A stretch of 64,000 nucleotides of DNA from Denitrovibrio acetiphilus DSM 12809 (GTDB taxonomy: Bacteria; Chrysiogenota; Deferribacteres; Deferribacterales; Geovibrionaceae). Position numbers and translations under genes: made by a program. The notes under the pieces were generated by a model. That model was not told the DNA's origin. It saw only the letters and a program-made list of their open reading frames with translations, and did not search any database. The stretch is from assembly GCF_000025725.1 (NCBI RefSeq), contig NC_013943.1:2356001-2420000 (forward strand), given 5' to 3'. Position 1 is the stretch's first letter, and each line of letters begins with the position of its first letter. Shown here piece by piece: positions 1 through 64,000 of the stretch.

Positions 1-489
1 CGTGTGGCAAGAGTTCTTGAAGCGGTACTACTCGAAAATGCAGGCATGTTATACATCCCTCACGTCTTGTCTCAGTATTACAAACGAAACAGAAAAGACT
101 ACATCAGAGCATACATAAAGAATGAAAAGACGGGCGGTTTTGATATGACTCCGTTTCTTGTGTTCTGTCTGGAAGGTGCTGTGAGAGCATATAAGCTCAT
201 TACAGATATGACAGTAACAGGGCTTCGTGCCATTAGCGTCCGGGAGCATATCCGCAGGCTGCGCCAAACCAAAAAGGTTACCGAAAGACAGAAAAACCTC
301 CTTGAAATAATATATCAGTACGATAAACCGTTTGACCTGAATGAACTCCTTACAAACCCTATATTCGCCGGACTCTACAAAAGCGTCACAGAAAATACTG
401 CCAGAAACGATATCAAAAGGCTGAAAGAGCTTAACCTTATTACACCGGCAGGGAGATATTATACTTTTAACCGCTTTGTGCTGGGCTGA
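1..489 (+). CDS. Fic-family protein, C-terminal part (truncated by window edge)
   Basis: The frame is open from base 1, whose first codons read R-V-A-R followed by LEAVLL. This matches the end of the Fic motif HPFxxGNGR and the helix after it, so the catalytic His lies just outside the window. Fic proteins usually transfer AMP or another nucleotide part to a target protein. The conserved tail follows (YYKRNRKDYIRAY, then MTPFLVFCLEG). The last ~70 residues (TERQKNLLEIIYQYDKPF onward) look like a winged helix, the usual layout of Fic proteins with a DNA-binding C-terminus. The gene ends 4 bases before a ROK kinase gene. Family assignment is firm; the target is unknown. Confidence 0.8.
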   Translation, partial: RVARVLEAVLLENAGMLYIPHVLSQYYKRNRKDYIRAYIKNEKTGGFDMTPFLVFCLEGAVRAYKLITDMTVTGLRAISVREHIRRLRQTKKVTERQKNLLEIIYQYDKPFDLNELLTNPIFAGLYKSVTENTARNDIKRLKELNLITPAGRYYTFNRFVLG

Positions 490-493
490 CAGG

Positions 494-1381
494 ATGTTTC
501 TCTGTTTTGACATAGGCGGAACAAATATAAAATCCTGCTTAACAAATGCTTCCGGCGTATGTGCAGACAAAGCTGTCACGCCCACACCAAATTCATATAC
601 CGAGCTCATGAACGTTCTGACCGGCATTGCTGAAAATGCTGAATTCGAAGCCTGTGCTGTTGCTGTCCCCGGGACATGCGCACCCAAATCAGGCGAAACC
701 ATCTTTGCCCCGAATCTGCCTTGTATAAACGGCAAGAATATCAAAAATGACCTGCAAAACACTACCAGAAAACCTGTTTTCATAGAAAACGATGCAAACC
801 TCGCAGCACTGGGAGAATATTACTTTGTCGAAAAAAATAATATCAGCAGTATGGTATTCCTAACCATAGGAACAGGGCTTGGCGGCGGTGCAGTCTTGAA
901 CGGAGAACTGCTTACGTCAGACATTTCGCTTTTTGAAGCGGGACATATAAACATCGAGCCGGACGGCAGGCCCTGCGGATGTGGTAAAAAGGGCTGCCTC
1001 GAAGCATATGTAAATACCAGCGGAATACTTGAAACTTATCACATGCTGTCAGCACACGGGCATGCAGACAATGTAAACATGGTTTATAGCGCAAGCAAAA
1101 CCGGAGACAAAGCCGCAGCACTTACTTTTGAGGTCTTCGGCGGATATCTCGGAATAGGTATGGCAAGTCTCGCCAATATACTTGTACCGGAAAAGATAAA
1201 AATAGGCGGAGGTATATCAGAAATGTCTGATGCCTTTCTCGGTCATACACTAAAGGTTTTCGCTAAAAACATCTACCCAGCCTATCGCAACAGGGTTTCC
1301 ATAGAGCTCTCAACTCTTAAAAACTCCGCAGGACTCAAGGGGTGTGCAGCTCTCTGCCTGACACAACTCAGCAAAAACTGA
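494..1381 (+). CDS. ROK-family sugar kinase (glucokinase-like)
   Basis: About 295 residues, the usual ROK kinase length. The N-terminus carries the phosphate-binding DIGGTNIK motif. The middle has ENDANLAALGE, then TIGTGLGGG, and the ROK signature with a zinc-binding cysteine cluster, GH...PCGCGKKGCLEAY. ROK kinases phosphorylate sugars such as glucose or N-acetyl sugars in the cytoplasm; some family members are repressors, but this one has no N-terminal HTH. I chose the ATG at 494, which puts DIGGTN close to the N-terminus; an upstream in-frame start at 476 would overlap the Fic gene. The exact sugar cannot be told from the sequence. Confidence 0.85.
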   Translation: MFLCFDIGGTNIKSCLTNASGVCADKAVTPTPNSYTELMNVLTGIAENAEFEACAVAVPGTCAPKSGETIFAPNLPCINGKNIKNDLQNTTRKPVFIENDANLAALGEYYFVEKNNISSMVFLTIGTGLGGGAVLNGELLTSDISLFEAGHINIEPDGRPCGCGKKGCLEAYVNTSGILETYHMLSAHGHADNVNMVYSASKTGDKAAALTFEVFGGYLGIGMASLANILVPEKIKIGGGISEMSDAFLGHTLKVFAKNIYPAYRNRVSIELSTLKNSAGLKGCAALCLTQLSKN

Positions 1382-1429
1382 ACATTACCCACCTCGTTTT
1401 AATCAATATCTTCTTGTGTTTTCCGGCAT

Positions 1430-2275
1430 ATGTGGAATATTATCCATACGGAGTTGGAAACATTGGATAATAAACTTATTACAGGCATCACACCTACTAA
1501 ATGCCTCAACTGGATATACAGAAAAAACCCTGAGAACTATGTCTACCCCCCAGCAGTTGCTGACATCAGCGATGAGTATTATCAGCTCAACGCATTCGAG
1601 ACCTATTCGCAGGAGTATTTTGTTATTAAAGCAGACAGCCTTGAACATGCCCTGAATATCTCTGTAGAGCTATACGGCAATGCAAGTCTGAACACAGTGG
1701 AGCTGGCATATCTCACGACAGTCTGCGAAAAGCTGGACATTGATAAATCAGAAATAAACGCATTTGCGCTCCACGGCATAAAGGGGAAGAAAAATTTTGA
1801 AACCCTGAAAGCAATAACGTCATTCTGTCCGGTGATTCAGAAATATCTGTCTGTTAAAGCTATCCCACTGAAAACTATCGCTGTTTTTGCCAAGCTTGAT
1901 AAAGAATTCAGACGTTTCATCAGGAACACTCTGGAAGATAAAGAACTTTCTGTGCAGGATTTCAGAAAAATGGTTAACATTCTTTTCGATATGCAGGCAC
2001 AGGCAACCGACGAAGACATGGGACCGGATCTGTTGAAAAAGCTGACAGAAAAGAAAGATATGACTAGGCTCAGCTTTATGAAAGAGATGCAGAACCTGAC
2101 ACAGGGCGTGAGTGTGGATATATTCTCTGATAATAATTTTGAAACCGGTGAACTGACCTTCTCCTTTAAGGCATCCAGTATTGAAGAGATGCAGAAAAAG
2201 GCTGATTCTCTCTCTCTGGAGAGTGAGAAAATAAAAAATATATATAGGTTTTTAGATGAGCAGGATATTTGTTGA
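1430..2275 (+). CDS. Conserved hypothetical protein, partner of the SPL-like gene
   Basis: A 281-residue soluble, mostly helical protein with many Lys/Glu residues. I see no signal peptide, membrane segment or known catalytic motif. Its 3' end overlaps the start of the spore-photoproduct-lyase-like gene by 20 bp, which implies shared transcription and coupled translation, so it may act with that radical SAM enzyme. The start at 1430 has no strong ribosome-binding site. I do not recognise the family. Confidence 0.6.
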   Translation: MWNIIHTELETLDNKLITGITPTKCLNWIYRKNPENYVYPPAVADISDEYYQLNAFETYSQEYFVIKADSLEHALNISVELYGNASLNTVELAYLTTVCEKLDIDKSEINAFALHGIKGKKNFETLKAITSFCPVIQKYLSVKAIPLKTIAVFAKLDKEFRRFIRNTLEDKELSVQDFRKMVNILFDMQAQATDEDMGPDLLKKLTEKKDMTRLSFMKEMQNLTQGVSVDIFSDNNFETGELTFSFKASSIEEMQKKADSLSLESEKIKNIYRFLDEQDIC

Positions 2276-3302
2276 TAAAGGCGCAGCAGAAAGCTGGGTC
2301 GCAAAAAACGCTATGAAAAACTGCTCTGATGTAGAGTTCGTATCTTCAGCAGCCGAGGTTCCGGACAATAAAAATGCCGTACACATAACATCCGGTCCTA
2401 ACACGTTTGTACACAGATGCCCCGCAACAAAGATATACAGGTGCTGTAACTATTATGTTGCCGATGTTGCAGAGGGCTGCCCTTTTGACTGCACTTACTG
2501 TATCCTGCAATCCTACCTTAATCACGACTATATAAAGGTTTATTCTGACTTTGAAGGGGTCAGAAGTGATATACAGAGCCTTCCGAAAGACCGCTTTTTC
2601 AGGCTTGGCACAGGTGAACTGTCGGACAGCCTTGCCATGGATCACATATTCAATTTCAGCGGGTTCATAGCGGACACGGTTAATAAAGCGGATAACCTGC
2701 TGTTCGAATTTAAAACAAAATCAGCAAACATCAAAAACCTGCTGGATATCAATCCGAAAAACATGATGGTCTCATGGAGCATGAACCCTCAGGAAATAAT
2801 AGAAAAAGAGGAGCACGGCGCAGCGAAGCTTGCAAACAGACTCAGAGCTGCAAGTATCTGTGCAGACTATGGTTATAAAATCGGCTTCCATTTTGACCCG
2901 CTCATCTACTATGACAATTTTGAAAAAGGTTATAAGGACGTTATAGAAAAGATGGTGTCATCTGTCCCTGAAAGCTCTGTTGAATACATCAGTGTTTCAA
3001 CTTTTCGCTTCATCCCGGAGCTGCTTGATATTGTAAGAAGCAAATTTGACAGATCACTTCTGCTGGAAAAGGAGTATGTTAAAACCATGGACGGGAAAAT
3101 GCGCTATTTCAAACCTGTCCGTGTACACATGCTCGATTTCTTTGTAAAAGAGGTACGTAAACACTGGAAGGATGTCTTTATATATTTCTGTATGGAGCAT
3201 GAATCTGTCTGGAAAAAGATTATGAAATACGACCCGGGCGAGCGTGAAGATTTTGAAAAATTCTTCCCATGCCAGATAAAACACGCACCGAATAATGACT
3301 AA
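2256..3302 (+). CDS. Spore photoproduct lyase-like radical SAM protein
   Basis: 348 residues with a radical SAM cluster motif C75-PFD-C79-TY-C82 (CxxxCxxC). The surrounding sequence (RCCNYYVADVAEGCPFDCTY, then FRLGTGELSDSLA and HFDPLIY) is typical of the SplB / spore photoproduct lyase family, in which the 4Fe-4S cluster cleaves SAM to repair a thymine dimer. This genome section shows no sporulation genes, so the substrate here may differ; SPL-like proteins are known in non-sporulating bacteria. It overlaps the unknown gene upstream by 20 bp. Family is clear, substrate is not. Confidence 0.82.
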   Translation: MSRIFVDKGAAESWVAKNAMKNCSDVEFVSSAAEVPDNKNAVHITSGPNTFVHRCPATKIYRCCNYYVADVAEGCPFDCTYCILQSYLNHDYIKVYSDFEGVRSDIQSLPKDRFFRLGTGELSDSLAMDHIFNFSGFIADTVNKADNLLFEFKTKSANIKNLLDINPKNMMVSWSMNPQEIIEKEEHGAAKLANRLRAASICADYGYKIGFHFDPLIYYDNFEKGYKDVIEKMVSSVPESSVEYISVSTFRFIPELLDIVRSKFDRSLLLEKEYVKTMDGKMRYFKPVRVHMLDFFVKEVRKHWKDVFIYFCMEHESVWKKIMKYDPGEREDFEKFFPCQIKHAPNND

Positions 3303-3338
3303 ACAACATTTCCCCTTTTATTAATGAGGGATTCTGCT

Positions 3339-3344
3339 TATAAT
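3339..3344 (+). promoter_or_regulatory. Possible -10 element for ftsY
   Basis: A perfect TATAAT lies 24 bases upstream of the ftsY ATG, in the 65-base gap after the SPL-like gene. I see no convincing -35 box 16-18 bases upstream, so this is tentative. A GGAGGAAT ribosome-binding site follows at about 3359. Confidence 0.35.
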
Positions 3345-3367
3345 GTGCCCGCTTCGATGGAGGAATA

Positions 3368-4510
3368 ATGGGTTTTTTCAGTATTTTCAAAAAAAAGAAA
3401 GACAAAGAGATAAATTCGGAAGAGCAGGTTTTAACACCTGAAAATATAGACGAGAAACAGCCTGAAGAAGCGGCAGATCAACCTGATTTTCAGCAAAAAG
3501 CAGAACTAGAGGCGCCAAAGCAACCTGAAGAAGAATCAGAAGCTGAAAAGCAGGATTACGCCGAAAAGCCTGCAGAGAAACCTGGTTTCTTCAAAAGGCT
3601 GAAACAAGGGCTGTCCAAAACTTCCGGTAAGCTCGTAGGCGGTATGGAAACTATCTTCAGCGGGAAGAAGGTCATTGATGAAGACCTTCTGGAAGAGCTG
3701 GAAGAGCTCTTTATCACCTCTGATGTGGGGGTTTCTACCACAATGAAAATTATTGATAATGTCCGTGACGAACTCTCCCGCAAAGCCCTTAAAAACCCAC
3801 AGGAACTAAAAGCATCCCTCAGAAAACAAATCCTGAATATCCTTGACATACCAAACGAACTTAACACCACAGATGACAAGCCTTATGTAATACTTGTGGC
3901 AGGCGTAAACGGGGCAGGAAAAACAACCAGCATTGCCAAGATGGCGAAACGCTTTAAAGAACAGGGGCTGTCAACATGCCTCGCTGCCGGAGACACCTTC
4001 AGAGCAGCAGCCATAGATCAGCTTTGTGTATGGGCAAAACGGGTCGATGTTCCGGTTGTTAAGCAGTCTGAAGGGAGTGACAGCGCCGCGGTAATCTTTG
4101 ACGCCATACAGTCGTGTAAATCGAAAAAAATAGATGTTCTTATTGCAGATACTGCCGGCAGACTGCATAATAAATTTAATCTGATGAAAGAGATGGAAAA
4201 AATAGTCCGCATTGCAAAAAGGGAGCTCCCGGATGCTCCCCACGAAGTCCTTCTTGTACTGGATGCAACAAGCGGTCAGAACGCCCTTTCACAGGCACAG
4301 AAATTTCATGAGGATATCGGCATCACTGGACTCGTGCTGACTAAGCTTGACGGAACGGCTAAGGGCGGCGCAGTGATCGGCATCGTCGATGAACTTCAGA
4401 TACCTGTAAAATTTATCGGATTCGGTGAAGGGATAGACGACATGAAACCCTTCAGCGCTGAGGACTTCGTGAACGCACTTTTTGACAACGAATTTGAAAC
4501 GGAGAATTAA
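3368..4510 (+). CDS. ftsY: Signal recognition particle receptor FtsY
   Basis: 380 residues. FtsY docks the SRP-ribosome complex at the inner membrane. The first ~85 residues form an acidic, Glu/Gln-rich A domain starting with a basic membrane-binding patch (MGFFSIFKKKKDK). The NG GTPase domain follows: P-loop GVNGAGKTTSIAKM, DTFRAAAIDQL, DTAGRLHNKFNLMKE, then TKLDGTAKGG and GFGEGIDDM near the end. All SRP-GTPase motifs are intact. A strong GGAGGAATA site precedes the ATG. Its partner ffh is also in this window near 56 kb, but not adjacent. Confidence 0.97.
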   Translation: MGFFSIFKKKKDKEINSEEQVLTPENIDEKQPEEAADQPDFQQKAELEAPKQPEEESEAEKQDYAEKPAEKPGFFKRLKQGLSKTSGKLVGGMETIFSGKKVIDEDLLEELEELFITSDVGVSTTMKIIDNVRDELSRKALKNPQELKASLRKQILNILDIPNELNTTDDKPYVILVAGVNGAGKTTSIAKMAKRFKEQGLSTCLAAGDTFRAAAIDQLCVWAKRVDVPVVKQSEGSDSAAVIFDAIQSCKSKKIDVLIADTAGRLHNKFNLMKEMEKIVRIAKRELPDAPHEVLLVLDATSGQNALSQAQKFHEDIGITGLVLTKLDGTAKGGAVIGIVDELQIPVKFIGFGEGIDDMKPFSAEDFVNALFDNEFETEN

Positions 4511-4519
4511 TAACTTAAA

Positions 4520-4858
4520 ATGAGATTCTTATTTATTTTAATTTTTGCGATGACACTGTTCCCCTATGAAGCATTCTCTCAGGAGAATATAAGAGGGATC
4601 TTTTTTGAGAACACAACTCAGCATATGCTCGGAGTCAGACTTATCAACAGACGCAACAGGGTCAACAAGCACTTTCTCTTTGAGCCCAAAAGCAAAGAGC
4701 ATGTAGACAGTAAACTGGAAAGCTTTACACTTAGTGCACAGCTTATAACATCGAGCTACCCTATTGACTGCTGTGAATGGACACTTGTAAACAGCGGAGA
4801 TACTGTAATTATAGAATATTCCGAAGACCGCCACCGCTGCTGGTGCAAAATCAAATAA
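4520..4858 (+). CDS. Small secreted cysteine-containing hypothetical protein
   Basis: 112 residues with an N-terminal Sec signal (MRFLFILIFAMTLFPYEAFS, probable cleavage before QEN). The mature part has four cysteines in the last third (two in DCCEW, two as CWC near the end of the chain), which could form disulfides in the periplasm. It starts 9 bases after ftsY and probably shares its transcript. Its stop abuts the stop of the opposing HTH gene. I do not recognise a family. Confidence 0.55.
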   Translation: MRFLFILIFAMTLFPYEAFSQENIRGIFFENTTQHMLGVRLINRRNRVNKHFLFEPKSKEHVDSKLESFTLSAQLITSSYPIDCCEWTLVNSGDTVIIEYSEDRHRCWCKIK

Positions 4859-5110
4859 TCAGTCTATGTTCATGCAGTTTCTCTCCTGCAGAAATTCTTC
4901 CAGACTTTTTTTAGGTACCCGCCACCTGCCGCTGCCGTCAATGCTGGTGTTCCATGCAATAAGCTTAGCGCTCTTAATCCATCTTCGTACTGTGATGTGG
5001 CTAACCTGCAATATGCCGGCAACCTGATATATTGTAAGATTGCTGCTCGGCATAGATTCTACTTGTCTGGTAATACTTTCTTCGTTCCAAACTTTACAAG
5101 GTGCTGCCAT
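4859..5110 (-). CDS. Excisionase/MerR-like small DNA-binding protein
   Basis: 83 residues. The segment SSNLTIYQVAGILQVSHIT, followed by VRRWIKSAKL and GRWRVPKKSLEEFL, is a MerR/excisionase-type winged HTH (helix domain of the HTH_17 kind). Such proteins act as phage excisionases or as small regulators. I use the ATG at 5110, which has a GGAGG five bases upstream; an upstream in-frame start at 5128 has none. It is divergent from the XRE regulator gene, with a 110-base shared control region between them. The layout resembles a mobile-element switch, but no recombinase is present here. Confidence 0.65.
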   Translation of the reverse strand: MAAPCKVWNEESITRQVESMPSSNLTIYQVAGILQVSHITVRRWIKSAKLIAWNTSIDGSGRWRVPKKSLEEFLQERNCMNID

Positions 5111-5220
5111 TTCAACCTCCATGAACATAATTCATATGTATATAAATACACACTATGCATGTTTTTTACAACATATATTTTCTGTTTGTATTTAACATAA
5201 TTTATCTGTATATATTATGT
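5111..5220. promoter_or_regulatory. Divergent control region with repeated operator-like sequence
   Basis: This AT-rich gap between two divergent regulator genes holds a direct repeat of AACATAATTYATMTGTATAT at 5124-5143 and 5194-5213 (18 of 20 bases identical). A looser third copy lies at about 5170-5191. The right copy is also part of an inverted repeat, ACATAAT...ATTATGT, ending at the XRE start codon. Repeats placed over both start regions are what autoregulated XRE repressors bind. The binding itself is inferred. Confidence 0.5.
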
Positions 5221-5580
5221 ATGAATATAGGAATAAAGATTAAAGAGCTCAGAGCAGAACTAGGCATAAGCCAAAACGAGCTCGGTCAACTGCTCAATGT
5301 TAAACAGCAGGTTATAAGCTATTATGAAAAAGGGGATGACATCGACGCATCTAAACTTGCTACTATTTCATCAGAATACAATATAGACATACGATATTTT
5401 TTTTCTGACAAACCTTTGAGCTATTTCAGAGAAACATTCCTGGAGCCTAATTCTGCCAGTGGTGTTATTATCCCTTTTGGCTGGGACGACCTGCTCGGAG
5501 AGATATCCTGTCTGAACCATAAGCAACTAAAAATACTTGAAGCTCTCGTTCGCACACTCATAAAAGAATTTACAAACTAA
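5221..5580 (+). CDS. XRE-family transcriptional regulator
   Basis: 119 residues. The N-terminal half is a classic five-helix HTH_3 domain: IGIKIKELRAELGISQNELG, then LLNVKQQVISYYEKG. The C-terminal ~60 residues (GVIIPFGWDDLLGEISCLN onward) are helical and probably dimerise. ATG at 5221 is chosen because the HTH begins at once; a longer reading from 5155 would add an unlikely hydrophobic leader and cover the control region. It lies 36 bases upstream of the subtilase gene, so it likely controls that gene and itself through the repeats upstream. Confidence 0.8.
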   Translation: MNIGIKIKELRAELGISQNELGQLLNVKQQVISYYEKGDDIDASKLATISSEYNIDIRYFFSDKPLSYFRETFLEPNSASGVIIPFGWDDLLGEISCLNHKQLKILEALVRTLIKEFTN

Positions 5581-5616
5581 GCTAAACACAATTCACAAAC
5601 GGGGGAATGCTGGCTG

Positions 5617-7743
5617 ATGGACACTAGCGGCGTAAACGCCCCATATATCCTGCGATTTTCAAAATCTATGCATAAACCAAATCCAAGAATCCCCAGAGGG
5701 GGGCAGCCGAGACAGGCTGAGGGTCCATCCATAAATCTTCAGGAGACTGTCAGCAGGATACAGAATGGATACAAAGGATATAAATCGTTAAGCTATAATG
5801 CCGCCCTCCCCGTTTTCAGTAAGATGACGCTTAAGCAGGGTTCGCTATCTAAGTCACTGCGTTATCATTTTATAAAAAACACTAATATCACTCTTTCGGG
5901 AAGCATTTCACCCTCGAAGCTCATATTCAGTATCGAAAATGAAAAAGAGCTGGAACGCCTGAGCAGTCTCATCCTTTACAGCAGAAGCAAAAACTTCAGA
6001 GCTTCCCTCACACATATAAAAGAGATCGGAGTTGTTCTGCCGAAAGAGAAAGAAGCTGTATCAAATTTAAATCCGAATTGTACAAAATACATAATCAGGC
6101 TTTTCGACTATAGAAACAGTACAGACGATTTTTTAAATTTTCTCAAATATGACATGAACATAGAGAGTGAACTCATCTCAACAGAAACATTTCGCTATGC
6201 CAAGGCCCGACTGAAAGACCTTTCGAAAATTCAACAGCTTTTCAGTCACAGCCTTATCCAGTCCATAGAACCGGAAACAGACATATATCTGTATGAGCAA
6301 TACATAAGGCATTATGAACTGCCTCTAAGCTGTGTTGAAAAGCGAGACCATAACATCAGCTACCCTAAAGCAGGACTTGTGGATTCCGGGGTCTCAGATG
6401 ATTCGCTTCTTCGTGAATGGGAGCTTGCTTCGGAGAGTTATGTCGAAAAAGGCAACCTCAACTCAGCACACGGAACTTTTGTATGCGGAAGACTGCTGGC
6501 GCAGGAAGGCAGGTTCGGAGGTATTACCTTTCTTAACGTGGAGATGATTCCAAGTAACGGCAGACTGGGACTTGAAGAATTTGAACGCCATATGGTGCAT
6601 ATGCTGGAAAAATATCACAGGTCAGTCAAAATATATAATATCTCAATGGGAACAAACATTTCAACAAATAATACATTCAGTCTTGCTGCACATCTGCTCG
6701 ACCACCTCCAGAAAAAATACGACGTCTTGTTCGTTATATCATCAGGAAATAAAAACCCCAGCTCGCCGCCTCAGCGGATAGCATCTCCGGCAGAATCCGT
6801 TCACTCTCTATCTGTCGGGTCAGTATGCCATACAGACACAAACATCCAGAAGAAATATGAACCATCTCTATTTACAAGGCATGGTCCCGGTCCCTGCATG
6901 TTTATAAAACCTGATGTATCGAGCTTCGGGGGCGCCCATGAAGAAGTATTCGGGAGGCTGAAATCAGTGGGAGTATTTTCAATAGGGGTAAAGAACGAAC
7001 TGGCAGAAGACATGGGTACATCCCACGCTGCGCCTCTGGTCACCTCCCTTGCCGCAAAAACATATCACACTTATGAACACGCTTTTAAAAGTCCCGATAT
7101 GACCAAAGCACTTATTATTCACCATACTTTTCTGTCAAATCCAGGCAAAGACGCAACCCCGTATACAGGTTTTGGGACAGTTCCGCAGCAACTCTCCACC
7201 GGAACAACTGCAACTTATATGCATCAGGGGGTTGTCAGGCAGGACAATATTGTAGAACTGCCGTCTATCCCCGTCCCAACAGATATGTTTGATAACGGAC
7301 GATGCACCGGAGAAGTGCTCCTCACACTTGTATATAAAACAGAAACAAACATAAACTTTGCTGAAATGTATTGTATGTATAAACTGGAAGCATCGCTTGG
7401 GTATTACAAGAACGGAAAATGGTCTTCCCTTGTCACGGCTAAAAATACAGTCGGTCTGCCGGAAGATAAAGACTCCAGAGAACGTTTCTCATGGCAGCCT
7501 GTAAAAGTTATGAAAAGGGATATGTCGGGCTCAAATATACCTGAAACACTATCACTGAGAATAATACCCTCTAAAAGAGATTTCTATAAAGGAAACGGGG
7601 ATATTTCATACAGTTTTGTCATTTCTTTTATACATCCCAACAAAAACCTTTATCAGTGTTTAAGAAAAAAGTTCAATGACTATGCAGACATTCTCGAACC
7701 CGCATCCGACATGTGGAAAACATGTGGACAAAATTGTTACTAA
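5617..7743 (+). CDS. Subtilisin-family (S8) serine protease, cytoplasmic, large
   Basis: 708 residues, no signal peptide. The S8 catalytic residues are all visible: D256 in GLVDSGV, H285 in AHGTFVCG, N378 in SSGNKN (oxyanion hole) and S469 in GTSHAAP. The first ~245 residues are not protease and start with a Pro/Arg/Gly-rich stretch (KPNPRIPRGGQPRQAEGPS); the last ~150 residues are a beta-rich tail. A cytoplasmic S8 protease with this kind of N-terminus resembles the IetS protein of the IetAS anti-phage pair, but no AAA+ ATPase (IetA) gene is next to it. An XRE regulator precedes it. Protease activity is well supported; a defence role is only inference. Confidence 0.85.
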   Translation: MDTSGVNAPYILRFSKSMHKPNPRIPRGGQPRQAEGPSINLQETVSRIQNGYKGYKSLSYNAALPVFSKMTLKQGSLSKSLRYHFIKNTNITLSGSISPSKLIFSIENEKELERLSSLILYSRSKNFRASLTHIKEIGVVLPKEKEAVSNLNPNCTKYIIRLFDYRNSTDDFLNFLKYDMNIESELISTETFRYAKARLKDLSKIQQLFSHSLIQSIEPETDIYLYEQYIRHYELPLSCVEKRDHNISYPKAGLVDSGVSDDSLLREWELASESYVEKGNLNSAHGTFVCGRLLAQEGRFGGITFLNVEMIPSNGRLGLEEFERHMVHMLEKYHRSVKIYNISMGTNISTNNTFSLAAHLLDHLQKKYDVLFVISSGNKNPSSPPQRIASPAESVHSLSVGSVCHTDTNIQKKYEPSLFTRHGPGPCMFIKPDVSSFGGAHEEVFGRLKSVGVFSIGVKNELAEDMGTSHAAPLVTSLAAKTYHTYEHAFKSPDMTKALIIHHTFLSNPGKDATPYTGFGTVPQQLSTGTTATYMHQGVVRQDNIVELPSIPVPTDMFDNGRCTGEVLLTLVYKTETNINFAEMYCMYKLEASLGYYKNGKWSSLVTAKNTVGLPEDKDSRERFSWQPVKVMKRDMSGSNIPETLSLRIIPSKRDFYKGNGDISYSFVISFIHPNKNLYQCLRKKFNDYADILEPASDMWKTCGQNCY

Positions 7744-7913
7744 TTAGGGGTGTAATTAATAAATATTACAATCTTCAACAATAACGTCAATATACCAGCT
7801 ACTTACGAGGGATGCTTATTATTGCTGGGTTTCAATTGTCAAGCACTTTCTTTTCAACATAATTCTGGAAAACCTGTTAATAAACTTATCTGAAACCCCG
7901 TTGCTTCATTGTT

Positions 7914-7935
7914 TTAGCAGAGCTGCTAATTTTTT
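7914..7935 (+). terminator. Probable intrinsic terminator downstream of the subtilase
   Basis: The palindrome TTAGCAGAGCTGCTAA (six-pair stem, GAGC loop) is followed by seven T. It lies about 170 bases after the subtilase stop codon. Confidence 0.6.
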
Positions 7936-7960
7936 GAGCACCAAAAAAACTATTAATTTT

Positions 7961-8225
7961 TTATAGATCCCCACGGGTAAACCTATGGTTCTATTGCTTC
8001 GCACGTGCTTAACACATGCATTTACAACTTCGTTGTCAAAGCTAAAGCATATGCAAAATACGTCACTGCGAAGCCCGCAGGGCTGTGGCAGTCTCTGCAC
8101 TCGTTAGTTAATCCTGAGATTGCTTCGTCATTACATTCCTAGCAATGACTTATAAGCTCTAAAGCTGTGATTAGCTCATTCATCCACGCATAAATGCATG
8201 ATGCTCTGTCTTCGACCGCATAAAA
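7961..8225. repeat. Dispersed structured repeat, copy A
   Basis: About 265 bases that align end to end with 39774-40027, in the same orientation. Shared blocks include CACGGGTAAACC, GCATATGCAAAATACGTCA, CTGTGGCAGTCTC, TGAGATTGCTTCGTCATTAC and CTTCGACCGCATAAAA. This copy has decayed hairpins compared with copy B. It ends three bases before the stop of the TPR gene. Both copies sit between the 3' ends of convergent genes. Confidence 0.85.
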
Positions 8226-8228
8226 AAA

Positions 8229-9185
8229 TCACCAAATCCTGAGAGGTTCACCTTTTTTATAGTTTTTTATATCGAAACGAAAATCTTCCTGCTGAACCAG
8301 ATCATCGGAAAGTCTTATCCCTTCTTCCAGAGTTCTTACAGCATTATCAAAATCACCCAGTTCAGCATAAGCAGCAGCCAGAACCTCGATGCACTGAACA
8401 TCCTGATTCATATTAAACAAAGATTTTGCAAGGTTCAGCGCTTCTGCGCCGTTACGATAGCCGGAGATAGGGTTTGTAGCATATATCCATGCAAGCATCC
8501 TCTTTGCTTCCAGATTTGAACGGTCAAGCTCAATAGCTTTTTTCAGGTCTGCGATACTCTGGTTCGCATCTTTTGATTTATAGAATATCTTTCCTCGCAG
8601 GAGGTAAAGCTCAGAGCTCTCACCATCTTTCATAAGTGCTCTCTGCACATATGCTTTTGCGTTGCCATACTCGCCCATCTTGAAATACAGCTCCCCCATA
8701 GCTATGAGAAATTCTGCACTCTCCCCCCCTTTGCTGACAGCCTTATCAAGATCGTCCATAGCCTCTTTATAGTCACCTTTCGCAGCGTACGCCTTTGCAC
8801 GTTCAACATAAGCAACAGGCATTTTGCTGCCTGCTAAATCTATTACAGAGGTGAAATCTATTATCGCATCTCTGAAAAAGCTCAGTTTCATATAAGCACG
8901 TCCACGCTTGAGGTTATACTCCGGGCGCCCATCGTTCCGCAGCGCTCTTGTATAGTCGTTGACTGCTTCACCATAATACCCGTATGCATAGTGTATATCC
9001 CCAAGCCCTTCATAATAGTAATGGGAATGGACTGACTTTGTGACGCCGGATTCATACTGAGCAACAGCTTCTTTATGAGTTGGGGCATTCATAGCAGCTT
9101 TCGAAGCATCAAGGTATGCCGCAGTATCCTTTACACATCCTGAAACAGCAAACAAAACAATGAGTAAAAACATAAATCTTCTCAT
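8229..9185 (-). CDS. TPR-repeat lipoprotein
   Basis: 318 residues. It starts with a lipoprotein signal (MRRFMFLLIVLFAVSGC), so it should be lipid-anchored on the periplasmic side. The rest is tandem tetratricopeptide repeats, for example HYYYEGLGDIHYAYGYYGEA, YVERAKAYAAKGDYKEAMDD and LLRGKIFYKSKDANQSIADL. TPRs bind other proteins. I chose the ATG at 9185, which gives a clean lipobox and follows an AGAGGTG site; the longer reading from 9242 hides the signal peptide. It is divergent from the virion cassette. Partner unknown. Confidence 0.8.
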   Translation of the reverse strand: MRRFMFLLIVLFAVSGCVKDTAAYLDASKAAMNAPTHKEAVAQYESGVTKSVHSHYYYEGLGDIHYAYGYYGEAVNDYTRALRNDGRPEYNLKRGRAYMKLSFFRDAIIDFTSVIDLAGSKMPVAYVERAKAYAAKGDYKEAMDDLDKAVSKGGESAEFLIAMGELYFKMGEYGNAKAYVQRALMKDGESSELYLLRGKIFYKSKDANQSIADLKKAIELDRSNLEAKRMLAWIYATNPISGYRNGAEALNLAKSLFNMNQDVQCIEVLAAAYAELGDFDNAVRTLEEGIRLSDDLVQQEDFRFDIKNYKKGEPLRIW

Positions 9186-9363
9186 CAAAACACCTCTTTC
9201 AAACACGAGTATGAAAACACAATAACTCTTATTAGATACCATTGGAAGAGTAAACTTCAGCCCTAAAGCCCTTTCAGACTTAACCCCTTTTAAACATATC
9301 CATCAGTACCTTCGTGTAGTATCTCCCACAGCAAAAGAGAACCTTTTCACAAAAGGAGGATTT

Positions 9364-10059
9364 ATGAAACTGGAGCTGGCGAAAGCCGGAAACCACAACG
9401 GGATAACGATTACCGAAAAAGACCTGAAAGAGATGCAGGAAAACTTCAGCAACGATGTCCCGGTGACAATAGGACACGAGCTGGACGACACTATGCCTGC
9501 ATACGGCTGGGTTAAAGCACTGAAACTCTCGGAAGACGGACAGACACTGATAGGCACAGTGGAGCTAAACGAAGAACTCGAACAATCTGTAGCAGAGGGG
9601 CGTTACAAGAACTGGAGTATTGGAGCTGGCAGCACAGAGGAAGGGGGTATGTACCTTCACCATGTCGCGTTTCTAGGAGCTGTCCCACCGATGATCAAAG
9701 ACCTGAAGATTATTGAATTGGGAGACAAATCAAAAATATTTACATTCTCGATGAAACACGGCAAATGCTCTTTCACCCTTTCAGACAAAGAACTTGCAGA
9801 ATTCAACACGCTCAAAAAGCAGAAACACGAAGCAACAGTAAAAAAGCTCTCCGATGCCACAGCGGGCAAACTCCCTTTCGGTAAGAGAGAAGAGCTGATC
9901 AGCTTTGCAGACAATCAGCTATCGGCAGGCAGAGAAGATATTGTCGAAATGCTTATCAGTGCTTTTGCCAGCGTAAAAAAGCCCGTCAGCCCGGGGCTGT
10001 CAGAAAGTATCAACTCAGCAAAATCAAGAATCACAGAAAATGTATTCAGTAAAATCTAG
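9364..10059 (+). CDS. Phage head maturation protease / scaffold (Mu gpI-like)
   Basis: 231 residues and the first gene of the virion cassette. The N-terminal half (FSNDVPVTIGHELDD, then GWVKALKLSEDGQTLIGTV and YKNWSIGAGS) resembles the Mu I / prohead protease family. The HVAFLGAVPPMIKDLK segment matches the conserved end of that protease domain. The C-terminal half is charged and helical, as expected of a scaffold fused to the protease. In phages this protein shapes and then processes the procapsid. A very strong site (AAAAGGAGG) precedes the ATG. No portal or terminase gene lies upstream, which is unusual. Confidence 0.7.
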   Translation: MKLELAKAGNHNGITITEKDLKEMQENFSNDVPVTIGHELDDTMPAYGWVKALKLSEDGQTLIGTVELNEELEQSVAEGRYKNWSIGAGSTEEGGMYLHHVAFLGAVPPMIKDLKIIELGDKSKIFTFSMKHGKCSFTLSDKELAEFNTLKKQKHEATVKKLSDATAGKLPFGKREELISFADNQLSAGREDIVEMLISAFASVKKPVSPGLSESINSAKSRITENVFSKI

Positions 10060-10068
10060 GAGGAATAA

Positions 10069-10431
10069 ATGGCAACAGTTAACGGCATCATCGGTCACCA
10101 GACCGTCACAGACAAATCTGTCATCGACGACAGGCATCCGGCGGTTATCCGCTTTAAGCAGTTCAAAGCTGACAACGGCACCATCCCCGCAGGAGAGATA
10201 GTCGCACTTGACGCAAACGGATACGTTGTCTCTTACGACCCCGCATCCGCAGCAACAGAAGCGACCCCTGTAGGCGTTTGCATAATGGACACAGACACGT
10301 CCAAAGACACCATAGGGAATGTCGTAGTACACGGCACCGTCATCGGCAAAAACCTTCTCACAAACGGCACAGCGTCAAAACCTGAAGAAACCGCCGCCCT
10401 TGAAGCAAACACACTTATCTGGTCATTCTAG
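10069..10431 (+). CDS. Head decoration protein (lambda gpD-like)
   Basis: 120 residues, beta-rich, with the pattern of lambda D-type capsid decoration proteins: IPAGEIVALDANGYVVSY, then TPVGVCIMDT and VVVHGTVIGKNLL. These trimers sit on the capsid surface and stabilise the head. It lies between the protease and the major capsid gene, the standard D position. Strong AGGAGG site; 9-base gap to the gene before. Confidence 0.7.
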   Translation: MATVNGIIGHQTVTDKSVIDDRHPAVIRFKQFKADNGTIPAGEIVALDANGYVVSYDPASAATEATPVGVCIMDTDTSKDTIGNVVVHGTVIGKNLLTNGTASKPEETAALEANTLIWSF

Positions 10432-10443
10432 GAGGACACACAC

Positions 10444-11427
10444 ATGATACAGCTTGATCTCAGCAGATACTTCACAACAGATTCTCTCTTAAGGGCTCTC
10501 ACCACTATGCCGGAGCTCAGGTCACCTGTTATGGATAATATCTATACTCAGGAGAGGCGCAGAAACCACCCTCTGCCTACAGTTTCAATCAGCGACCTTC
10601 AGCAGGCGGTCAAAAACATCGCAATCACCAGAAGAGGGAGCGAACCTCTGCCGGTTTATGAGGATTCAATAAATATCACCCATATCGAACCTCAGCCTTT
10701 CAGACCATCCGAAAGACTCAACGGTGTGGATGTGAACAATCTCAAGCTGCTTGACGACATTGGTATCGAGCTGCTTGTAAATAACAAGATAGACAGGCTC
10801 CGCAGGATCGTCAGAGCTTCCACAGAGGCGATGGCGGCACAATCTCTCTCCGGTTCTATAGCATATCCTATGGCTATGGACGGAGGATACGGAACATACA
10901 GCGTGGACTTCGGCACAACCCTTTCCCACAACATAGAAACCCCATGGGACGACGCAGGCATCACTCTGGACAATGTCCTTTCTGACCTGATATCCATGGA
11001 GGCAAATATACAATCCGAAACACACTACGGCTCAGACATCCGCTTCTGGGCTGGTCAGAAGACTTTCATGGCTCTCGCTAAGATCGTGCAGAGCGTCAAC
11101 AACACCTCTATCACAGGTATGATAGACGCCAAAACCATCAACATTGCAGGATTTAAGGTGGAACTACAGAACAGTTCATACACCGACCTCGTATCCGGCA
11201 CACAGACAAAGGTTGTGGACAGCTCTAAAGTTATGGCATTTGCGGCGGACGCCCCTTTTGAGATGATATATTCCGTCATAGACGACCTGGACAGCAACCT
11301 GACAGCAATGCCTTTCTTTGTGAAGCATGTGAAAGACCCCAGATCGTCCACTATAGAAATCATCGCAGAGAGCAAACCCCTCCCCGTCCCATTTACCAGA
11401 GGGATATGCTGGTCAACCGCAATATAG
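10444..11427 (+). CDS. Major capsid protein (lambda gpE family)
   Basis: 327 residues. Length and pattern (LLRALTTMPELRSPVMDNIY at the start, RIVRASTEAMAAQSLSG in the spine region, and IWAG-type RFWAGQKTFMALAKI) fit the phage capsid protein E family with an HK97-like fold. It forms the icosahedral shell. It follows the decoration gene and an AGGAGG site. A stable hairpin lies right after its stop. No frameshift or internal stop is seen, so a capsid could still be made. Family call is by pattern only. Confidence 0.75.
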   Translation: MIQLDLSRYFTTDSLLRALTTMPELRSPVMDNIYTQERRRNHPLPTVSISDLQQAVKNIAITRRGSEPLPVYEDSINITHIEPQPFRPSERLNGVDVNNLKLLDDIGIELLVNNKIDRLRRIVRASTEAMAAQSLSGSIAYPMAMDGGYGTYSVDFGTTLSHNIETPWDDAGITLDNVLSDLISMEANIQSETHYGSDIRFWAGQKTFMALAKIVQSVNNTSITGMIDAKTINIAGFKVELQNSSYTDLVSGTQTKVVDSSKVMAFAADAPFEMIYSVIDDLDSNLTAMPFFVKHVKDPRSSTIEIIAESKPLPVPFTRGICWSTAI

Positions 11428-11447
11428 GGTCTCCCTTCAGAACACAA

Positions 11448-11469
11448 CGGGGCGTAATTCCACGCCCCG
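11448..11469 (+). other. Stable hairpin after the capsid gene
   Basis: CGGGGCGT-AATTCC-ACGCCCCG forms an eight-pair stem with a six-base loop in the 65-base gap after the major capsid gene. No T run follows, so it is more likely an mRNA 3'-end protector or attenuator than a full terminator. Confidence 0.5.
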
Positions 11470-11492
11470 CACACAAACATGAGGTTAATTAA

Positions 11493-11849
11493 ATGCTGAT
11501 AGATATCTATGAATTGCAAGATTGCATACAGGCAGAGGACTATGACGCTATCTGTCGCGGCGACGATGCTGTTGCTGAAGAATCTCTTGAATCTGCACGG
11601 GCATACGTGGGGCTTGCAGCAGAAAAGTTCGGAGTGGAATATGACGAGGAAGACCCGGCACTAAGGCTGGCAGTGAAGAAATGGGCTCTGGCACAAATGT
11701 ATATATTTGCCGCAGAGTGGGAAACAGCAGAAAGGTACAAATCGGAATGCAATGAGGTGCTCACCCCCCTCGCCCCCTCCGCAGAGACAGGCGGAAAGAT
11801 ATTTTCTCACACAACGCCAGGCAGCATAAGCTGGAAAGGGTACTACTGA
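11493..11849 (+). CDS. Head-tail connector-type protein (Mu gp36-like)
   Basis: 118 residues, acidic and helical: LESARAYVGLAAEKFGVEYD, then LRLAVKKWALAQMYIFAAEW. This is the shape of DUF1320/gp36-type proteins, which complete the head-tail joint. The stop overlaps the next ATG (TGATG). Its place after the capsid gene supports the call. Similarity is weak enough that another connector family is possible. Confidence 0.5.
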   Translation: MLIDIYELQDCIQAEDYDAICRGDDAVAEESLESARAYVGLAAEKFGVEYDEEDPALRLAVKKWALAQMYIFAAEWETAERYKSECNEVLTPLAPSAETGGKIFSHTTPGSISWKGYY

Positions 11850-12220
11850 TGAAAACAGCATCACAGATAAAAGATAAAATTGTATCAGCCCTAGCCGGAT
11901 GCGGAGTTTTTGACACTGTTCTCTCGCCCTCTGATGACAAAAAGGGGACAATCATAATGCGTGAGCCTTCGGCGGCAGTCTATTACTCAGGATGGGGGAC
12001 ATCAGATGACAATGGTGTCCGGCTAATCACACACAACTACAATATTTATATGAAATTTCTGATGATAGGCGTCAACGATACTGCCGATGACGCTGAACTG
12101 GTAATAGATGCTCTGAACATACTGGAGCCTTCGTCACTGACACAGACAAAAGAATCCGGCGGTGATAAACGAACCGCCATGTACCTTATTAAAGCCGGTT
12201 TCAGCGGGTGTAAGTCATGA
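11849..12220 (+). CDS. Head-tail joining protein (Mu gp37-like, tentative)
   Basis: 123 residues, alpha/beta. It begins with a helix (ASQIKDKIVSALAGCGVFDT), followed by strands (RLITHNYNIYMKFLMIGVND) and DDAELVIDALNIL. Order and size fit the gp37/DUF1834-type protein that follows gp36 in Mu-like phages. It overlaps its neighbours on both sides by 1-4 bases, so translation is coupled. Confidence 0.45.
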   Translation: MKTASQIKDKIVSALAGCGVFDTVLSPSDDKKGTIIMREPSAAVYYSGWGTSDDNGVRLITHNYNIYMKFLMIGVNDTADDAELVIDALNILEPSSLTQTKESGGDKRTAMYLIKAGFSGCKS

Positions 12221-12585
12221 TACAGATAGCAGGTATAACCCTCCCGATGTGTGCGGTATGGGAAAACGAACTGGAGAGCGGACAGCCGGAACAGGAATGT
12301 GAAATATGTGCAGACGGAACTGAGCTCATCTACCAGAACAGCACCACGGCAAAAATCGACATATACATACCTAAAATTTCAGGAGAACTCACGAGAGAAA
12401 CAGTCCTCAGACTTAAATCTCTGTCACAGAACGCCTCTGTCGTGAGCCTGAACATCAACGGAGCATTAAAGAAAGCTCTATTCAGGCATTCAGATAAAGC
12501 ACTCGACCTGAAACCTGTTAACGCAAAGCAGGAACAGAAAACAAACGACAGCTATTACGGATATATAAGACTGCTGGAGGTATAA
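12217..12585 (+). CDS. Small virion-cassette protein, unknown
   Basis: 122 residues, mostly beta strands, with no motif I recognise. It starts in an ATGA overlap with the gene before, and its stop directly touches the next ATG. Context says it is a virion structural or tail-completion protein. No closer call is possible. Confidence 0.5.
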   Translation: MIQIAGITLPMCAVWENELESGQPEQECEICADGTELIYQNSTTAKIDIYIPKISGELTRETVLRLKSLSQNASVVSLNINGALKKALFRHSDKALDLKPVNAKQEQKTNDSYYGYIRLLEV

Positions 12586-13554
12586 ATGGATCAGACTGAC
12601 ATCAAAATAATCAAAGCTGAAAATATAACAGATGCAGACAGTAACGGCGGCAGAGCTGACTACAGCACAGAAGTTATCTCAGGGGTGAAGTTTAACCTGC
12701 TCCCCCGTGTAACCTCCACTGAGCGGGGCAACGGCATGACAAGATTCCGCAAAGCATTTATAGCAAACATGAACCGCCTTGGAGAAACAGCCTACGGCGC
12801 ATCTGTGGCAATAAGCTCGCCCGGAAACGGCGGTGACAGGTTTTATATCAAAAAAGGCACTGATAAAGACACACAGAACGATTTGCCTACAGACGGGTGG
12901 ACAGGGTGCGGAGCCCTTGCCTACAACGCAGCAGCAGGCACAGAATCCATTCAGGTTGTCTTCAAAGCGGCAGACTATGCTATCCCTGAAGGAGCACTTC
13001 TTTTGATTAAAGACAGTGCAGGCGGCACTGCGAATGTAAGAACATCCTCATCTGCCCCATGTACGGAATGGAACGGAAATACTGCCACCATAAAGCTTTC
13101 AGAACAACTGCCGGACAACTACACGTCTGACGGCACATATGTCGGTGTTATGATAGAAACAGGTGACCTCTCACCATCTGTACAAAACATCTCTGTTTCG
13201 AGCACAGACGGGCAATTTGACGAAAACGGCATAACACTGTTCAATGACGGTACAGAGACTGACACCTATTCCATTACATTTGAAAGTTCTTTCAGCTTTC
13301 TATGTGCAGGCGCAGAATCAGGCCCCCTCGCTTCCGGCACAATAAGCACAGCCTACGAACCACTTAATCCTAAAACAAATCAGCCGTATTTCAGCATCCC
13401 CGCTGAGTGCTGGTCGGGCATCTTTGAAGCTGGGAACACGATAACAATAACAACAACCCCAGCAAGCAGAGGCTTCTGGATAAAAGAAGTAGTCCCCGCA
13501 GGATGTGCCCACGAACCGAACAACAGCTTCAACCTCGACTGGATGATAGATTAG
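12586..13554 (+). CDS. Virion structural protein, beta-rich
   Basis: 322 residues. Segments such as SGVKFNLLPRVTSTERGNGM followed by TRFRKAFIANMNR recall a phage structural module with the pattern N-L/F-x-x-V-(x)n-G-x-T-x-Y/F-R-K-x-F-x-x-N. The rest is Thr/Ser/Gly-rich beta sequence, as in tail tube or fibre proteins. It starts right after the stop of the preceding gene and ends 8 bases before the next. Exact place in a particle is unknown. Confidence 0.55.
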   Translation: MDQTDIKIIKAENITDADSNGGRADYSTEVISGVKFNLLPRVTSTERGNGMTRFRKAFIANMNRLGETAYGASVAISSPGNGGDRFYIKKGTDKDTQNDLPTDGWTGCGALAYNAAAGTESIQVVFKAADYAIPEGALLLIKDSAGGTANVRTSSSAPCTEWNGNTATIKLSEQLPDNYTSDGTYVGVMIETGDLSPSVQNISVSSTDGQFDENGITLFNDGTETDTYSITFESSFSFLCAGAESGPLASGTISTAYEPLNPKTNQPYFSIPAECWSGIFEAGNTITITTTPASRGFWIKEVVPAGCAHEPNNSFNLDWMID

Positions 13555-13562
13555 GGGGAAAT

Positions 13563-14771
13563 ATGTCTAATCTGAAATATGCAAATTTCGCCCTTTCAAA
13601 ACTGGCAAAGAATGCAGATGTAACCGACACACAGCTTCACATCAATGATGACGCTCTCTTCCCTTCCGGCAGTTTTACCGCGGTGATATGGAGTGCAGGG
13701 TTAGGCTCCCCCCTTGATGACAGCACAAGCGAGATTGTTACGATGACACGCTCGGCAGAAGGTGTCTTCGATACAGTTAGAGCAGAGGAAGAAACCACCC
13801 CGCGCAAATGGCAGAAAGGGGCAAATATTGCAAACGTTGCAACAGCAGACACTATGAACCTGCTGCACTTCGCAGCGGGAGCTTTGACATCCACGTCGGA
13901 AATATCTGCTGACATATATGAAATGTCCAGAGAGTATCTCAGATGCAATTTCAATTTCTCCGATGAAGACACAGAAAAATCAGTAACTCTGCCTGAAAAA
14001 GCACTGTGCGGAGGACTTACATTCACTTTACATAATAACGGAACAGCGTCAAGGCATCAGGTTAAGCTCTCACCCTGTGCAGGAGACAGTTTTGCAGACA
14101 CATCAAAAACATTCATCAGCATCCCCGCCGGAGCAACAATGGAGATGACAGCCTCAGATACAGGCTGGAAAATAAGAGGGATAAACAGTAACAGCTATAA
14201 CTCACTCAGAATAGTTGACTCAGCAGATTACAACGTAACCTTCACAGAGGGGGTAATATACGCAGACAGTTCTGCCGGAGAGATAGAGCTCAGTCTCCCA
14301 GACTGCGCAGATGCATACGGAATCCCGCTGACATTTATTAAATACGACGATTCCGGCAACTACTTCCTTATTGATAGTTTCGATGGTCCTCCATACAGAG
14401 CAGTTCTGAATGGACAGTACGAATCCGCAACGTTCGTTATAGAACCGGACGGCAGAAAAAGGCTTCTGAACGTAACTGCCCCGAAACAAAAAAGCTTTGT
14501 CACACTATATGAGGACAAGCTCCTCGCAGGACACGAGCGGTACGCCTTCTGCTATGGAGGGGCAAACGGAATTACAGTTGATCTCCCTTTCCCAGACATA
14601 GCCTGCGGACGGACTGTAACAGTCAAAAAGATAGACTCAGAAGCCGGGGCAGTGATGATAAGTCCGTTCATCTCATCCATTGACGGAGACTGGCAGACCG
14701 TAGACCTCACTTCCCAATGGGAGTATGCGACATTCTCGTGCGATGGCGAACAGTGGTTCAGGGTGGGATGA
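13563..14771 (+). CDS. Fibre-like virion protein
   Basis: 402 residues. The first ~100 residues show a module widespread in phage fibres and tail proteins: ALFPSGSFTAVIW, then EIVTMTRSAEGVFDTVRA and EETTPRKWQKGANIA. The rest is a repetitive beta structure with blocks of the type VNLPDxAxGxxxTxxK, probably stacked repeats of a fibre shaft. I chose the ATG at 13563 with GGGGGAA upstream; a start at 13503 would overlap the preceding gene. Confidence 0.55.
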   Translation: MSNLKYANFALSKLAKNADVTDTQLHINDDALFPSGSFTAVIWSAGLGSPLDDSTSEIVTMTRSAEGVFDTVRAEEETTPRKWQKGANIANVATADTMNLLHFAAGALTSTSEISADIYEMSREYLRCNFNFSDEDTEKSVTLPEKALCGGLTFTLHNNGTASRHQVKLSPCAGDSFADTSKTFISIPAGATMEMTASDTGWKIRGINSNSYNSLRIVDSADYNVTFTEGVIYADSSAGEIELSLPDCADAYGIPLTFIKYDDSGNYFLIDSFDGPPYRAVLNGQYESATFVIEPDGRKRLLNVTAPKQKSFVTLYEDKLLAGHERYAFCYGGANGITVDLPFPDIACGRTVTVKKIDSEAGAVMISPFISSIDGDWQTVDLTSQWEYATFSCDGEQWFRVG

Positions 14772-14772
14772 C

Positions 14773-16404
14773 ATGCTTTTATATTCCGGTTCTTCTGTCC
14801 CCGCCACCCCTCTGTTTGCCGGAGGAGGTAAAAGCGGGAGCCTACGCATCACAACACCGTTTATCATCACACAAGGAGGAGAGATCATGTGCAGCCTCTC
14901 TCTGTCAGACACAATAACCATACCTGCTGTACGGAGCATGTACGGAACCCTTACAATATGCCCGCTCTCGGCAGAAACAGTTTGCGGAAAACTTAATATC
15001 CCCGTAAGCCTTTCCGGAACAAATTCCCCTACTGAAAATATCAGAACCATAACAAGTCTGGGTTCAGGAAACACCTGCAACATAGCCGGAGAACTATCTC
15101 CCTATGCTGACAGCTCTCTCAGCATAAAGAGCACTATAGGCGACTTCAGCACGGCAGGAACCCATAAAGTCATGCTCCCGATGGGGCGCACATCCCACAG
15201 TAACAGTCTTGACATACCCCTGCCACAAACCACAGGCAGAGTCATAACAGACAAACTTGCGGTGTTTGCAGACGGGAAAGACATTACAAAGTTATTCATA
15301 AGCGGTCAGATAAAGCTTTTCGGAGGGAACGAAGCTCTGACTCTTTCGGCAGAACTTACACCGCATGGGGAGCTGCCGGAAGTAATTACAATAATGATCA
15401 ACAGCAGCAAATACACTTTCGAGGTGAAAACATGTGAAATCCAGCCCGGCAAATGCAGACTGACAGGCTCCGCCTCTGTTGCAGAAGTGACGATAACTCC
15501 TTCCACAATAACCGCAGCAAAGCTTTGCGCAGACAACACAGAAATTATTTTTTCAGCCTGTGATTTTGTAACAGCAGATATCTCCGGCTGTACGACAGAA
15601 CACAAGCTGGCACAGATGCTCGCAGAGATGAGCGGTGCAGATGCCCGACAGATGCCCGACGGACGGAGCATGATATTCGTTACAAACAGAGCAAGCCCCG
15701 TCTATAAACCTGAAAATATCCTGAGCTGGTCAAAGACATCGGCAGATAAAAACATGGGCTCCGTGGAAGTTATCTACGGAAAAAGCGGTGATAACTACAT
15801 AACCCTTGTCCCTTCTGCTAAAACTGCCCGCACCTCTGCCATGCTTCGTATATATGGAAAAAGCGGACTGTCTGTTAAGGCTGAAGGCGGCGCAATCAGC
15901 CGGCTAAGTACCGCAAAAAGAGAAACAGTGACAGAAGAGATAATCCTAGAGGAAGGTTCCGGCAAATTAACTTATCCAGCCCTGAAAGTTATAACATCCG
16001 GTGTCACCACTGACGGCAAGAAAATCAAGACAGATAAAGACTGCATCAGAAAACGGGTAACTTACGAAACTGCGTACGATCTTTACCGGATTAAGGCGGA
16101 CAGCCCGGAAGTTACAGTATGCGTTTATCTGGAAAACCGAGTGGTGATCATCAGCAACACAGGTGATACAAAAACCATAACTGCGGAAAATATCTGCGAC
16201 TACACCACAGCATACCGCATTGCAAAGGCAGCACTGGACAATAAAAAAGGACGGCTGCGCCTTGTCACCACCCACTCAGAACTCCTCAATACCCCCGCAG
16301 GGCTGAACATAAACACACCATACGGAGAAGGCGTTATCCGCTCCGCAACCATAAATATCAAAAACAACCCTGTGATGATAACAGATACACTGGAGGTTTT
16401 ATAA
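14773..16404 (+). CDS. Large virion protein with hub-like C-terminus
   Basis: 543 residues. The N-terminal half is Ser/Thr-rich beta sequence. Residues ~260-320 (DISGCTTEHKLAQMLAEMSG) are helical, and the end (ELLNTPAGLNINTPYGEGVI) resembles the C-terminus of phage baseplate-hub/gpD-like proteins. A module KRVTYETAYDLYRIKADSPE recurs in the next two proteins. ATG at 14773 is 1 base after the preceding stop and follows GGGTGGG. The hub assignment is a guess from shape. Confidence 0.5.
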   Translation: MLLYSGSSVPATPLFAGGGKSGSLRITTPFIITQGGEIMCSLSLSDTITIPAVRSMYGTLTICPLSAETVCGKLNIPVSLSGTNSPTENIRTITSLGSGNTCNIAGELSPYADSSLSIKSTIGDFSTAGTHKVMLPMGRTSHSNSLDIPLPQTTGRVITDKLAVFADGKDITKLFISGQIKLFGGNEALTLSAELTPHGELPEVITIMINSSKYTFEVKTCEIQPGKCRLTGSASVAEVTITPSTITAAKLCADNTEIIFSACDFVTADISGCTTEHKLAQMLAEMSGADARQMPDGRSMIFVTNRASPVYKPENILSWSKTSADKNMGSVEVIYGKSGDNYITLVPSAKTARTSAMLRIYGKSGLSVKAEGGAISRLSTAKRETVTEEIILEEGSGKLTYPALKVITSGVTTDGKKIKTDKDCIRKRVTYETAYDLYRIKADSPEVTVCVYLENRVVIISNTGDTKTITAENICDYTTAYRIAKAALDNKKGRLRLVTTHSELLNTPAGLNINTPYGEGVIRSATINIKNNPVMITDTLEVL

Positions 16405-16405
16405 T

Positions 16406-16903
16406 ATGGCAAAGGTTACTATAAGCTTTGTTACAGATACTGACGACAGCAAAACAACAATCGAAAGCGACCCTGACAGGAATAAGGATTATACGGGAAG
16501 TACAAAAACCAGATTCCGCTACGGAGACACAGCCTATTTCCGCATATACAGCCATGAACCCGACAAGCTGGCTGTAAGCACAACTGACGGCGAACTGGCA
16601 GATCTGGGAATATATGCCGGCAGTGTTGCAGACGAAATACTGACCTTTATCACAGACCAGACAGCGGAAACCGAAAAACCGGTCAGGTCTGTAACAGCAT
16701 ACGAGTGGCTGGGTAACTCCCTTGGCAAAATCACCATGCAGGACAGCTATACCCTCTTTGCAGAGAAGGCACCGTCAGCGGATAACATCGCCGCTGTAAA
16801 CATCAGCTACACAACATCATACAGACTATACTCCATCACCCTCTCCAAACGTGCTTTTGATGAATATCCTGTGATGGTCTATGTGAGGTCGGAAGATGTC
16901 TAA
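16406..16903 (+). CDS. Virion-cassette protein with shared beta module
   Basis: 165 residues, all-beta. The C-terminus (VNISYTTSYRLYSITLSKRA, then PVMVYVRSED) shares the V-x-Y-x-T-x-Y-x-L pattern with the protein before and the split protein after. This suggests three proteins sharing a domain or arising by duplication. The ATG is one base after the preceding stop, and the 3' end overlaps the next gene by 8 bases. Confidence 0.5.
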   Translation: MAKVTISFVTDTDDSKTTIESDPDRNKDYTGSTKTRFRYGDTAYFRIYSHEPDKLAVSTTDGELADLGIYAGSVADEILTFITDQTAETEKPVRSVTAYEWLGNSLGKITMQDSYTLFAEKAPSADNIAAVNISYTTSYRLYSITLSKRAFDEYPVMVYVRSEDV

Positions 16904-17472
16904 ATCTATTTTCAGCTTCACAGCAGCGGACACAGGACTGAATTCTTTCAGATTTGTGCTGGAATCCGCAGAGAACAGCGGAAAAACAATATTCGCACCA
17001 GACGAACGTGCCCGGCTGAAACTTTACCCCGGAGGAACAAACCCGCATATAAGCGTTACAAGCGGAAAGGGGACAATCTTTCTGAGTGCCGGAAAGCAGA
17101 AATACACTGAATATATCGCTTTCAGAGATTCAGACTCCGGCAGTGTCACCTATCATATAGAAAAGCTCGAAACCGCCGTCTGGGAGGGCTCCGGCAGAGG
17201 AAAGCCTCAGATTTACGGAAACAGACTCACACTCCCGGCTAAAACCACAGGAGTGCTGAAAGTAACCTATGAAACAAGCTATGACCTGATTGATGTAACA
17301 TGCAGCCGCCCGACATATGTTCTCGTATCAGCAGAAACAAACTCTCTGGCAGGGGATTTTCTTCTGGACTTCACTGATGGATACATTACTGATGTTTACG
17401 ATAAAGATGTGGTAATGACCGTTCGGGACGCATGTACAAGAGAGACTATCTCCGGTGCAAGTGTTTATATAA

Positions 17473-17479
17473 ACAGTAA
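17473..17479. repeat. Target-site duplication, left copy
   Basis: ACAGTAA, identical to 19006-19012 on the other side of the IS element. Extending by one base breaks the match, so the duplication is exactly 7 bp. Confidence 0.85.
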
Positions 17480-17603
17480 CTCAAGTTTCGCATCTTGATA
17501 TAGTGCGATAACTTGTTGTTATAGCTAGGATAACAATAGAAAAAGTCTCACATAGATGGTATATTGATTTTCCAATAACAATTACATCAAGGAGACTTTT
17601 TCT

Positions 17604-19004
17604 ATGCTTGAGAATAAATCATGGCAGTCTGAAATACAAGCGGCATTGTGGAAAGAATTTGAGATATTCCGAGTAATGAAGGCTTTGCAACTGCGTACAA
17701 TTGCCTATAGGTGCGGTATTTCAAAGAATCAGGGCGTCGAGCCGTTTTCGATTCTTGTGGCTTTAGTTTTTCTGACTTTTCTCGGTAAGAGCGTTCACCA
17801 TTTTGTTTCCCATTGCCGGAACAGTCTATTTGATTTAGGCGGTAAAGATGTTTTTTATCGTTTAAGTACACGTACAAGTATCAATTGGCGGCGTTTTATG
17901 ATGGATATATCGCTTAATGTGATCAGATATTTCAAATCATTCAGCAGCTGGCAGCAGCGTGTTCTTGTAATTGATGACACAGTAATTCAGAAAGCCGGCA
18001 AAAAGATAGAAGAAGTATCATGGGTGTTTGACCATAGCAAAGGTAAAAGCGTGAAAGGCTTCAGTGCTGTTGTGCTTGGCTGGAGTGATCGTGCGTCATT
18101 TGTCCCTGTAGATTTTGCTTTGCAGCGAAGCAGCAGAAAAGTATTCAAACAATCGACAGAAATTGAAATGGATAAGCGGATGCTGGCGTGGCATCGTCGA
18201 CAGGAAGCAGTAAAAGACAAACCAACACTGGTAAAGGAAATGCTTAAACGGGCGAAACAGAAGGGTCTGGATGCTGGGGCTGTTCTGTTTGACAGCTGGT
18301 ACTGTATGCCGAGGCTGGTGTCGTCAATTTATAATGAGATAGGCTATGACGTGATTGCCATGCTTAAAACTACACCGACATTGACTGTTGCTGTAAATGG
18401 CAAGGTATACTCAACCAAACGCTTATGGGAATGTGTTGTTCCAGATTTGATTAAGGCAACAGTAACAATTGGCAAAGATCGGGTGTCTGTATCTTCCATC
18501 AATGCTTTTTTCGGTTCAACTCTGGTTAAGCTGGTCTTCTGTCAGCCATCTGAGAAAAGTAAATCAAAGAAGCCTATTATTCTACTGTCTACGGATACAT
18601 CTTTGACATCGGCAAAAATAATTGAAACCTATGGTCAGCGTTGGGCAGTAGAAGTGTTGTTTAAAGATGCCAAGAGCAAGCTTTTCTTTGGGAAAAATCA
18701 ATCCAGAACCTTTGAGGCTACTATTTGCTTCCTAACACTATCGCTCGTTAGGTTTATCATCCTGAGCTATATGGAACGGATAAATGGTGATTTCCGTCAC
18801 AAAGGCAGTCTGTATGAGGGTCTGCGTTATGAGGTCGAAGAACTGAATATTCTGGCGTTTATGGAAAAATTCATAAACCGATTATTATCAATAATTGATG
18901 GAGCAAAGGAAACATTTACAGTTTTTATGAATAAATTGGCTGGAATACAGGAAATGGTAAGGCTTTCAATACAGAATCTGATGTTTCAAAGGTGCGAAAC
19001 TTGA
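17604..19004 (+). CDS. IS4-family DDE transposase
   Basis: 466 residues. The DDE residues are visible: first Asp in VLVIDDTVIQKAGKK, second in VLFDSWYCMP, and Glu within the YREK signature YGQRWAVEVLFKDAK (Y-2-R-3-E-6-K), which defines the IS4 family. It cuts and pastes the element. The ATG follows an AAGGAGA site at about 17588, and the stop lies inside the right inverted repeat. All catalytic parts look intact, so the element may still move. Confidence 0.93.
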   Translation: MLENKSWQSEIQAALWKEFEIFRVMKALQLRTIAYRCGISKNQGVEPFSILVALVFLTFLGKSVHHFVSHCRNSLFDLGGKDVFYRLSTRTSINWRRFMMDISLNVIRYFKSFSSWQQRVLVIDDTVIQKAGKKIEEVSWVFDHSKGKSVKGFSAVVLGWSDRASFVPVDFALQRSSRKVFKQSTEIEMDKRMLAWHRRQEAVKDKPTLVKEMLKRAKQKGLDAGAVLFDSWYCMPRLVSSIYNEIGYDVIAMLKTTPTLTVAVNGKVYSTKRLWECVVPDLIKATVTIGKDRVSVSSINAFFGSTLVKLVFCQPSEKSKSKKPIILLSTDTSLTSAKIIETYGQRWAVEVLFKDAKSKLFFGKNQSRTFEATICFLTLSLVRFIILSYMERINGDFRHKGSLYEGLRYEVEELNILAFMEKFINRLLSIIDGAKETFTVFMNKLAGIQEMVRLSIQNLMFQRCET

Positions 19005-19005
19005 G
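18989..19005. repeat. Right terminal inverted repeat of the IS
   Basis: Reverse complement reads CTCAAGTTTCGCACCTT and matches the left end (17480-17496) at 16 of 17 bases. The transposase stop codon is inside it. The second 7-bp target copy follows at 19006-19012. Confidence 0.85.
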
Positions 19006-19159
19006 ACAGTAAGTTTTCCGGCAAGAGCGACAGTGAAGGTTTACTCCGGCTGGGAAGCATGAAGTCAGGAACCTATGCCCTGAAAATAACAAAAGACGGA
19101 TATACAGACACAGACAAAGACAGTATCAGCAACGATTACTTTACGGTGCAGTGACAGCT

Positions 19160-20155
19160 ATGGAAAACGAAGGATATCTTACACCTGAAATATACATCAG
19201 CAAGGATACATTCCAGCCGAAAGGCGTTTGTTACGGAAATATCTGCAAGCAAAGCAACATGAGCGTCCGTGAAAAAATGATTATGCAGTCCCTCCCCCTT
19301 TATGTAAACGGCAGAAAAATCGGAGATGCAGAAACCATAAGCGGCAGGCAGACCGACATAAAAGTTTACCTGACTGACGGGAATTTCGGCAGGCAGAACA
19401 TGAGCGTCTTCATTATGCCATCAGGGGCAAATGCTGACTGCATGAATGCCGTACCGCCATGCCGTGACTTTGTATCCGCTGATGGTGCGAAATGGCACAG
19501 GAGCGGTGACTTTATACTGGCGGAGATGCCCCTTGCAGAACACTCTGCTGTTGAAGGTTTTCAAACCATATACCCTGAAAACTCAATCAGATTTGACACT
19601 GTACCCCACATCGGAAAAGCGGACGGAGTGGATGTTGTACTCACATTTGATGACGGGGGGTTCACCTATCACAAAACATCACTGTCAGACAAATACCTTA
19701 TCCCCGGAGAGATAGCATATGTCTCTTATAAAATGCGCGGGGTGGACGGATATTATACTCTTGGTTTCATAGACTTTCAGACCAACATATTCACCAGCGC
19801 TACTTTCATCGGGTGCGGGCTTGTACAGAAAACCAAGGTTTATAAAAACCCGCTCAGACCGAAGCTGGGATACACATATATATACCTTCCTTACGAAGGG
19901 GGCGAAGGGGAGCTTTTCAGAAACGAATGGGCTTTCGAAAAAGACTACCGCTGCCTTGTAGACTACAGAGGGGAAAAATACTGGCTGAAGTCAATTGATT
20001 TTGCCGAATACCTAATAGGCGAAAGGGTGATAATCGTCAAAGAGACCGATGAGATGCCCCTGCTGCCGAAAGAAGAACTCACACACAAGGATGCAGACAC
20101 AACACTTTCTGAAGACAATGACATGATAGTCCCCGAACTTTTTTATCAGAGGTAG
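19160..20155 (+). CDS. Virion-cassette protein, unknown
   Basis: 332 residues, beta-rich, no membrane segment. It contains VDVVLTFDDGGFTYHKTSLS and many aromatic/glycine turns (YYTLGFIDFQT, YTYIYLPYEGGEG), consistent with a fibre, spike or baseplate part. A GTG at 19151 overlapping the previous stop could also be the start; I prefer the ATG at 19160, though neither has a strong site. I do not recognise the family. Confidence 0.5.
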   Translation: MENEGYLTPEIYISKDTFQPKGVCYGNICKQSNMSVREKMIMQSLPLYVNGRKIGDAETISGRQTDIKVYLTDGNFGRQNMSVFIMPSGANADCMNAVPPCRDFVSADGAKWHRSGDFILAEMPLAEHSAVEGFQTIYPENSIRFDTVPHIGKADGVDVVLTFDDGGFTYHKTSLSDKYLIPGEIAYVSYKMRGVDGYYTLGFIDFQTNIFTSATFIGCGLVQKTKVYKNPLRPKLGYTYIYLPYEGGEGELFRNEWAFEKDYRCLVDYRGEKYWLKSIDFAEYLIGERVIIVKETDEMPLLPKEELTHKDADTTLSEDNDMIVPELFYQR

Positions 20156-20157
20156 AT

Positions 20158-21228
20158 ATGGCAGACAAAATTGCAAATAAAAACACCTTCGCCCCTGTGG
20201 ATCAGATCGGATACATGCAGGGAAAAGTATTAAGAGTCGATTTCGAAAAAGACTTACTCGATGTTGAAATAAACGGTATGACCTACAAAGGGATCCCGTC
20301 ATTTTACAACTGTCCGGCTTCCGGTGATGTCAGGCGGGACGGGTCACTTACAGGCTCATCAGCAGCATTTACAAGGGGCGACGATGTCGTTGTGCGCATG
20401 TTTAATAAGGCCCCTTCACATGTCACAGGTTTTACAGCCGACATGTGGCCCTGTGTAAAGACTCCGGCATTCATCTTCACTCAGACTGAAACATATGCCT
20501 ACGATATTCAGACTGAAACATTTTCTGCACCTATGCCGGAACGCTTTTCTGACCGGTACATGGGACTGGACAAAAAACCTTGCGCAGCTGAACGGACATC
20601 ATATATCAATGACGACAACGCACAGCTTTCAGATGGTTTTGTAATCATAGAGCAGGACTGGACAGATGAAAGGTGGAACAGGGACACAAGATTCTACTAT
20701 GGTTCAGAGTTGGTCTATCAGACATATAACAATGAAACCTTTAATAATGTCTTCAACGGAACGAGATCTAATATCTTCGGCACATTCATACAACCGGATA
20801 CGCTATGGGGGTGTATGGTCTATCAGGTCAACACTTTTTATGACTGGAAGCCTTCAGTATCCGGCAGAGTAACAGCAGATTATTATATATACAGCTCTGC
20901 GGGGCTTCACACAAAGATAGCTTCAGCAGAATGCATCGTCAGCGGTCAGTCCTCTGAGGCTGACGGTGAAGTTGTTGAAAATGTTTCATGCCACAGTCTT
21001 TACGATCAATATGCCGGAGAAATGCTTGTAGTGGACATCTCTGTATTCAAGGCAGATTCGTTCAGCTCTGACGGCAGCACGAACAAAGTCGAGAGCAGCG
21101 ACATGAACAGACGCGCTTTTCTGCTTATTACAGAAGGGACTGATGAGCCTGACTGTAAAGTTTTCAGCATCAAAAATGATTCATCTATATCACAAGGCGA
21201 TTACGGCATTTTCGTTAAAAGCAGATAA
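20158..21228 (+). CDS. Virion-cassette protein with OB-fold-like N-terminus
   Basis: 356 residues. The first ~85 residues (GYMQGKVLRVDFEKDLLDVE, then FTRGDDVVVRMFN) look like the OB-fold entry domain of baseplate/spike (gpV-like) proteins. The rest is Ser/Tyr/Asn-rich beta sequence with TETYAYDIQTETFSAPMPER. The ATG is 3 bases after the preceding stop. A spike-like role is a guess. Confidence 0.5.
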   Translation: MADKIANKNTFAPVDQIGYMQGKVLRVDFEKDLLDVEINGMTYKGIPSFYNCPASGDVRRDGSLTGSSAAFTRGDDVVVRMFNKAPSHVTGFTADMWPCVKTPAFIFTQTETYAYDIQTETFSAPMPERFSDRYMGLDKKPCAAERTSYINDDNAQLSDGFVIIEQDWTDERWNRDTRFYYGSELVYQTYNNETFNNVFNGTRSNIFGTFIQPDTLWGCMVYQVNTFYDWKPSVSGRVTADYYIYSSAGLHTKIASAECIVSGQSSEADGEVVENVSCHSLYDQYAGEMLVVDISVFKADSFSSDGSTNKVESSDMNRRAFLLITEGTDEPDCKVFSIKNDSSISQGDYGIFVKSR

Positions 21229-21239
21229 AGGGGCACAAT

Positions 21240-21326
21240 ATGAATCATAAAACAGATGCAGGTTTTTTCTGCCTTGCAATGAACAGGTCAGAAGCAAGGC
21301 GCACTTCTCAAGAGGAGGACATATGA
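21240..21326 (+). CDS. Possible 28-residue small ORF
   Basis: Reads MNHKTDAGFFCLAMNRSEAR and eight more residues, with an AAAGGGGC site upstream. It ends in an ATGA overlap with the next gene, which suggests translational coupling. No family is known; it may only be a leader. Confidence 0.3.
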   Translation: MNHKTDAGFFCLAMNRSEARRTSQEEDI

Positions 21327-21553
21327 GTATTGAAATATCGGATATTATACAAACGGTGGGAAGCGTTGCCAGCCTTGTCCTTATACCTATATGGCGTTCA
21401 ATAAACTGCCTGCGGGACAGCCAGAACAAAACAAACGTCATACTTGCCAGAGACTATGTTACTAAAAAGGAATGCCAGCATAAACACAACCTGCTCCACA
21501 CCGACATCGTCAGAATACACGGGAGAATAGACGAAAAAACTCCCCGCAGATAG
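21323..21553 (+). CDS. Small membrane-anchored cassette protein (holin/DUF2730-like)
   Basis: 76 residues. It begins with a hydrophobic helix (IIQTVGSVASLVLIPIW) followed by a charged helix (ARDYVTKKECQHKHNLLHTD). This layout is typical of small phage proteins in lysis cassettes or of membrane anchors with a short coiled coil. An AGAGGAGG site precedes the ATG. No endolysin gene is nearby, so lysis is unproven. It is the last gene of the cassette. Confidence 0.5.
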   Translation: MSIEISDIIQTVGSVASLVLIPIWRSINCLRDSQNKTNVILARDYVTKKECQHKHNLLHTDIVRIHGRIDEKTPRR

Positions 21554-21731
21554 ACACAAACAAAGCACAGCGGGCAGTATGAGCGAAACCATAGGTATAC
21601 TTGCCCGCCTATATCGGCTGATTAATTTTTAAACACTGCCTGAGCACAATTTATTCATCGCAAATATTCATTATGCACAATGCTTGTGTCCCCGCCCTTG
21701 CCATGGTGGTAATCCCTTTAATAAAACAAAC

Positions 21732-21747
21732 TGGCACAGCTTTTGTT
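21732..21747 (+). promoter_or_regulatory. Sigma54-type promoter before glnK
   Basis: TGGCACAGCTTTTGTT matches the -24/-12 consensus TGGCAC-N5-TTGCW except for one base (GT in place of GC). It lies 42 bases upstream of the glnK ATG. glnK-amtB operons are often under sigma54/NtrC control by nitrogen supply. Confidence 0.55.
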
Positions 21748-21767
21748 ATTAGTAAGTGCGAACCTAG

Positions 21768-22127
<360 letters not shown>

Positions 22128-22143
22128 TTACGGAGGAACAGAA

Positions 22144-23475
22144 ATGATAAGAAAGATACTTACAACACTTATTCTGACAGGGCTTGCAGCCACAGCTTTT
22201 GCTGCGGAAGAGCCTGTTACACTCGAGACACTCAGCAATGATATTGCATCCGTGCAGGCCAATGCTGACTGGCTCTGGACGCTGATAGCAGCTTTTATGG
22301 TTTTCTTTATGCAGCTCGGTTTTGCTATGGTGGAATCAGGTTTTACCAGAGCAAAGAATGCTGTAAACATCATAATGAAAAACCTTATGGATTTTTCCAT
22401 AGGCGCACTTGCTTTCTGGGCAGTTGGTTTCGCCCTGATGTTTGGTGCTACCACAACTGGTTTCTTTGGGACTGAGGGTTTCTTTATATCCAGCTGGGAT
22501 CCAAGTGACAACTGGACACTCTGCTTCTGGATATTCCAGACCGTCTTCTGTGCAACAGCCGCTACAATCGTTTCAGGGGCTATGGCAGAAAGGGCTAACT
22601 TTAAAGCTTACATACTTTTCTCTGCTATTATGACAGCACTTATATACCCTATATTCGGCAGCTGGGCATGGGGCTCACTCTTCCATGGTGAAGGCTGGCT
22701 GGAGAAAATAGGTTTTATAGATTTTGCAGGTTCCACTGTCGTTCACTCTGTTGGCGGCTGGGCAGCTCTCGCGGGCGCTATCGTTCTCGGACCCAGAATC
22801 GGCAAATTCACAAAAGACGGGAAAATCAGAGCTATCCCCGGACACAATATACCAATAGCAACAATCGGTGTTTTTGTCCTCTGGTTTGGTTGGTACGGAT
22901 TTAACGTCGGTTCTGAAACTGCTGCCGACACTGCTCTGCCTCTCATCGCAGTAAACACTACTCTTGCCCCTGCTGCTGCTATCATGTCCGCAATGTGGCT
23001 GACATATTTCTTTTACAAAAAGTTTGATGCAGGTATGGCACTCAATGGTGCTCTTGCAGGGCTTGTCGGTATCACAGCCGGCTGTGCAAATGTTACTCCT
23101 GCATACGCAGTCCTCATAGGTATTATTGCCGGTGTTGTTGTTGTTTTCTCTGTTCAGTTTTTTGAAAAAATCAAAATTGATGACCCGGTCGGTGCTATCT
23201 CTGTCCACGGTGTATGTGGTGCATGGGGTACACTTGCGGCAGGTCTTTTCAACTACAACTTCGAAACAGGAGCTGTTGAACCTGTTATTCTGTCTCAGGT
23301 AATAGGTATAGCTGCTGCTTTCGCATGGGCTTTCCCTGTGTCATTCATCGTATTTAAAATAGTGAACTCCATTATCAAAGTACGTGTTTCCGAGCAGGAA
23401 GAGCTTGAAGGTCTCGACTTCCATGAGCACGGAATCGATGCTTACCCTGAATATTCAAGATCTTATATAAAATAA
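22144..23475 (+). CDS. amtB: Ammonium transporter AmtB
   Basis: 443 residues with a signal-like N-terminus (MIRKILTTLILTGLAATAFA) and about 11 membrane helices. Amt signatures include FMQLGFAMVESGFTRAKNA, DFAGSTVVHSVGGWAALAG (pore His) and the second pore-His region GAISVHGVCGAWGT. It conducts ammonium across the inner membrane. It shares an operon with glnK, whose product gates it. ATG at 22144 follows a GGAGG site. A strong terminator follows. Confidence 0.95.
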   Translation: MIRKILTTLILTGLAATAFAAEEPVTLETLSNDIASVQANADWLWTLIAAFMVFFMQLGFAMVESGFTRAKNAVNIIMKNLMDFSIGALAFWAVGFALMFGATTTGFFGTEGFFISSWDPSDNWTLCFWIFQTVFCATAATIVSGAMAERANFKAYILFSAIMTALIYPIFGSWAWGSLFHGEGWLEKIGFIDFAGSTVVHSVGGWAALAGAIVLGPRIGKFTKDGKIRAIPGHNIPIATIGVFVLWFGWYGFNVGSETAADTALPLIAVNTTLAPAAAIMSAMWLTYFFYKKFDAGMALNGALAGLVGITAGCANVTPAYAVLIGIIAGVVVVFSVQFFEKIKIDDPVGAISVHGVCGAWGTLAAGLFNYNFETGAVEPVILSQVIGIAAAFAWAFPVSFIVFKIVNSIIKVRVSEQEELEGLDFHEHGIDAYPEYSRSYIK

Positions 23476-23494
23476 GACTCCTCATACAAACACT

Positions 23495-23529
23495 AAAAAA
23501 AACCCGCTTACTTTTAAGCGGGTTTTTTT
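23495..23529 (+). terminator. Intrinsic terminator of glnK-amtB
   Basis: The stem ACCCGCTTA / TAAGCGGGT with a CTTT loop is followed by seven T. It is nearly symmetric, with A bases before it, so it may also work from the other strand. Confidence 0.85.
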
Positions 23530-23563
23530 ATGCTCATTAATAAAGCCCATTTAAAAATGTAAT

Positions 23564-23592
23564 GAAAAAGGCCCGCTCAATTGAGCAGGCCT
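23564..23592 (-). terminator. Intrinsic terminator of the repressor-like gene
   Basis: On the minus strand, AGGCCTGCTCAATTGAGC continues into GGGCCT and then TTTTT. The stem has one A-C mismatch. It lies 38 bases after the stop of the gene at 23630-24451. Confidence 0.8.
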
Positions 23593-23629
23593 GTGATATC
23601 CATAATAAAAATAGATTTAAATTACTGGA

Positions 23630-24451
23630 TTACAGTTTGACAGCGTGCCAGTGGAGTTTATAAACCCTGCATCCTGCCGCGAGTTCGTCATCTTTTTGAT
23701 AAGTGACGGGTGCACCAGCACCGACTTCAGGAGCCATTATAATGTTCCCACCGGAAAGGAACGCTCTCATAAACTTCAATGAATCAGTATCAAAATAGAG
23801 AACAACATCTCTGTCATCAATAAGGTCTAGGGACACCTTTTCGATATATAAGATATCAGTTTCATTGACTTTCGGTGCAAAACGTCCGTCATTAACGTAC
23901 GCCCAGAATGCACCCTTTTCCATCTCACATCTGCCGTCTTCAACATCAGCTAGGGATATCTCAATACCTGGAACAGAAGGTTCGTAAACAACTGCCTCAT
24001 TTTCAGCGGCAACACTTTGCTGTGCTCCCTGCTCAAAAGAATAGCCTTCTTCTGCACCGATGAGATCCGCTACACTACACGTAAGACATGAAGCGAGATT
24101 CTCGATTAAATCTCTCTCAAATTCACCGTATCCAAGCTCGATTCTTGTCAAAGCCTGAACATCCATTTTAGCAACAGCAGCCAGATCGTTTTTGGTGAAA
24201 CCCCTTTTCTCTCTCATTTTTTTAATGTTTTCGCCGGTCTCTTTTGTGTTTTTGATATTGTCGCCATAAGCGAAATAGTCAAGTTTGACTTCCAGAAATC
24301 TGGCAATCCTGGAAAGAGTCTCGAGATCCGGCTCTCTGCTACCGCTAAGGTAATTTGAAAGCCTTGAAGGAGAAAGCCCCACAGCCCGACATACGTCAAC
24401 CTGTTTAATCCCCTTACGTTTAATCAGTTTCCTAATCTTGTTTCCCAACAT
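23630..24451 (-). CDS. Two-HTH repressor-like protein with degenerate S24 domain
   Basis: 273 residues. Two XRE-type HTH domains stand in tandem: residues 1-60 (KQVDVCRAVGLSPSRLSNYL) and 72-132 (FTKNDLAAVAKMDVQALTRI). The C-terminal ~90 residues follow the LexA/CI S24 fold (FWAYVNDGRFAPKVNETDIL, DRDVVLYFDTDSLKFMRAF). The usual catalytic Ser-Met is replaced by R190-F191, though a Lys is kept at 226. It therefore probably cannot cleave itself. The fold may instead serve dimerisation or sensing. It is convergent with amtB and has its own terminator. Targets unknown. Confidence 0.75.
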   Translation of the reverse strand: MLGNKIRKLIKRKGIKQVDVCRAVGLSPSRLSNYLSGSREPDLETLSRIARFLEVKLDYFAYGDNIKNTKETGENIKKMREKRGFTKNDLAAVAKMDVQALTRIELGYGEFERDLIENLASCLTCSVADLIGAEEGYSFEQGAQQSVAAENEAVVYEPSVPGIEISLADVEDGRCEMEKGAFWAYVNDGRFAPKVNETDILYIEKVSLDLIDDRDVVLYFDTDSLKFMRAFLSGGNIIMAPEVGAGAPVTYQKDDELAAGCRVYKLHWHAVKL

Positions 24452-24797
24452 AGTTACATACTACCTCAATATTATTGCTCAGTAAATCAACTATTCGCAA
24501 AACGAAGAAATATAGTAAACGATCCGTGTACCATATTTTACTCATTTTCTGCTTGATAAACTGATATATGAACAACTGAAGCAAGAAAAAATTCAATAAT
24601 GAATCGTATGTACACTCTATAGCCAAATTTGTTTCTGTAAATTACTATATCCGTAAAATAGTATTTCACAATGTTTTTTTTACGAAAAATGAAACATACA
24701 ACACAGTTCCGCAATTTATCACACGACAGCAAAATTTTACACCAAGAGACGAAACATATTATGAAGACATTTGTGCGTTTTAGTGTTATTAGAAATT
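24452..24797. other. AT-rich divergent intergenic region
   Basis: 346 bases between the repressor-like gene and the motility operon. It holds the promoters of both but I cannot place them with confidence. TTCGCAAAACGAA at 24491-24503 is a short inverted repeat about 40 bases upstream of the repressor gene and could be its operator. I see no gene or RNA here. Confidence 0.4.
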
Positions 24798-25235
24798 ATG
24801 ATTGAGCGAATCAGGGTAAAAATCAAAAAGATACTATTGCTGGACTGCACGCCAAACCGTATTGCTGCTGCGGCTGCTATGGGTATATTTGTCGGTTTTT
24901 CACCCTACATAGGGTTTCATACAATGCTGGCTATAGGGATGTCTTTCATATTCAACCTGCCTCTTTACCCTCTTATTGTCGGCGCATACATAACAAACCC
25001 GCTCACTTTCATCCCCATTTATACTATCTGCTACAAATTCGGAGAATACGTCACAGGCACAACTGCGGAAATACCTTTGGACTTCGCTGATATGTCTCTC
25101 AACACTATCCTCACCACAGCAAAAAACTTTGCTATCCCCTTTTTTGTCGGAGCACATTTGCTGGGCTTGATTATTGGTGCAATTACATATATCCTTACAT
25201 ATTACTTAGTTAAAAAGTACAAGGACAGCGTTTAA
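24798..25235 (+). CDS. DUF2062 membrane protein
   Basis: 145 residues. Pattern RIKVKIKKILLLDCTPNRIA-type start, then AAAAMGIFVGFSPYIGFHT and AYITNPLTFIPIYTICYKFG, is the DUF2062 family, with about three membrane helices. Its function is not known. It stops one base before the MinD/FlhG-like gene and probably heads that operon. I chose the ATG at 24798; the only longer start is a TTG at 24771. Confidence 0.8.
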   Translation: MIERIRVKIKKILLLDCTPNRIAAAAAMGIFVGFSPYIGFHTMLAIGMSFIFNLPLYPLIVGAYITNPLTFIPIYTICYKFGEYVTGTTAEIPLDFADMSLNTILTTAKNFAIPFFVGAHLLGLIIGAITYILTYYLVKKYKDSV

Positions 25236-25236
25236 T

Positions 25237-26121
25237 ATGGCAGAAATTCTCGCAGTAGCCAGCGGCAAAGGCGGAGTTGGAAAAAGCTTTTTCTCATCCA
25301 GCATTTCTATGTCGTTAAAATATGCTGGAAACGACACACTTCTTGTTGATGCTGATCTCGGCGGTGCAAACCTTCATGACTTTGTTGGGCTTAAAGTTCC
25401 CGGTCTGGGGCTTTATGAATTTCTCAAAGACAAAGTTGACATACAAAAAGTTATAACGAATTCCCCTGCCGGAATTGACTTTATAGGCGGCTCCAGTGAT
25501 GTTCTGGGCATGGCTCATATCACTAATTTTGAAAAACTTAAAGTGTTGAATAAATTAAAGAAGCTTGATTATAAATATGTCCTGCTTGACCTTGGAGCGG
25601 GGACAAGTTTTAACACTGTGGATTTCTTCAACTTTGCCGATAAAAAAATCGTAATAATGAATTCCGAACCCACAGCAATAGAGAATTCCTACGGTTTCCT
25701 GAAAGTTGCACTCTATAGAAAAATTGAGCTGTATCTCAGAAAAAATCCTACAGCAGCAGATATCTGCAAAAGACTGCATACCAGAAGCATGCAGTACCCT
25801 AATATTACAAGCATATTCAAAGACCTATCAGCCGCAGATCCTGTCGCAGCTGAAGAAGTACGTCATATAGTAGACGAGTTCAGGGTCGGCATAATTTTAA
25901 ATCTGATCAGAACACGTAAAGAACTTAATGTTTTTTACGGTTTTGAAAGTATTACTAAAAAATATCTTGGTATAAATATTGAAAAATTAGGTTTTATACC
26001 ATATGATATAAGCGTGAGCGAAAGCATAAAGCTTTTGAAGCCGTATTACTTAAACAATATGAAAAGTGATGTGTCGAAATGCATTGACGACATCCGAAGC
26101 CATATTATAACAAAGCTTTAA
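25237..26121 (+). CDS. MinD/ParA-family ATPase, FlhG-like
   Basis: 294 residues with the deviant Walker A motif SGKGGVGKS at the N-terminus, DADLGGANLHDFVGL (Walker A' region) and DLGAGTSFNTVDFF (Walker B). The closest type is FlhG/YlxH, which regulates flagellar number and place. The following CheW and CheZ genes support a motility role. No amphipathic C-terminal MinD helix is obvious. ParA-like function for another cargo is possible. Confidence 0.8.
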   Translation: MAEILAVASGKGGVGKSFFSSSISMSLKYAGNDTLLVDADLGGANLHDFVGLKVPGLGLYEFLKDKVDIQKVITNSPAGIDFIGGSSDVLGMAHITNFEKLKVLNKLKKLDYKYVLLDLGAGTSFNTVDFFNFADKKIVIMNSEPTAIENSYGFLKVALYRKIELYLRKNPTAADICKRLHTRSMQYPNITSIFKDLSAADPVAAEEVRHIVDEFRVGIILNLIRTRKELNVFYGFESITKKYLGINIEKLGFIPYDISVSESIKLLKPYYLNNMKSDVSKCIDDIRSHIITKL

Positions 26122-26131
26122 GGGGTGCCAG

Positions 26132-27118
26132 GTGAGCAATTTACAACCTATTGGCGAACTTGATTACGACGATAACGAGCAGAGAGAAGGGATGGAAGTC
26201 ATCCAGCTTGTTGGTCTTAAGCTAGGGGAAGAGGAGTACGCAATTGATATACTCAAAATACAGGAAATTATAAGAACTGTTGAAATCACATCAGTCCCGC
26301 GCACAGAGGGTTTTGTTCTCGGCGTAATGAACCTCAGAGGCAAAGTAATCCCTGTTATAGACCTTCGGATAAGATTTTCTCTGGATAAAATGGACTTCGA
26401 CAAAGAGACCAGAATCATAGTTGTAAGATTTGAAACTGAAAATATAGGCTTTGTTGTTGACGAAGTGACCGAAGTTATACGCATTAATAAAAGTATGGTT
26501 GAACCTACCCCCCCACTTGTCGGCACTGTCGGGCAGGAATATATACTCGGCATATGCAAATACGCTGAACGTCTTATCATATTGCTGGACATAGACAGCG
26601 TTGTCAGTGATGACAAAAATATCGAAAGTGACCTTAAAAAAACAATTCTCGGACAGGTGGCTCTCCCCTCCGCTGAACAAAACTATCAACAGATAGCATC
26701 TGCTGTGGAAAAAGAATATGCCGAACCAGAAGACAGCGGACAAAATGCTATAGGAACAGACACACAGGGAGAAGATGCTATAGAGGAAGGATCTGCTGAT
26801 GACGATGTGGGTGCTTCCATAGACGACCTCATCGCCCTTGAGCTTTCCAAAAGAGAAGCTGAAACCGATGAACTTAATAAGAAGAAGCATGAAGAAGAAG
26901 CTGCACAGGCTGACTCAAAAAAAAAACCTGAAGCAGTAGATAACCTTTCGTGCGATCTGGATGATATCCTTAATGATGCTCTGAACCAGAGTGGAAGCAA
27001 AATGGAGTCAGAAGAAGGTCATGTTGAACAAAATGAACTTGATGACCTAATAGCAATTGAACTAAACAAAAGAGAAGCTGAGACAGAAGCTCTCAAAAAA
27101 AAAAAAAACAATAACTAA
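26132..27118 (+). CDS. cheW: CheW chemotaxis coupling protein with long acidic tail
   Basis: 328 residues as read. Residues ~20-165 are a CheW domain (EEYAIDILKIQEIIRTVEIT, VPRTEGFVLGVMNLRGKVIP, GFVVDEVTEVI). CheW links receptors to the CheA kinase. Residues ~180-328 are an acidic, Glu/Lys-rich tail with a near repeat: DDLIALELSKREAETDEL and DDLIAIELNKREAETEAL. The frame ends just after a run of 14 A. The CheZ frame lies one base off and is open through this point, so the true product may be a 685-residue CheW-CheZ fusion. GTG start, AAGGGG site. Confidence 0.85.
   Translation: MSNLQPIGELDYDDNEQREGMEVIQLVGLKLGEEEYAIDILKIQEIIRTVEITSVPRTEGFVLGVMNLRGKVIPVIDLRIRFSLDKMDFDKETRIIVVRFETENIGFVVDEVTEVIRINKSMVEPTPPLVGTVGQEYILGICKYAERLIILLDIDSVVSDDKNIESDLKKTILGQVALPSAEQNYQQIASAVEKEYAEPEDSGQNAIGTDTQGEDAIEEGSADDDVGASIDDLIALELSKREAETDELNKKKHEEEAAQADSKKKPEAVDNLSCDLDDILNDALNQSGSKMESEEGHVEQNELDDLIAIELNKREAETEALKKKKNNN
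27095..27108 (+). other. A14 homopolymer at the CheW/CheZ frame junction
   Basis: Fourteen A in a row. Loss of one A (or gain of two) joins the CheW frame to the CheZ frame with no stop, giving 685 residues. Such a run is a known kind of site for RNA polymerase slippage and for phase variation. It is also a common place for sequencing error. Confidence 0.8.
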
Positions 27119-27251
27119 AATAGCGACTGAGGAACCGGAAGAGGAACCTCAGTCCGACCCTGCCGCTGAAGAACCTCCATACAAAGAATCAAACTCAAAC
27201 TCTGACACAGAACTTGATGAAACAGATAAACTCTCCGTCAATGACAAACCT

Positions 27252-28190
27252 TTGGCAGAAGAACCTACAGCAGAATCCTCTGACAATATTGAAGATTTAA
27301 TAGAGGCCCCTGCGGACAATGAAGAGATCAACATCAATAAGCAGCAGGACGAGCTCCTACTTAATGATCAACCCGAGCCTTACTTAACCGATGAAAAGCC
27401 CGAGGAAGAAGCAACACATGAGAATCTTGAAAATATACTACCTGTCGAAGCCCCTGAGGAAAAAGTAGAAGAAAGCCTGCTCGAAGAAATTCATTCTGAG
27501 CAAACAGCAGAACCAAGTGAAACCATTCAGCCAGCAGAAGATGCTAATCCCATGGATGAGCTGAAGTCAATCTCTGCTCAAACTGTCGGCAGCAGCGAAG
27601 ATTCTTTTGATAAACTCAAAACTCTTTCCAAAAAAATCATCGACGGCGAAGCTGTTGATATAGGCATCGACCTTAAAAGTGAGATTAGCGAACTCCTTAA
27701 GCTCATACTTGACACAAAACAGAGAGTTGATGAAATAGAACCAACGCTGGCAACATCCAAAGAACACCTCCCGAATGTTCTGAGCACCCTTGAGTCTGTC
27801 ACAGAATCAACTGAGGATGCTACTTTCAGCCTGATGGAAAACGCTGATTCCCTTAATAATTTTTATCAGGAGTTTGTGGAAGAGATAAACGATCTTGAAG
27901 ACCTGATTTACAAAAAAGATGTAAACAACATAGTCAGAAAAATCGAAAAACTTGAAAACAATATGGAAGAAGCCGACAAAACAGGCTTCAACATACTGCA
28001 TGCACTCGAATTTCAGGACATCACCGAACAGAAAATACAAAAAGTAATCTCTTCAATAAGCGATATAGGGGCAAGGCTCGGTGCTATACTGGGATTCATA
28101 AAACTGAAACAGGTTCAGGATCCTACAGTGGCTGACGATGCCTCTCAGGATGACATAGACAAGCTACTTGCCGAATTCGGATTGGATTAA
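27252..28190 (+). CDS. cheZ: CheZ-type CheY-P phosphatase, start unclear
   Basis: 312 residues from the first canonical start, a TTG at 27252 without a ribosome site. The frame is open back to 27066, with no ATG or GTG. The C-terminal ~200 residues are CheZ: a long helical hairpin with LEFQDITEQKIQKV (D256 and Q260 match the E. coli catalytic Asp/Gln pair) and an end SQDDIDKLLAEFGLD like the CheY-binding tail. The upstream ~100 residues are acidic linker. An internal ATG at 27552 would give 212 residues, close to E. coli CheZ (214), but its site is weak. Either it is translated as part of a CheW-CheZ fusion or it starts at 27552. Confidence 0.75.
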   Translation: MAEEPTAESSDNIEDLIEAPADNEEININKQQDELLLNDQPEPYLTDEKPEEEATHENLENILPVEAPEEKVEESLLEEIHSEQTAEPSETIQPAEDANPMDELKSISAQTVGSSEDSFDKLKTLSKKIIDGEAVDIGIDLKSEISELLKLILDTKQRVDEIEPTLATSKEHLPNVLSTLESVTESTEDATFSLMENADSLNNFYQEFVEEINDLEDLIYKKDVNNIVRKIEKLENNMEEADKTGFNILHALEFQDITEQKIQKVISSISDIGARLGAILGFIKLKQVQDPTVADDASQDDIDKLLAEFGLD

Positions 28191-28653
28191 GGAAAATGGC
28201 TATATTTTAAGCACTTATACATTTAAAGGGGATAGGATTCTTTCGAGTAATGCATGCCTTTACAGCAGTTTCGGCATGCTCTACAGAGTGGCATTATTTA
28301 TTGTGGAAAAATTGTTGAAAAAAATCTTTTTTTTATAATTCTTTCCTGTTGACAATCTCAAATAAAGAAGTATCCCCACTATTACCAAGCGTTTACGCTA
28401 GCTTATTGATATACAAGGGTTTGAGCTGTCAAGAACTTTTTTCTCCACAAAATTGTGGAGAAATTGTTTATTTCTTTTTTATGTTATAAAAAAAACAGAA
28501 AGATTTTAAAAACTTATCTCCATCGTCTATTTTTTAAGCAGCTCCCTCTGAGGGATAAAAAAAATAGATATATTATTTTAGGCTTTCAATCAGACATAAT
28601 TGTCTTGCATAACCAATGTATTTTATCTTATATAATGTAACAGGTGACACAAT
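28191..28653. other. AT-rich intergenic region with hairpins
   Basis: 463 bases with no gene I trust. It holds an inverted repeat GCATGCC/GGCATGC (28252-28279), a segment related to 7827-7872 (28417-28464), a 10-pair hairpin TTCTCCACAA/TTGTGGAGAA (28441-28462), and a likely -10 (TATAAT at 28631-28636) for the acyl-CoA synthetase gene. Confidence 0.55.
28605..28636 (+). promoter_or_regulatory. Possible promoter of the acyl-CoA synthetase gene
   Basis: TTGCAT at 28605 and TATAAT at 28631, spaced 20 bases; an overlapping TATATA gives 18. The spacing is loose, so the -10 is the stronger part. The ATG is 18 bases downstream. Confidence 0.35.
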
Positions 28654-30537
28654 ATGACAGTTGACAACAGAACAGTATTCAGCGTCTTCTTAGACGCATG
28701 CAAAAAGTACAGCACCAACATTGCTTATATATACAGAGTGGGAGAAAAAGAGCTTGAGGTTACTTACCAGAAGCTTCTCGAAGATGTCTTTATACTATCC
28801 CGCACTTTCAAAAAGCACGGTATTAAACGGGGCACAAAAGTTCTTTTTATATCTGACAACAGATATGCATGGATCGTAACCGACCTGGCCATAGCGTCTC
28901 TCGGAGCAATACTTATCCCCAGAGGAAGCGACACACCTTTGGACGAAACCCGATACATTGCAGAACATTCCGGAAGCAAGTATGCGATATTTGAAACTGA
29001 AACAGCCCTTGAAACAGCCAATCCTGTCATAGATGACCTAAAGTTCAAAGAGATCTTTCTTGTTGAAGGTGACGGAACAAAACGTCTTTTCAGCAAAGTC
29101 CATACATATAATGAAATCATGGGAGACAGAAAATATACCGAGACGGAACTTGACAATTTCATGAAAGCTGACGTTGGCGGTATTGACGATATTTTCACTA
29201 TAATATATACATCAGGCACAACAGGCTACCCGAAAGGCGTAATGCTTACCAACCGTAACATAATGCATAATCTCGACATCATACCCGACCTGATAGCCCT
29301 CAAGGATGATGACATATGGCTTTCCATTCTGCCTGCATGGCACATATTTGAGCATACGGTTGAGCTGGTGGCAATGGCAAACGGGTGCAGACTTGTCTAC
29401 TCCGGCGTCAAAACATTCTCTGCTGACCTTGAGCATTACAAGCCGACAATTGTTGCAACAGTTCCCCGCGTATGGGAAGCTCTCTACTCTAAAGTAATCG
29501 CAACACTCGATAAACAGGGTGGCAGAAAGCTCAGTCTCTTTCTGATGTTATGCCGTGCATCCGCATCGTATAACAGGCAGCTGAGACGCCTTAAAGGGCA
29601 CCTGCCGGAATTCAGGAAACAAAACATATTCATAAAATTCATAAAAAATACAGGTGCAGCACTAAAACTTGCCGCACTGACTCCGCTCAAGATAATAGCG
29701 ATGAAAAAATTCAAAGCTGTGCAGGACAAATTCGGCGGAAGACTCAGACTTGCAGTCAGCGGAGGCGGAAGCCTGCCTGCATACCTCGAAAGCTGGCTGG
29801 ATGCCATAGGGCTGCGCATTGTAAATGCATACGGCATGACAGAGTGCGCCCCGGCAATAGCAGGACGTGCGCTTAACTGCGACGTATTCGGCACACTCGG
29901 CCCGGCTGTCCCGGGCACTGAGATCAGGATCGTTAACGAAGACGGCGACATACTCCCCGCCGGCGAAGAAGGGGAAATCCAGATACAGGGTCCACAGGTT
30001 TTTCCGGGATATTACGAACTCCCCGAAGAGAATGAACACGCTTTCACAGATGACGGATTTTTCCGCACCGGAGACCTTGGAATGCTGACTCTCACCGGAG
30101 AGCTTAAAATTACAGGCAGAATGAAAGATATAATAGTGCTGGCAAACGGTGAAAACATCGACCCGACAAGAATAGAGTCAGCCATAACGATGCTGCCGTT
30201 CGTAAAAGATGCTGTCCTTGTGGGGCAGGATCAAAAGAGCCTGGCGGCACTGATTATCCCCGACTTTGAAAAGATGAAAGAGCACTTCAGTAAAAAGATG
30301 GGGGATTTAGCCCACGACGTCGATATAAACTCAAAACAGATGCTTGACAGCGTTAAAAAAGATATTAATAAATTACTTTCCAACAAACAGGGTTTCAAAC
30401 CATATGAAAAACTGCAAAACATATCATTTCTGGACAAGGATTTCAAACTGGGAGAAGAACTTACCAACACTTTGAAAAAACGCAGACACTACATCGAAAA
30501 GAAATATCATGAGATTATTAAGGCTCTTTTCAAATAA
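28654..30537 (+). CDS. Long-chain fatty acid-CoA ligase (AMP-binding)
   Basis: 627 residues. ANL-superfamily motifs: TIIYTSGTTGYPKGVMLT (P-loop), AYGMTECAPAI, FFRTGDLGMLT and KITGRMKDIIVLANGENIDP. Length and the LSILPAWHIFEH segment fit long-chain acyl-CoA synthetases, which activate fatty acids with ATP and CoA at the inner membrane. An AGGTGA site precedes the ATG. A FadL-type importer gene lies at 60 kb. Chain length cannot be told. Confidence 0.9.
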   Translation: MTVDNRTVFSVFLDACKKYSTNIAYIYRVGEKELEVTYQKLLEDVFILSRTFKKHGIKRGTKVLFISDNRYAWIVTDLAIASLGAILIPRGSDTPLDETRYIAEHSGSKYAIFETETALETANPVIDDLKFKEIFLVEGDGTKRLFSKVHTYNEIMGDRKYTETELDNFMKADVGGIDDIFTIIYTSGTTGYPKGVMLTNRNIMHNLDIIPDLIALKDDDIWLSILPAWHIFEHTVELVAMANGCRLVYSGVKTFSADLEHYKPTIVATVPRVWEALYSKVIATLDKQGGRKLSLFLMLCRASASYNRQLRRLKGHLPEFRKQNIFIKFIKNTGAALKLAALTPLKIIAMKKFKAVQDKFGGRLRLAVSGGGSLPAYLESWLDAIGLRIVNAYGMTECAPAIAGRALNCDVFGTLGPAVPGTEIRIVNEDGDILPAGEEGEIQIQGPQVFPGYYELPEENEHAFTDDGFFRTGDLGMLTLTGELKITGRMKDIIVLANGENIDPTRIESAITMLPFVKDAVLVGQDQKSLAALIIPDFEKMKEHFSKKMGDLAHDVDINSKQMLDSVKKDINKLLSNKQGFKPYEKLQNISFLDKDFKLGEELTNTLKKRRHYIEKKYHEIIKALFK

Positions 30538-30579
30538 CAGCTTGCGTATTTTCTGAGCTCAGCTAACTTCTATAAAGAT

Positions 30580-32361
30580 ATGAACAACTTTTTACCTACA
30601 ACCAAAAAAGAGATTGCCAGCCTCGGGTGGGACAGACCGGATATTATAATTATCTCCGGCGATACTTATTTAGACAGCCCCTATAACGGCGCTGCCCTCA
30701 TCGGGAGACTGCTTCAGTCTGAAGGTTACAAAACCGCCATAATTGCCCAGCCTGAAATGGACACTAACGATATAACAAGGCTAGGTGAGCCGAAACTATT
30801 CTGGGGCGTGACGGCCGGGTGCGTGGATTCCATGGTGGCAAACTACACCGCATCAAAAAAACCGCGCAGAAACGATGACTTTACCCCCGGCGGCGAAAAC
30901 AGCAGACGCCCCGATAGAGCACTTATCGCCTATACTAACCTTATAAGAAAGCACTTTAAGAACACCTCTCCCATCGTAATCGCCGGTATAGAAGCATCCC
31001 TCCGAAGACTGACCCACTATGACTTCTGGTCGGATAAACTCCGCAGGTCTGTGCTTTTCGACTCCAAAGCCGACTGCCTCATATACGGTATGGGCGAAAA
31101 AGCGATTCTTGAACTCGCAAAAGGTACAGAATATAAAGACATAAAAGGACTCTGCTACATCAGCAGCGAGGTGCCGACAGGATATGTGGAGCTGCCGCCT
31201 CATGATGAATGTGTCAGAGACAAAGACGTTTTTACAAAGATGTTTCACACGTTTTACAAAAATAATGACTACATCACAGCGGAAGGTCTGGCACAAAAAC
31301 AGGACACAAGATTTCTGGTACAGAACCCGCCGCAGGAAGACCCAGCAAGAGTTGAGCTTAACAGCTATCACGAACTGCCGTATACATACGAGATTCACCC
31401 TTATTATGCCGCTCAGGGGCACGTGAAAGCCATGGACACCATCCGCAATTCTGTTACAACCCATAGAGGATGCTACGGAGAATGTAACTTCTGCGCCATA
31501 GCTGTTCATCAGGGGACAAGAATTATTGAACGGACAGAGGCATCTGTTGAGAAAGAGGTTTTGCGCTTTATAGATAAAAAAGGGTGGAACGGCATCATCA
31601 ACGACATAGGCGGCCCCACTGCAAACATGTACGGCATGGAGTGCAGAAAAAAGAAAGACCAGGGACGATGCGCAGACAAACGGTGCATGTATCCGTCAAT
31701 CTGCCCTTCCCTCAGTGTCGACCATAGATTCACAAACTCACTGCTCTCCAGAATAAGAAAACTGGACGGGATAAAACGTGTCTTCATAGCTTCCGGCATC
31801 CGCTATGACCTTATCATGGCTGATAAAAAGTTCGGTCCCCAGTATCTGGAAAATCTTGTTCGTTTCTATGTCTCCGGTCAGCTCAAGATTGCACCGGAAC
31901 ACTGTGACCAAGAAGTGCTGGACATGATGGGTAAGCCATCGGAAAAAGTCCTGAAAGACTTTGTTAATGCGTATTATAACGAAAATAAAAAGCAGGGGAA
32001 AAAGCAGTTCCTTACATATTATATGATAGCAGCGCACCCCGGCTGCGAAATGCACCACATGGAAAACCTCAAAAGGTTCGCTTCAAAAGAGCTGAAGATA
32101 AACCCTGAACAGGTTCAGATATTTACCCCTCTCCCTTCAACATACTCGGCTCTCATGTACTATACCGGAAAAGACCCGTTCACAGGCAGAGATGTCTTTG
32201 TCGAACGTGACTCAACTGCACGCAAAAGACAGAAAGACGCACTCGTCACAAGCTCGGACAGACGCCCGGGGAAAGCAACGGCGGCTCCGAAAAAGAGCCA
32301 CCGACCAAAACCCAAAGCACGCCCGAAGACAAAATGCTGTGCAGTCAGAAAGAAACGCTGA
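30580..32361 (+). CDS. YgiQ-family radical SAM protein
   Basis: 593 residues. The radical SAM cluster is C298-YGE-C302-NF-C305 inside HRGCYGECNFCAIAVHQG. The N-terminal region (DIIIISGDTYLDSPYNGAAL) and the C-terminal QVQIFTPLPSTYSALMYYTG are characteristic of the UPF0313/YgiQ family. The tail is basic and Lys/Pro-rich. Function is unknown. Its 3' end overlaps the convergent M1/ChaN-like gene by 17 bases. Confidence 0.88.
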   Translation: MNNFLPTTKKEIASLGWDRPDIIIISGDTYLDSPYNGAALIGRLLQSEGYKTAIIAQPEMDTNDITRLGEPKLFWGVTAGCVDSMVANYTASKKPRRNDDFTPGGENSRRPDRALIAYTNLIRKHFKNTSPIVIAGIEASLRRLTHYDFWSDKLRRSVLFDSKADCLIYGMGEKAILELAKGTEYKDIKGLCYISSEVPTGYVELPPHDECVRDKDVFTKMFHTFYKNNDYITAEGLAQKQDTRFLVQNPPQEDPARVELNSYHELPYTYEIHPYYAAQGHVKAMDTIRNSVTTHRGCYGECNFCAIAVHQGTRIIERTEASVEKEVLRFIDKKGWNGIINDIGGPTANMYGMECRKKKDQGRCADKRCMYPSICPSLSVDHRFTNSLLSRIRKLDGIKRVFIASGIRYDLIMADKKFGPQYLENLVRFYVSGQLKIAPEHCDQEVLDMMGKPSEKVLKDFVNAYYNENKKQGKKQFLTYYMIAAHPGCEMHHMENLKRFASKELKINPEQVQIFTPLPSTYSALMYYTGKDPFTGRDVFVERDSTARKRQKDALVTSSDRRPGKATAAPKKSHRPKPKARPKTKCCAVRKKR

Positions 32362-35113
32362 AAGTGAGTTCCTCTCCGGCACGATTGACTTTTAACTGAT
32401 AACTCTGACCTTTTTCTGTGTATAAAAGCGCAATCTTTATGTCTGCGAGCTTCATTATTTTTCTGCCGTTAAATTCGGTTATATAATCATCCTTCATTAC
32501 TCCTGCCTTCTCTGCGTAGGAGTCCTCGGATACTTCTTTTACCAGAAGACCGCTGTCTGTGTCTTCAATAGCTACACCGATTTTAGGTGATTCGTCATAT
32601 CCCATTTCATCAGGGTTGAGAATATAATCCGCTATTCCGGCTTTATATTCATCGTCCTGAACGACTATCACATTGTCCAGCCCCGTACGCCTTTTAAGTC
32701 TGTCCGGTATCCCGCGGCCATATCGGACGTGTCCGTTTCCTGCTATTACAATCAGAGTTTTTTCCGGGTTGGCAGTGATGTATTTCGCCGCAGATTCTGC
32801 CATAGTTTCATCCCAGATGAGCTGCGCTTCATAGAAGTTCTCAAACTCCATACCCATATCGTGCATGGCGAAAATGCCTTTGAGAAAACTTTTATATCCA
32901 CCACCGGAGTAGACAATATCCGCAGGTATTTTATCTCCGTCATCCCCAAGGGATGCTATCCCCTTCGATGATATCTTTTTAGTTATCTCCTTCTCCATGT
33001 TAAGGGCTATCATAGGTATTGAGTGCGCCCTTGCATAATCGAAAATACGCTTATACAAACGGAAATCAAAGCGCCATCTGTCATAATACTCTGTCTTAAC
33101 AAGCATCTCTTCCTGAGAGATATCACCTTTTATGTATGCATCAAGATACTTCTGAAAGGGTCTCTGCACCATCTCCAGCCCGACAGCAACATCTGCTCCG
33201 GATTCTTTAAGCAGCTTTAAAAATTCATACTGGTTTTCGTGATGGGCATAGTTGTTGTGATTTTCGCCGACAACAAACACTTTTTTCTCTTTATTTTGTT
33301 CTACTATTTCTTTTATGGATAACATCTTCTGCACAGGCACCCCCTGAAGTTCGTTTCCAAGTGTGATTTCAATACCCCTGTCAGAGCTGTCTATCCCCTT
33401 ACGGAACTGGTGCCCGCCGTCGAGAACAAGTGAAGAATAGTTTCTGTAGTGATTTACACGGGGAATATTAGCTTTTATCGTGTCGGCATCTCTGCCAATA
33501 ATGAGGTAAGACATCTTATTCACACCGGTGGGGTGCGGATATCCCTTGACCATAAAATCACCTTCAAAAGAGGGCACAGGCTTCCGGTACATCTTTTCAA
33601 AAGCTCTGTTCCCTTCACCGGCAAAGATAAGGATGCTGTCGGAATGGAGCGCAGGATTCACACTGTCGCTTACAACCTCGATATTCTCAAGAGTATCAGC
33701 CACAGAAGCGTATCTCCTCTCATCTTCCGGTTTCACAAACAGCACCTTTTTATACTTGCTGAACATATGATACAGAACCGGTGTCATCTCGCTTTCGGCA
33801 AGCATACGAGCAGTCTTGTACTCCGGATCTATTACGATCTTAACCGGTCTGCTTTCTGTCTTGATCTCAACGTTTACAGACTCGCCAAAAATATAAAAAT
33901 ATTCATAAACGGTTTCTCCGCCTTCTGTTTTGACGAGTATTTCAAGTGGATATTCGAGTTCTTTATATTTATTTTTAATCTCAAAGCTAACGCTGTATCC
34001 GTTGAGAGCACCGTTAACCTGAGCATCTGTTACGTTAAATTCGGCTATAGCTGTTTCACCAAGCCATCCGTTGATAAATCCGGTTAGACTGACTCCTGCT
34101 GTATCTTCCATGACCTTGATAATGTCTTCCCATTCAGCAGTTTTATGCATATAGCTTTTAATAAATATCCTGACACTCTCTTCAAAATCATCTTTGCCCA
34201 GAATATTTTCCAGCATCGAAAACACCATCAGGCTTTTTGCATAACCTATAGCCTGCGACTGTCTCCCCTGATTGTATTTAAACTCCATAAGACAAGTGCC
34301 GTCTTCATTTTGTCTGGCGTTGGCAATGATACTTTGCAGGGCATTCTTTCTGTAGTCTACACCCTCACCTTTCTGTTCTGCATAGAGTTTATCTGCATAA
34401 TAAACAGTGAGTCCCTCCGCCCAGTTACCACTTTCATAATCAGCTTTAACACCAACCCCCAGCCACTGGTGTACAAGTTCATAACCAAGTGAAACCTCTG
34501 TCAGAAAAGGCATTCCGATAATACTACCGGAGATAAAAGTCATCGACGTTAGTGCATGCCCCGCAGGATACGGCACTTCCACTACATTAAAAGAGCTGTA
34601 GGGGTATTCACCGAGAAGAGGCACATACATATCCATAAGTTCTTTTATTCTGCTTATGTATAATTCGCTGAACTGTTGATTTTTACCTGTGAAATAAGTT
34701 GATATACCTATGCCGTTATAATCAGTGTTAGTCTTGATCCACTGGTCGGAAAAGGCGAGCGTTATCCTCTCGTTCGGATTGTCAAACTCATAGCGCATAC
34801 CGGCAGGGGTTTGATATGATCTGTTACTCTCTGTTACTGTTATGTATTCGTCAGGCAGGGATATGTAAAGGTGTACGCCATATCCTTCAGGTATATCGGG
34901 CAGCCATTGCCTGTATATAACAAAAGTATGACCATCGTTATAATCTGCATCTTTTAGATCAAATGAGAATTCGGTTTTCTTATCACCGATGTCCATAACA
35001 CCGTTGATAATTCCTGTCTCCGGAGCTATCTTCACCGCTACACGTGCGTAGTCCTTAGCAAACGCACCCATAGGCAGAAAAAGAAGTATTGCGAACGCAA
35101 GCAGTCTCTTCAT
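32345..35113 (-). CDS. Exported M1-peptidase-like / ChaN-like / PDZ fusion protein
   Basis: 922 residues with a Sec signal (MKRLLAFAILLFLPMGAFAK). Residues ~25-450 follow M1 aminopeptidases (GHALTSMTFI, then YELVHQWLGVG and NWAEGLTVYYADKL). The zinc motif HExxH is YELVH: the first His is Y211, while E212, H215 and E233 remain. Residues ~618-810 are a ChaN-like (DUF399) domain, KVFVVGENHNNYAHHENQ to VIAGNGHVRYGRGI; ChaN binds haem in Campylobacter. Residues ~842-922 are a PDZ domain (GLLVKEVSEDSYAEKAGVMK). Location periplasmic. The peptidase is probably inactive or altered. Confidence 0.82.
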   Translation of the reverse strand: MKRLLAFAILLFLPMGAFAKDYARVAVKIAPETGIINGVMDIGDKKTEFSFDLKDADYNDGHTFVIYRQWLPDIPEGYGVHLYISLPDEYITVTESNRSYQTPAGMRYEFDNPNERITLAFSDQWIKTNTDYNGIGISTYFTGKNQQFSELYISRIKELMDMYVPLLGEYPYSSFNVVEVPYPAGHALTSMTFISGSIIGMPFLTEVSLGYELVHQWLGVGVKADYESGNWAEGLTVYYADKLYAEQKGEGVDYRKNALQSIIANARQNEDGTCLMEFKYNQGRQSQAIGYAKSLMVFSMLENILGKDDFEESVRIFIKSYMHKTAEWEDIIKVMEDTAGVSLTGFINGWLGETAIAEFNVTDAQVNGALNGYSVSFEIKNKYKELEYPLEILVKTEGGETVYEYFYIFGESVNVEIKTESRPVKIVIDPEYKTARMLAESEMTPVLYHMFSKYKKVLFVKPEDERRYASVADTLENIEVVSDSVNPALHSDSILIFAGEGNRAFEKMYRKPVPSFEGDFMVKGYPHPTGVNKMSYLIIGRDADTIKANIPRVNHYRNYSSLVLDGGHQFRKGIDSSDRGIEITLGNELQGVPVQKMLSIKEIVEQNKEKKVFVVGENHNNYAHHENQYEFLKLLKESGADVAVGLEMVQRPFQKYLDAYIKGDISQEEMLVKTEYYDRWRFDFRLYKRIFDYARAHSIPMIALNMEKEITKKISSKGIASLGDDGDKIPADIVYSGGGYKSFLKGIFAMHDMGMEFENFYEAQLIWDETMAESAAKYITANPEKTLIVIAGNGHVRYGRGIPDRLKRRTGLDNVIVVQDDEYKAGIADYILNPDEMGYDESPKIGVAIEDTDSGLLVKEVSEDSYAEKAGVMKDDYITEFNGRKIMKLADIKIALLYTEKGQSYQLKVNRAGEELTFSVSF

Positions 35114-35155
35114 ATTTTACCTCGGGTAATAATAAACTATAAAAATTATTATAGT

Positions 35156-36106
35156 TTACTTGTTCATAAACAGCCAGCGGTAAAAGAATTTTTCGGGAAT
35201 GCCCGCAGAAAGCCGGACAAGAACTGCTACAAAAAGAACTGAAAAAACTGTACGAAGAACGAATATACCAAAGAAGTCCGCGCCTATAGCCAGCATCAGA
35301 ATTGTATCTTCTACCATAGAGTGGCAGATCCCCATGAAACCAAGACTGAAAAATATATCTTTATGGCTCATACTGCCCGACTTCGCTTCTTTGATAATCA
35401 GTCCGCTGCCGTATGTCAGCCCCAGAGTAAAGCCGACCACTGTCACATACGCCGCCTGCTCGCCTATTCCCATAAGTTTCAGAAGAGGTCTGCACAGCAT
35501 ATTGATAAACTTAATCAAGCCTATCTTTTTGAATATCTTCATCAGAACAACCAGAGTAAAGATGATCAGAGCAATGTACCCCAGATTCACGATCTCGCCA
35601 TATGCCCAGCTCAGTAACGTGTTTTCACGCTGAGCAGGGGAATAGAAGGTGCTGACAGGCTGCTGAAGAAGGTTAAAAGACTTATAAAAAACATTAAGCA
35701 GAGCACCGAATATCAGGGCAGAACCGAAACGAAATAAGAACATAGCTCTGAAACGGGTTCCGGCCTGTTTTGATATCTGAAGCTCAACAGGAAAAGCATG
35801 TGCCATGAGTATCATAGAAGCAAAAACTGTAGTTTGGGCGACAGTCATATCCACATCTTTCACAAGAGTGGCAAAGATAATAACACCACCGTACATGTTC
35901 GTGGCAAGAGCGCTTGCCCATGCAAGCCCCATCTCACCGGGAAGCCCTGTTATAAACATAAGAGGTGTAAGAATCTTTCCAAGCAGGCTCACCAGCCCGG
36001 TCTCCTGAAGAATCTTTATAACAACTATCATCGGTACGAGTATTCTGAAAAGCGGGACACATATGTCTACTGTTTCTTTCACAACAGCAATAATTGATTT
36101 TATCAT
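35156..36106 (-). CDS. Nucleoside-recognition (Gate) domain membrane protein
   Basis: 316 residues with about eight membrane helices. Two Gate-type halves: GLVSLLGKILTPLMFITGLP with AWASALATNMYGGV, and FINMLCRPLLKLMGIGEQAA with TLGLTYGSGLIIKEA. The family includes SpmA/SpmB and transport proteins; substrate unknown. Its ATG overlaps the threonine ammonia-lyase stop by 4 bases (ATGA), so both are made from one message. It might move an amino acid or nucleoside. Confidence 0.75.
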   Translation of the reverse strand: MIKSIIAVVKETVDICVPLFRILVPMIVVIKILQETGLVSLLGKILTPLMFITGLPGEMGLAWASALATNMYGGVIIFATLVKDVDMTVAQTTVFASMILMAHAFPVELQISKQAGTRFRAMFLFRFGSALIFGALLNVFYKSFNLLQQPVSTFYSPAQRENTLLSWAYGEIVNLGYIALIIFTLVVLMKIFKKIGLIKFINMLCRPLLKLMGIGEQAAYVTVVGFTLGLTYGSGLIIKEAKSGSMSHKDIFFSLGFMGICHSMVEDTILMLAIGADFFGIFVLRTVFSVLFVAVLVRLSAGIPEKFFYRWLFMNK

Positions 36107-37299
36107 ACCAACCTCTTAACCTCATAGATACCACTCAGAGTTTCCATTATATGATCTATGTGTTCATACCCTCTTGTTTCCAGAGAGATATTGACTTTAG
36201 AAAGCCCCACAGGTGTCTCCATGTCGTTCCTGACGTGGACTATTTCGTGTATGTTCGCCTGAAGTCCGCTTATGACTGTGCTCAGAGACGTCAGAGCCCC
36301 GGGAACGTCACGCAGTATTATCGAAACCGTCATAAACCTTCCCGTTGCTGTCATGCCACGGTTGATGACACGGTTTATGGTAGTAACATCAATATTGCCG
36401 CCGGAAACGACCAGAACAGTCGTTTTGTTTTTAACATCTATCTTCTCTGCAAGTACCGCCGCAAGAGGTGCAGCACCTGCGCCCTCCACAACAAGCTTCG
36501 ACCTCTCCATAAATTCAAGTACGCCGAGGGCAATTTCACTCTCGGTAACTGTAACAAGCTCATCCACACAGTTCTGGCAGTGTTTAAGGGTAAGCTCGCC
36601 CACTTTTTTAACGGCAATCCCCTCTGCGAATGTCGAGGAAGTCGATAAGCTGACGACGCGCCCCTCTGAAAGTGAGCTGACCATGCCTGCCGCCTCTGAC
36701 GCCTGTACGCCGATAACTTTTATACTGCTGTCAAATCCCTTCACATATTCGGCAACGCCGGACACGAGCCCGCCGCCACCCACTGGCACAACTATCTGGT
36801 CAATATCAGGGTTTTCGTTAAGCACTTCATAGGCGACACTCCCCTGACCAGCAATAACATCAGTATCATCAAAAGGGTGGACAAAAAACAACCCCTCCTT
36901 TTCAGATATCTCTACGGCATGTTTATAGGCGTCTTCAAAAGATTCACCGTACAGAATGACTTCTGCCCCATGACCTTTTGTGCTGTTCACCTTGACCATG
37001 GGGGTAAATTCGGGCATCACGATAACAGCTCTTATCCCCATACTCTTTGCACTGAAAGCAACGCCTTGTGCGTGATTTCCTGCTGATGCGGCTATAACGC
37101 CATTTCTGCACTTATCTTCGTGTTTCAAAATGCAGTTGAGTGCCCCTCTTATTTTAAACGAACCGGTACGCTGCAGGTTCTCAAGTTTAAAATAGACATC
37201 ACCACCCAGCCTTTCGGAGAAATTATTAGAATAATAAAGCGGCAGGTGCTTGATATGTTTACGGATTCTAAAATATGCCTTTGTTATATCTTCAAACAT
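36103..37299 (-). CDS. ilvA: Threonine ammonia-lyase (ACT-containing)
   Basis: 398 residues. PLP-lysine motif TGSFKIRGA (K49), AASAGNHAQGVAFSAKSMGI, the phosphate-binding VPVGGGGLVSGVAEY and a C-terminal ACT domain (SIILRDVPGALTSLSTVISG). It deaminates threonine to 2-oxobutanoate. The short form with one ACT domain resembles the catabolic/TdcB-like or archaeal-type enzyme; isoleucine synthesis is equally possible. I chose the ATG at 37299 because homologous sequence starts there; a longer frame to 37461 would overlap the divergent permease promoter. Confidence 0.88.
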   Translation of the reverse strand: MFEDITKAYFRIRKHIKHLPLYYSNNFSERLGGDVYFKLENLQRTGSFKIRGALNCILKHEDKCRNGVIAASAGNHAQGVAFSAKSMGIRAVIVMPEFTPMVKVNSTKGHGAEVILYGESFEDAYKHAVEISEKEGLFFVHPFDDTDVIAGQGSVAYEVLNENPDIDQIVVPVGGGGLVSGVAEYVKGFDSSIKVIGVQASEAAGMVSSLSEGRVVSLSTSSTFAEGIAVKKVGELTLKHCQNCVDELVTVTESEIALGVLEFMERSKLVVEGAGAAPLAAVLAEKIDVKNKTTVLVVSGGNIDVTTINRVINRGMTATGRFMTVSIILRDVPGALTSLSTVISGLQANIHEIVHVRNDMETPVGLSKVNISLETRGYEHIDHIMETLSGIYEVKRLV

Positions 37300-37415
37300 T
37301 GCATATATTAATCCCCGCATTTCTTTTTGACAAGCATTCTTTACGGAGTTTGTTTGTGTATTTACTATTTTTTTGCATACTGCTAAAAAAACATTTCGAT
37401 ACTCGTGAAAATATC

Positions 37416-37443
37416 TTGACATCAAAAATGAAAGGGATATATT
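37416..37443 (+). promoter_or_regulatory. Promoter of the UPF0718 permease operon
   Basis: TTGACA at 37416 and TATATT at 37438 with a 16-base spacer. Transcription would start about 10 bases before the permease ATG, leaving a very short leader that still holds AGAGG. Confidence 0.6.
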
Positions 37444-37460
37444 CGAAACAGAGGTTAACA

Positions 37461-38618
37461 ATGAACGAATTTAAAAAATTACTTTATCTGACTGCGGTTT
37501 TCCTGTTTCTCTTCTTTGTGTCATTCGACACACCAAAGATGAGCCAGTCTATTCTGGAGGGATTTTTCCTTTTACAGGACTATGTCCGCGAACACACTTT
37601 GACATGCCTGATTCCGGCACTTTTTATAGCAGGGGCTATCAGCATACTGATATCTCAGGCTGCTGTTATAAAATACTTCGGCGCAGGCGCAAACAGATTT
37701 CTCGCCTATAGCGTTGCATCTGTTTCAGGAAGCATTCTTGCCGTATGCTCATGCACAATCCTCCCACTCTTTGCCGGTATATACCGCAGGGGTGCAGGGA
37801 TAGGCCCGGCAACAGCATTTGTCTATTCAGGTCCGGCGATAAATATACTTGCCATAATCCTGACATCTAAAATATTAGGCTGGGAGATGGGGCTCGCCAG
37901 AGCTGTAGGAGCAATCTTCTTCTCGATAATAATCGGGCTTATCATGGCTCTGATTTACAGAAATGAAAAACCCGAAACACCTCCCGCACCGAAAACTAAC
38001 ACTGTTGATGCTGGAAAATCCCCGGCAAAAACCATATTATTCTTTATCCTGATGACAGCAGTGCTTATCTTTGCCACATGGGCAAAGCCTGAACAGACAG
38101 GGACGCTTTTTGCGGCTATTTTCAACCTGAAATGGGTACTTGCTGCATCAGCACTTGCAGGCGTTGTAATTGTAGCGTTTAACCTTTTAAACAGAGAAGA
38201 GCGCACAGGATGGATGATTGAAACATGGGAATTCGGTAAGCAGATAATCCCACTGCTGTTTGCTGGAGTTCTCTTTGCAGGTTTCTTTCTGGGCAGACCG
38301 GGACACGAAGGGATAATTCCTGCCGGCTATATCGAAACACTTGTAGGAGGGAACGGTTTGGGAGCCGTCTTCTTCTCTTCCGTGGTTGGTTCACTGATGT
38401 ATTTCGCTACTCTCACTGAGATACCGATACTTCAGGGGCTTATCGGTGCCGGCATGGGAAAAGGTCCGGCGCTGGCTCTGCTGCTGGCTGGTCCGGCTCT
38501 GAGCCTGCCGAACATGCTTGTTATACGGAGCGTGATAGGTACACAAAAAACAGTTGTCTACGTAACACTCGTTGTTGTAATGTCTACAACTGCCGGATAT
38601 CTTTTCGGCAATTTTTAA
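37461..38618 (+). CDS. UPF0718 (YraQ-type) permease
   Basis: 385 residues with about 8-10 membrane helices. The family signature is SVSGSILAVCSCTILPLFAG, then GIGPATAFVYSGPAINILAI. Members are found in metal or arsenic resistance clusters, and some carry a Cys pair as here (CSC). It is followed 12 bases later by a thioredoxin-like CxxC protein, a common pairing. The start at 37461 removes a non-conserved leader. Substrate unknown. Confidence 0.85.
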   Translation: MNEFKKLLYLTAVFLFLFFVSFDTPKMSQSILEGFFLLQDYVREHTLTCLIPALFIAGAISILISQAAVIKYFGAGANRFLAYSVASVSGSILAVCSCTILPLFAGIYRRGAGIGPATAFVYSGPAINILAIILTSKILGWEMGLARAVGAIFFSIIIGLIMALIYRNEKPETPPAPKTNTVDAGKSPAKTILFFILMTAVLIFATWAKPEQTGTLFAAIFNLKWVLAASALAGVVIVAFNLLNREERTGWMIETWEFGKQIIPLLFAGVLFAGFFLGRPGHEGIIPAGYIETLVGGNGLGAVFFSSVVGSLMYFATLTEIPILQGLIGAGMGKGPALALLLAGPALSLPNMLVIRSVIGTQKTVVYVTLVVVMSTTAGYLFGNF

Positions 38619-38630
38619 GGAGGTATTATT

Positions 38631-38870
38631 ATGAAAATCAAAGTTTTAGGACCTGGATGCAGAAACTGCAAAACTATGTATGAGATGGCACTCGCAGCCG
38701 TAAACGAACTACAGATATCTGACGCTGAAATCGAATATGTCAAAGACATGTCCGAGATAACCAAATACATAATGACTACACCTGGTCTGGTTGTGGATGA
38801 AGTCGTTGTACACGAAGGGAAACCGCTGCCCAGCTATGAAAGAGTGAAAGAGATATTCTCCGGTAAATAG
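38631..38870 (+). CDS. Thioredoxin-like small redox protein (TIGR00412 type)
   Basis: 79 residues. MKIKVLGPGC10RNC13KTMYEM has the CxxC active site, and TPGLVVDEVVVHEGKPLP gives the cis-proline region typical of the redox-active disulfide protein 2 family. It probably passes electrons to the UPF0718 permease encoded just upstream. AGGAGG site present. Confidence 0.88.
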   Translation: MKIKVLGPGCRNCKTMYEMALAAVNELQISDAEIEYVKDMSEITKYIMTTPGLVVDEVVVHEGKPLPSYERVKEIFSGK

Positions 38871-38940
38871 CACATTAGTTGTCCTCGTAATAAATCCTTC
38901 TATATGATAATTTATAGTAAAATTATACAGAGAGGATCAC

Positions 38941-39756
38941 ATGGATAAATTTACTGCATTCATTGAAAACTGGATGCTGACAAACGGACTTAATATTATC
39001 TATGCACTGCTGATATTTATTGTCGGGCACTACATTGCAAAGATTATAGCGAAAGTTGCGGGGAAAGCTCTCGGAAAGGCTTCTGTGGAGATAACTCTTT
39101 CCAGATTTCTTACTAAGCTGATCTACTATATGCTTCTTGCCGCAGTTGTTATCGCTGCGTTGAACAGGCTGGGGATAGAGACAACTTCTGTTGTTGCTGT
39201 TTTCGCCACTGCCGGTCTTGCCATCGGTCTGGCTTTGAAAGATTCACTGTCAAACCTTGCTGCTGGTGTGATGATAATTATTTTTAAGCCTTTTATAATT
39301 GGTAACTTTGTCGAAGCTGCCGGCACATCAGGTATTGTAGATGAAATAAGCATATTCACTACAAAGCTGAAAACACCTGATAATAAGATAATTATAATCC
39401 CTAACTCTGCTGTTTTAGGTGCTAACATCACCAACTATTCAGCACAGCTTACCCGCCGCGTGGATATCACTATTGGCGTTGGATATGAGTCCGACATTAA
39501 AAAGGTCAAAGACATCCTTAAAGGCATCATAGCAGAAACAACAACAATTCTGCCCGATCCTGAGCCAGTTGTTGTACTCTCAAACTTAGGCGAATCGAGC
39601 ATAGACTTTACAATGCGCTCATGGGTTAATACTGATGACTACTGGCCGACATACTTCGATATGCTCGAACAGATAAAGATGAAGCTTGACGATGCAGGAG
39701 TAAATATACCATTCCCGCAGATGGACATTCATATCAGAAAAGAGGAAGAGAAGTAA
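38941..39756 (+). CDS. mscS: MscS-family mechanosensitive channel
   Basis: 271 residues, near the E. coli MscS length of 286. The pore helix GLAIGLALKDSLSNLAAGVM and the following FKPFIIGNFVEAAGTSGIVD to KIIIIPNSAVLGANITNYS are diagnostic. It opens when membrane tension rises and lets solutes out during osmotic downshift. Three N-terminal membrane helices, then a cytoplasmic vestibule. GAGAGGAT site precedes the ATG. Confidence 0.93.
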   Translation: MDKFTAFIENWMLTNGLNIIYALLIFIVGHYIAKIIAKVAGKALGKASVEITLSRFLTKLIYYMLLAAVVIAALNRLGIETTSVVAVFATAGLAIGLALKDSLSNLAAGVMIIIFKPFIIGNFVEAAGTSGIVDEISIFTTKLKTPDNKIIIIPNSAVLGANITNYSAQLTRRVDITIGVGYESDIKKVKDILKGIIAETTTILPDPEPVVVLSNLGESSIDFTMRSWVNTDDYWPTYFDMLEQIKMKLDDAGVNIPFPQMDIHIRKEEEK

Positions 39757-40142
39757 AATTCTCTTTAAAACATTTATAGAATCCCACGGGTAAACCCGTG
39801 TTTCTATTACTTCGCTCTAGCTGTGACAACGAAGTTGTCACAGCTAGAGCATATGCAAAATACGTCACTGCGAAGCTCGCAGGGCTGTGGCAGTCTCCGG
39901 ACTCGTTAGTTTATCCTGAGATTGCTTCGTCATTACATTCCTCGCGATGACTTATAAGCTCTAATGCTGTGATTAGCTAATTCATCTACGCGTAAAGGCG
40001 TGATGTTATGTCTTCGACCGCATAAAATATATTGGTATATATTTGGATAGAATACCCCTCAAGGAGATCTTTGAGAGTATTTTTATAATTCACATGCAAA
40101 TAAAATCTACGGGTGAAAATTACGTTTAAAAGTTACAGATTT
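39757..40142. other. Non-coding gap between convergent genes
   Basis: 386 bases between mscS and the opposing dehydrogenase. Most of it is copy B of the dispersed repeat. The remaining ~110 bases (40028-40142) are AT-rich, with a weak inverted repeat AATACCCCTCAAGGAG/TGAGAGTATT, and no gene is seen. Confidence 0.6.
39774..40027. repeat. Dispersed structured repeat, copy B
   Basis: About 254 bases matching 7961-8225 in the same orientation. It has two perfect hairpins: CACGGGT-AA-ACCCGTG (39785-39800), and a 16-pair stem with a GAA loop (39815-39849). Next come two units that are imperfect inverted copies of each other: one starts CGTCACTGCGAAGC, the other, on the minus strand, GTCATCGCGAGGAATGTAAT. 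This family style (GTCAxTGCGA...GCAATCTC) occurs in several unrelated bacteria. No coding potential. Confidence 0.85.
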
Positions 40143-41087
40143 TCAGTTCAGTGCACAGGCGGGTTTTTCATCTTTAAAAACTGAGGTGACGGCATCACAG
40201 CACATCTTCGCCATAGCCTCTCTTGTTGCAAAACTGCCGCTGCCGATGTGCGGAGCAAGCACTGCATTACTGAGCTTAAAAAGCCCGGCATCTATCTTCG
40301 GTTCATCTTCGTAAACATCCAGCCCGGCTGCAAATATCAATTTATTTTCCAGAGCCTTGACAAGGTCTCTCTCTTTAATAATATCCCCTCTGCCTATGTT
40401 CACCAATACGGCAGAAGATTTCATCTGAACAAATGTTTCGAGGGTAAATTTATGATGAGTTTCCGGTGTTGACGGTGCTGTTATTATGAGAAAATCAGAC
40501 TGACGTACAAGATCATCGAAGCTGACTCTTGAAGCACCGGTCAGAAGTTCCGCCTGATGTTTTTTTGTGCGTGAGCTGTATATAATGTCCATGTTAAAAC
40601 CGGACGCCATCTGCGCCACAGCCTGCCCTATCCTGCCGAAACCAAAGACACCAAGAGTTTTGCCGTGCATATCCATCCCAAGGAACAGATCAGCCTCCCA
40701 GCCTTTGAACTTTTTATTGCGGGTAAAAGCGTCGCCTTCAGAAACACGTCTGGCAGCAGTTATCATAAGAGCAAACCCAAGCTCAGCAGTTGTCTGAGTA
40801 AGCACGTCCGGAGTATTGCAGACAGTTATCCCAAGCTCAGAGGCTGCCTGCACGTCTATGTTGTTATAACCCACAGCATAGTTAGCGACAACTTTAAGAT
40901 TTTTGCAGGATTCCATAAGCTCCCTGTCAATCTTGTCGGACAGCATAGAGATTATACCGTCAGCATCCTCGGCACGTTTCGCAAGTTCTTTAGCTGAAAG
41001 CTGTTTACCTTTATTATAGTCAAGTTCGTGCCCTTTCAGATATCCTTCGATATCAAAAGGGAGTTCGGCAGTGATCAATATTTTCAT
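40143..41087 (-). CDS. D-isomer-specific 2-hydroxyacid dehydrogenase
   Basis: 314 residues. NAD-binding GKTLGVFGFGRIGQAVA, TPDVLTQTTAELGFALM, the catalytic Arg in LVNIGRGDIIKERDL, and the catalytic His in APHIGSGSFATRE. It fits the glyoxylate/hydroxypyruvate reductase (GhrB/GyaR-like) branch, which reduces a 2-oxoacid to the D-hydroxyacid. It lies 11 bases after def on the same strand. The exact substrate cannot be told from sequence. Confidence 0.85.
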   Translation of the reverse strand: MKILITAELPFDIEGYLKGHELDYNKGKQLSAKELAKRAEDADGIISMLSDKIDRELMESCKNLKVVANYAVGYNNIDVQAASELGITVCNTPDVLTQTTAELGFALMITAARRVSEGDAFTRNKKFKGWEADLFLGMDMHGKTLGVFGFGRIGQAVAQMASGFNMDIIYSSRTKKHQAELLTGASRVSFDDLVRQSDFLIITAPSTPETHHKFTLETFVQMKSSAVLVNIGRGDIIKERDLVKALENKLIFAAGLDVYEDEPKIDAGLFKLSNAVLAPHIGSGSFATREAMAKMCCDAVTSVFKDEKPACALN

Positions 41088-41098
41088 TATAATGCTCT

Positions 41099-41602
41099 CT
41101 ACTTATATTTCTTTCTTCGGAAAAGGTCAGTACGCTTTGAAATAACCCTGTCAATGAACAGAGTTCCGTCAAGATGGTCTGTCTCGTGCTGGAGCAGAAC
41201 CGCCTCAAAACCCTCTGCTTCTATAACCTTCTCTTCGAAATTCTCGTCATTATACTTTATAAGTATCTTACGCGCACGATTGACATTCCCCGTATAATCA
41301 GGAACAGACATGCATCCTTCACGGAACTGAAGCATACCTTCCCACTTGAGTATTTCAGGGTTAATAAGCACCAGTCTGCCGTGATTGTTTTCGCATTTCT
41401 TATTCTTTGATGCATCAGCCACAACAATGCGCAGTTTTTCGCCTATCTGAGTCGCAGCTATCCCTGTGGAGTGTCCGGATTCCTCCATTGTGTCTATCAG
41501 GTCACGCACAACCTGTTTCGCGTGATCATCCAGTTTTTCAACATCTTCTGCCATCTCTTTGAGTCTAGTGTCCGGATATACTAATACTTCTCTTACTGCC
41601 AT
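41099..41602 (-). CDS. def: Peptide deformylase
   Basis: 167 residues. It removes the formyl group from new proteins. Metal ligands are seen: C97 in EGCMSVP, and H139/H143 with E140 in LQHETDHLDG. Motif 1 is STGIAATQIG rather than the usual GxGLAAPQ. It sits 3 bases after the two-ACT protein gene, with the dehydrogenase next. Confidence 0.94.
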   Translation of the reverse strand: MAVREVLVYPDTRLKEMAEDVEKLDDHAKQVVRDLIDTMEESGHSTGIAATQIGEKLRIVVADASKNKKCENNHGRLVLINPEILKWEGMLQFREGCMSVPDYTGNVNRARKILIKYNDENFEEKVIEAEGFEAVLLQHETDHLDGTLFIDRVISKRTDLFRRKKYK

Positions 41603-41605
41603 GTG

Positions 41606-42148
41606 TTAAAACTCGTATGTTTCTATATGTCTTATGTTTACATCTGTGCCGAGCTCACGGGATATCTTTTTCAGATCGCCTTCCCAGTCGCCGACGTCAG
41701 CACCGCTCTCAACAATAACTTCGAGAACCATGATATATATAGGACTAGTTTTTGAACCTGCAACCTTTGTCTGAAGATCCATAATGTTTATCTTCTTTTC
41801 TGAAAGGTATTCGGCAATTTTGTTTACAATCCCAGGCTTATCAGAGCCATAAACGGAAACAACATAGTGCTCCCCCTCAGGTTTTTCAACAGGCTCCGCA
41901 ATCTCCTGAACGAGAACATCAACTTCCATAGCTTTTTCAAAGTCAGAGAAAAGTTCTTTCACCTGCTCAGATGTGCGCCCCTCTTTGCACTTCACGATAA
42001 AAATCGCAGAGAAAAACCCTTGCAGAAGTGTAGAGCTGGAATCTTCTATATTGAAATTATTCTCATAAAACACCTTGGACACACCAGCAACAATACCTGG
42101 TCTGTCCGCTGCTATCAGCGTAACAGCAAAAATATTTTCTGTGTTCAT
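41606..42148 (-). CDS. Two-ACT-domain protein, GcvR-like
   Basis: 180 residues made of two ACT domains: ~5-85 (AVTLIAADRPGIVAGVSKVF) and ~95-175 (VVSVYGSDKPGIVNKIAEYL). This is the layout of GcvR, a repressor of glycine cleavage, and of related amino acid-sensing proteins. No gcv genes are nearby. It heads an operon with def and the dehydrogenase; a promoter is visible upstream. Confidence 0.8.
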   Translation of the reverse strand: MNTENIFAVTLIAADRPGIVAGVSKVFYENNFNIEDSSSTLLQGFFSAIFIVKCKEGRTSEQVKELFSDFEKAMEVDVLVQEIAEPVEKPEGEHYVVSVYGSDKPGIVNKIAEYLSEKKINIMDLQTKVAGSKTSPIYIMVLEVIVESGADVGDWEGDLKKISRELGTDVNIRHIETYEF

Positions 42149-42187
42149 ATTTCACCTCAAAAGCATTTTAAGATTACTTTTAAAAAT

Positions 42188-42216
42188 ATTATCATTCCCA
42201 TACATGATGATGTCAA
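42188..42216 (-). promoter_or_regulatory. Promoter of the ACT-def-dehydrogenase operon
   Basis: On the minus strand TTGACA (42216-42211), a 17-base spacer, then GATAAT (42193-42188). This is close to the sigma70 consensus. The ATG is 40 bases downstream. Confidence 0.7.
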
Positions 42217-42274
42217 CCTTATTATAAAACACGGGATATTTAATATAGTTTCTTGAGAACACAAAAGATTACTA

Positions 42275-42317
42275 TTGAAAAAGTAACCCTCTCAGCAATA
42301 TAATAAATAATGAGAGG
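42275..42317 (+). promoter_or_regulatory. clpC promoter overlapped by an inverted repeat
   Basis: TTGAAA at 42275, 18 bases, TATAAT at 42299. CCTCTCA (42288-42294) and TGAGAGG (42311-42317) form a 7-bp inverted repeat that brackets the -10 box. A repressor bound there would block transcription. TGAGAGG also serves as the ribosome-site region. Confidence 0.6.
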
Positions 42318-42325
42318 ACAGCAAT

Positions 42326-44734
42326 ATGTTTGAATTATTTACTGACAGAGCAAGAAGAGTAATATTGTTTGCAAGAGAGGCGTCAGAACGCCTTATGCAG
42401 ACATCTATTGATACAGAGCACATTCTGCTCGGGCTCCTGAGAGAGCGTTCCGGGCTGGCGGCAGAAATTTTCAGCAGAAGGGGGATAGATGTCTCCATGC
42501 TGATGAACGATGTCAAGGGAGTTAGCGAGAAGGGACATAACCTTATGATAAAAGGGAGTCTCCCTTTCAGCCAGAACGGAAAGAATGTTCTGGATTTCTC
42601 TGTGGAAGAAGCAAAAAATCTCAAAAACAAATATGTGAATACTGAACATATCCTTTTGGGACTGCTGAAAGAGAAGAAAGGAAAAGCTTCTATGCTCCTT
42701 TCAAAGCTCGGCTTCGACCTTGTAACCCTGCGTGAAGAGATACAGACTGTATCAAAATCCTATGCGAAAAATACCGATCAGGCAGTAACCCCTACACTTG
42801 ACGAGTTCGGGCGTGACCTGACAAAACTCGCCATGGACGGCAAACTCGACCCTGTCATAGGCAGGAGCACAGAGATAACACGACTGATACAGATCCTCGG
42901 CAGACGTATCAAAAATAATGCGGTCATCATAGGCGAACCAGGTGTCGGAAAAACAGCTATTGTCGAAGGGCTTGCTCTCAAGATGGCTAGTGAGGACGTA
43001 CCTGATTTCCTCCGCAACAAACGCCTATTTTCTTTGGAACTCGGCAATGTTGTTGCAGGTACAAAATACCGCGGTCAGTTCGAAGAGCGCATGAAAAATC
43101 TTATAAAAGAGATAGAAACCGACGGCAACGTCATTATCTTCATAGATGAAATACATACTATCGTGGGTGCAGGAGCAGCGGAAGGATCGATTGATGCTTC
43201 CAACATGCTTAAGCCCGCACTGGCAAGAGGTGTTTTCCAGTGTATCGGAGCTACAACACTCAGCGAATTCCGCAAAAACTTTGAGAAAGACGGAGCTCTT
43301 AACAGACGCTTTCAGACTATCTCTGTTGACCAGCCGGATGCTGACGAGACAGTGCAGATTCTGGACGGCATCAAGCGCTTTTACGAAGATTTTCACAAGG
43401 TATTCATCCCTCACGATGTGCTGGAAGAGATCACCAGACTCACCGACAGATACATCACCGAGAAATTTCAGCCGGACAAAAGTATTGATGTACTTGATGA
43501 AGCCTGTTCAAGGCTGAAGCTTGCCACACGCACGATGCCGGACGATATGGTTCGTATCAAAAATAAACTGGAACAGTTAAAGGGGCTCCGTGACGAAAAA
43601 CTACGTGCCAACGATTACGACAACATACAGAAATATTCAAAAGATGTTGAACGGTGGGCCACTAAGCTTTCCGTCGCTCAGAAAGAGTGGGAGGAAGAGC
43701 TGGATCTTGACTGGCCGACACTCACCATTGAAAACATATCAGAAGTTGTAGCACACATGACCGGTGTTCCGGTTCAGAAACTGCAAACAGACGACATGGC
43801 AAGAATAGCGAACATCGACAAAGATATAAAAGAATTCATTATCGGTCAGGATGAGGCGGTTGACGCCCTCTCCAGATCAGTTAAAAGAAGCTTCGCCGGA
43901 CTTTCCAACCCTGCCCGCCCTCTCGGGTCTTTCATTTTTATGGGACCTACAGGTGTCGGTAAAACAGAGGTGGCAAAAAAACTGGCTGAAACTGTTTTCG
44001 GGTCAGAGTCCTCACTCATACGCATAGACATGACCGAATACATGGAACGTTTCAACTCCTCTCGCCTTATAGGTGCGCCTCCGGGCTATGTCGGCTACGA
44101 AGAAGGGGGAAAGTTGACCGAGCAGGTACGCAGAAAACCTTACTCTGTTGTGCTTTTTGACGAAATAGAGAAGGCTCACCCTGAAGTGCTGAATATACTG
44201 CTTCAGATACTGGACGACGGGCACATAAATGACAGCCTCGGACATAAGGTCAACTTTAAGAATACGATTATTATCATGACTTCCAATCTGGGTACAAAAC
44301 TGAGCATGAACAGAAAAACACTCGGTTTCGACACAAAAGAGGAATCAAATAATGAGATCGACTATGATGTTTTCAGTACAAATGCCCACAGAGAGCTTAA
44401 AGACAGGTTCCCACCTGAGTTTATAAACAGAGTGGACAGTCTTGTTGTTTTCAAACCGCTGGGCAAAGCTGAGCTGATTGAAATAATCGACCTGCAACTT
44501 ATAGAAATCAACAAACGCCTTGAAATTGCAGGCAAACAGCTCACTATTGATCAGGATGTGAAAGAACATCTTTTAAGCGGTGAATATGAATACAGCTATG
44601 GAGCAAGACCTATTAAACGACTTCTCCAGTCTAAAATCGAAGATCCCCTCAGCGAAATACTCCTTGAGGGCAAATTTGCTAAACGCAAAAATCTGAAAGT
44701 TAAGATGATAAATGATGAAATCGTTTTTAAATAA
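42326..44734 (+). CDS. clpC: ClpC-type AAA+ unfoldase
   Basis: 802 residues. N-terminal double Clp_N repeat (IDTEHILLGLLRERSGLA, NTEHILLGLLKEKKGKA), D1 with Walker A GEPGVGKT (from residue 203), a short middle helix (IRIKN-type KNKLEQLKGLRDEKLRANDYD) as in ClpC rather than the long ClpB coil, and D2 with GPTGVGKT (from residue 540). It unfolds proteins for ClpP. clpP is not in this window. The 3' end overlaps the PanE-Nudix gene by 23 bases. Confidence 0.93.
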   Translation: MFELFTDRARRVILFAREASERLMQTSIDTEHILLGLLRERSGLAAEIFSRRGIDVSMLMNDVKGVSEKGHNLMIKGSLPFSQNGKNVLDFSVEEAKNLKNKYVNTEHILLGLLKEKKGKASMLLSKLGFDLVTLREEIQTVSKSYAKNTDQAVTPTLDEFGRDLTKLAMDGKLDPVIGRSTEITRLIQILGRRIKNNAVIIGEPGVGKTAIVEGLALKMASEDVPDFLRNKRLFSLELGNVVAGTKYRGQFEERMKNLIKEIETDGNVIIFIDEIHTIVGAGAAEGSIDASNMLKPALARGVFQCIGATTLSEFRKNFEKDGALNRRFQTISVDQPDADETVQILDGIKRFYEDFHKVFIPHDVLEEITRLTDRYITEKFQPDKSIDVLDEACSRLKLATRTMPDDMVRIKNKLEQLKGLRDEKLRANDYDNIQKYSKDVERWATKLSVAQKEWEEELDLDWPTLTIENISEVVAHMTGVPVQKLQTDDMARIANIDKDIKEFIIGQDEAVDALSRSVKRSFAGLSNPARPLGSFIFMGPTGVGKTEVAKKLAETVFGSESSLIRIDMTEYMERFNSSRLIGAPPGYVGYEEGGKLTEQVRRKPYSVVLFDEIEKAHPEVLNILLQILDDGHINDSLGHKVNFKNTIIIMTSNLGTKLSMNRKTLGFDTKEESNNEIDYDVFSTNAHRELKDRFPPEFINRVDSLVVFKPLGKAELIEIIDLQLIEINKRLEIAGKQLTIDQDVKEHLLSGEYEYSYGARPIKRLLQSKIEDPLSEILLEGKFAKRKNLKVKMINDEIVFK

Positions 44735-46028
44735 ACGTATTCTTGTCGCCGGAGCAGGTGCTATCGGCAGTTTTTACGGCGGGTTTCTTTCAAAAGCCGG
44801 ATACAATGTGGAACTCCTCGCAAGGGGAGAACACCTTACCGCAATGGGGGATTCCGGAAAACTTGCAATAACAAGCTATAAATACGGCGACCACGAAATC
44901 GATGTGAAAGCTGTCTCAGAAGCGACTGGTCAGTATGACATTCTACTCATTTGCGTAAAATCAGGTGACACTGCTGTTACATGCGGACAACTCAGGAACA
45001 ACCTAAAGCAGGATGGCTGTGTAGTTTCGTTTCAGAATGGTGTTGAGAACCCACAGACGATTGCGGGGTTTTTCGGCAGTCACAGGACACTGGCCGCAAG
45101 CCTTTTTATAGGTCTCAGTATAGACCCTCCCGGGAAAGTTAACCATACATCATCAGGCGGGTGCACATTCGGCGGATGGACAGACGAATCGAAAAAATAC
45201 GAAAATATGCTTAAAAACATATTTGATAACAGCGGAATAGAGTCAAACATAAGTAACTCCATAAAACACACCGTATGGAGCAAACTAGTCTGGAATGTTG
45301 GATACAACCCACTCTCCGCACTTTTAGACAGTACGTGCGGTCCTATGATAAACAGTGAAATCACCAGACCACTCATTGAAAATATGGTTCGGGAAGTTGT
45401 CGCTGCTGCCGCTATCCACGGGGTTACCATAACCGAAGAAGAATGGCAGGAGAAAATTGCTTACAGAGAAACTCTGAAAAACTACAAAACCAGCATGCTT
45501 CAGGACATTGAAAAGCACAGAAACCCGGAGATTGACGGCATACTGGGTCCAGTCATACGTACGCTGGAAAACAATGGTCAGAAAGCTCCATACTGTGAAA
45601 CAGTCTACCGTGCCCTTCAGTTTAAATTCGGCAGTCATTTTATTCATTGCCCAAAACTTACAGTTGACATGATAGTGCGCAAAGGCGACAGTATCCTGCT
45701 TATAGAAAGAAAGAACGAGCCATACGGCTGGGCTCTCCCCGGCGGCTTTGTTGATTATGGCGAAACAGTCGAAAATGCGGCAGTAAGAGAATTAGCTGAA
45801 GAAACCGGAATTTACGCAGAAAATATTGAGATGCTCGGTGTCTTTTCAGATCCTCTGAGAGACAAACGGGGGCACACTGTTTCTGTTGTCTTCCAAACTC
45901 AGTCCGACCAAAATGCCAAAGCAGGCGATGACGCCAAAAAAGCAGTGTTCTATAAATTAAATGAATTACCCGACAATATCGTTTTCGATCACCTAAAGAT
46001 CATAAATAGTCACTTATCGAAATTTTAA
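44712..46028 (+). CDS. Ketopantoate reductase-like protein fused to a Nudix hydrolase
   Basis: 438 residues. Residues 1-~305 are a PanE/ApbA ketopantoate reductase: VAGAGAIGSFYGGFLSKAGY (NADPH site), LLICVKSGDT, FQNGVENP and the C-terminal KTSMLQDIEKHRNPEIDGIL with catalytic and substrate residues. Residues ~315-438 are a Nudix domain with the full box from 344: GGFVDYGE ... RELAEETGI. PanE reduces ketopantoate on the way to CoA; the Nudix part hydrolyses a nucleoside-diphosphate compound. A fusion of this pair is unusual. Translation is probably coupled to clpC. A second ATG stands at 44715. Confidence 0.85.
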   Translation: MMKSFLNKRILVAGAGAIGSFYGGFLSKAGYNVELLARGEHLTAMGDSGKLAITSYKYGDHEIDVKAVSEATGQYDILLICVKSGDTAVTCGQLRNNLKQDGCVVSFQNGVENPQTIAGFFGSHRTLAASLFIGLSIDPPGKVNHTSSGGCTFGGWTDESKKYENMLKNIFDNSGIESNISNSIKHTVWSKLVWNVGYNPLSALLDSTCGPMINSEITRPLIENMVREVVAAAAIHGVTITEEEWQEKIAYRETLKNYKTSMLQDIEKHRNPEIDGILGPVIRTLENNGQKAPYCETVYRALQFKFGSHFIHCPKLTVDMIVRKGDSILLIERKNEPYGWALPGGFVDYGETVENAAVRELAEETGIYAENIEMLGVFSDPLRDKRGHTVSVVFQTQSDQNAKAGDDAKKAVFYKLNELPDNIVFDHLKIINSHLSKF

Positions 46029-46105
46029 ATAGTAACAATACCTTTAACACATTCACCTCTTGCGTAATCACCTCATTTGCCGATATTATAATTTAGAGGG
46101 CTACA

Positions 46106-46570
46106 ATGATTAATAAGGTACAAAGGCAAGAAGACAACCGCAGAAAACATATGCGCGTTAAGTCTCGACTGCATTTCTGCGTATCTGTTATTGAGGGCAA
46201 AGATACTGAAACCGGAAAACACCGATACGGAAACTGCATCTGCGCTACTACTACAGATATTTCAATAGGCGGAATGTGCATACCCGACGCCGGAAAGCTG
46301 GAATTGGGACAAAGAGTCGAACTCTCCCCCCCTGGGAAAATGACGCAGCCTGCATGTTTAAACTGCGAAGAAGCTTACCTGCATAAAAACCATCTTGACC
46401 TGACACCTATCGCAGGAAGAATCGTCTGGCAAGAGGGGGGCAGGTGCGGTGTGCAGTTTACTAACCTAAGCAGAAGAAATGAAAATGTACTCTCAAAATT
46501 TATTTGGGAAGAACATCTGCATGGGGTCAGAAACAGTAAGAAACAGTCCCGGACTCCGAGAAAATTTTAA
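46106..46570 (+). CDS. PilZ-domain protein
   Basis: 154 residues. The c-di-GMP-binding parts are seen: RRKHMRVKS (RxxxR) and TTDISIGGMCIP (D/NxSxxG), followed by the beta barrel with RIVWQEGGRCGVQFTNLS. It has no other domain, so it likely acts as a small c-di-GMP adaptor for motility or surface growth. Three extra cysteines lie in the loop NCEEA region and HFC. Confidence 0.85.
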   Translation: MINKVQRQEDNRRKHMRVKSRLHFCVSVIEGKDTETGKHRYGNCICATTTDISIGGMCIPDAGKLELGQRVELSPPGKMTQPACLNCEEAYLHKNHLDLTPIAGRIVWQEGGRCGVQFTNLSRRNENVLSKFIWEEHLHGVRNSKKQSRTPRKF

Positions 46571-46768
46571 TTTATCTTTTCTGAAAGGATTATAGCGGGG
46601 ATATGCTTATCCAGTTTATCTCCTACTTTTTAACATAACATTACTCAGGCAGACATTACTGCTGCGCCTGTGCACAATAGGAGTTTGCCCTGTCAACGAG
46701 TGTATGTTATAAACGTAATGCTCGCATTCACAACATACTAATCAGACATTTTTCATCCCCTTTACCAC

Positions 46769-46795
46769 TTGACTAATTTTCTCTTTTGATATACT
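46769..46795 (+). promoter_or_regulatory. Probable promoter of the peroxiredoxin gene
   Basis: TTGACT at 46769 and TATACT at 46790, spacer 15 bases. The gap also has an inverted repeat GTATGTT ... AACATAC (about 46704-46740) upstream, which could bind a regulator. GGAGG lies 9 bases before the ATG. Confidence 0.5.
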
Positions 46796-46831
46796 CTCTT
46801 AAAAACGAAACAAACACGGAGGAATTAATAC

Positions 46832-47428
46832 ATGAGCTTAGTTACAAAAGCAGCACCTACATTCACTGCGGAAGCAGTCGTAAATAAGGAATTCAAAGAT
46901 ATTAAACTTGAAGACTATAAAGGGAAATGGCTGGTACTTTTCTTTTATCCGCTTGATTTCACATTTGTTTGCCCGACAGAAATCACAGCCCTTTCAGACG
47001 CTTATGCTGAATTTCAGAAACGCGACTGTGAAGTTATAGGCGTTTCCACAGATTCAAAATTCAGCCACCTTGCGTGGATCAACACCCCCCGCACAGAAGG
47101 CGGACTCGGCAACGTAGCCTACCCTCTCGTAGCTGACTTTACAAAGTCCATAGCAGAAGATTACGGTGTTTTGCTTGATCAGGGGATGGCACTCAGAGGG
47201 ACATTTATCATAGACCCGAACGGCGTAATTCAGTTTGAGCTTATACACGACAACGGCATCGGACGTAACGTAAACGAAATCCTCAGAAATATTGACGCGC
47301 TCCAGTTCGTAGCAAAACATGGTGAAGTTTGTCCGGCAGGATGGACTCCAGGGAAAGAAACTATGACTCCAGACCCTGAAAAGATGAAAGACTACTACAA
47401 AAACAACCCTGAAGGTTGGCAAAAATAA
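46832..47428 (+). CDS. Typical 2-Cys peroxiredoxin (AhpC/Prx1 type)
   Basis: 198 residues. Peroxidatic Cys C47 in FTFVCPTEI and resolving Cys C167 in GEVCPAGW, plus the GGLG and YF-like tail ([10 protein letters not shown]) of sensitive 2-Cys enzymes. It reduces hydrogen peroxide and organic peroxides. It is a single-gene unit with its own promoter and terminator. No AhpF gene is beside it, so the reductant is unknown. Confidence 0.94.
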
Positions 47429-47445
47429 ATTTCCGCAAACCCACA

Positions 47446-47480
47446 GTAAAGGGAGTTTCCTTAATGGGGCTCCCTTTTAT
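47446..47480 (+). terminator. Terminator of the peroxiredoxin gene
   Basis: Stem AAAGGGAG / CTCCCTTT with a 14-base loop, followed by a short T run. It lies 20 bases after the stop codon. Confidence 0.65.
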
Positions 47481-47500
47481 ATCAGAACGTAACCATCATA

Positions 47501-48340
47501 TTATCTTATTAACATAAGTAAACTGAAAAGAAGCAGAAGCAATATACCTGCATATTCGACAGCTCCGTAAACAAACCGGTATCTGTCATTAACTGTCACT
47601 GCTGACCTGAAACCGCAGGTAGCAAGAGCCACAGCAGATATTGTCAGAGCCATCCCGCAAGCCATAAAAAATACTGAAAGAGCACCGGCTAAGGGCATAT
47701 CATTTGTAAACGCAAACATTGAGAGCACCATAGCTCCGGGACATGGAGTTATACTGATGAGGACAGCGCTTGACAGAAAACCTCCCTTTGAACGTTTATC
47801 CTGCTTATTACTGCGGAGCTTACTAAAAAGCAGATACAAACCGATAATAAGAAGGATGGAGTAAGACACTGCGGACATAAAACCATAAGCAGTATCGAAC
47901 CCTAACGTGACAGAACTTTTCAATATATAATAAATGAAAGCCACAAGGATAAACGCTGAAAATGCATGCCCGAAGGCAACCACACAACCGAAAATAACTG
48001 ATCTGAAAACATCTGCCGGAGTCGAAAGGAGATAGCTCGAAACAAGGGTTTTGGCGTGCCCGGGACCAAGCGAATGGAATACACCATAGATAAAGCTCAA
48101 CACTAAAAATAATATAAAAGATGATGAAAAGGGTCTCTCTTTAATATCAGTAAAAACATCGGTCAGCCTGCTTTTAATAACCTGCTGTTTGTCGCTAAGA
48201 TAATTATAAAATGCATTTCGTTCAGGCTTCTGCACCAGCTCTTTCTGGTGTTCCGAGGGTTTGCCTGCCGCAAACGGATTTGCCATCAGCTCCGCATGGC
48301 TAAACATAAATAATGTTATAATCAATAATAAAACTTTCAC
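47501..48340 (-). CDS. Nickel/cobalt (NicO/RcnA-like) transporter
   Basis: 279 residues with a signal-like start and six to seven membrane helices. Family motifs: VFHSLGPGHAKTLVSSYLLS, FGHAFSAFILVAF and ISITPCPGAMVLSMFAF. NicO proteins move Ni2+ or Co2+, some inward and some outward. It overlaps the upstream DUF1007 gene by 4 bases, a common pairing for metal handling. Direction of transport cannot be told. Confidence 0.85.
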   Translation of the reverse strand: MKVLLLIITLFMFSHAELMANPFAAGKPSEHQKELVQKPERNAFYNYLSDKQQVIKSRLTDVFTDIKERPFSSSFILFLVLSFIYGVFHSLGPGHAKTLVSSYLLSTPADVFRSVIFGCVVAFGHAFSAFILVAFIYYILKSSVTLGFDTAYGFMSAVSYSILLIIGLYLLFSKLRSNKQDKRSKGGFLSSAVLISITPCPGAMVLSMFAFTNDMPLAGALSVFFMACGMALTISAVALATCGFRSAVTVNDRYRFVYGAVEYAGILLLLLFSLLMLIR

Positions 48341-48834
48341 TTTATCTCCACAAACTTTCTGCCGCCGACATCGTCCTGAAGTACTGTGCCGTTTCCGCTC
48401 ACCTGTACAACGCTTATGTCAGAGTAATATGTCTCGTCATAATTATACAACTGAACTACCCCTTTACAGTTCTTTATCGGGATATTCAGGCTGAATTTAT
48501 ATGTGACCTTCTTTTTCGTAGACGAAATACTGAAATTTTCGGCACTGCCTATCTCCAGCATGTCATTGCCGCAGTATCCCCGCATGAAATAATCAAAATT
48601 AACAAGATTATCAAACATATCTGCTTTCAGTTTTTTGACTTCCATCCCTGTAAACTGTCTGTCTCTGTCTATGTCAAAATCACTGAAAAGGATATTGCTG
48701 AACATCTCGTCGAATTCCCAAACAATATCAACTGTGCTCCCGTGAACGTTTAATCTGGACTCTATCCAAACATGAGGATGAGCCCAGACTAAACCCGAAC
48801 ATAAAAGCAATAATAGTATTATCAGTTGCTTCAT
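48337..48834 (-). CDS. DUF1007 periplasmic metal-related protein
   Basis: 165 residues with a Sec signal (MKQLIILLLLLCSGLVWA). The mature protein begins HPHVWIESRL, the metal-binding-looking motif that defines DUF1007. The family is nearly always linked with NicO/RcnA-type transporters, as it is here. It probably delivers or binds Ni/Co in the periplasm. Confidence 0.85.
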   Translation of the reverse strand: MKQLIILLLLLCSGLVWAHPHVWIESRLNVHGSTVDIVWEFDEMFSNILFSDFDIDRDRQFTGMEVKKLKADMFDNLVNFDYFMRGYCGNDMLEIGSAENFSISSTKKKVTYKFSLNIPIKNCKGVVQLYNYDETYYSDISVVQVSGNGTVLQDDVGGRKFVEIK

Positions 48835-48837
48835 TTA

Positions 48838-49383
48838 TTATTTTACGATTTTTGAAATCTCTTTGAATTCCGGTGTACCCGCAGTCCCGAGCAACATGAA
48901 GAGAACAGCTTCGGCACATGTGATCACAGCGCCCGCCTTGCTCATCATATCGAGAGCGATTTCCCAGTTAAAGTCTGACCTGCTGCAAACAGCATCAGCA
49001 GCGACATGCACATTATAACCGTCATCAAGAAGGTCAAGCACTGTCTGCAAAACACAAACGTGTGTCTCCATACCGGAGATAACGACATTTTTTATCCCGT
49101 TTTCTTTCAGTGCTGCTTTAAATGATTCCTCTCCGCAGCAGGAAAAAGTAACTTTTTCTATGTGGCTGCTTACATCACGGGCAAGCTCAGCAACAGTACC
49201 GCCCAGACCTTTTGTATACTGCTGTGTACAAAGAACAGGAAGCCCGAGCACCTTTGCCCCTTTCACAAGCTTTGACGTGTTGGAGAGCATGTCAGCGTAG
49301 ATATCGGGATCCATTGCCACTACAAGCTTTTCCTGAACATCAATCACAACTACAGCGGTATCATCAGTTTTTAATTTGAACAT
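48838..49383 (-). CDS. Isochorismatase-family hydrolase
   Basis: 181 residues. Catalytic triad visible: Asp in VVVIDVQEKLV, Lys in LVKGAKVLG-type region/SHIEKVTFSC, and Cys in SGMETHVCVLQTVLDLL. Members are amidases or isochorismatases; this resembles the YcaC-like group. It lies 3 bases upstream of DUF1007 and 13 bases after the HAD gene, so a four-gene operon is likely. Substrate unknown. Confidence 0.82.
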   Translation of the reverse strand: MFKLKTDDTAVVVIDVQEKLVVAMDPDIYADMLSNTSKLVKGAKVLGLPVLCTQQYTKGLGGTVAELARDVSSHIEKVTFSCCGEESFKAALKENGIKNVVISGMETHVCVLQTVLDLLDDGYNVHVAADAVCSRSDFNWEIALDMMSKAGAVITCAEAVLFMLLGTAGTPEFKEISKIVK

Positions 49384-49396
49384 AGAGCACCCCTTT

Positions 49397-49996
49397 TTAT
49401 AAGTTTAATAACTTTTCTATAACAGTTATATCATTTTTCCAGTCAGTAAAGTGAACAGTCTGCAGTCCCTCGTTTGAGGCACGTTCAATGTGTCCTGCGT
49501 TGTCATCGACAAAAAGCACTTCCGCAGGAACCGCACCGAAATCTTTGCACACCTCAGGGAAAAGAGTCTGGTCACTCTTGCCTTTGCCTATATGATATGA
49601 GTTGTATACTTTTTCGAAAAGGCTGAAAAAACCATACTTTTCATTAAATTCATCCAGCCAGTTTGTCTGGTCACTAAGTATAGCAAGTCTATAGCCTTTT
49701 GCGCCAATTTTTTCAACCAGTTCAAGCATCGGCTTTCTTATGGTAAACCTGTCAAAAATAAGTCCACGCATTTCGTCCACGCTCATCTTAAGCTCGTATC
49801 TGGAGTAAATTCCGTCCCACAACTCTTTTTCTGTTGCTTTGCCGTACATGTAGCCGGTTGACCATAAAACATCGCAAGCATCATCAAAAAATTTCTTACT
49901 GTCCAGATTATGAAAACGAGCTATATCATTAAGTCCGTCTTGCCAGCCTTCTTCTGCTATCACACCGCCAAAATCAAAAAAAACCGTGTTGATCAT
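49397..49996 (-). CDS. HAD-superfamily hydrolase (YihX-like)
   Basis: 199 residues. Motif I FFDFGGVIAEEG (nucleophile Asp, with Gly at the usual +2 Asp place as in YihX-like enzymes), motif II LAILSDQTNW, motif III Lys in GKGKSDQTLF and motif IV LFVDDNAGHI. It is probably a small sugar-phosphate phosphatase. ATG at 49996 has GGAGG eight bases upstream; a longer start at 50014 has none. First gene of the minus-strand group. Confidence 0.8.
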   Translation of the reverse strand: MINTVFFDFGGVIAEEGWQDGLNDIARFHNLDSKKFFDDACDVLWSTGYMYGKATEKELWDGIYSRYELKMSVDEMRGLIFDRFTIRKPMLELVEKIGAKGYRLAILSDQTNWLDEFNEKYGFFSLFEKVYNSYHIGKGKSDQTLFPEVCKDFGAVPAEVLFVDDNAGHIERASNEGLQTVHFTDWKNDITVIEKLLNL

Positions 49997-50053
49997 TTCT
50001 AAGCCTCCATGCACACAAGATACAATATAAGTACCAAATATTAAAGAATGAAG

Positions 50054-50082
50054 TTGAAAAACATTAGCCTGTGACCTATTGT
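50054..50082 (+). promoter_or_regulatory. Possible promoter of mnmA
   Basis: TTGAAA at 50054, a 17-base spacer and TATTGT at 50077, in the divergent gap between the HAD gene and mnmA. Confidence 0.35.
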
Positions 50083-50113
50083 GTCATTTATACGATAATA
50101 TGGAGATATTTAA

Positions 50114-51148
50114 TTGAAAGAAAAAGTTCTAATTGCCATGAGCGGCGGGGTAGACAGCACCCTCACTGCACACATCATGAAAGAAAAAGGGTACGATGTC
50201 ATCGGCTGCACCATAAAATTCTTCGACGAGCAGACCGAAGCATTACATGACGGGGAAAAAGCTGCAAAAGAGCTTGGAATAGACTGGTACTACGCAGACT
50301 ATACTGATTACTTCAAAGAAGATGTTATATCTTATTTCATACGCACATACATTCAGGGGAGAACGCCGAATCCTTGCGCACACTGCAACAGACACGCAAA
50401 ATTCAACTATCTTTTCAGAGAGATGAAGTCCAAAGGCGCAACAAAAATCGCTACAGGGCACTACGCAGGTAAAGTTAAGGTTGGTGAAAAGTATTTTTTC
50501 AAGAAAGGGCAGGATGTCAGAAAAGATCAGTCATATTACCTCTGCCTCCTTAAAGATCACCAGAGAGAAGTTATCGAATTTCCACTGGGAGAGATGGAAA
50601 AAACTGATGTTAAAGCAAAAGCAGCCGAACTGGGGCTTTCTGTTGCGGACAAGGATGAAAGTCAGGATATATGCTTTCTGAAGGGCGGAGACTACAGAGA
50701 TTTTCTCGAATCTAAGATTGACAAAGATAGCATAAAAAAGGGTTGGTTCATAAAAGACGGTGAGAAATTCAAAGAGCACGAAGGGATAATATACTACACC
50801 ATTGGTCAGCGCAAGGGGCTCGGCATCGGTTATCACGAACCGCTATTTGTCAAACACATAGACGCAGAAAGTGGTAATATCATCCTCGGGAATAAAGATG
50901 AAGTGACCGGAACAGGTGTCAAAGTCCATGATTTCGTTTTCCCGGATGATCACGACAGGGTCTTCCGTGCAGAAGTCAAAGTCCGATACCGGATGGCTCC
51001 TGTGCCCTGTATGGTAGAAATACACCCCGGCAACACCGCAACAATTCTTTTCGACAGACCTGAATTTGCACCGACCCCGGGTCAGATAGCCTGTGTCTAC
51101 GAAAATGACCTTGTAACTTGCGGTGGGTACATTGAAAGCGTATTTTAG
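50114..51148 (+). CDS. mnmA: tRNA-specific 2-thiouridylase MnmA
   Basis: 344 residues. PP-loop SGGVDS (10-15), catalytic C88 in NPCAHCNRH and C187 in SQDICFLKGGDY, and the MnmA-specific TGHYA and YYTIGQRKGLGIG. It makes s2U34 in tRNA wobble positions. Start is TTG with GGAG eight bases upstream; no better start fits. The 3' end overlaps a LarE-like PP-loop gene by 26 bases. Confidence 0.95.
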   Translation: MKEKVLIAMSGGVDSTLTAHIMKEKGYDVIGCTIKFFDEQTEALHDGEKAAKELGIDWYYADYTDYFKEDVISYFIRTYIQGRTPNPCAHCNRHAKFNYLFREMKSKGATKIATGHYAGKVKVGEKYFFKKGQDVRKDQSYYLCLLKDHQREVIEFPLGEMEKTDVKAKAAELGLSVADKDESQDICFLKGGDYRDFLESKIDKDSIKKGWFIKDGEKFKEHEGIIYYTIGQRKGLGIGYHEPLFVKHIDAESGNIILGNKDEVTGTGVKVHDFVFPDDHDRVFRAEVKVRYRMAPVPCMVEIHPGNTATILFDRPEFAPTPGQIACVYENDLVTCGGYIESVF

Positions 51149-51803
51149 CAAATATAACAATGCAATAGTGGCATTAAGCGGCGGTGCCGATTCTGCCGCT
51201 GTACTCATGCTAGCAGCGGAACATATCGGCAAAAACAATGTACTTGCTGTTACATGCGTTAATCAGCATTTTTTTGAATCAGAGCTTGAAAATGCAGCAA
51301 AGATTGCAGCGATATTAGGTGTGAGACACCAATCATACACCGTAGAGATGCCGAATGAATTTTATCTGGGTGGAAATGAGAAATGCTATTACTGCAAAAA
51401 AGCAGTGATGTCAGGTATGCTCAAAATGAAAGGCTTTGATACGATATTTGACGGAACCAATGCAGACGACGACCTTACAGAACGCCAGGGGAGCAGAGCC
51501 GCAAAAGAAATGGGAGTAATATCCCCCCTGTATGAACTCGGACTCGGGAAAGAATATACAAAAACAAAATGCAATAAACTCACGGGGATAGATTTTCTTG
51601 ACGAATCCTGTAAAGCAACAAGGTTTGACGGTAGCTTCGACACTCAGGGGCTTGACAGAGTAGCACTCTTCGAAACACCTTTAAGGCACAAACTGCCGGG
51701 GATCAGATATCGTATAGACAGAAGATACGTAGAGTTCAAGAAACCGCTAACGCTCTCAGAAGCAGACTTTCAGGCTGTGACATCACAAAAGGCATTGTGC
51801 TGA
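51123..51803 (+). CDS. LarE-like PP-loop sulfur transferase
   Basis: 226 residues. PP-loop ALSGGADSAAVLML, the NEKCYYCKKAV segment typical of LarE, FDGTNADD, and a Cys at 163 (DESCKATRF) at the place of the sacrificial Cys. LarE-type proteins insert sulfur into the nickel-pincer cofactor of lactate racemase. No larA, larB or larC is visible nearby, so it may serve another sulfur transfer. GTG start at 51123 (or TTG 51132) in overlap with mnmA. Confidence 0.8.
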   Translation: MGTLKAYFSKYNNAIVALSGGADSAAVLMLAAEHIGKNNVLAVTCVNQHFFESELENAAKIAAILGVRHQSYTVEMPNEFYLGGNEKCYYCKKAVMSGMLKMKGFDTIFDGTNADDDLTERQGSRAAKEMGVISPLYELGLGKEYTKTKCNKLTGIDFLDESCKATRFDGSFDTQGLDRVALFETPLRHKLPGIRYRIDRRYVEFKKPLTLSEADFQAVTSQKALC

Positions 51804-51872
51804 CCACTATCATCCGACACCTAAATTTTTCTCATCCGGCATAAGATATCATCATAAAGATTTGAATAAACG

Positions 51873-51900
51873 AAAAAAAGGGCTCCCGAAGAAGCCCTTT
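51873..51900 (-). terminator. Terminator of the rplM-rpsI operon
   Basis: On the minus strand AAAGGGCT-TCTTCGGG-AGCCCTTT is followed by a T run. It lies 23 bases past the rpsI stop. The 8-pair stem is perfect. Confidence 0.85.
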
Positions 51901-51922
51901 GATATATGATAATCTGTATTGA

Positions 51923-52312
51923 TTAACGTTTGGAAAACTGAGGAGACTTTCTGGCTTTTGGTTTACCAGGTTTCTTCCTTTCAACAGCTCTGGCATCCCT
52001 TGTGAGGAAACCTCTCTTTTTAAGTTCAGGACGATTAGCCGCATCAAGCTCGCAGAGAGCTCTGGAGAGGCCGTGTCTGATAGCGCCCGCCTGACCTGTT
52101 TTACCGCCGCCTTTGACAGTAATATAAAGGTCAAACTTACCCTCAGCACCGATAACACCAAGAGGCTGTAAGCTGATCATGCAAAGTGTTTCCCTGCTGA
52201 AATAATCGCTGGGAGTTTTGCCATTGATAGTTACTTTACCTTTACCAGGTTTCATAAAAACTCTGGCACAGGATGTTTTTCTTCTACCTGTTCCGTATGT
52301 ATAGTCAGCCAT
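51923..52312 (-). CDS. rpsI: Ribosomal protein S9
   Basis: 129 residues. [20 protein letters not shown] at the start, [20 protein letters not shown] in the middle and the conserved basic tail [14 protein letters not shown] at 52312 with AGGAG upstream; a TTG just before it lacks support. Lies 11 bases after rplM, the standard pair. Confidence 0.98.
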
Positions 52313-52323
52313 CAATAATCTCC

Positions 52324-52752
52324 TTAAATCTCAAGTGTTTCAGGGTTCTGAGCAGCGTGTGGGTGCGCTCCGCCTGTATATATCTTAAGCTTTTTGATCA
52401 TAGCTCTTCCCATTTTTGTTTTAGGGAGCATTCTTCTAACAGCCATTCTGATAACTTCCTCAGGTTTCTTTTCCAGTTGCTCTTTAAGAGTTCTGTCTTT
52501 GATACCGCCAAGGTAGCCGGAGTGTCTGTAGTAAATTTTATCTGTCATCTTGGAACCTGTTACAGCAAATTTCTCTGCATTTACTATAACGATAAAGTCC
52601 CCTGTGTCGATGGAAGGAGTGTATGTCGGTTTATGCTTACCCATGAGGATAGTTGCAACCTCAGTAGCAAGACGTCCGAGAATCTTATTCTCAGCATCAA
52701 CAACAAACCATTTCTGTTCTATTTCGTCGGGTTTTGCCCAATAGGTCTTCAT
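52324..52752 (-). CDS. rplM: Ribosomal protein L13
   Basis: 142 residues. [20 protein letters not shown], the central [20 protein letters not shown], then [12 protein letters not shown] and GMLP-like [20 protein letters not shown]. Followed by rpsI. A promoter lies in the 70-base gap after rplS. GAGG site before the ATG. Confidence 0.98.
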
Positions 52753-52782
52753 TCATATACCTCGTCTAACTGTGAGCCTTCT

Positions 52783-52811
52783 TTTTTATTAAAATTGCGG
52801 ACTTATGTCAA
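52783..52811 (-). promoter_or_regulatory. Promoter of rplM-rpsI
   Basis: On the minus strand TTGACA, 17 bases, TAAAAA (4 of 6 match to TATAAT). It separates rplM-rpsI from the rplS operon upstream. Confidence 0.55.
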
Positions 52812-52822
52812 GCAGTTTTTAA

Positions 52823-53179
52823 TTAGAAGCCCTTTCTTCTTTCTTTGATTCTAGCAGCTTTACCACGAAGTTCTCTCATGTAGTAAAGTCTTGACTGACG
52901 TACACGTCCTTTCCTGACAAGTTCGATCTTGTCAATCTTAGGTGTATAAAATGGAAAAATCCTTTCAACACCAATGTCGCCTACCATCTTTCTAACTGTA
53001 AAAGTAGAGTTAGAACTTGCGTTGTGAATCTTAAGCACGAGCCCTTCGTAAACCTGAATACGTTCTTTGTTCCCCTCTGTAATTCTGAAGTGAACTTTAA
53101 CTGTGTCACCAGCACGAAATTCTGGAAGTTCTTTATTATTGAACTGTGACTCGACAGATTCGATCAATTTATTCTTCAT
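52823..53179 (-). CDS. rplS: Ribosomal protein L19
   Basis: 118 residues. [40 protein letters not shown] and the end [20 protein letters not shown] are diagnostic. GGAGG before the ATG. Last gene of the rpsP-khpA-rimM-trmD-rplS group. Confidence 0.98.
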
Positions 53180-53191
53180 CGAAAAGTCCTC

Positions 53192-54469
53192 CTAAAACCT
53201 GTATATCCTATCTAATATTATTGCCACAGCGCTTCTGACCGAAAGGTGGTTGAAGTTCCCAGCCCCCTCAATAGGTTTAAGCACTCTGTCAGACATTTTA
53301 AAAACATCCTCAGTAAACCCCCATCCTGTTCCGAAAATTATCAGGCAGGGTTTATCCTCGGACAGCGCTGAAACTTCATCAAATCCGATGTCCGCTCTGC
53401 TGTCTCTGGCTGTGGTAGCCACAACAACCGGGCGTTCACCCTCTTTCTTTTCGATATCAGCGATCACGTCCAGCAGACCTTCTGTGAGCTGTGTGCCCTC
53501 AAATGCCTGCTTACGGTTAACATTGTAAGTTGCTCCGTATCCTTCCAGCCAGTGTTTGATAACCCTTCCGGCTATCTCACGCTGTGCTTTCAAAGGTGTA
53601 ACCACATAATATTTTTTCACATCATATGTAGTACAGCTTCTGGATATGTCGTGTAAATCCATATTAGTAATGGATGTTGCGACATTTTCTTTCTCTTTAT
53701 CCTTCATCGGATAGTGGAGCAGAGCGACGTATATTTTCTTCTTTCCGCCCAAAGTGTCAAGATATTTTTTGTCCTCATCCGAAAGTTTTGCTGTTTTCAG
53801 CATATCCCGCCTGTTCTGAAAGGTGATTTCGAGAGATTTTTCTCTGCGCCACTTTTCGATATTGGCATGATGCCCCGAAAACAGAATCTCAGGAACAGCC
53901 AGCCCTTCGTACTCTCTGGGTTTGCTGTAATGAGGGTGTTCTAAAAGCCCCGACTGATGTGATTCCTCCAGAGGAGAATTCTCGTCACCCAGAACCCCGG
54001 GCAAAAGTCTGGCTATAGAATCTATCATCACCATAGATGCGAACTCTCCGCCTGTGAGAACGAAGTCGCCCAGCGACAAAGACTCATCCACCACCAGATC
54101 AACAACTCTTTCGTCAACGCCTTCATACCTTCCGCATACGAAAGTGAGGCTGTCGTACTCTTTGAGTCGTTCGGCATCATCCTGTGTGAAGCGTTTCCCT
54201 CTGGGATCCATCAAAATCACACGTGTGCCGCCCTGTTTCTGTTTAATATCCTGCACTGCACGGTGAATGGGCTCTACCTTCATAAGAAGCCCCTGTCCGC
54301 CGCCATACTGGTAGTCATCTGTTGTTCTGTGCTTGTCTGTAGTGTATTCCCGGATGTTAACGGGGTTAATATGGAAAAACCCGGACTCTACAGCTTTGCT
54401 GAGCACACCAACCGAAAAAGGATCCCGGAACATATCAGGAAATATTGTGAGGATATTATATTTTTTCAC
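53192..54469 (-). CDS. trmD: TrmD tRNA (m1G37) methyltransferase fused to a second SPOUT-like methyltransferase domain
   Basis: 425 residues, against about 240 for normal TrmD. Residues 1-~235 are TrmD: DYQYGGGQGLLMK, CGRYEGVDERVVD and GDFVLTGGEFASMVMIDSIA (knot and catalytic region), then SGLLEHPHYSKPREYEG. Residues ~240-425 (KKKIYVALLHYPMKDKEKE to FNHLSVRSAVAIILDRIYRF) match a separate SAM-dependent RNA methyltransferase family of about 185 residues (I recall Pfam Methyltrn_RNA_4). The second domain's target is unknown. GTG start. Overlaps rimM by 14 bases. Confidence 0.9.
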   Translation of the reverse strand: MKKYNILTIFPDMFRDPFSVGVLSKAVESGFFHINPVNIREYTTDKHRTTDDYQYGGGQGLLMKVEPIHRAVQDIKQKQGGTRVILMDPRGKRFTQDDAERLKEYDSLTFVCGRYEGVDERVVDLVVDESLSLGDFVLTGGEFASMVMIDSIARLLPGVLGDENSPLEESHQSGLLEHPHYSKPREYEGLAVPEILFSGHHANIEKWRREKSLEITFQNRRDMLKTAKLSDEDKKYLDTLGGKKKIYVALLHYPMKDKEKENVATSITNMDLHDISRSCTTYDVKKYYVVTPLKAQREIAGRVIKHWLEGYGATYNVNRKQAFEGTQLTEGLLDVIADIEKKEGERPVVVATTARDSRADIGFDEVSALSEDKPCLIIFGTGWGFTEDVFKMSDRVLKPIEGAGNFNHLSVRSAVAIILDRIYRF

Positions 54470-54965
54470 TGACCAGCCCGATCCTGTCGATTACCAGCTT
54501 CTTTTCTTTCACATTTATCTCTAAAACATGGTCTGTATTATTGGAGATAAGGTAATATTCATCCTCGCATTTAATGCGGAAGATGTCTGCACCGCCTGCT
54601 TCCATGTAGTCTGCAAGCGCCCCTACCAACTCTCCGTTTTTGTCAAACACCGGACACCCCTCCAGCTCATGCCAGTAAATCTCGCCGTCAAGCTCGGGGA
54701 GCATCTCTTCGGGGATAACAACTTCCATCCCCTTATATTTTTTAGCAGTATCAATGTCTTCCACACCTGCAAAACCAACAAGGATATTTCCCTTGTACTC
54801 CTGCATGTACTCAATTTCCAGAGATGCCTGAACATTCCCTTTAACTGCAAGCATCATATACTGCATATCGTCAAAAACTTCCGGACTTTCTGTCAAAACC
54901 TGCAAAACAAGCTCCCCGTCAAGTCCATGTGTATTTATTAGTCTGCCAACTCTTATCAGCTTCAT
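54456..54965 (-). CDS. rimM: 16S rRNA processing protein RimM
   Basis: 169 residues. N-terminal RimM domain (KLIRVGRLINTHGLDGELVL) and PRC barrel (GEIYWHELEGCPVFDKNGEL, NVKEKKLVIDRIGLVSEK). It helps assemble the 30S head around S19. I chose the ATG at 54965; the TTG at 54977 is less likely. A terminator-like hairpin lies directly before the start. Confidence 0.93.
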   Translation of the reverse strand: MKLIRVGRLINTHGLDGELVLQVLTESPEVFDDMQYMMLAVKGNVQASLEIEYMQEYKGNILVGFAGVEDIDTAKKYKGMEVVIPEEMLPELDGEIYWHELEGCPVFDKNGELVGALADYMEAGGADIFRIKCEDEYYLISNNTDHVLEINVKEKKLVIDRIGLVSEKI

Positions 54966-54975
54966 GAACCATGCC

Positions 54976-55005
54976 AAAAAGGGCGCAGGTTGCCCTGCCC
55001 CTTTT
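54976..55005 (-). terminator. Terminator-like hairpin before rimM
   Basis: On the minus strand AAAAGGGGCAGG-GCAA-CCTGCGCCCTTTTT forms a stem with one internal bulge pair, ending in five T. It is 10 bases upstream of rimM. It may reduce read-through from rpsP-khpA into rimM-trmD-rplS. Confidence 0.55.
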
Positions 55006-55057
55006 GTAATTAAATATTCTACTGTCAGCGTCAGCGGAGGGTCTCCGCATCTGCCCC

Positions 55058-55291
55058 TTAGTCTTCGAGTATCTCGAGAACCACCTTTTTACCGCATTTC
55101 ACTCCGGAAGCGTTCAGAATGGTTCTGATAGCTTTGGCTGTACGCCCCTGCTTCCCGATGACCTTCCCCAGATCAGACTGATCTACTCTGAGCTCTAAAA
55201 TAGAGGCTTTTTCGCCCTCTACCTCTTTAAGGTTTACAGCATCTGGATTATCTACCAGTGATTTCACTATGAATTCGACTAGTTCTTTCAT
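55058..55291 (-). CDS. khpA: KH-domain RNA-binding protein KhpA
   Basis: 77 residues, the typical length. A single KH domain with the GxxG loop in [20 protein letters not shown]. KhpA binds RNA with KhpB. The gene lies between rpsP and rimM, its standard place. GAGGTG site. Confidence 0.93.
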
Positions 55292-55311
55292 GGTTCACCT
55301 CGCTAGGAGAA

Positions 55312-55578
55312 TTAACCTCTGGACTCGTGGTATTTTTTCATCACTCCATTTTTGGAGAGGATATTTTTAACAGTATCAGTAGGCTGTGCACCTTTCTGAA
55401 GCCAGCTGAGAGCTTTATCTTCGTCGATTCTGATCTCTGCCACTTCAGGCATAGGGTTGTAGAAACCGAGAACTTCAATGAAGTTACCGTTACGTCTCTC
55501 TCTGCTGTCACATACTACAATTCTGTAAAAAGGTCTTTTTTTACGACCGAGTCTCATAAGTCTGATTTTGGTAGCCAC
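55312..55578 (-). CDS. rpsP: Ribosomal protein S16
   Basis: 88 residues. [20 protein letters not shown] and [20 protein letters not shown] are diagnostic. GTG start with GAGG upstream. First of the rpsP-khpA-rimM-trmD-rplS genes, 95 bases after ffh. Confidence 0.98.
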
Positions 55579-55673
55579 TTGGTATTACCTCGCTATTATT
55601 TAAGTTATTTTTATAATATCTTTTAGCAAGTATGTTTTACAACACCCTGCTTTATTTTATAACCTGTCCGGTC

Positions 55674-57026
55674 TTATTTCATTTTGAGAAAATCTCTCAT
55701 CATTGCCGGATTCAGCTTGTTTGAGCCTCCAAGCTTCTTTTTCATCTGCTTCATCATTTTATTCATCTGGTTAAGCTGATTCACAAGCCTGTTAACATCC
55801 GCAACATTTGTTCCGCTGCCTCTTGCAATACGTTTCTTACGATTTGCATTCAGCAGTTTCCCATTCCTGCGCTCTTTCAGGGTCATGGAGAAGATTATCG
55901 CTTCAGTCTTTTTAAACTGACGGTCGTCTATCTCGCCCATATTCATGTTGCCGAGCCCGGGTATCAAACGCATTATACTGTCGAGTGATCCCATTTTTTT
56001 TATCATACGAAATTGTTTGAGCATATCCTCAAAATCAAGTCCGTGTTTTGCCATCTTGGCGGCCATCTCTTCTGCATCGCCTTCCTCAATGGACTCTTGC
56101 GCACGCTCAACAAGGGTAACAATGTCCCCCATGCCGAGAATACGTGAAGCCATACGGTCCGGGTAAAACTGCTCAAATTCTGTGAGCTTCTCACCAGTAC
56201 CGATAAACTTCAGAGGCTTTCCTGTGACTTCTTTGATAGAAAGTGCTGCACCGCCTCGTGCGTCACCGTCCATCTTAGTAAGGATAATACCTGTAGCATC
56301 CAGCATATCGTTAAAACTTTTAGCCACATTTACTGCGTCCTGCCCTGTCATGGCATCTGCCACAAAGAGAACTTCATCAGGGTTCACAGCCTCTTTAGTG
56401 CGGACAATCTCGTTCATTAGATTTTCGTCTATATGGAGTCGTCCTGCCGTATCTATTATCAATATATCTTTGGCAGTCTTCTTTGCATGTGCGAGGGCAT
56501 CTTTTGCGATCTTCACCGCATCCTTGCTCTCCCTGTCCGAATAGACATCACAGCCAAGCTGTCTGCCCAGTGTCTCCAACTGGTCAATTGCCGCTGGGCG
56601 ATATATATCGCCTGCCACTAGGAGCACCGATTTGCTTTGCTTCATAAAAAAGTTCGCCAGTTTTCCGGCAGAAGTTGTCTTACCGGAACCCTGAAGACCA
56701 GCCATCATAATCACTGTAGGAGGGTTAGAGTTGAGCTTTATTTTGGCTTCCTTGTAGTCTTTGCCACCGAGGATATCCACAAGCTCATCATTTACAATTT
56801 TTATGAAAACCTGATCGGGGGTGAGACTTTTCCTGACCTCTTCCCCTAACGCCTTTTCACGGACATTATTTATGAAGGTTTTAACCACTTTAAAGTTAAC
56901 GTCAGCCTCAAGCAGAGCCATACGGACCTGTTTAAGGGCTTCGTTTATATTTTCGTCATCAATCCTAACCTGTTTCTTCAGCTTAGAAAAAACAGCATTG
57001 AGTTTATCATTCAATGTAGTAAACAT
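55674..57026 (-). CDS. ffh: Signal recognition particle protein Ffh
   Basis: 450 residues. NG GTPase domain with AGLQGSGKTTSAGKLANF, DTAGRLHIDENLM and TKMDGDARGGAALS; C-terminal M domain rich in Met (NQMNKMMKQMKKKLGG) for signal-peptide and 4.5S RNA binding. It brings nascent membrane proteins to FtsY. A good promoter lies upstream. Confidence 0.98.
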   Translation of the reverse strand: MFTTLNDKLNAVFSKLKKQVRIDDENINEALKQVRMALLEADVNFKVVKTFINNVREKALGEEVRKSLTPDQVFIKIVNDELVDILGGKDYKEAKIKLNSNPPTVIMMAGLQGSGKTTSAGKLANFFMKQSKSVLLVAGDIYRPAAIDQLETLGRQLGCDVYSDRESKDAVKIAKDALAHAKKTAKDILIIDTAGRLHIDENLMNEIVRTKEAVNPDEVLFVADAMTGQDAVNVAKSFNDMLDATGIILTKMDGDARGGAALSIKEVTGKPLKFIGTGEKLTEFEQFYPDRMASRILGMGDIVTLVERAQESIEEGDAEEMAAKMAKHGLDFEDMLKQFRMIKKMGSLDSIMRLIPGLGNMNMGEIDDRQFKKTEAIIFSMTLKERRNGKLLNANRKKRIARGSGTNVADVNRLVNQLNQMNKMMKQMKKKLGGSNKLNPAMMRDFLKMK

Positions 57027-57068
57027 ATTTTAAACGCACCTCTATCAAGGTATAAGGGTGAACTAAAG

Positions 57069-57097
57069 TTTATAGGTTAAAGCCCCTGTCATGTCAA
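57069..57097 (-). promoter_or_regulatory. Promoter of ffh and downstream genes
   Basis: On the minus strand TTGACA, a 17-base spacer, TATAAA. Very close to the sigma70 consensus; 43 bases upstream of the ffh ATG. Confidence 0.75.
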
Positions 57098-57179
57098 CGA
57101 CTATTTAGTTTTTTGATAAAAAACCCTTCACACCGTCACATAATATTAACAGGTGCTTATTATACATGCGTGAAACAGA

Positions 57180-58463
57180 TCAGACAACGGGTTCTTTCAA
57201 ATCTTGAGAATCCCGCAGCCTTCTACATAACAATTCCATGATCCGCTTTGCAAGGTCTGCATTTCCCCGCAGAACATTATCAAAGACCTCTCTGTCAAGC
57301 ACAAGAACCTCACTTCGCTCTGCTGCTTTTACTGTTAATCTGTGCGGTTCACACATCAGATGCGCCACCTCGCCGAACATTTCGCCTGTTTTGATATAAG
57401 CACTGCCTCCGTCAGGGTCTAGCACCTCCAGTCCGCCGGAAATTACGTAGTAGACATTGTCAGCCCCACTCCCTGATTCAATGATCACCTCATCTGCTTC
57501 AAACGTCTGCGTATACTTCTCCAGCACTTTTTTATTCATCTGAACAAATCTTGTATTTATATCATCATCGCTGAAAAGTCTGTTCAAAATCAAAATATCA
57601 GACCTGAAGTTTACAAACACATATTGTGCACAAAATAGGAATAGCAGAAAAACAAAATACGACCATATGAGCACAATTATAAGACTTCCGAGAAGACCAT
57701 ATGCCGTATTTCCAGCAATATGCTTAAAAACAACCACAGCAACCGACCTGCTCCCTGCAAATATAACCATAAAAAGCAATGCTCCTTTAAGGGCATTACC
57801 TGTACCCGGCTTCCGGACAGGCAAATATCTGTAAATGAAATATACTATTACAAAACCTGTCGATGCAGGAAGGATAAGAGCGGCAGCATTAAAAAGAGGC
57901 TGTATGATTTCCAGGTTGATATTATTTAACTCAAGATACTTATAGATAATATCTTTTGTAGAGTTGAACACCCCTATCAGTAGCACCAAGATAAAGGCGG
58001 CCGGAAGTATACCCAGAGAAATTGCATTCTCGAGCAGAAAATTACGTTTTTTCTCCGCAGGAAAAATGATGCTGAACGCCCGCTGAATAGACCCAAGGAT
58101 AAGTCTGCTGCTGAAAAGAAGGTTGAATATACCGAATATCCCGATTGCACTCCCGGCAGCTTTCGATATCCCGAATTTTTCAAACATCTCCGGAGTTATT
58201 TTCTCATTAAACATTGACAATACAGTAAAAATATCATCAGAAAAAGCCGGATATCTATTAAGAAATGTATCAAAAATATATAAAAGAAGGAGCACGAGGG
58301 GGATTAACGACAAAAGCATGTAATATGCACATGCAGCAGCGTGATTCCGAAGTTCATTCCGATTAAAAAAATTATATGCCAGACTGATCTTCTGAAAAAA
58401 ATCCAGAAAATACTTCTCAGGATTAGAAAGCTCTTTGAAAAAACGCCGGAAGCGCACTTTCAC
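57180..58463 (-). CDS. YihY/BrkB membrane protein fused to a cyclic-nucleotide-binding domain
   Basis: 427 residues. Residues ~30-290 are a YihY/BrkB (once called RNase BN) domain with six membrane helices: HAAACAYYMLLSLIPLVLLL, LILGSIQRAFSIIF and ALKGALLFMVIFAGSRSVA. Residues ~315-425 are a cNMP-binding (CAP-like) domain: DNVYYVISGGLEVLDPDGGS, GEMFGEVAHLMCEPHRLTVK. The usual phosphate-binding Arg after GE is displaced (EPHRLT), so the ligand is uncertain. GTG start overlaps the preceding stop by 4 bases. Confidence 0.85.
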   Translation of the reverse strand: MKVRFRRFFKELSNPEKYFLDFFQKISLAYNFFNRNELRNHAAACAYYMLLSLIPLVLLLLYIFDTFLNRYPAFSDDIFTVLSMFNEKITPEMFEKFGISKAAGSAIGIFGIFNLLFSSRLILGSIQRAFSIIFPAEKKRNFLLENAISLGILPAAFILVLLIGVFNSTKDIIYKYLELNNINLEIIQPLFNAAALILPASTGFVIVYFIYRYLPVRKPGTGNALKGALLFMVIFAGSRSVAVVVFKHIAGNTAYGLLGSLIIVLIWSYFVFLLFLFCAQYVFVNFRSDILILNRLFSDDDINTRFVQMNKKVLEKYTQTFEADEVIIESGSGADNVYYVISGGLEVLDPDGGSAYIKTGEMFGEVAHLMCEPHRLTVKAAERSEVLVLDREVFDNVLRGNADLAKRIMELLCRRLRDSQDLKEPVV

Positions 58464-59347
58464 ACAACCTTAACATGCCATGGCTCAAAGCGCACACCGT
58501 AAGGATTCTTCCTGTCGTATCTGATGCGCATGTAACCGTGATTCATAAGCATTGCATACTCTCTGGTGGTGGCAAACTTATCTGTAAAATTAGCATAGCC
58601 CCACCCTTTTATACCTACATCAAAATCGCCGATACCGTGGTAAGAGTACCCCACAGGAGCAACAGAACGCGAAGCCATCGAAAGATTACCTTTCGTACTG
58701 ACAGCTTTGGTCAGAAAAAGGTGAAGCTGTTTCATGACGCTGCGCACACCAGATGTGAGTATGAGTGAGTTCATCTCTTTGGTAATCTTTTCATAGATAG
58801 CCAGCGAATGAGCCTTATATATAAAATGTCCGCTCCCAGGAATCTTAACAAGCTCGTCTTCATTTACCCTGTCAGTAACACTGTCAAAAATCCTTTCACC
58901 GTAGAATCCATAGTCTGATGCATTCCTTGAAAACAGAAGTTCAAGATAATCCTTTTCAGCCTTCGTAAAAGGTGTGAGAGTATCGATTGATTCCATATAT
59001 CTCAGGGCGTCATCAAAGTTGAGAATATTAAAATTGCCAAAGCCTACATAACGCATCAGGGCGTGCGTCTTCGTCTGGCATGACTTTATCAGGCTGAGCT
59101 CAATTTCGTCCGCGTGGAGGTCATCTGAAAATGCATGATTAAAGTTGCGGATCTTTTCAAAATAATCCTGCGAGCTGAACACACTTTCACGACCGACATC
59201 ATTAAACGAACGCACCGGAACAGGCTTATTCAGCCCATAACCGCTGAAAGCATACGCCCCCGCCGGTAAAGCGGATAACACAGCAGCAGAAAATGAAAAT
59301 TTCAGCAAATCCCTTCTGTTTATCATAGGGCATACCTTTGTCTGCAT
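58460..59347 (-). CDS. Tat-exported M15-type D,D-carboxypeptidase (VanY-like)
   Basis: 295 residues. N-terminal Tat-like signal NRRDLLKFSFSAAVLSALPA. The C-terminal region shows the M15 zinc peptidase motifs SYHGIGDFD (SxHxxGxAxD type, about residue 236) and VRFEPWHVKVV (ExxH). M15 enzymes trim peptidoglycan peptides. ATG at 59347 has AGGTGG upstream. An internal ATG at 59326 is the other choice. Overlaps the next gene by 4 bases. Confidence 0.8.
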   Translation of the reverse strand: MQTKVCPMINRRDLLKFSFSAAVLSALPAGAYAFSGYGLNKPVPVRSFNDVGRESVFSSQDYFEKIRNFNHAFSDDLHADEIELSLIKSCQTKTHALMRYVGFGNFNILNFDDALRYMESIDTLTPFTKAEKDYLELLFSRNASDYGFYGERIFDSVTDRVNEDELVKIPGSGHFIYKAHSLAIYEKITKEMNSLILTSGVRSVMKQLHLFLTKAVSTKGNLSMASRSVAPVGYSYHGIGDFDVGIKGWGYANFTDKFATTREYAMLMNHGYMRIRYDRKNPYGVRFEPWHVKVV

Positions 59348-59418
59348 ATTTACCACCTAATACTACTAAATTGATAATATTATTTAAAGTGAAAATAACG
59401 ACCGGAGGTAAGAGAATA

Positions 59419-59444
59419 GAAAGCGGCCCCTAAATGAGACCGCC
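59419..59444 (-). terminator. Weak terminator after the FadL-like gene
   Basis: On the minus strand GCGGTC-TCATTTAGG-GGCCGC followed by TTTCTATT. The stem has one G-T pair; the T run is broken. Confidence 0.4.
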
Positions 59445-59455
59445 TCAGATTTAAA

Positions 59456-60811
59456 TTAGAATGAGTAAGAAACTGTAGCGCCATAACCAATAAGGTGTCC
59501 TGATGCAGTCGCATATACTTCACCTTCATGATATCCGGGTCTTGTAAAAGTTTCGTTAAGGTTGTGGGAGTCACCGTTGATGTGTACATCTTCAATCTTG
59601 ATATACTGAAGTGTGAGATCAACAGTTACTCTGCCCATATGTATACCTACACCGCCGGAAAAAACGTGCTTATCCGCATCAGGCCACTGCACATCAAATG
59701 TGTTTCCTGGTACAACAGAAGGATCATAATAGTAGCCGGCACGCAGATCAACATGTTCATTAAGTTTATATTCTGTACCGATTCTGTACTGAAAAACGTT
59801 TTTCCATTCTCTGTCGTAATACTCTTCATTAGCACCATCTGTGATGCCTGGTGTTGCCATATACGGGTCGTCAAACTTCACTGAATAATCCTGAATAGAG
59901 CCCCACCATGTTCTTGTAACATCCAGATTGATGCTCCATTTCGGTGTAGGCTTATATTCCAAACCTATCTGAAGCTGATTCGGAGTATCTATATCAACGG
60001 ATGCATCAACATTCTGATTCTGCCACATTGTCAGGTCAGGGCTAACATCTGTTCTCCCCTCCATATGTGTTTTAGATTCTGTTCTGAACGCAACACCTAA
60101 TGCAAGTTTTTCATTGAATTCATAAAGAAGACCGAAGTTGAAAGAATAGTTGAAGTCATCTTCCATTTTTGTTTCGTACTGTGCTCCTGTAAGCTCGTCA
60201 TAAGGAGCGGCAGCGGCTGCCATAAAGCTAGGTACATATCTGACTTTCTCAGTCCCAGCCTTTGACTTGCCGAGAACCACACCAAAGCCAAGTGAAAGCT
60301 TGTCAGTAACTTTATAAGAGATAGAAGGAGTTATAACCTCTCTCACATACCATGAGTGAAAAGTATTATAAGCAGCAGGGTTTGCTGATGCATTATCATC
60401 CCAGTGAAGTTCAAGCCCGTACGGTACATAAACAGCAAAACCGACAGCAATCTTATCGTTTATAGGATGAACATAACCAATATGGGGCACAATAAGCAAA
60501 GGCGAATCGTCAGTAACTTCACTGTCGCCTGAAACATTACTGATAGGATAATCAGATGTCATTTCAGCATGAAAGTTTTTTATTTTAAGAGACGGATCAA
60601 CCATGTGTGCGCCAACAGAAAACGTTGGTCTTTTTATCCTGCTCATAGCAGCAGGATTATAATGTACTGCAAAAGGGTCGTTTGTTCCTGCGGTCATGGC
60701 ACCAGCCATCGCAGTTGCTCTTGAACCTATGCCATATGTGTCAACATGACCAGCAAACGCTGCTCCCCCTGTCAGGCAAATGGTAAGAACAATAATTAAA
60801 AATCTTGTCAT
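59456..60811 (-). CDS. OmpP1/FadL/TodX-family outer membrane protein
   Basis: 451 residues with a Sec signal (MTRFLIIVLTICLTGGAAFA), then the family N-terminus HVDTYGIGSRATAMAGAMTA and DPFAVHYNPAAMSR, and a beta barrel ending in Phe (ATVSYSF). FadL-type barrels let fatty acids or hydrocarbons cross the outer membrane. The acyl-CoA synthetase at 28.6 kb could act after it. ATG at 60811 with GGAGG. Confidence 0.9.
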   Translation of the reverse strand: MTRFLIIVLTICLTGGAAFAGHVDTYGIGSRATAMAGAMTAGTNDPFAVHYNPAAMSRIKRPTFSVGAHMVDPSLKIKNFHAEMTSDYPISNVSGDSEVTDDSPLLIVPHIGYVHPINDKIAVGFAVYVPYGLELHWDDNASANPAAYNTFHSWYVREVITPSISYKVTDKLSLGFGVVLGKSKAGTEKVRYVPSFMAAAAAPYDELTGAQYETKMEDDFNYSFNFGLLYEFNEKLALGVAFRTESKTHMEGRTDVSPDLTMWQNQNVDASVDIDTPNQLQIGLEYKPTPKWSINLDVTRTWWGSIQDYSVKFDDPYMATPGITDGANEEYYDREWKNVFQYRIGTEYKLNEHVDLRAGYYYDPSVVPGNTFDVQWPDADKHVFSGGVGIHMGRVTVDLTLQYIKIEDVHINGDSHNLNETFTRPGYHEGEVYATASGHLIGYGATVSYSF

Positions 60812-60921
60812 CAGATCCTCCATAATTTACACAAGAATCATACAAAGTTATTACATTGTTTTGAAAGAATCAACAAAATAATTAGGAGGATTGTTTATTA
60901 ATTAAACAAGTTTACATACTA

Positions 60922-60956
60922 ATAAAAAAGGGTTAACTGTTAATCAGTTAACCCTT
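60922..60956 (-). terminator. Strong intrinsic terminator after the DUF1015 gene
   Basis: On the minus strand AAGGGTTAACTG-ATTAA-CAGTTAACCCTT, a perfect 12-pair stem, followed by TTTTTTATT. It also lies upstream of the FadL-like gene. Confidence 0.9.
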
Positions 60957-60971
60957 AGTGTATCTCATCTC

Positions 60972-62228
60972 TTAAAGCTGGTTTATGACCAGCCCCGTTT
61001 GTAATTTAGGATAAAAGTAGGTTGATTTCTGAGGCATAACAAGACCACTTTCCGATATTTCGCGGACAATATCTATATCCACACCTTTAAGAAGAAAAGC
61101 GACCGCTTTCCTGTCTTCGGTCAGATCTTTTATCTTGTCCATAGTCTGAACGAAATGCACACCCTCTTTGCGGAGTATCTGCTCCTCAGACATACCTAGC
61201 ATATCAATCATTATAGCCTGCTGGAGGAGGTATGTGTCCACTTTCCTGTAAACAGGGTGGAGGCTTTCGATAACCTCTTCCCCAGCTTTCAGACCGTAGA
61301 ATTTACCGTCGAAGTAAACAGCCATAGTCCTGCCGTTTGTATCATTGCTTAGATATTCGTTATAAGCTGCTTCATCTGCTAGCTCTTCAACGCTGAATTT
61401 TGTTCCGAGCTTTTCAAGAAAAGCAGCCATGTCGAAAGCAGGTTCAACATCCACAACTCTGTGAGTAGGGAATATCTTCAGACCTTCGTCATAGAAGTTA
61501 ACAAACATCATCATAACATAGTCATAAGGCTTTTCTTCACCGGGTACATCACCATTCAGCTCACGCATATAGTCCCGATAGTTCAGAGAAGTTTCATAGC
61601 GGTGATGTCCGTCAGCTATATATATTGCCTTATCTTTCATAAAGCCTTCTATATACTGAACAGCCTCATTGGTATTTACAGCCCATAGAGTATTTTTTAC
61701 GCCCTCATCATCCACTGCGGATGACGCCGGCATATTCTTTTTGGCATCGTTGAAAACAGAGTTCAGCATGTTTTCCTTATCCATATAAAGACCGAAAATC
61801 TGGCTGAAATTTGTCTTACACTCTTTCATAAGCTCAAATCTGTCTTTCTTAGGACCAGAGAGCGTCTTTTCATGTGGATAGACAGAGCCCTTACCAAGCT
61901 CTTCAAGTTTTAAAAGTCCTACAAATCCTGTGCGGACATATTCTTTGCCGCCGAATTCATAAATCTGCTCATAAACATAAAAGCAGGACTTCTTGTCTTT
62001 TTTCAGGATTCCTTTATCAAGAAGATCCTTGTAGATTTTTGCTGCGTTAGCATATTTGTCTTCCTGCCCGTCCGGCAGATCCATTGTCACAACGTTATGA
62101 GGGCATTTTGCCTTCAATTTCTCTTTCATCTCAGGAGAGATTACATCATATGGAGGAGCAATAACATTTTTGAGAAGAACTTCCTCAAGATTGTATCTCA
62201 CCCCAGCTAAAGGTCTTACTATAGACAC
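60972..62228 (-). CDS. DUF1015 family protein
   Basis: 418 residues. Conserved parts of the family: RPLAGVRYN, IAPPYDVISPEMKEKLKAK, YPHEKTLSGPKKDRFELMKE and YIADGHHRYETSLNYRDYM (HHR motif). It is often called putative SerC-associated or HPr-kinase-like, but no function is proven. GTG start with GGAGGAA upstream. It follows tyrS by 13 bases and likely shares its message. Confidence 0.88.
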   Translation of the reverse strand: MSIVRPLAGVRYNLEEVLLKNVIAPPYDVISPEMKEKLKAKCPHNVVTMDLPDGQEDKYANAAKIYKDLLDKGILKKDKKSCFYVYEQIYEFGGKEYVRTGFVGLLKLEELGKGSVYPHEKTLSGPKKDRFELMKECKTNFSQIFGLYMDKENMLNSVFNDAKKNMPASSAVDDEGVKNTLWAVNTNEAVQYIEGFMKDKAIYIADGHHRYETSLNYRDYMRELNGDVPGEEKPYDYVMMMFVNFYDEGLKIFPTHRVVDVEPAFDMAAFLEKLGTKFSVEELADEAAYNEYLSNDTNGRTMAVYFDGKFYGLKAGEEVIESLHPVYRKVDTYLLQQAIMIDMLGMSEEQILRKEGVHFVQTMDKIKDLTEDRKAVAFLLKGVDIDIVREISESGLVMPQKSTYFYPKLQTGLVINQL

Positions 62229-62241
62229 TTTCTTCCTCCGA

Positions 62242-63450
62242 TTAGCTTACTGTAAGCTTTGCGAACTTTCTTTTGCCTACTTTCAGGACATATTGCCCTG
62301 CATGCAGACACTGGTCAATATCCTCTACTTTATCACCATCTATGTAAATTCCGCCCTGCTTGGCAAGCCTTCTGGCTTCGCTGTTGCTCGGCAGGAAGTT
62401 TAAACCGTTCTTTGTTATAACGTCGATTAGTTTAACATCTGTTCCTATTTTATATTCAGGCATTTCGTCAGGATTTTCTCTTTTCGAAAATACCTGCTCA
62501 AAGCCCTCTCTCGCTTCTTTTGCTGCCTCTTCTGAATGGAACCTTGCTACTATTTCCATCGCAAGTTCCTTTTTAACATCCATAGGATGCTTGCTTCCAT
62601 CAGCGACAGACTGCTTAAGTATATTGATATCCTCAAGGCTTCTGTCAGAAAGGAGCAGGTAGTAGCGGAACATGAGCTCGTCCGTGATGGACATAACTTT
62701 CCCGAACATGTCCTTTGGCGATTCTGTTATACCTATATAGTTACCGAGAGATTTTGACATCTTCTGTACGCCGTCAAGCCCTTCCAGAATAGGCATAGTA
62801 AGCGCTATCTGCGGAGCCTGCCCATAGGCACGCTGCAAATCACGCCCAACCAGCAGGTTAAACTTCTGGTCAGTTCCGCCCATTTCCACATCACTTTTAA
62901 GCGCCACAGAGTCATAACCCTGAATTAACGGATATATAAATTCGTGTATACTGATTGGTCTGTTCTCTTTATATCTTTTGGAGAAATCATCACGCTCAAG
63001 CATTCTCGCCACTGTATAGTGAGAGGTCAGCCTGATCATGTCAGAAGCTGACATATCTTTCATCCATACACTGTTAAATGCCACCTCAGTTTTTTCCGGG
63101 TCGAGTATCTTAAAAACCTGCTCTTTATATGTCTCAGCATTAGCAAGAACATCTTCTCTTGTCAGAGCTTTTCTTGTTTCATTTTTCCCGGAGGGGTCGC
63201 CTATCATTCCTGTAAAATCCCCGATAAGAAATATTATCTTATGACCAAGATCCTGAAAGTGTTTGAGTTTCTGAATGAGTACTGTATGCCCAAGATGGAG
63301 ATCAGGAGCTGTAGGGTCGAACCCTGCTTTCACTCGGAGCGGTGTATCTGTCTCATATGATTTAGTGAGTTTTTTAAGAAGATCCTCTTCAGAGATGATC
63401 TCCTCACACCCTCGTTTTAACTGTTCTAACTGCTCTTCTGGTTTTAGCAC
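62242..63450 (-). CDS. tyrS: Tyrosyl-tRNA synthetase (TyrS, short type)
   Basis: 402 residues. Class I motifs: HIGH as HLGH in [18 protein letters not shown] and KMSKS in [15 protein letters not shown]-terminal S4 RNA-binding domain ([20 protein letters not shown]). This length and motif style match the TyrZ-like/second-type TyrRS. GTG start with GGAGG four bases upstream. Confidence 0.96.
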
Positions 63451-63553
63451 ATTGCCTCCATATAAATTACGCTTAACGCAATATCAAGCAAAATGTATGT
63501 AGTTTATATCTGATTATCTGACATTGTTCAAGTGAACTGTTGTTTTTAGTATA

Positions 63554-64000
63554 CTATATCCCGTACAACAGCTTGTCCATAGTGGTTTCAAAGAAAAGAT
63601 AAATTAACGCAGCTGCGGAAATAAACGGACCAAACGGAATCATGATGTCCCTTTTGCGGGCAGCAAACTGCCATATAATTCCAATTACAGCCCCCATCAG
63701 AGCGCTTGCAAAAACAACAAAAAAGATAGACTTCACCCCAAGGAACGCACCGGCAACAGCCACAAGCTTTATATCGCCAAACCCCATCCCCTCGCGCTTA
63801 CGTATCAGCCTATAAAGAAGTGCAGGGATGAACAGTGCCATGAAGCCCACAGCAGCACCATAAACAGCAAAACGCACATCCTCCCTGACTATGTAGGCCA
63901 TAAGCAAAGCTCCGCCTATACCGAAAACGATAAGGCTGTCGGGTATTATACCGCATTCAAAGCTTTCTGTGTCTAAAGCTGAAAAAAGATCCGCCAGCCC
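63554..64000 (-). CDS. pilD: Type IV prepilin peptidase, C-terminal part (runs off the window)
   Basis: The frame is open from base 64000 down to the stop at 63554 (148 codons). It has the two aspartates of prepilin peptidases: ALDTES...CGIIPDSLI and GMGFGDIKLVAVAGAFLG. About four membrane helices are visible. It cuts and methylates type IV pilin-like proteins at the inner membrane. The N-terminal part, including any cysteine cluster, is outside the window. Confidence 0.88.
   Translation of the reverse strand, partial: GLADLFSALDTESFECGIIPDSLIVFGIGGALLMAYIVREDVRFAVYGAAVGFMALFIPALLYRLIRKREGMGFGDIKLVAVAGAFLGVKSIFFVVFASALMGAVIGIIWQFAARKRDIMIPFGPFISAAALIYLFFETTMDKLLYGI

Follow-up and report, generated by a model that had tools for sequence, protein, structure and literature searches.

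A conserved poly-A run between cheW and cheZ is a probable recoding site in Denitrovibrio acetiphilus and other Deferribacterales

The window analyzed here is a stretch of 64,000 nucleotides from Denitrovibrio acetiphilus DSM 12809 (NC_013943.1, positions 2,356,001 to 2,420,000), and coordinates are window positions unless a genome or locus is named. Between 26132 and 28190 it holds a CheW region, an acidic linker and a CheZ region, all on the plus strand and divided between two reading frames. The features of the locus and its upstream neighbor are as follows.

25237–26121, plus strand: gene for a ParA/MinD-like ATPase, directly upstream of the cheW-cheZ gene
26132–27118, plus strand: CheW ORF in the DNA frame, GTG start at 26132 (PF01584, E=4e-39); a CheW domain and then an acidic tail with two LDDLIxxELxKRExET repeats, together the predicted short product
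26917–26926, plus strand: upstream A10 run, in frame, within the CheW tail; possible second slip site
27095–27108, plus strand: A14 slippery run, the frame junction between CheW and CheZ
27109–27551, plus strand: acidic linker, apparently coded in the CheZ frame, containing no start with a ribosome site
27116–27118, plus strand: TAA closing the short CheW product in the DNA frame, 10 bases past the A14 run
27125–27154, plus strand: hairpin GACTGAGG/CCTCAGTC, beginning 16 nt past the run
27552–28190, plus strand: CheZ phosphatase part, with the DxxxQ motif in FQDITEQ and a C-terminal SQDDIDKLLAEFGLD helix

A first-pass annotation had named the two parts CheW and CheZ, and profile searches agreed with both names. 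The CheZ core scored 31.0 bits against PF04344, for which the cut-off is 30.7; all seven aligned members matched at E≤0.001, and the phosphatase motif was invariant among these seven relatives. A structure model of the CheZ core was all helical but of low confidence (pLDDT 57). A fold search with that model gave no significant match, and phmmer of the core against the PDB gave no CheZ match. The ParA/MinD-like ATPase gene adjoins cheW-cheZ in every locus checked, both across the order and in Chrysiogenia-like genomes.

Re-reading the DNA reproduced the arrangement described in the first-pass annotation: the CheW frame closes 10 bases after the A14 run, and the CheZ frame, one base off the CheW frame, has no stop from 27066 until a TAA whose last base is 28190. 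As had also been claimed, 13 A in place of 14 yields a single CheW-CheZ protein of 685 residues. The CheZ frame offers its first ATG at 27552 and only one earlier start, a TTG at 27252 that lacks a ribosome site. Additionally, the upstream A10 run is followed by stops 1 and 4 codons downstream in the two other frames and may give a still shorter CheW; Denitrovibrio and Seleniivibrio relatives carry A9–A10 at the same place. This in-frame run, the order-wide conservation and the stops in both off frames extend what the earlier annotation had noted.

A pattern search of the single-contig genome (3,222,077 bp) found the A14 run to be its sole tract of 12 or more A's. Seven tracts reach A≥10 in the whole genome, two of them in the cheW-cheZ gene and one in dnaX; of the remaining four, one runs antisense to a gene start and three fall where no open frame exceeds 83 codons. 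Long A-runs are uncommon in these Deferribacterales genomes generally. Separately, the part of locus L062 that encodes the signal peptide of a likely outer-membrane assembly protein contains a T10 tract on the sense strand (G000:C1:2427587-2427596), a possible phase-variable or slippage site.

When the CheZ frame was used as a query, matches were obtained in 46 of 60 genomes. Most Deferribacterales encode CheW and CheZ in one ORF of 520–735 codons, and every genome of the order with a readable linker (41/41) has a run of A10 to A14 within it. At least seven families have a run of exactly A10, usually written GA10T/G/C and encoding EKKN or EKKK, while Seleniivibrio and its kin have A11–A13 at ELNKKK. 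Given the protein and the codon usage, the product of the chances of A≥10 was 10^-9.4 over 30 in-frame genomes and 10^-4.8 with one value per genus, both of them rough values that ignore relatedness. Two observations weigh against a recoding site. In AT-rich members, codon usage is often enough to produce A10 in a lysine-rich linker (with a chance of up to 0.97 in a single genome), and in Chrysiogenia-like genomes A10 occurs in two of three, but nearer the CheZ end, the third being without it.

The linker itself varies in its repeats. Two LDDLIxxELxKRExE repeats precede the run in most of the order. Three Chrysiogenia-like genomes of the same phylum (L056, L057 and L058) have CheW-linker-CheZ beside a ParA-like gene with three or four repeats of the form LDDLIxxELxKREAE. 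In Denitrovibrio sp. BM704 a unit of about 37 codons (ELPEDLEDILEETEEV...) occurs four times in tandem, in near-identical form, in the CheZ-frame linker (L032), and genus g15 has DTADSLL repeats at that place. Two small genomes of the same class (about 1.3 Mb; L072 and L074) encode a long-tailed CheW and no CheZ; the tail in L072 retains a DEMIAMELALRE repeat.

The two parts are out of frame in the DNA in all three Denitrovibrio genomes (D. acetiphilus, G000, and the metagenome-assembled genus mates BM701, G001, and BM704, G002), in two genera of a second family and in one genus of a third. The A14 of D. acetiphilus needs one A fewer to restore the frame, and the A11 of each of its genus mates needs one more. 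In family f4, the A11 of G014 needs one fewer and the A10 of G021 one more; in genus g15 an A10 needs one more. The shift into CheZ is +1 in D. acetiphilus and G014 and −1 in BM701, BM704, G021, G033, G035 and G039. Every break is located at the run, and downstream of it the CheZ frame is open in each case. On the protein tree, changes into or out of frame number at least three, or about five when direction is counted. The BM701 copy also weighs against a recoding site, as its CheZ part has two nonsense codons, TAA and TAG (L033 5582-5590 and about 150 bases downstream), which may be assembly error or real decay.

These frame states bear on two other explanations offered in the first-pass annotation. 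One is that A14 is a sequencing error and that D. acetiphilus has a plain in-frame fused gene. The genome was assembled from 454 and Sanger reads, and 454 miscounts homopolymers (PMC3035293), so the count of 14 could be off by one; most relatives, moreover, are in frame. However, both other Denitrovibrio genomes are off frame as well, at A11 and in the opposite direction, and off-frame states recur in other families with A10 or A11. Because a run of 13 A would slip too, with both other frames closed, and because the genus mates are off frame, a count error would not remove the site and leaves the conclusion unaffected. We therefore consider an error very improbable as the whole explanation.

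The other is a phase switch at the DNA level, in which replication slippage would alter the run length and turn the fusion on or off between cells. Run lengths do range from 10 to 14, and the frame state differs within Denitrovibrio and within family f4. A contingency tract, however, would hardly stay fixed, and the run is exactly A10 in 10/10 genomes of g13, 3/3 of g3 and 4/4 of g15; across many species the length is the same, and the locus did not behave as a phase-variable locus in our test. Nor is a chemotaxis core gene among the usual phase-variable classes. Of the explanations weighed here, we hold this one the least probable.

Past the last run, the frame leading to CheZ continues for about 200 codons or more, and it alone is open. 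Both non-CheZ frames stop within 5 codons of the run in 36 of 38 genomes, whatever the DNA frame. Equally close stops at other linker positions would occur by chance with 2–28% probability per genome, and multiplied over 15 genera, with each genus represented by its worst value, these chances come to 10^-16.8, a rough guide that ignores relatedness between genera. We regard the mere presence of A≥10 as a weaker signal than these close off-frame stops.

Between the run and the CheZ core, the sequence also changes in the manner of coding DNA. Third codon positions change most between genus mates, with 13/19/35 changes at first, second and third positions for G035-G039 and 60/42/91 for G001-G002. 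This pattern indicates that the CheZ frame is the coding one in the linker past the run, as the first-pass annotation had supposed from its acidic reading. It also bears on the possibility that CheZ is translated alone from the internal ATG at 27552, making a fusion unnecessary. That ATG is kept at the CheZ start in the three Denitrovibrio genomes, but it has no ribosome site, and the frame upstream of it is open for 147 codons that have the look of coding sequence. In the off-frame genomes G014 and G021 there is no start codon between the run and the CheZ core, and in most relatives the two parts form one ORF. Separate translation of CheZ is accordingly about as improbable, in our judgment, as the sequencing error.

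A second gene in the same genomes has a similar arrangement. The dnaX gene of D. acetiphilus contains an A10 run (G000:C1:89991-90000, minus strand; locus L066/L087) with off-frame stops 3 and 2 codons later. Nearly all relatives have A9 or A10 at the same place with the same off-frame stops, and dnaX is off frame in two genomes, BM704 (G002) and G023. In Thermus thermophilus dnaX, the gamma product is made by slippage on an A9 run with stops in both off frames (PMC5009743; PMC1088944). Because their dnaX runs and stops are like those known in other bacteria, the Deferribacterales genomes seem to use one device in dnaX and cheW-cheZ.

The evidence in the DNA consists of the run, its conservation, the single open frame beyond it, the shifts of frame in either direction and the similarity to dnaX of the same genomes. 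From it we conclude that a run of 10 to 14 A's very probably lets one gene yield both CheW alone and CheW-CheZ across the order. The explanation we favor, with a probability of roughly 85%, is a single cheW-linker-cheZ gene with a programmed recoding site, acting mainly through slippage of RNA polymerase, that yields a short CheW and a fusion tethering CheZ to the array. RNA polymerase would slip on the run and produce mRNAs with more or fewer A's. Messages in the CheZ frame would be translated into the fusion; in all others translation would end a few codons later, leaving CheW and its acidic tail. In D. acetiphilus, unslipped messages would encode the short CheW and those with 13 or 16 A's the fusion; in most relatives, unslipped messages would encode the fusion and slipped ones the short form. 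A fusion made by slippage, with the run setting the ratio, had been proposed in the first-pass annotation, and comparison favors it: relatives are either in frame with A10–A13 or off frame at the run.

Three parts of this explanation are inferred: a mainly transcriptional origin of the slippage, the production of both proteins, and the tethering of the fusion to the array in a ratio that the run determines. Published work treats a mix of shift directions among orthologs as a mark of transcriptional realignment, since ribosomal frameshifting keeps its direction (PMC3711429). By this criterion, the occurrence of both directions among cheW-cheZ orthologs favors mainly transcriptional slippage. 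Our tests for it found an A-run of at least 9 at the junction, an unconserved direction and nearby stops in both non-product frames.

Alternatively, the products could arise mainly by −1 ribosomal frameshifting on A_AAA_AAG/C/A, in the style of Escherichia coli dnaX and aided by a hairpin. Every genome that is off frame by −1 has A_AAA_AAG or A_AAA_AAC in the CheW frame, from which a −1 shift enters CheZ. A hairpin lies 16–18 nt past the run in all three Denitrovibrio genomes, and its stability exceeds that of codon-shuffled sequences (z −2.1 to −3.3). The BM704 hairpin has one covarying pair relative to D. acetiphilus (GGCTGAGG/CCTCAGCC), while the BM701 stem differs. Such a hairpin would act on ribosomes and not on RNA polymerase. 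The Denitrovibrio hairpin is a candidate stimulator of ribosomal frameshifting and leaves room for a ribosomal share. Its start 16 nt past the run in D. acetiphilus is far for such a stimulator, however, and most genera have no hairpin; we considered it as a universal part of the device, dropped that idea and kept it as a Denitrovibrio feature. Furthermore, D. acetiphilus (A14) and G014 (A11) need +1 or −2 and not −1, the direction is not conserved, and the runs are longer than a ribosomal heptamer requires. We regard ribosomal frameshifting as an unlikely main route, albeit the strongest competitor to transcriptional slippage.

CheW resides in the receptor array, and CheZ dephosphorylates CheY. 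The domain order of CheW-CheZ suggests that the fusion would place CheZ covalently at the CheA/CheW receptor array, and that the fraction of CheW bearing CheZ would be set by the run. In E. coli, CheA-short brings CheZ to the array (PMC7750401). The genome of D. acetiphilus encodes, besides this gene, several further CheW domains and a separate CheZ of 216 aa; the fused gene therefore probably works in just one of several arrays. An apparent stop inside a CheA gene proved to be the end of that gene.

The LDDLIxxELxKRExET linker repeats (about 26810-27090 and in relatives) presumably resemble the CheY-docking peptides at the FliM N terminus and the CheZ C terminus. A more speculative view, which we think somewhat less likely even than a mainly ribosomal route, makes the slip ratio a tunable control point of chemotaxis and the short CheW a CheY~P-docking array protein rather than a plain CheW. 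Conditions that alter RNA-polymerase slippage would then alter what share of the phosphatase is array-tethered, and the short CheW would dock CheY~P through its repeats, like FliM or the CheZ tail.

We found no report of a CheW-CheZ fusion, or of slippage or frameshifting in chemotaxis genes, in the open-access papers searched. If the favored explanation is true, slipping of the polymerase on one A-run fixes how much CheZ is tethered to the array in a whole bacterial order; no paper in the open-access literature searched describes recoding put to this use in chemotaxis. The effect of phosphatase placement and dose on the chemotactic signal would then become testable. Since run length and frame state differ naturally among the orthologs, and dnaX can serve as an internal control, the gene would also lend itself to studies of how slippage sites evolve. 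For annotation, reliance on the DNA frame alone splits or truncates cheW-cheZ in some genomes.

Among known systems, T. thermophilus dnaX (tau/gamma) likewise has a long A-run late in a shared ORF, with both non-zero frames stopped nearby and a full-length and a short product (PMC5009743; PMC1088944). Unlike it, cheW-cheZ is a chemotaxis gene, its predicted short form retains the adaptor domain and loses the enzyme domain, and its DNA frame varies between orthologs. The two-ORF dnaX genes of a GeneTack cluster are similarly joined by a poly-A shift, there mostly at A10 (PMC3711429), but belong to replication and have a single reported direction, whereas both directions occur among cheW-cheZ orthologs. 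Orthologs also differ in shift direction in the families of IS630-type transposases with poly-A realignment; in contrast to these, cheW-cheZ is a host signaling gene of which both products are expected to work. With E. coli dnaX (−1 at A_AAA_AAG) it shares the heptamer in some relatives and a downstream hairpin in Denitrovibrio, but its direction is not conserved and most genera are without the hairpin. Finally, similar to E. coli CheA-short, an alternative form of an array protein would put CheZ at the array (PMC7750401), although there the association is non-covalent and here it would be a covalent fusion made by recoding.
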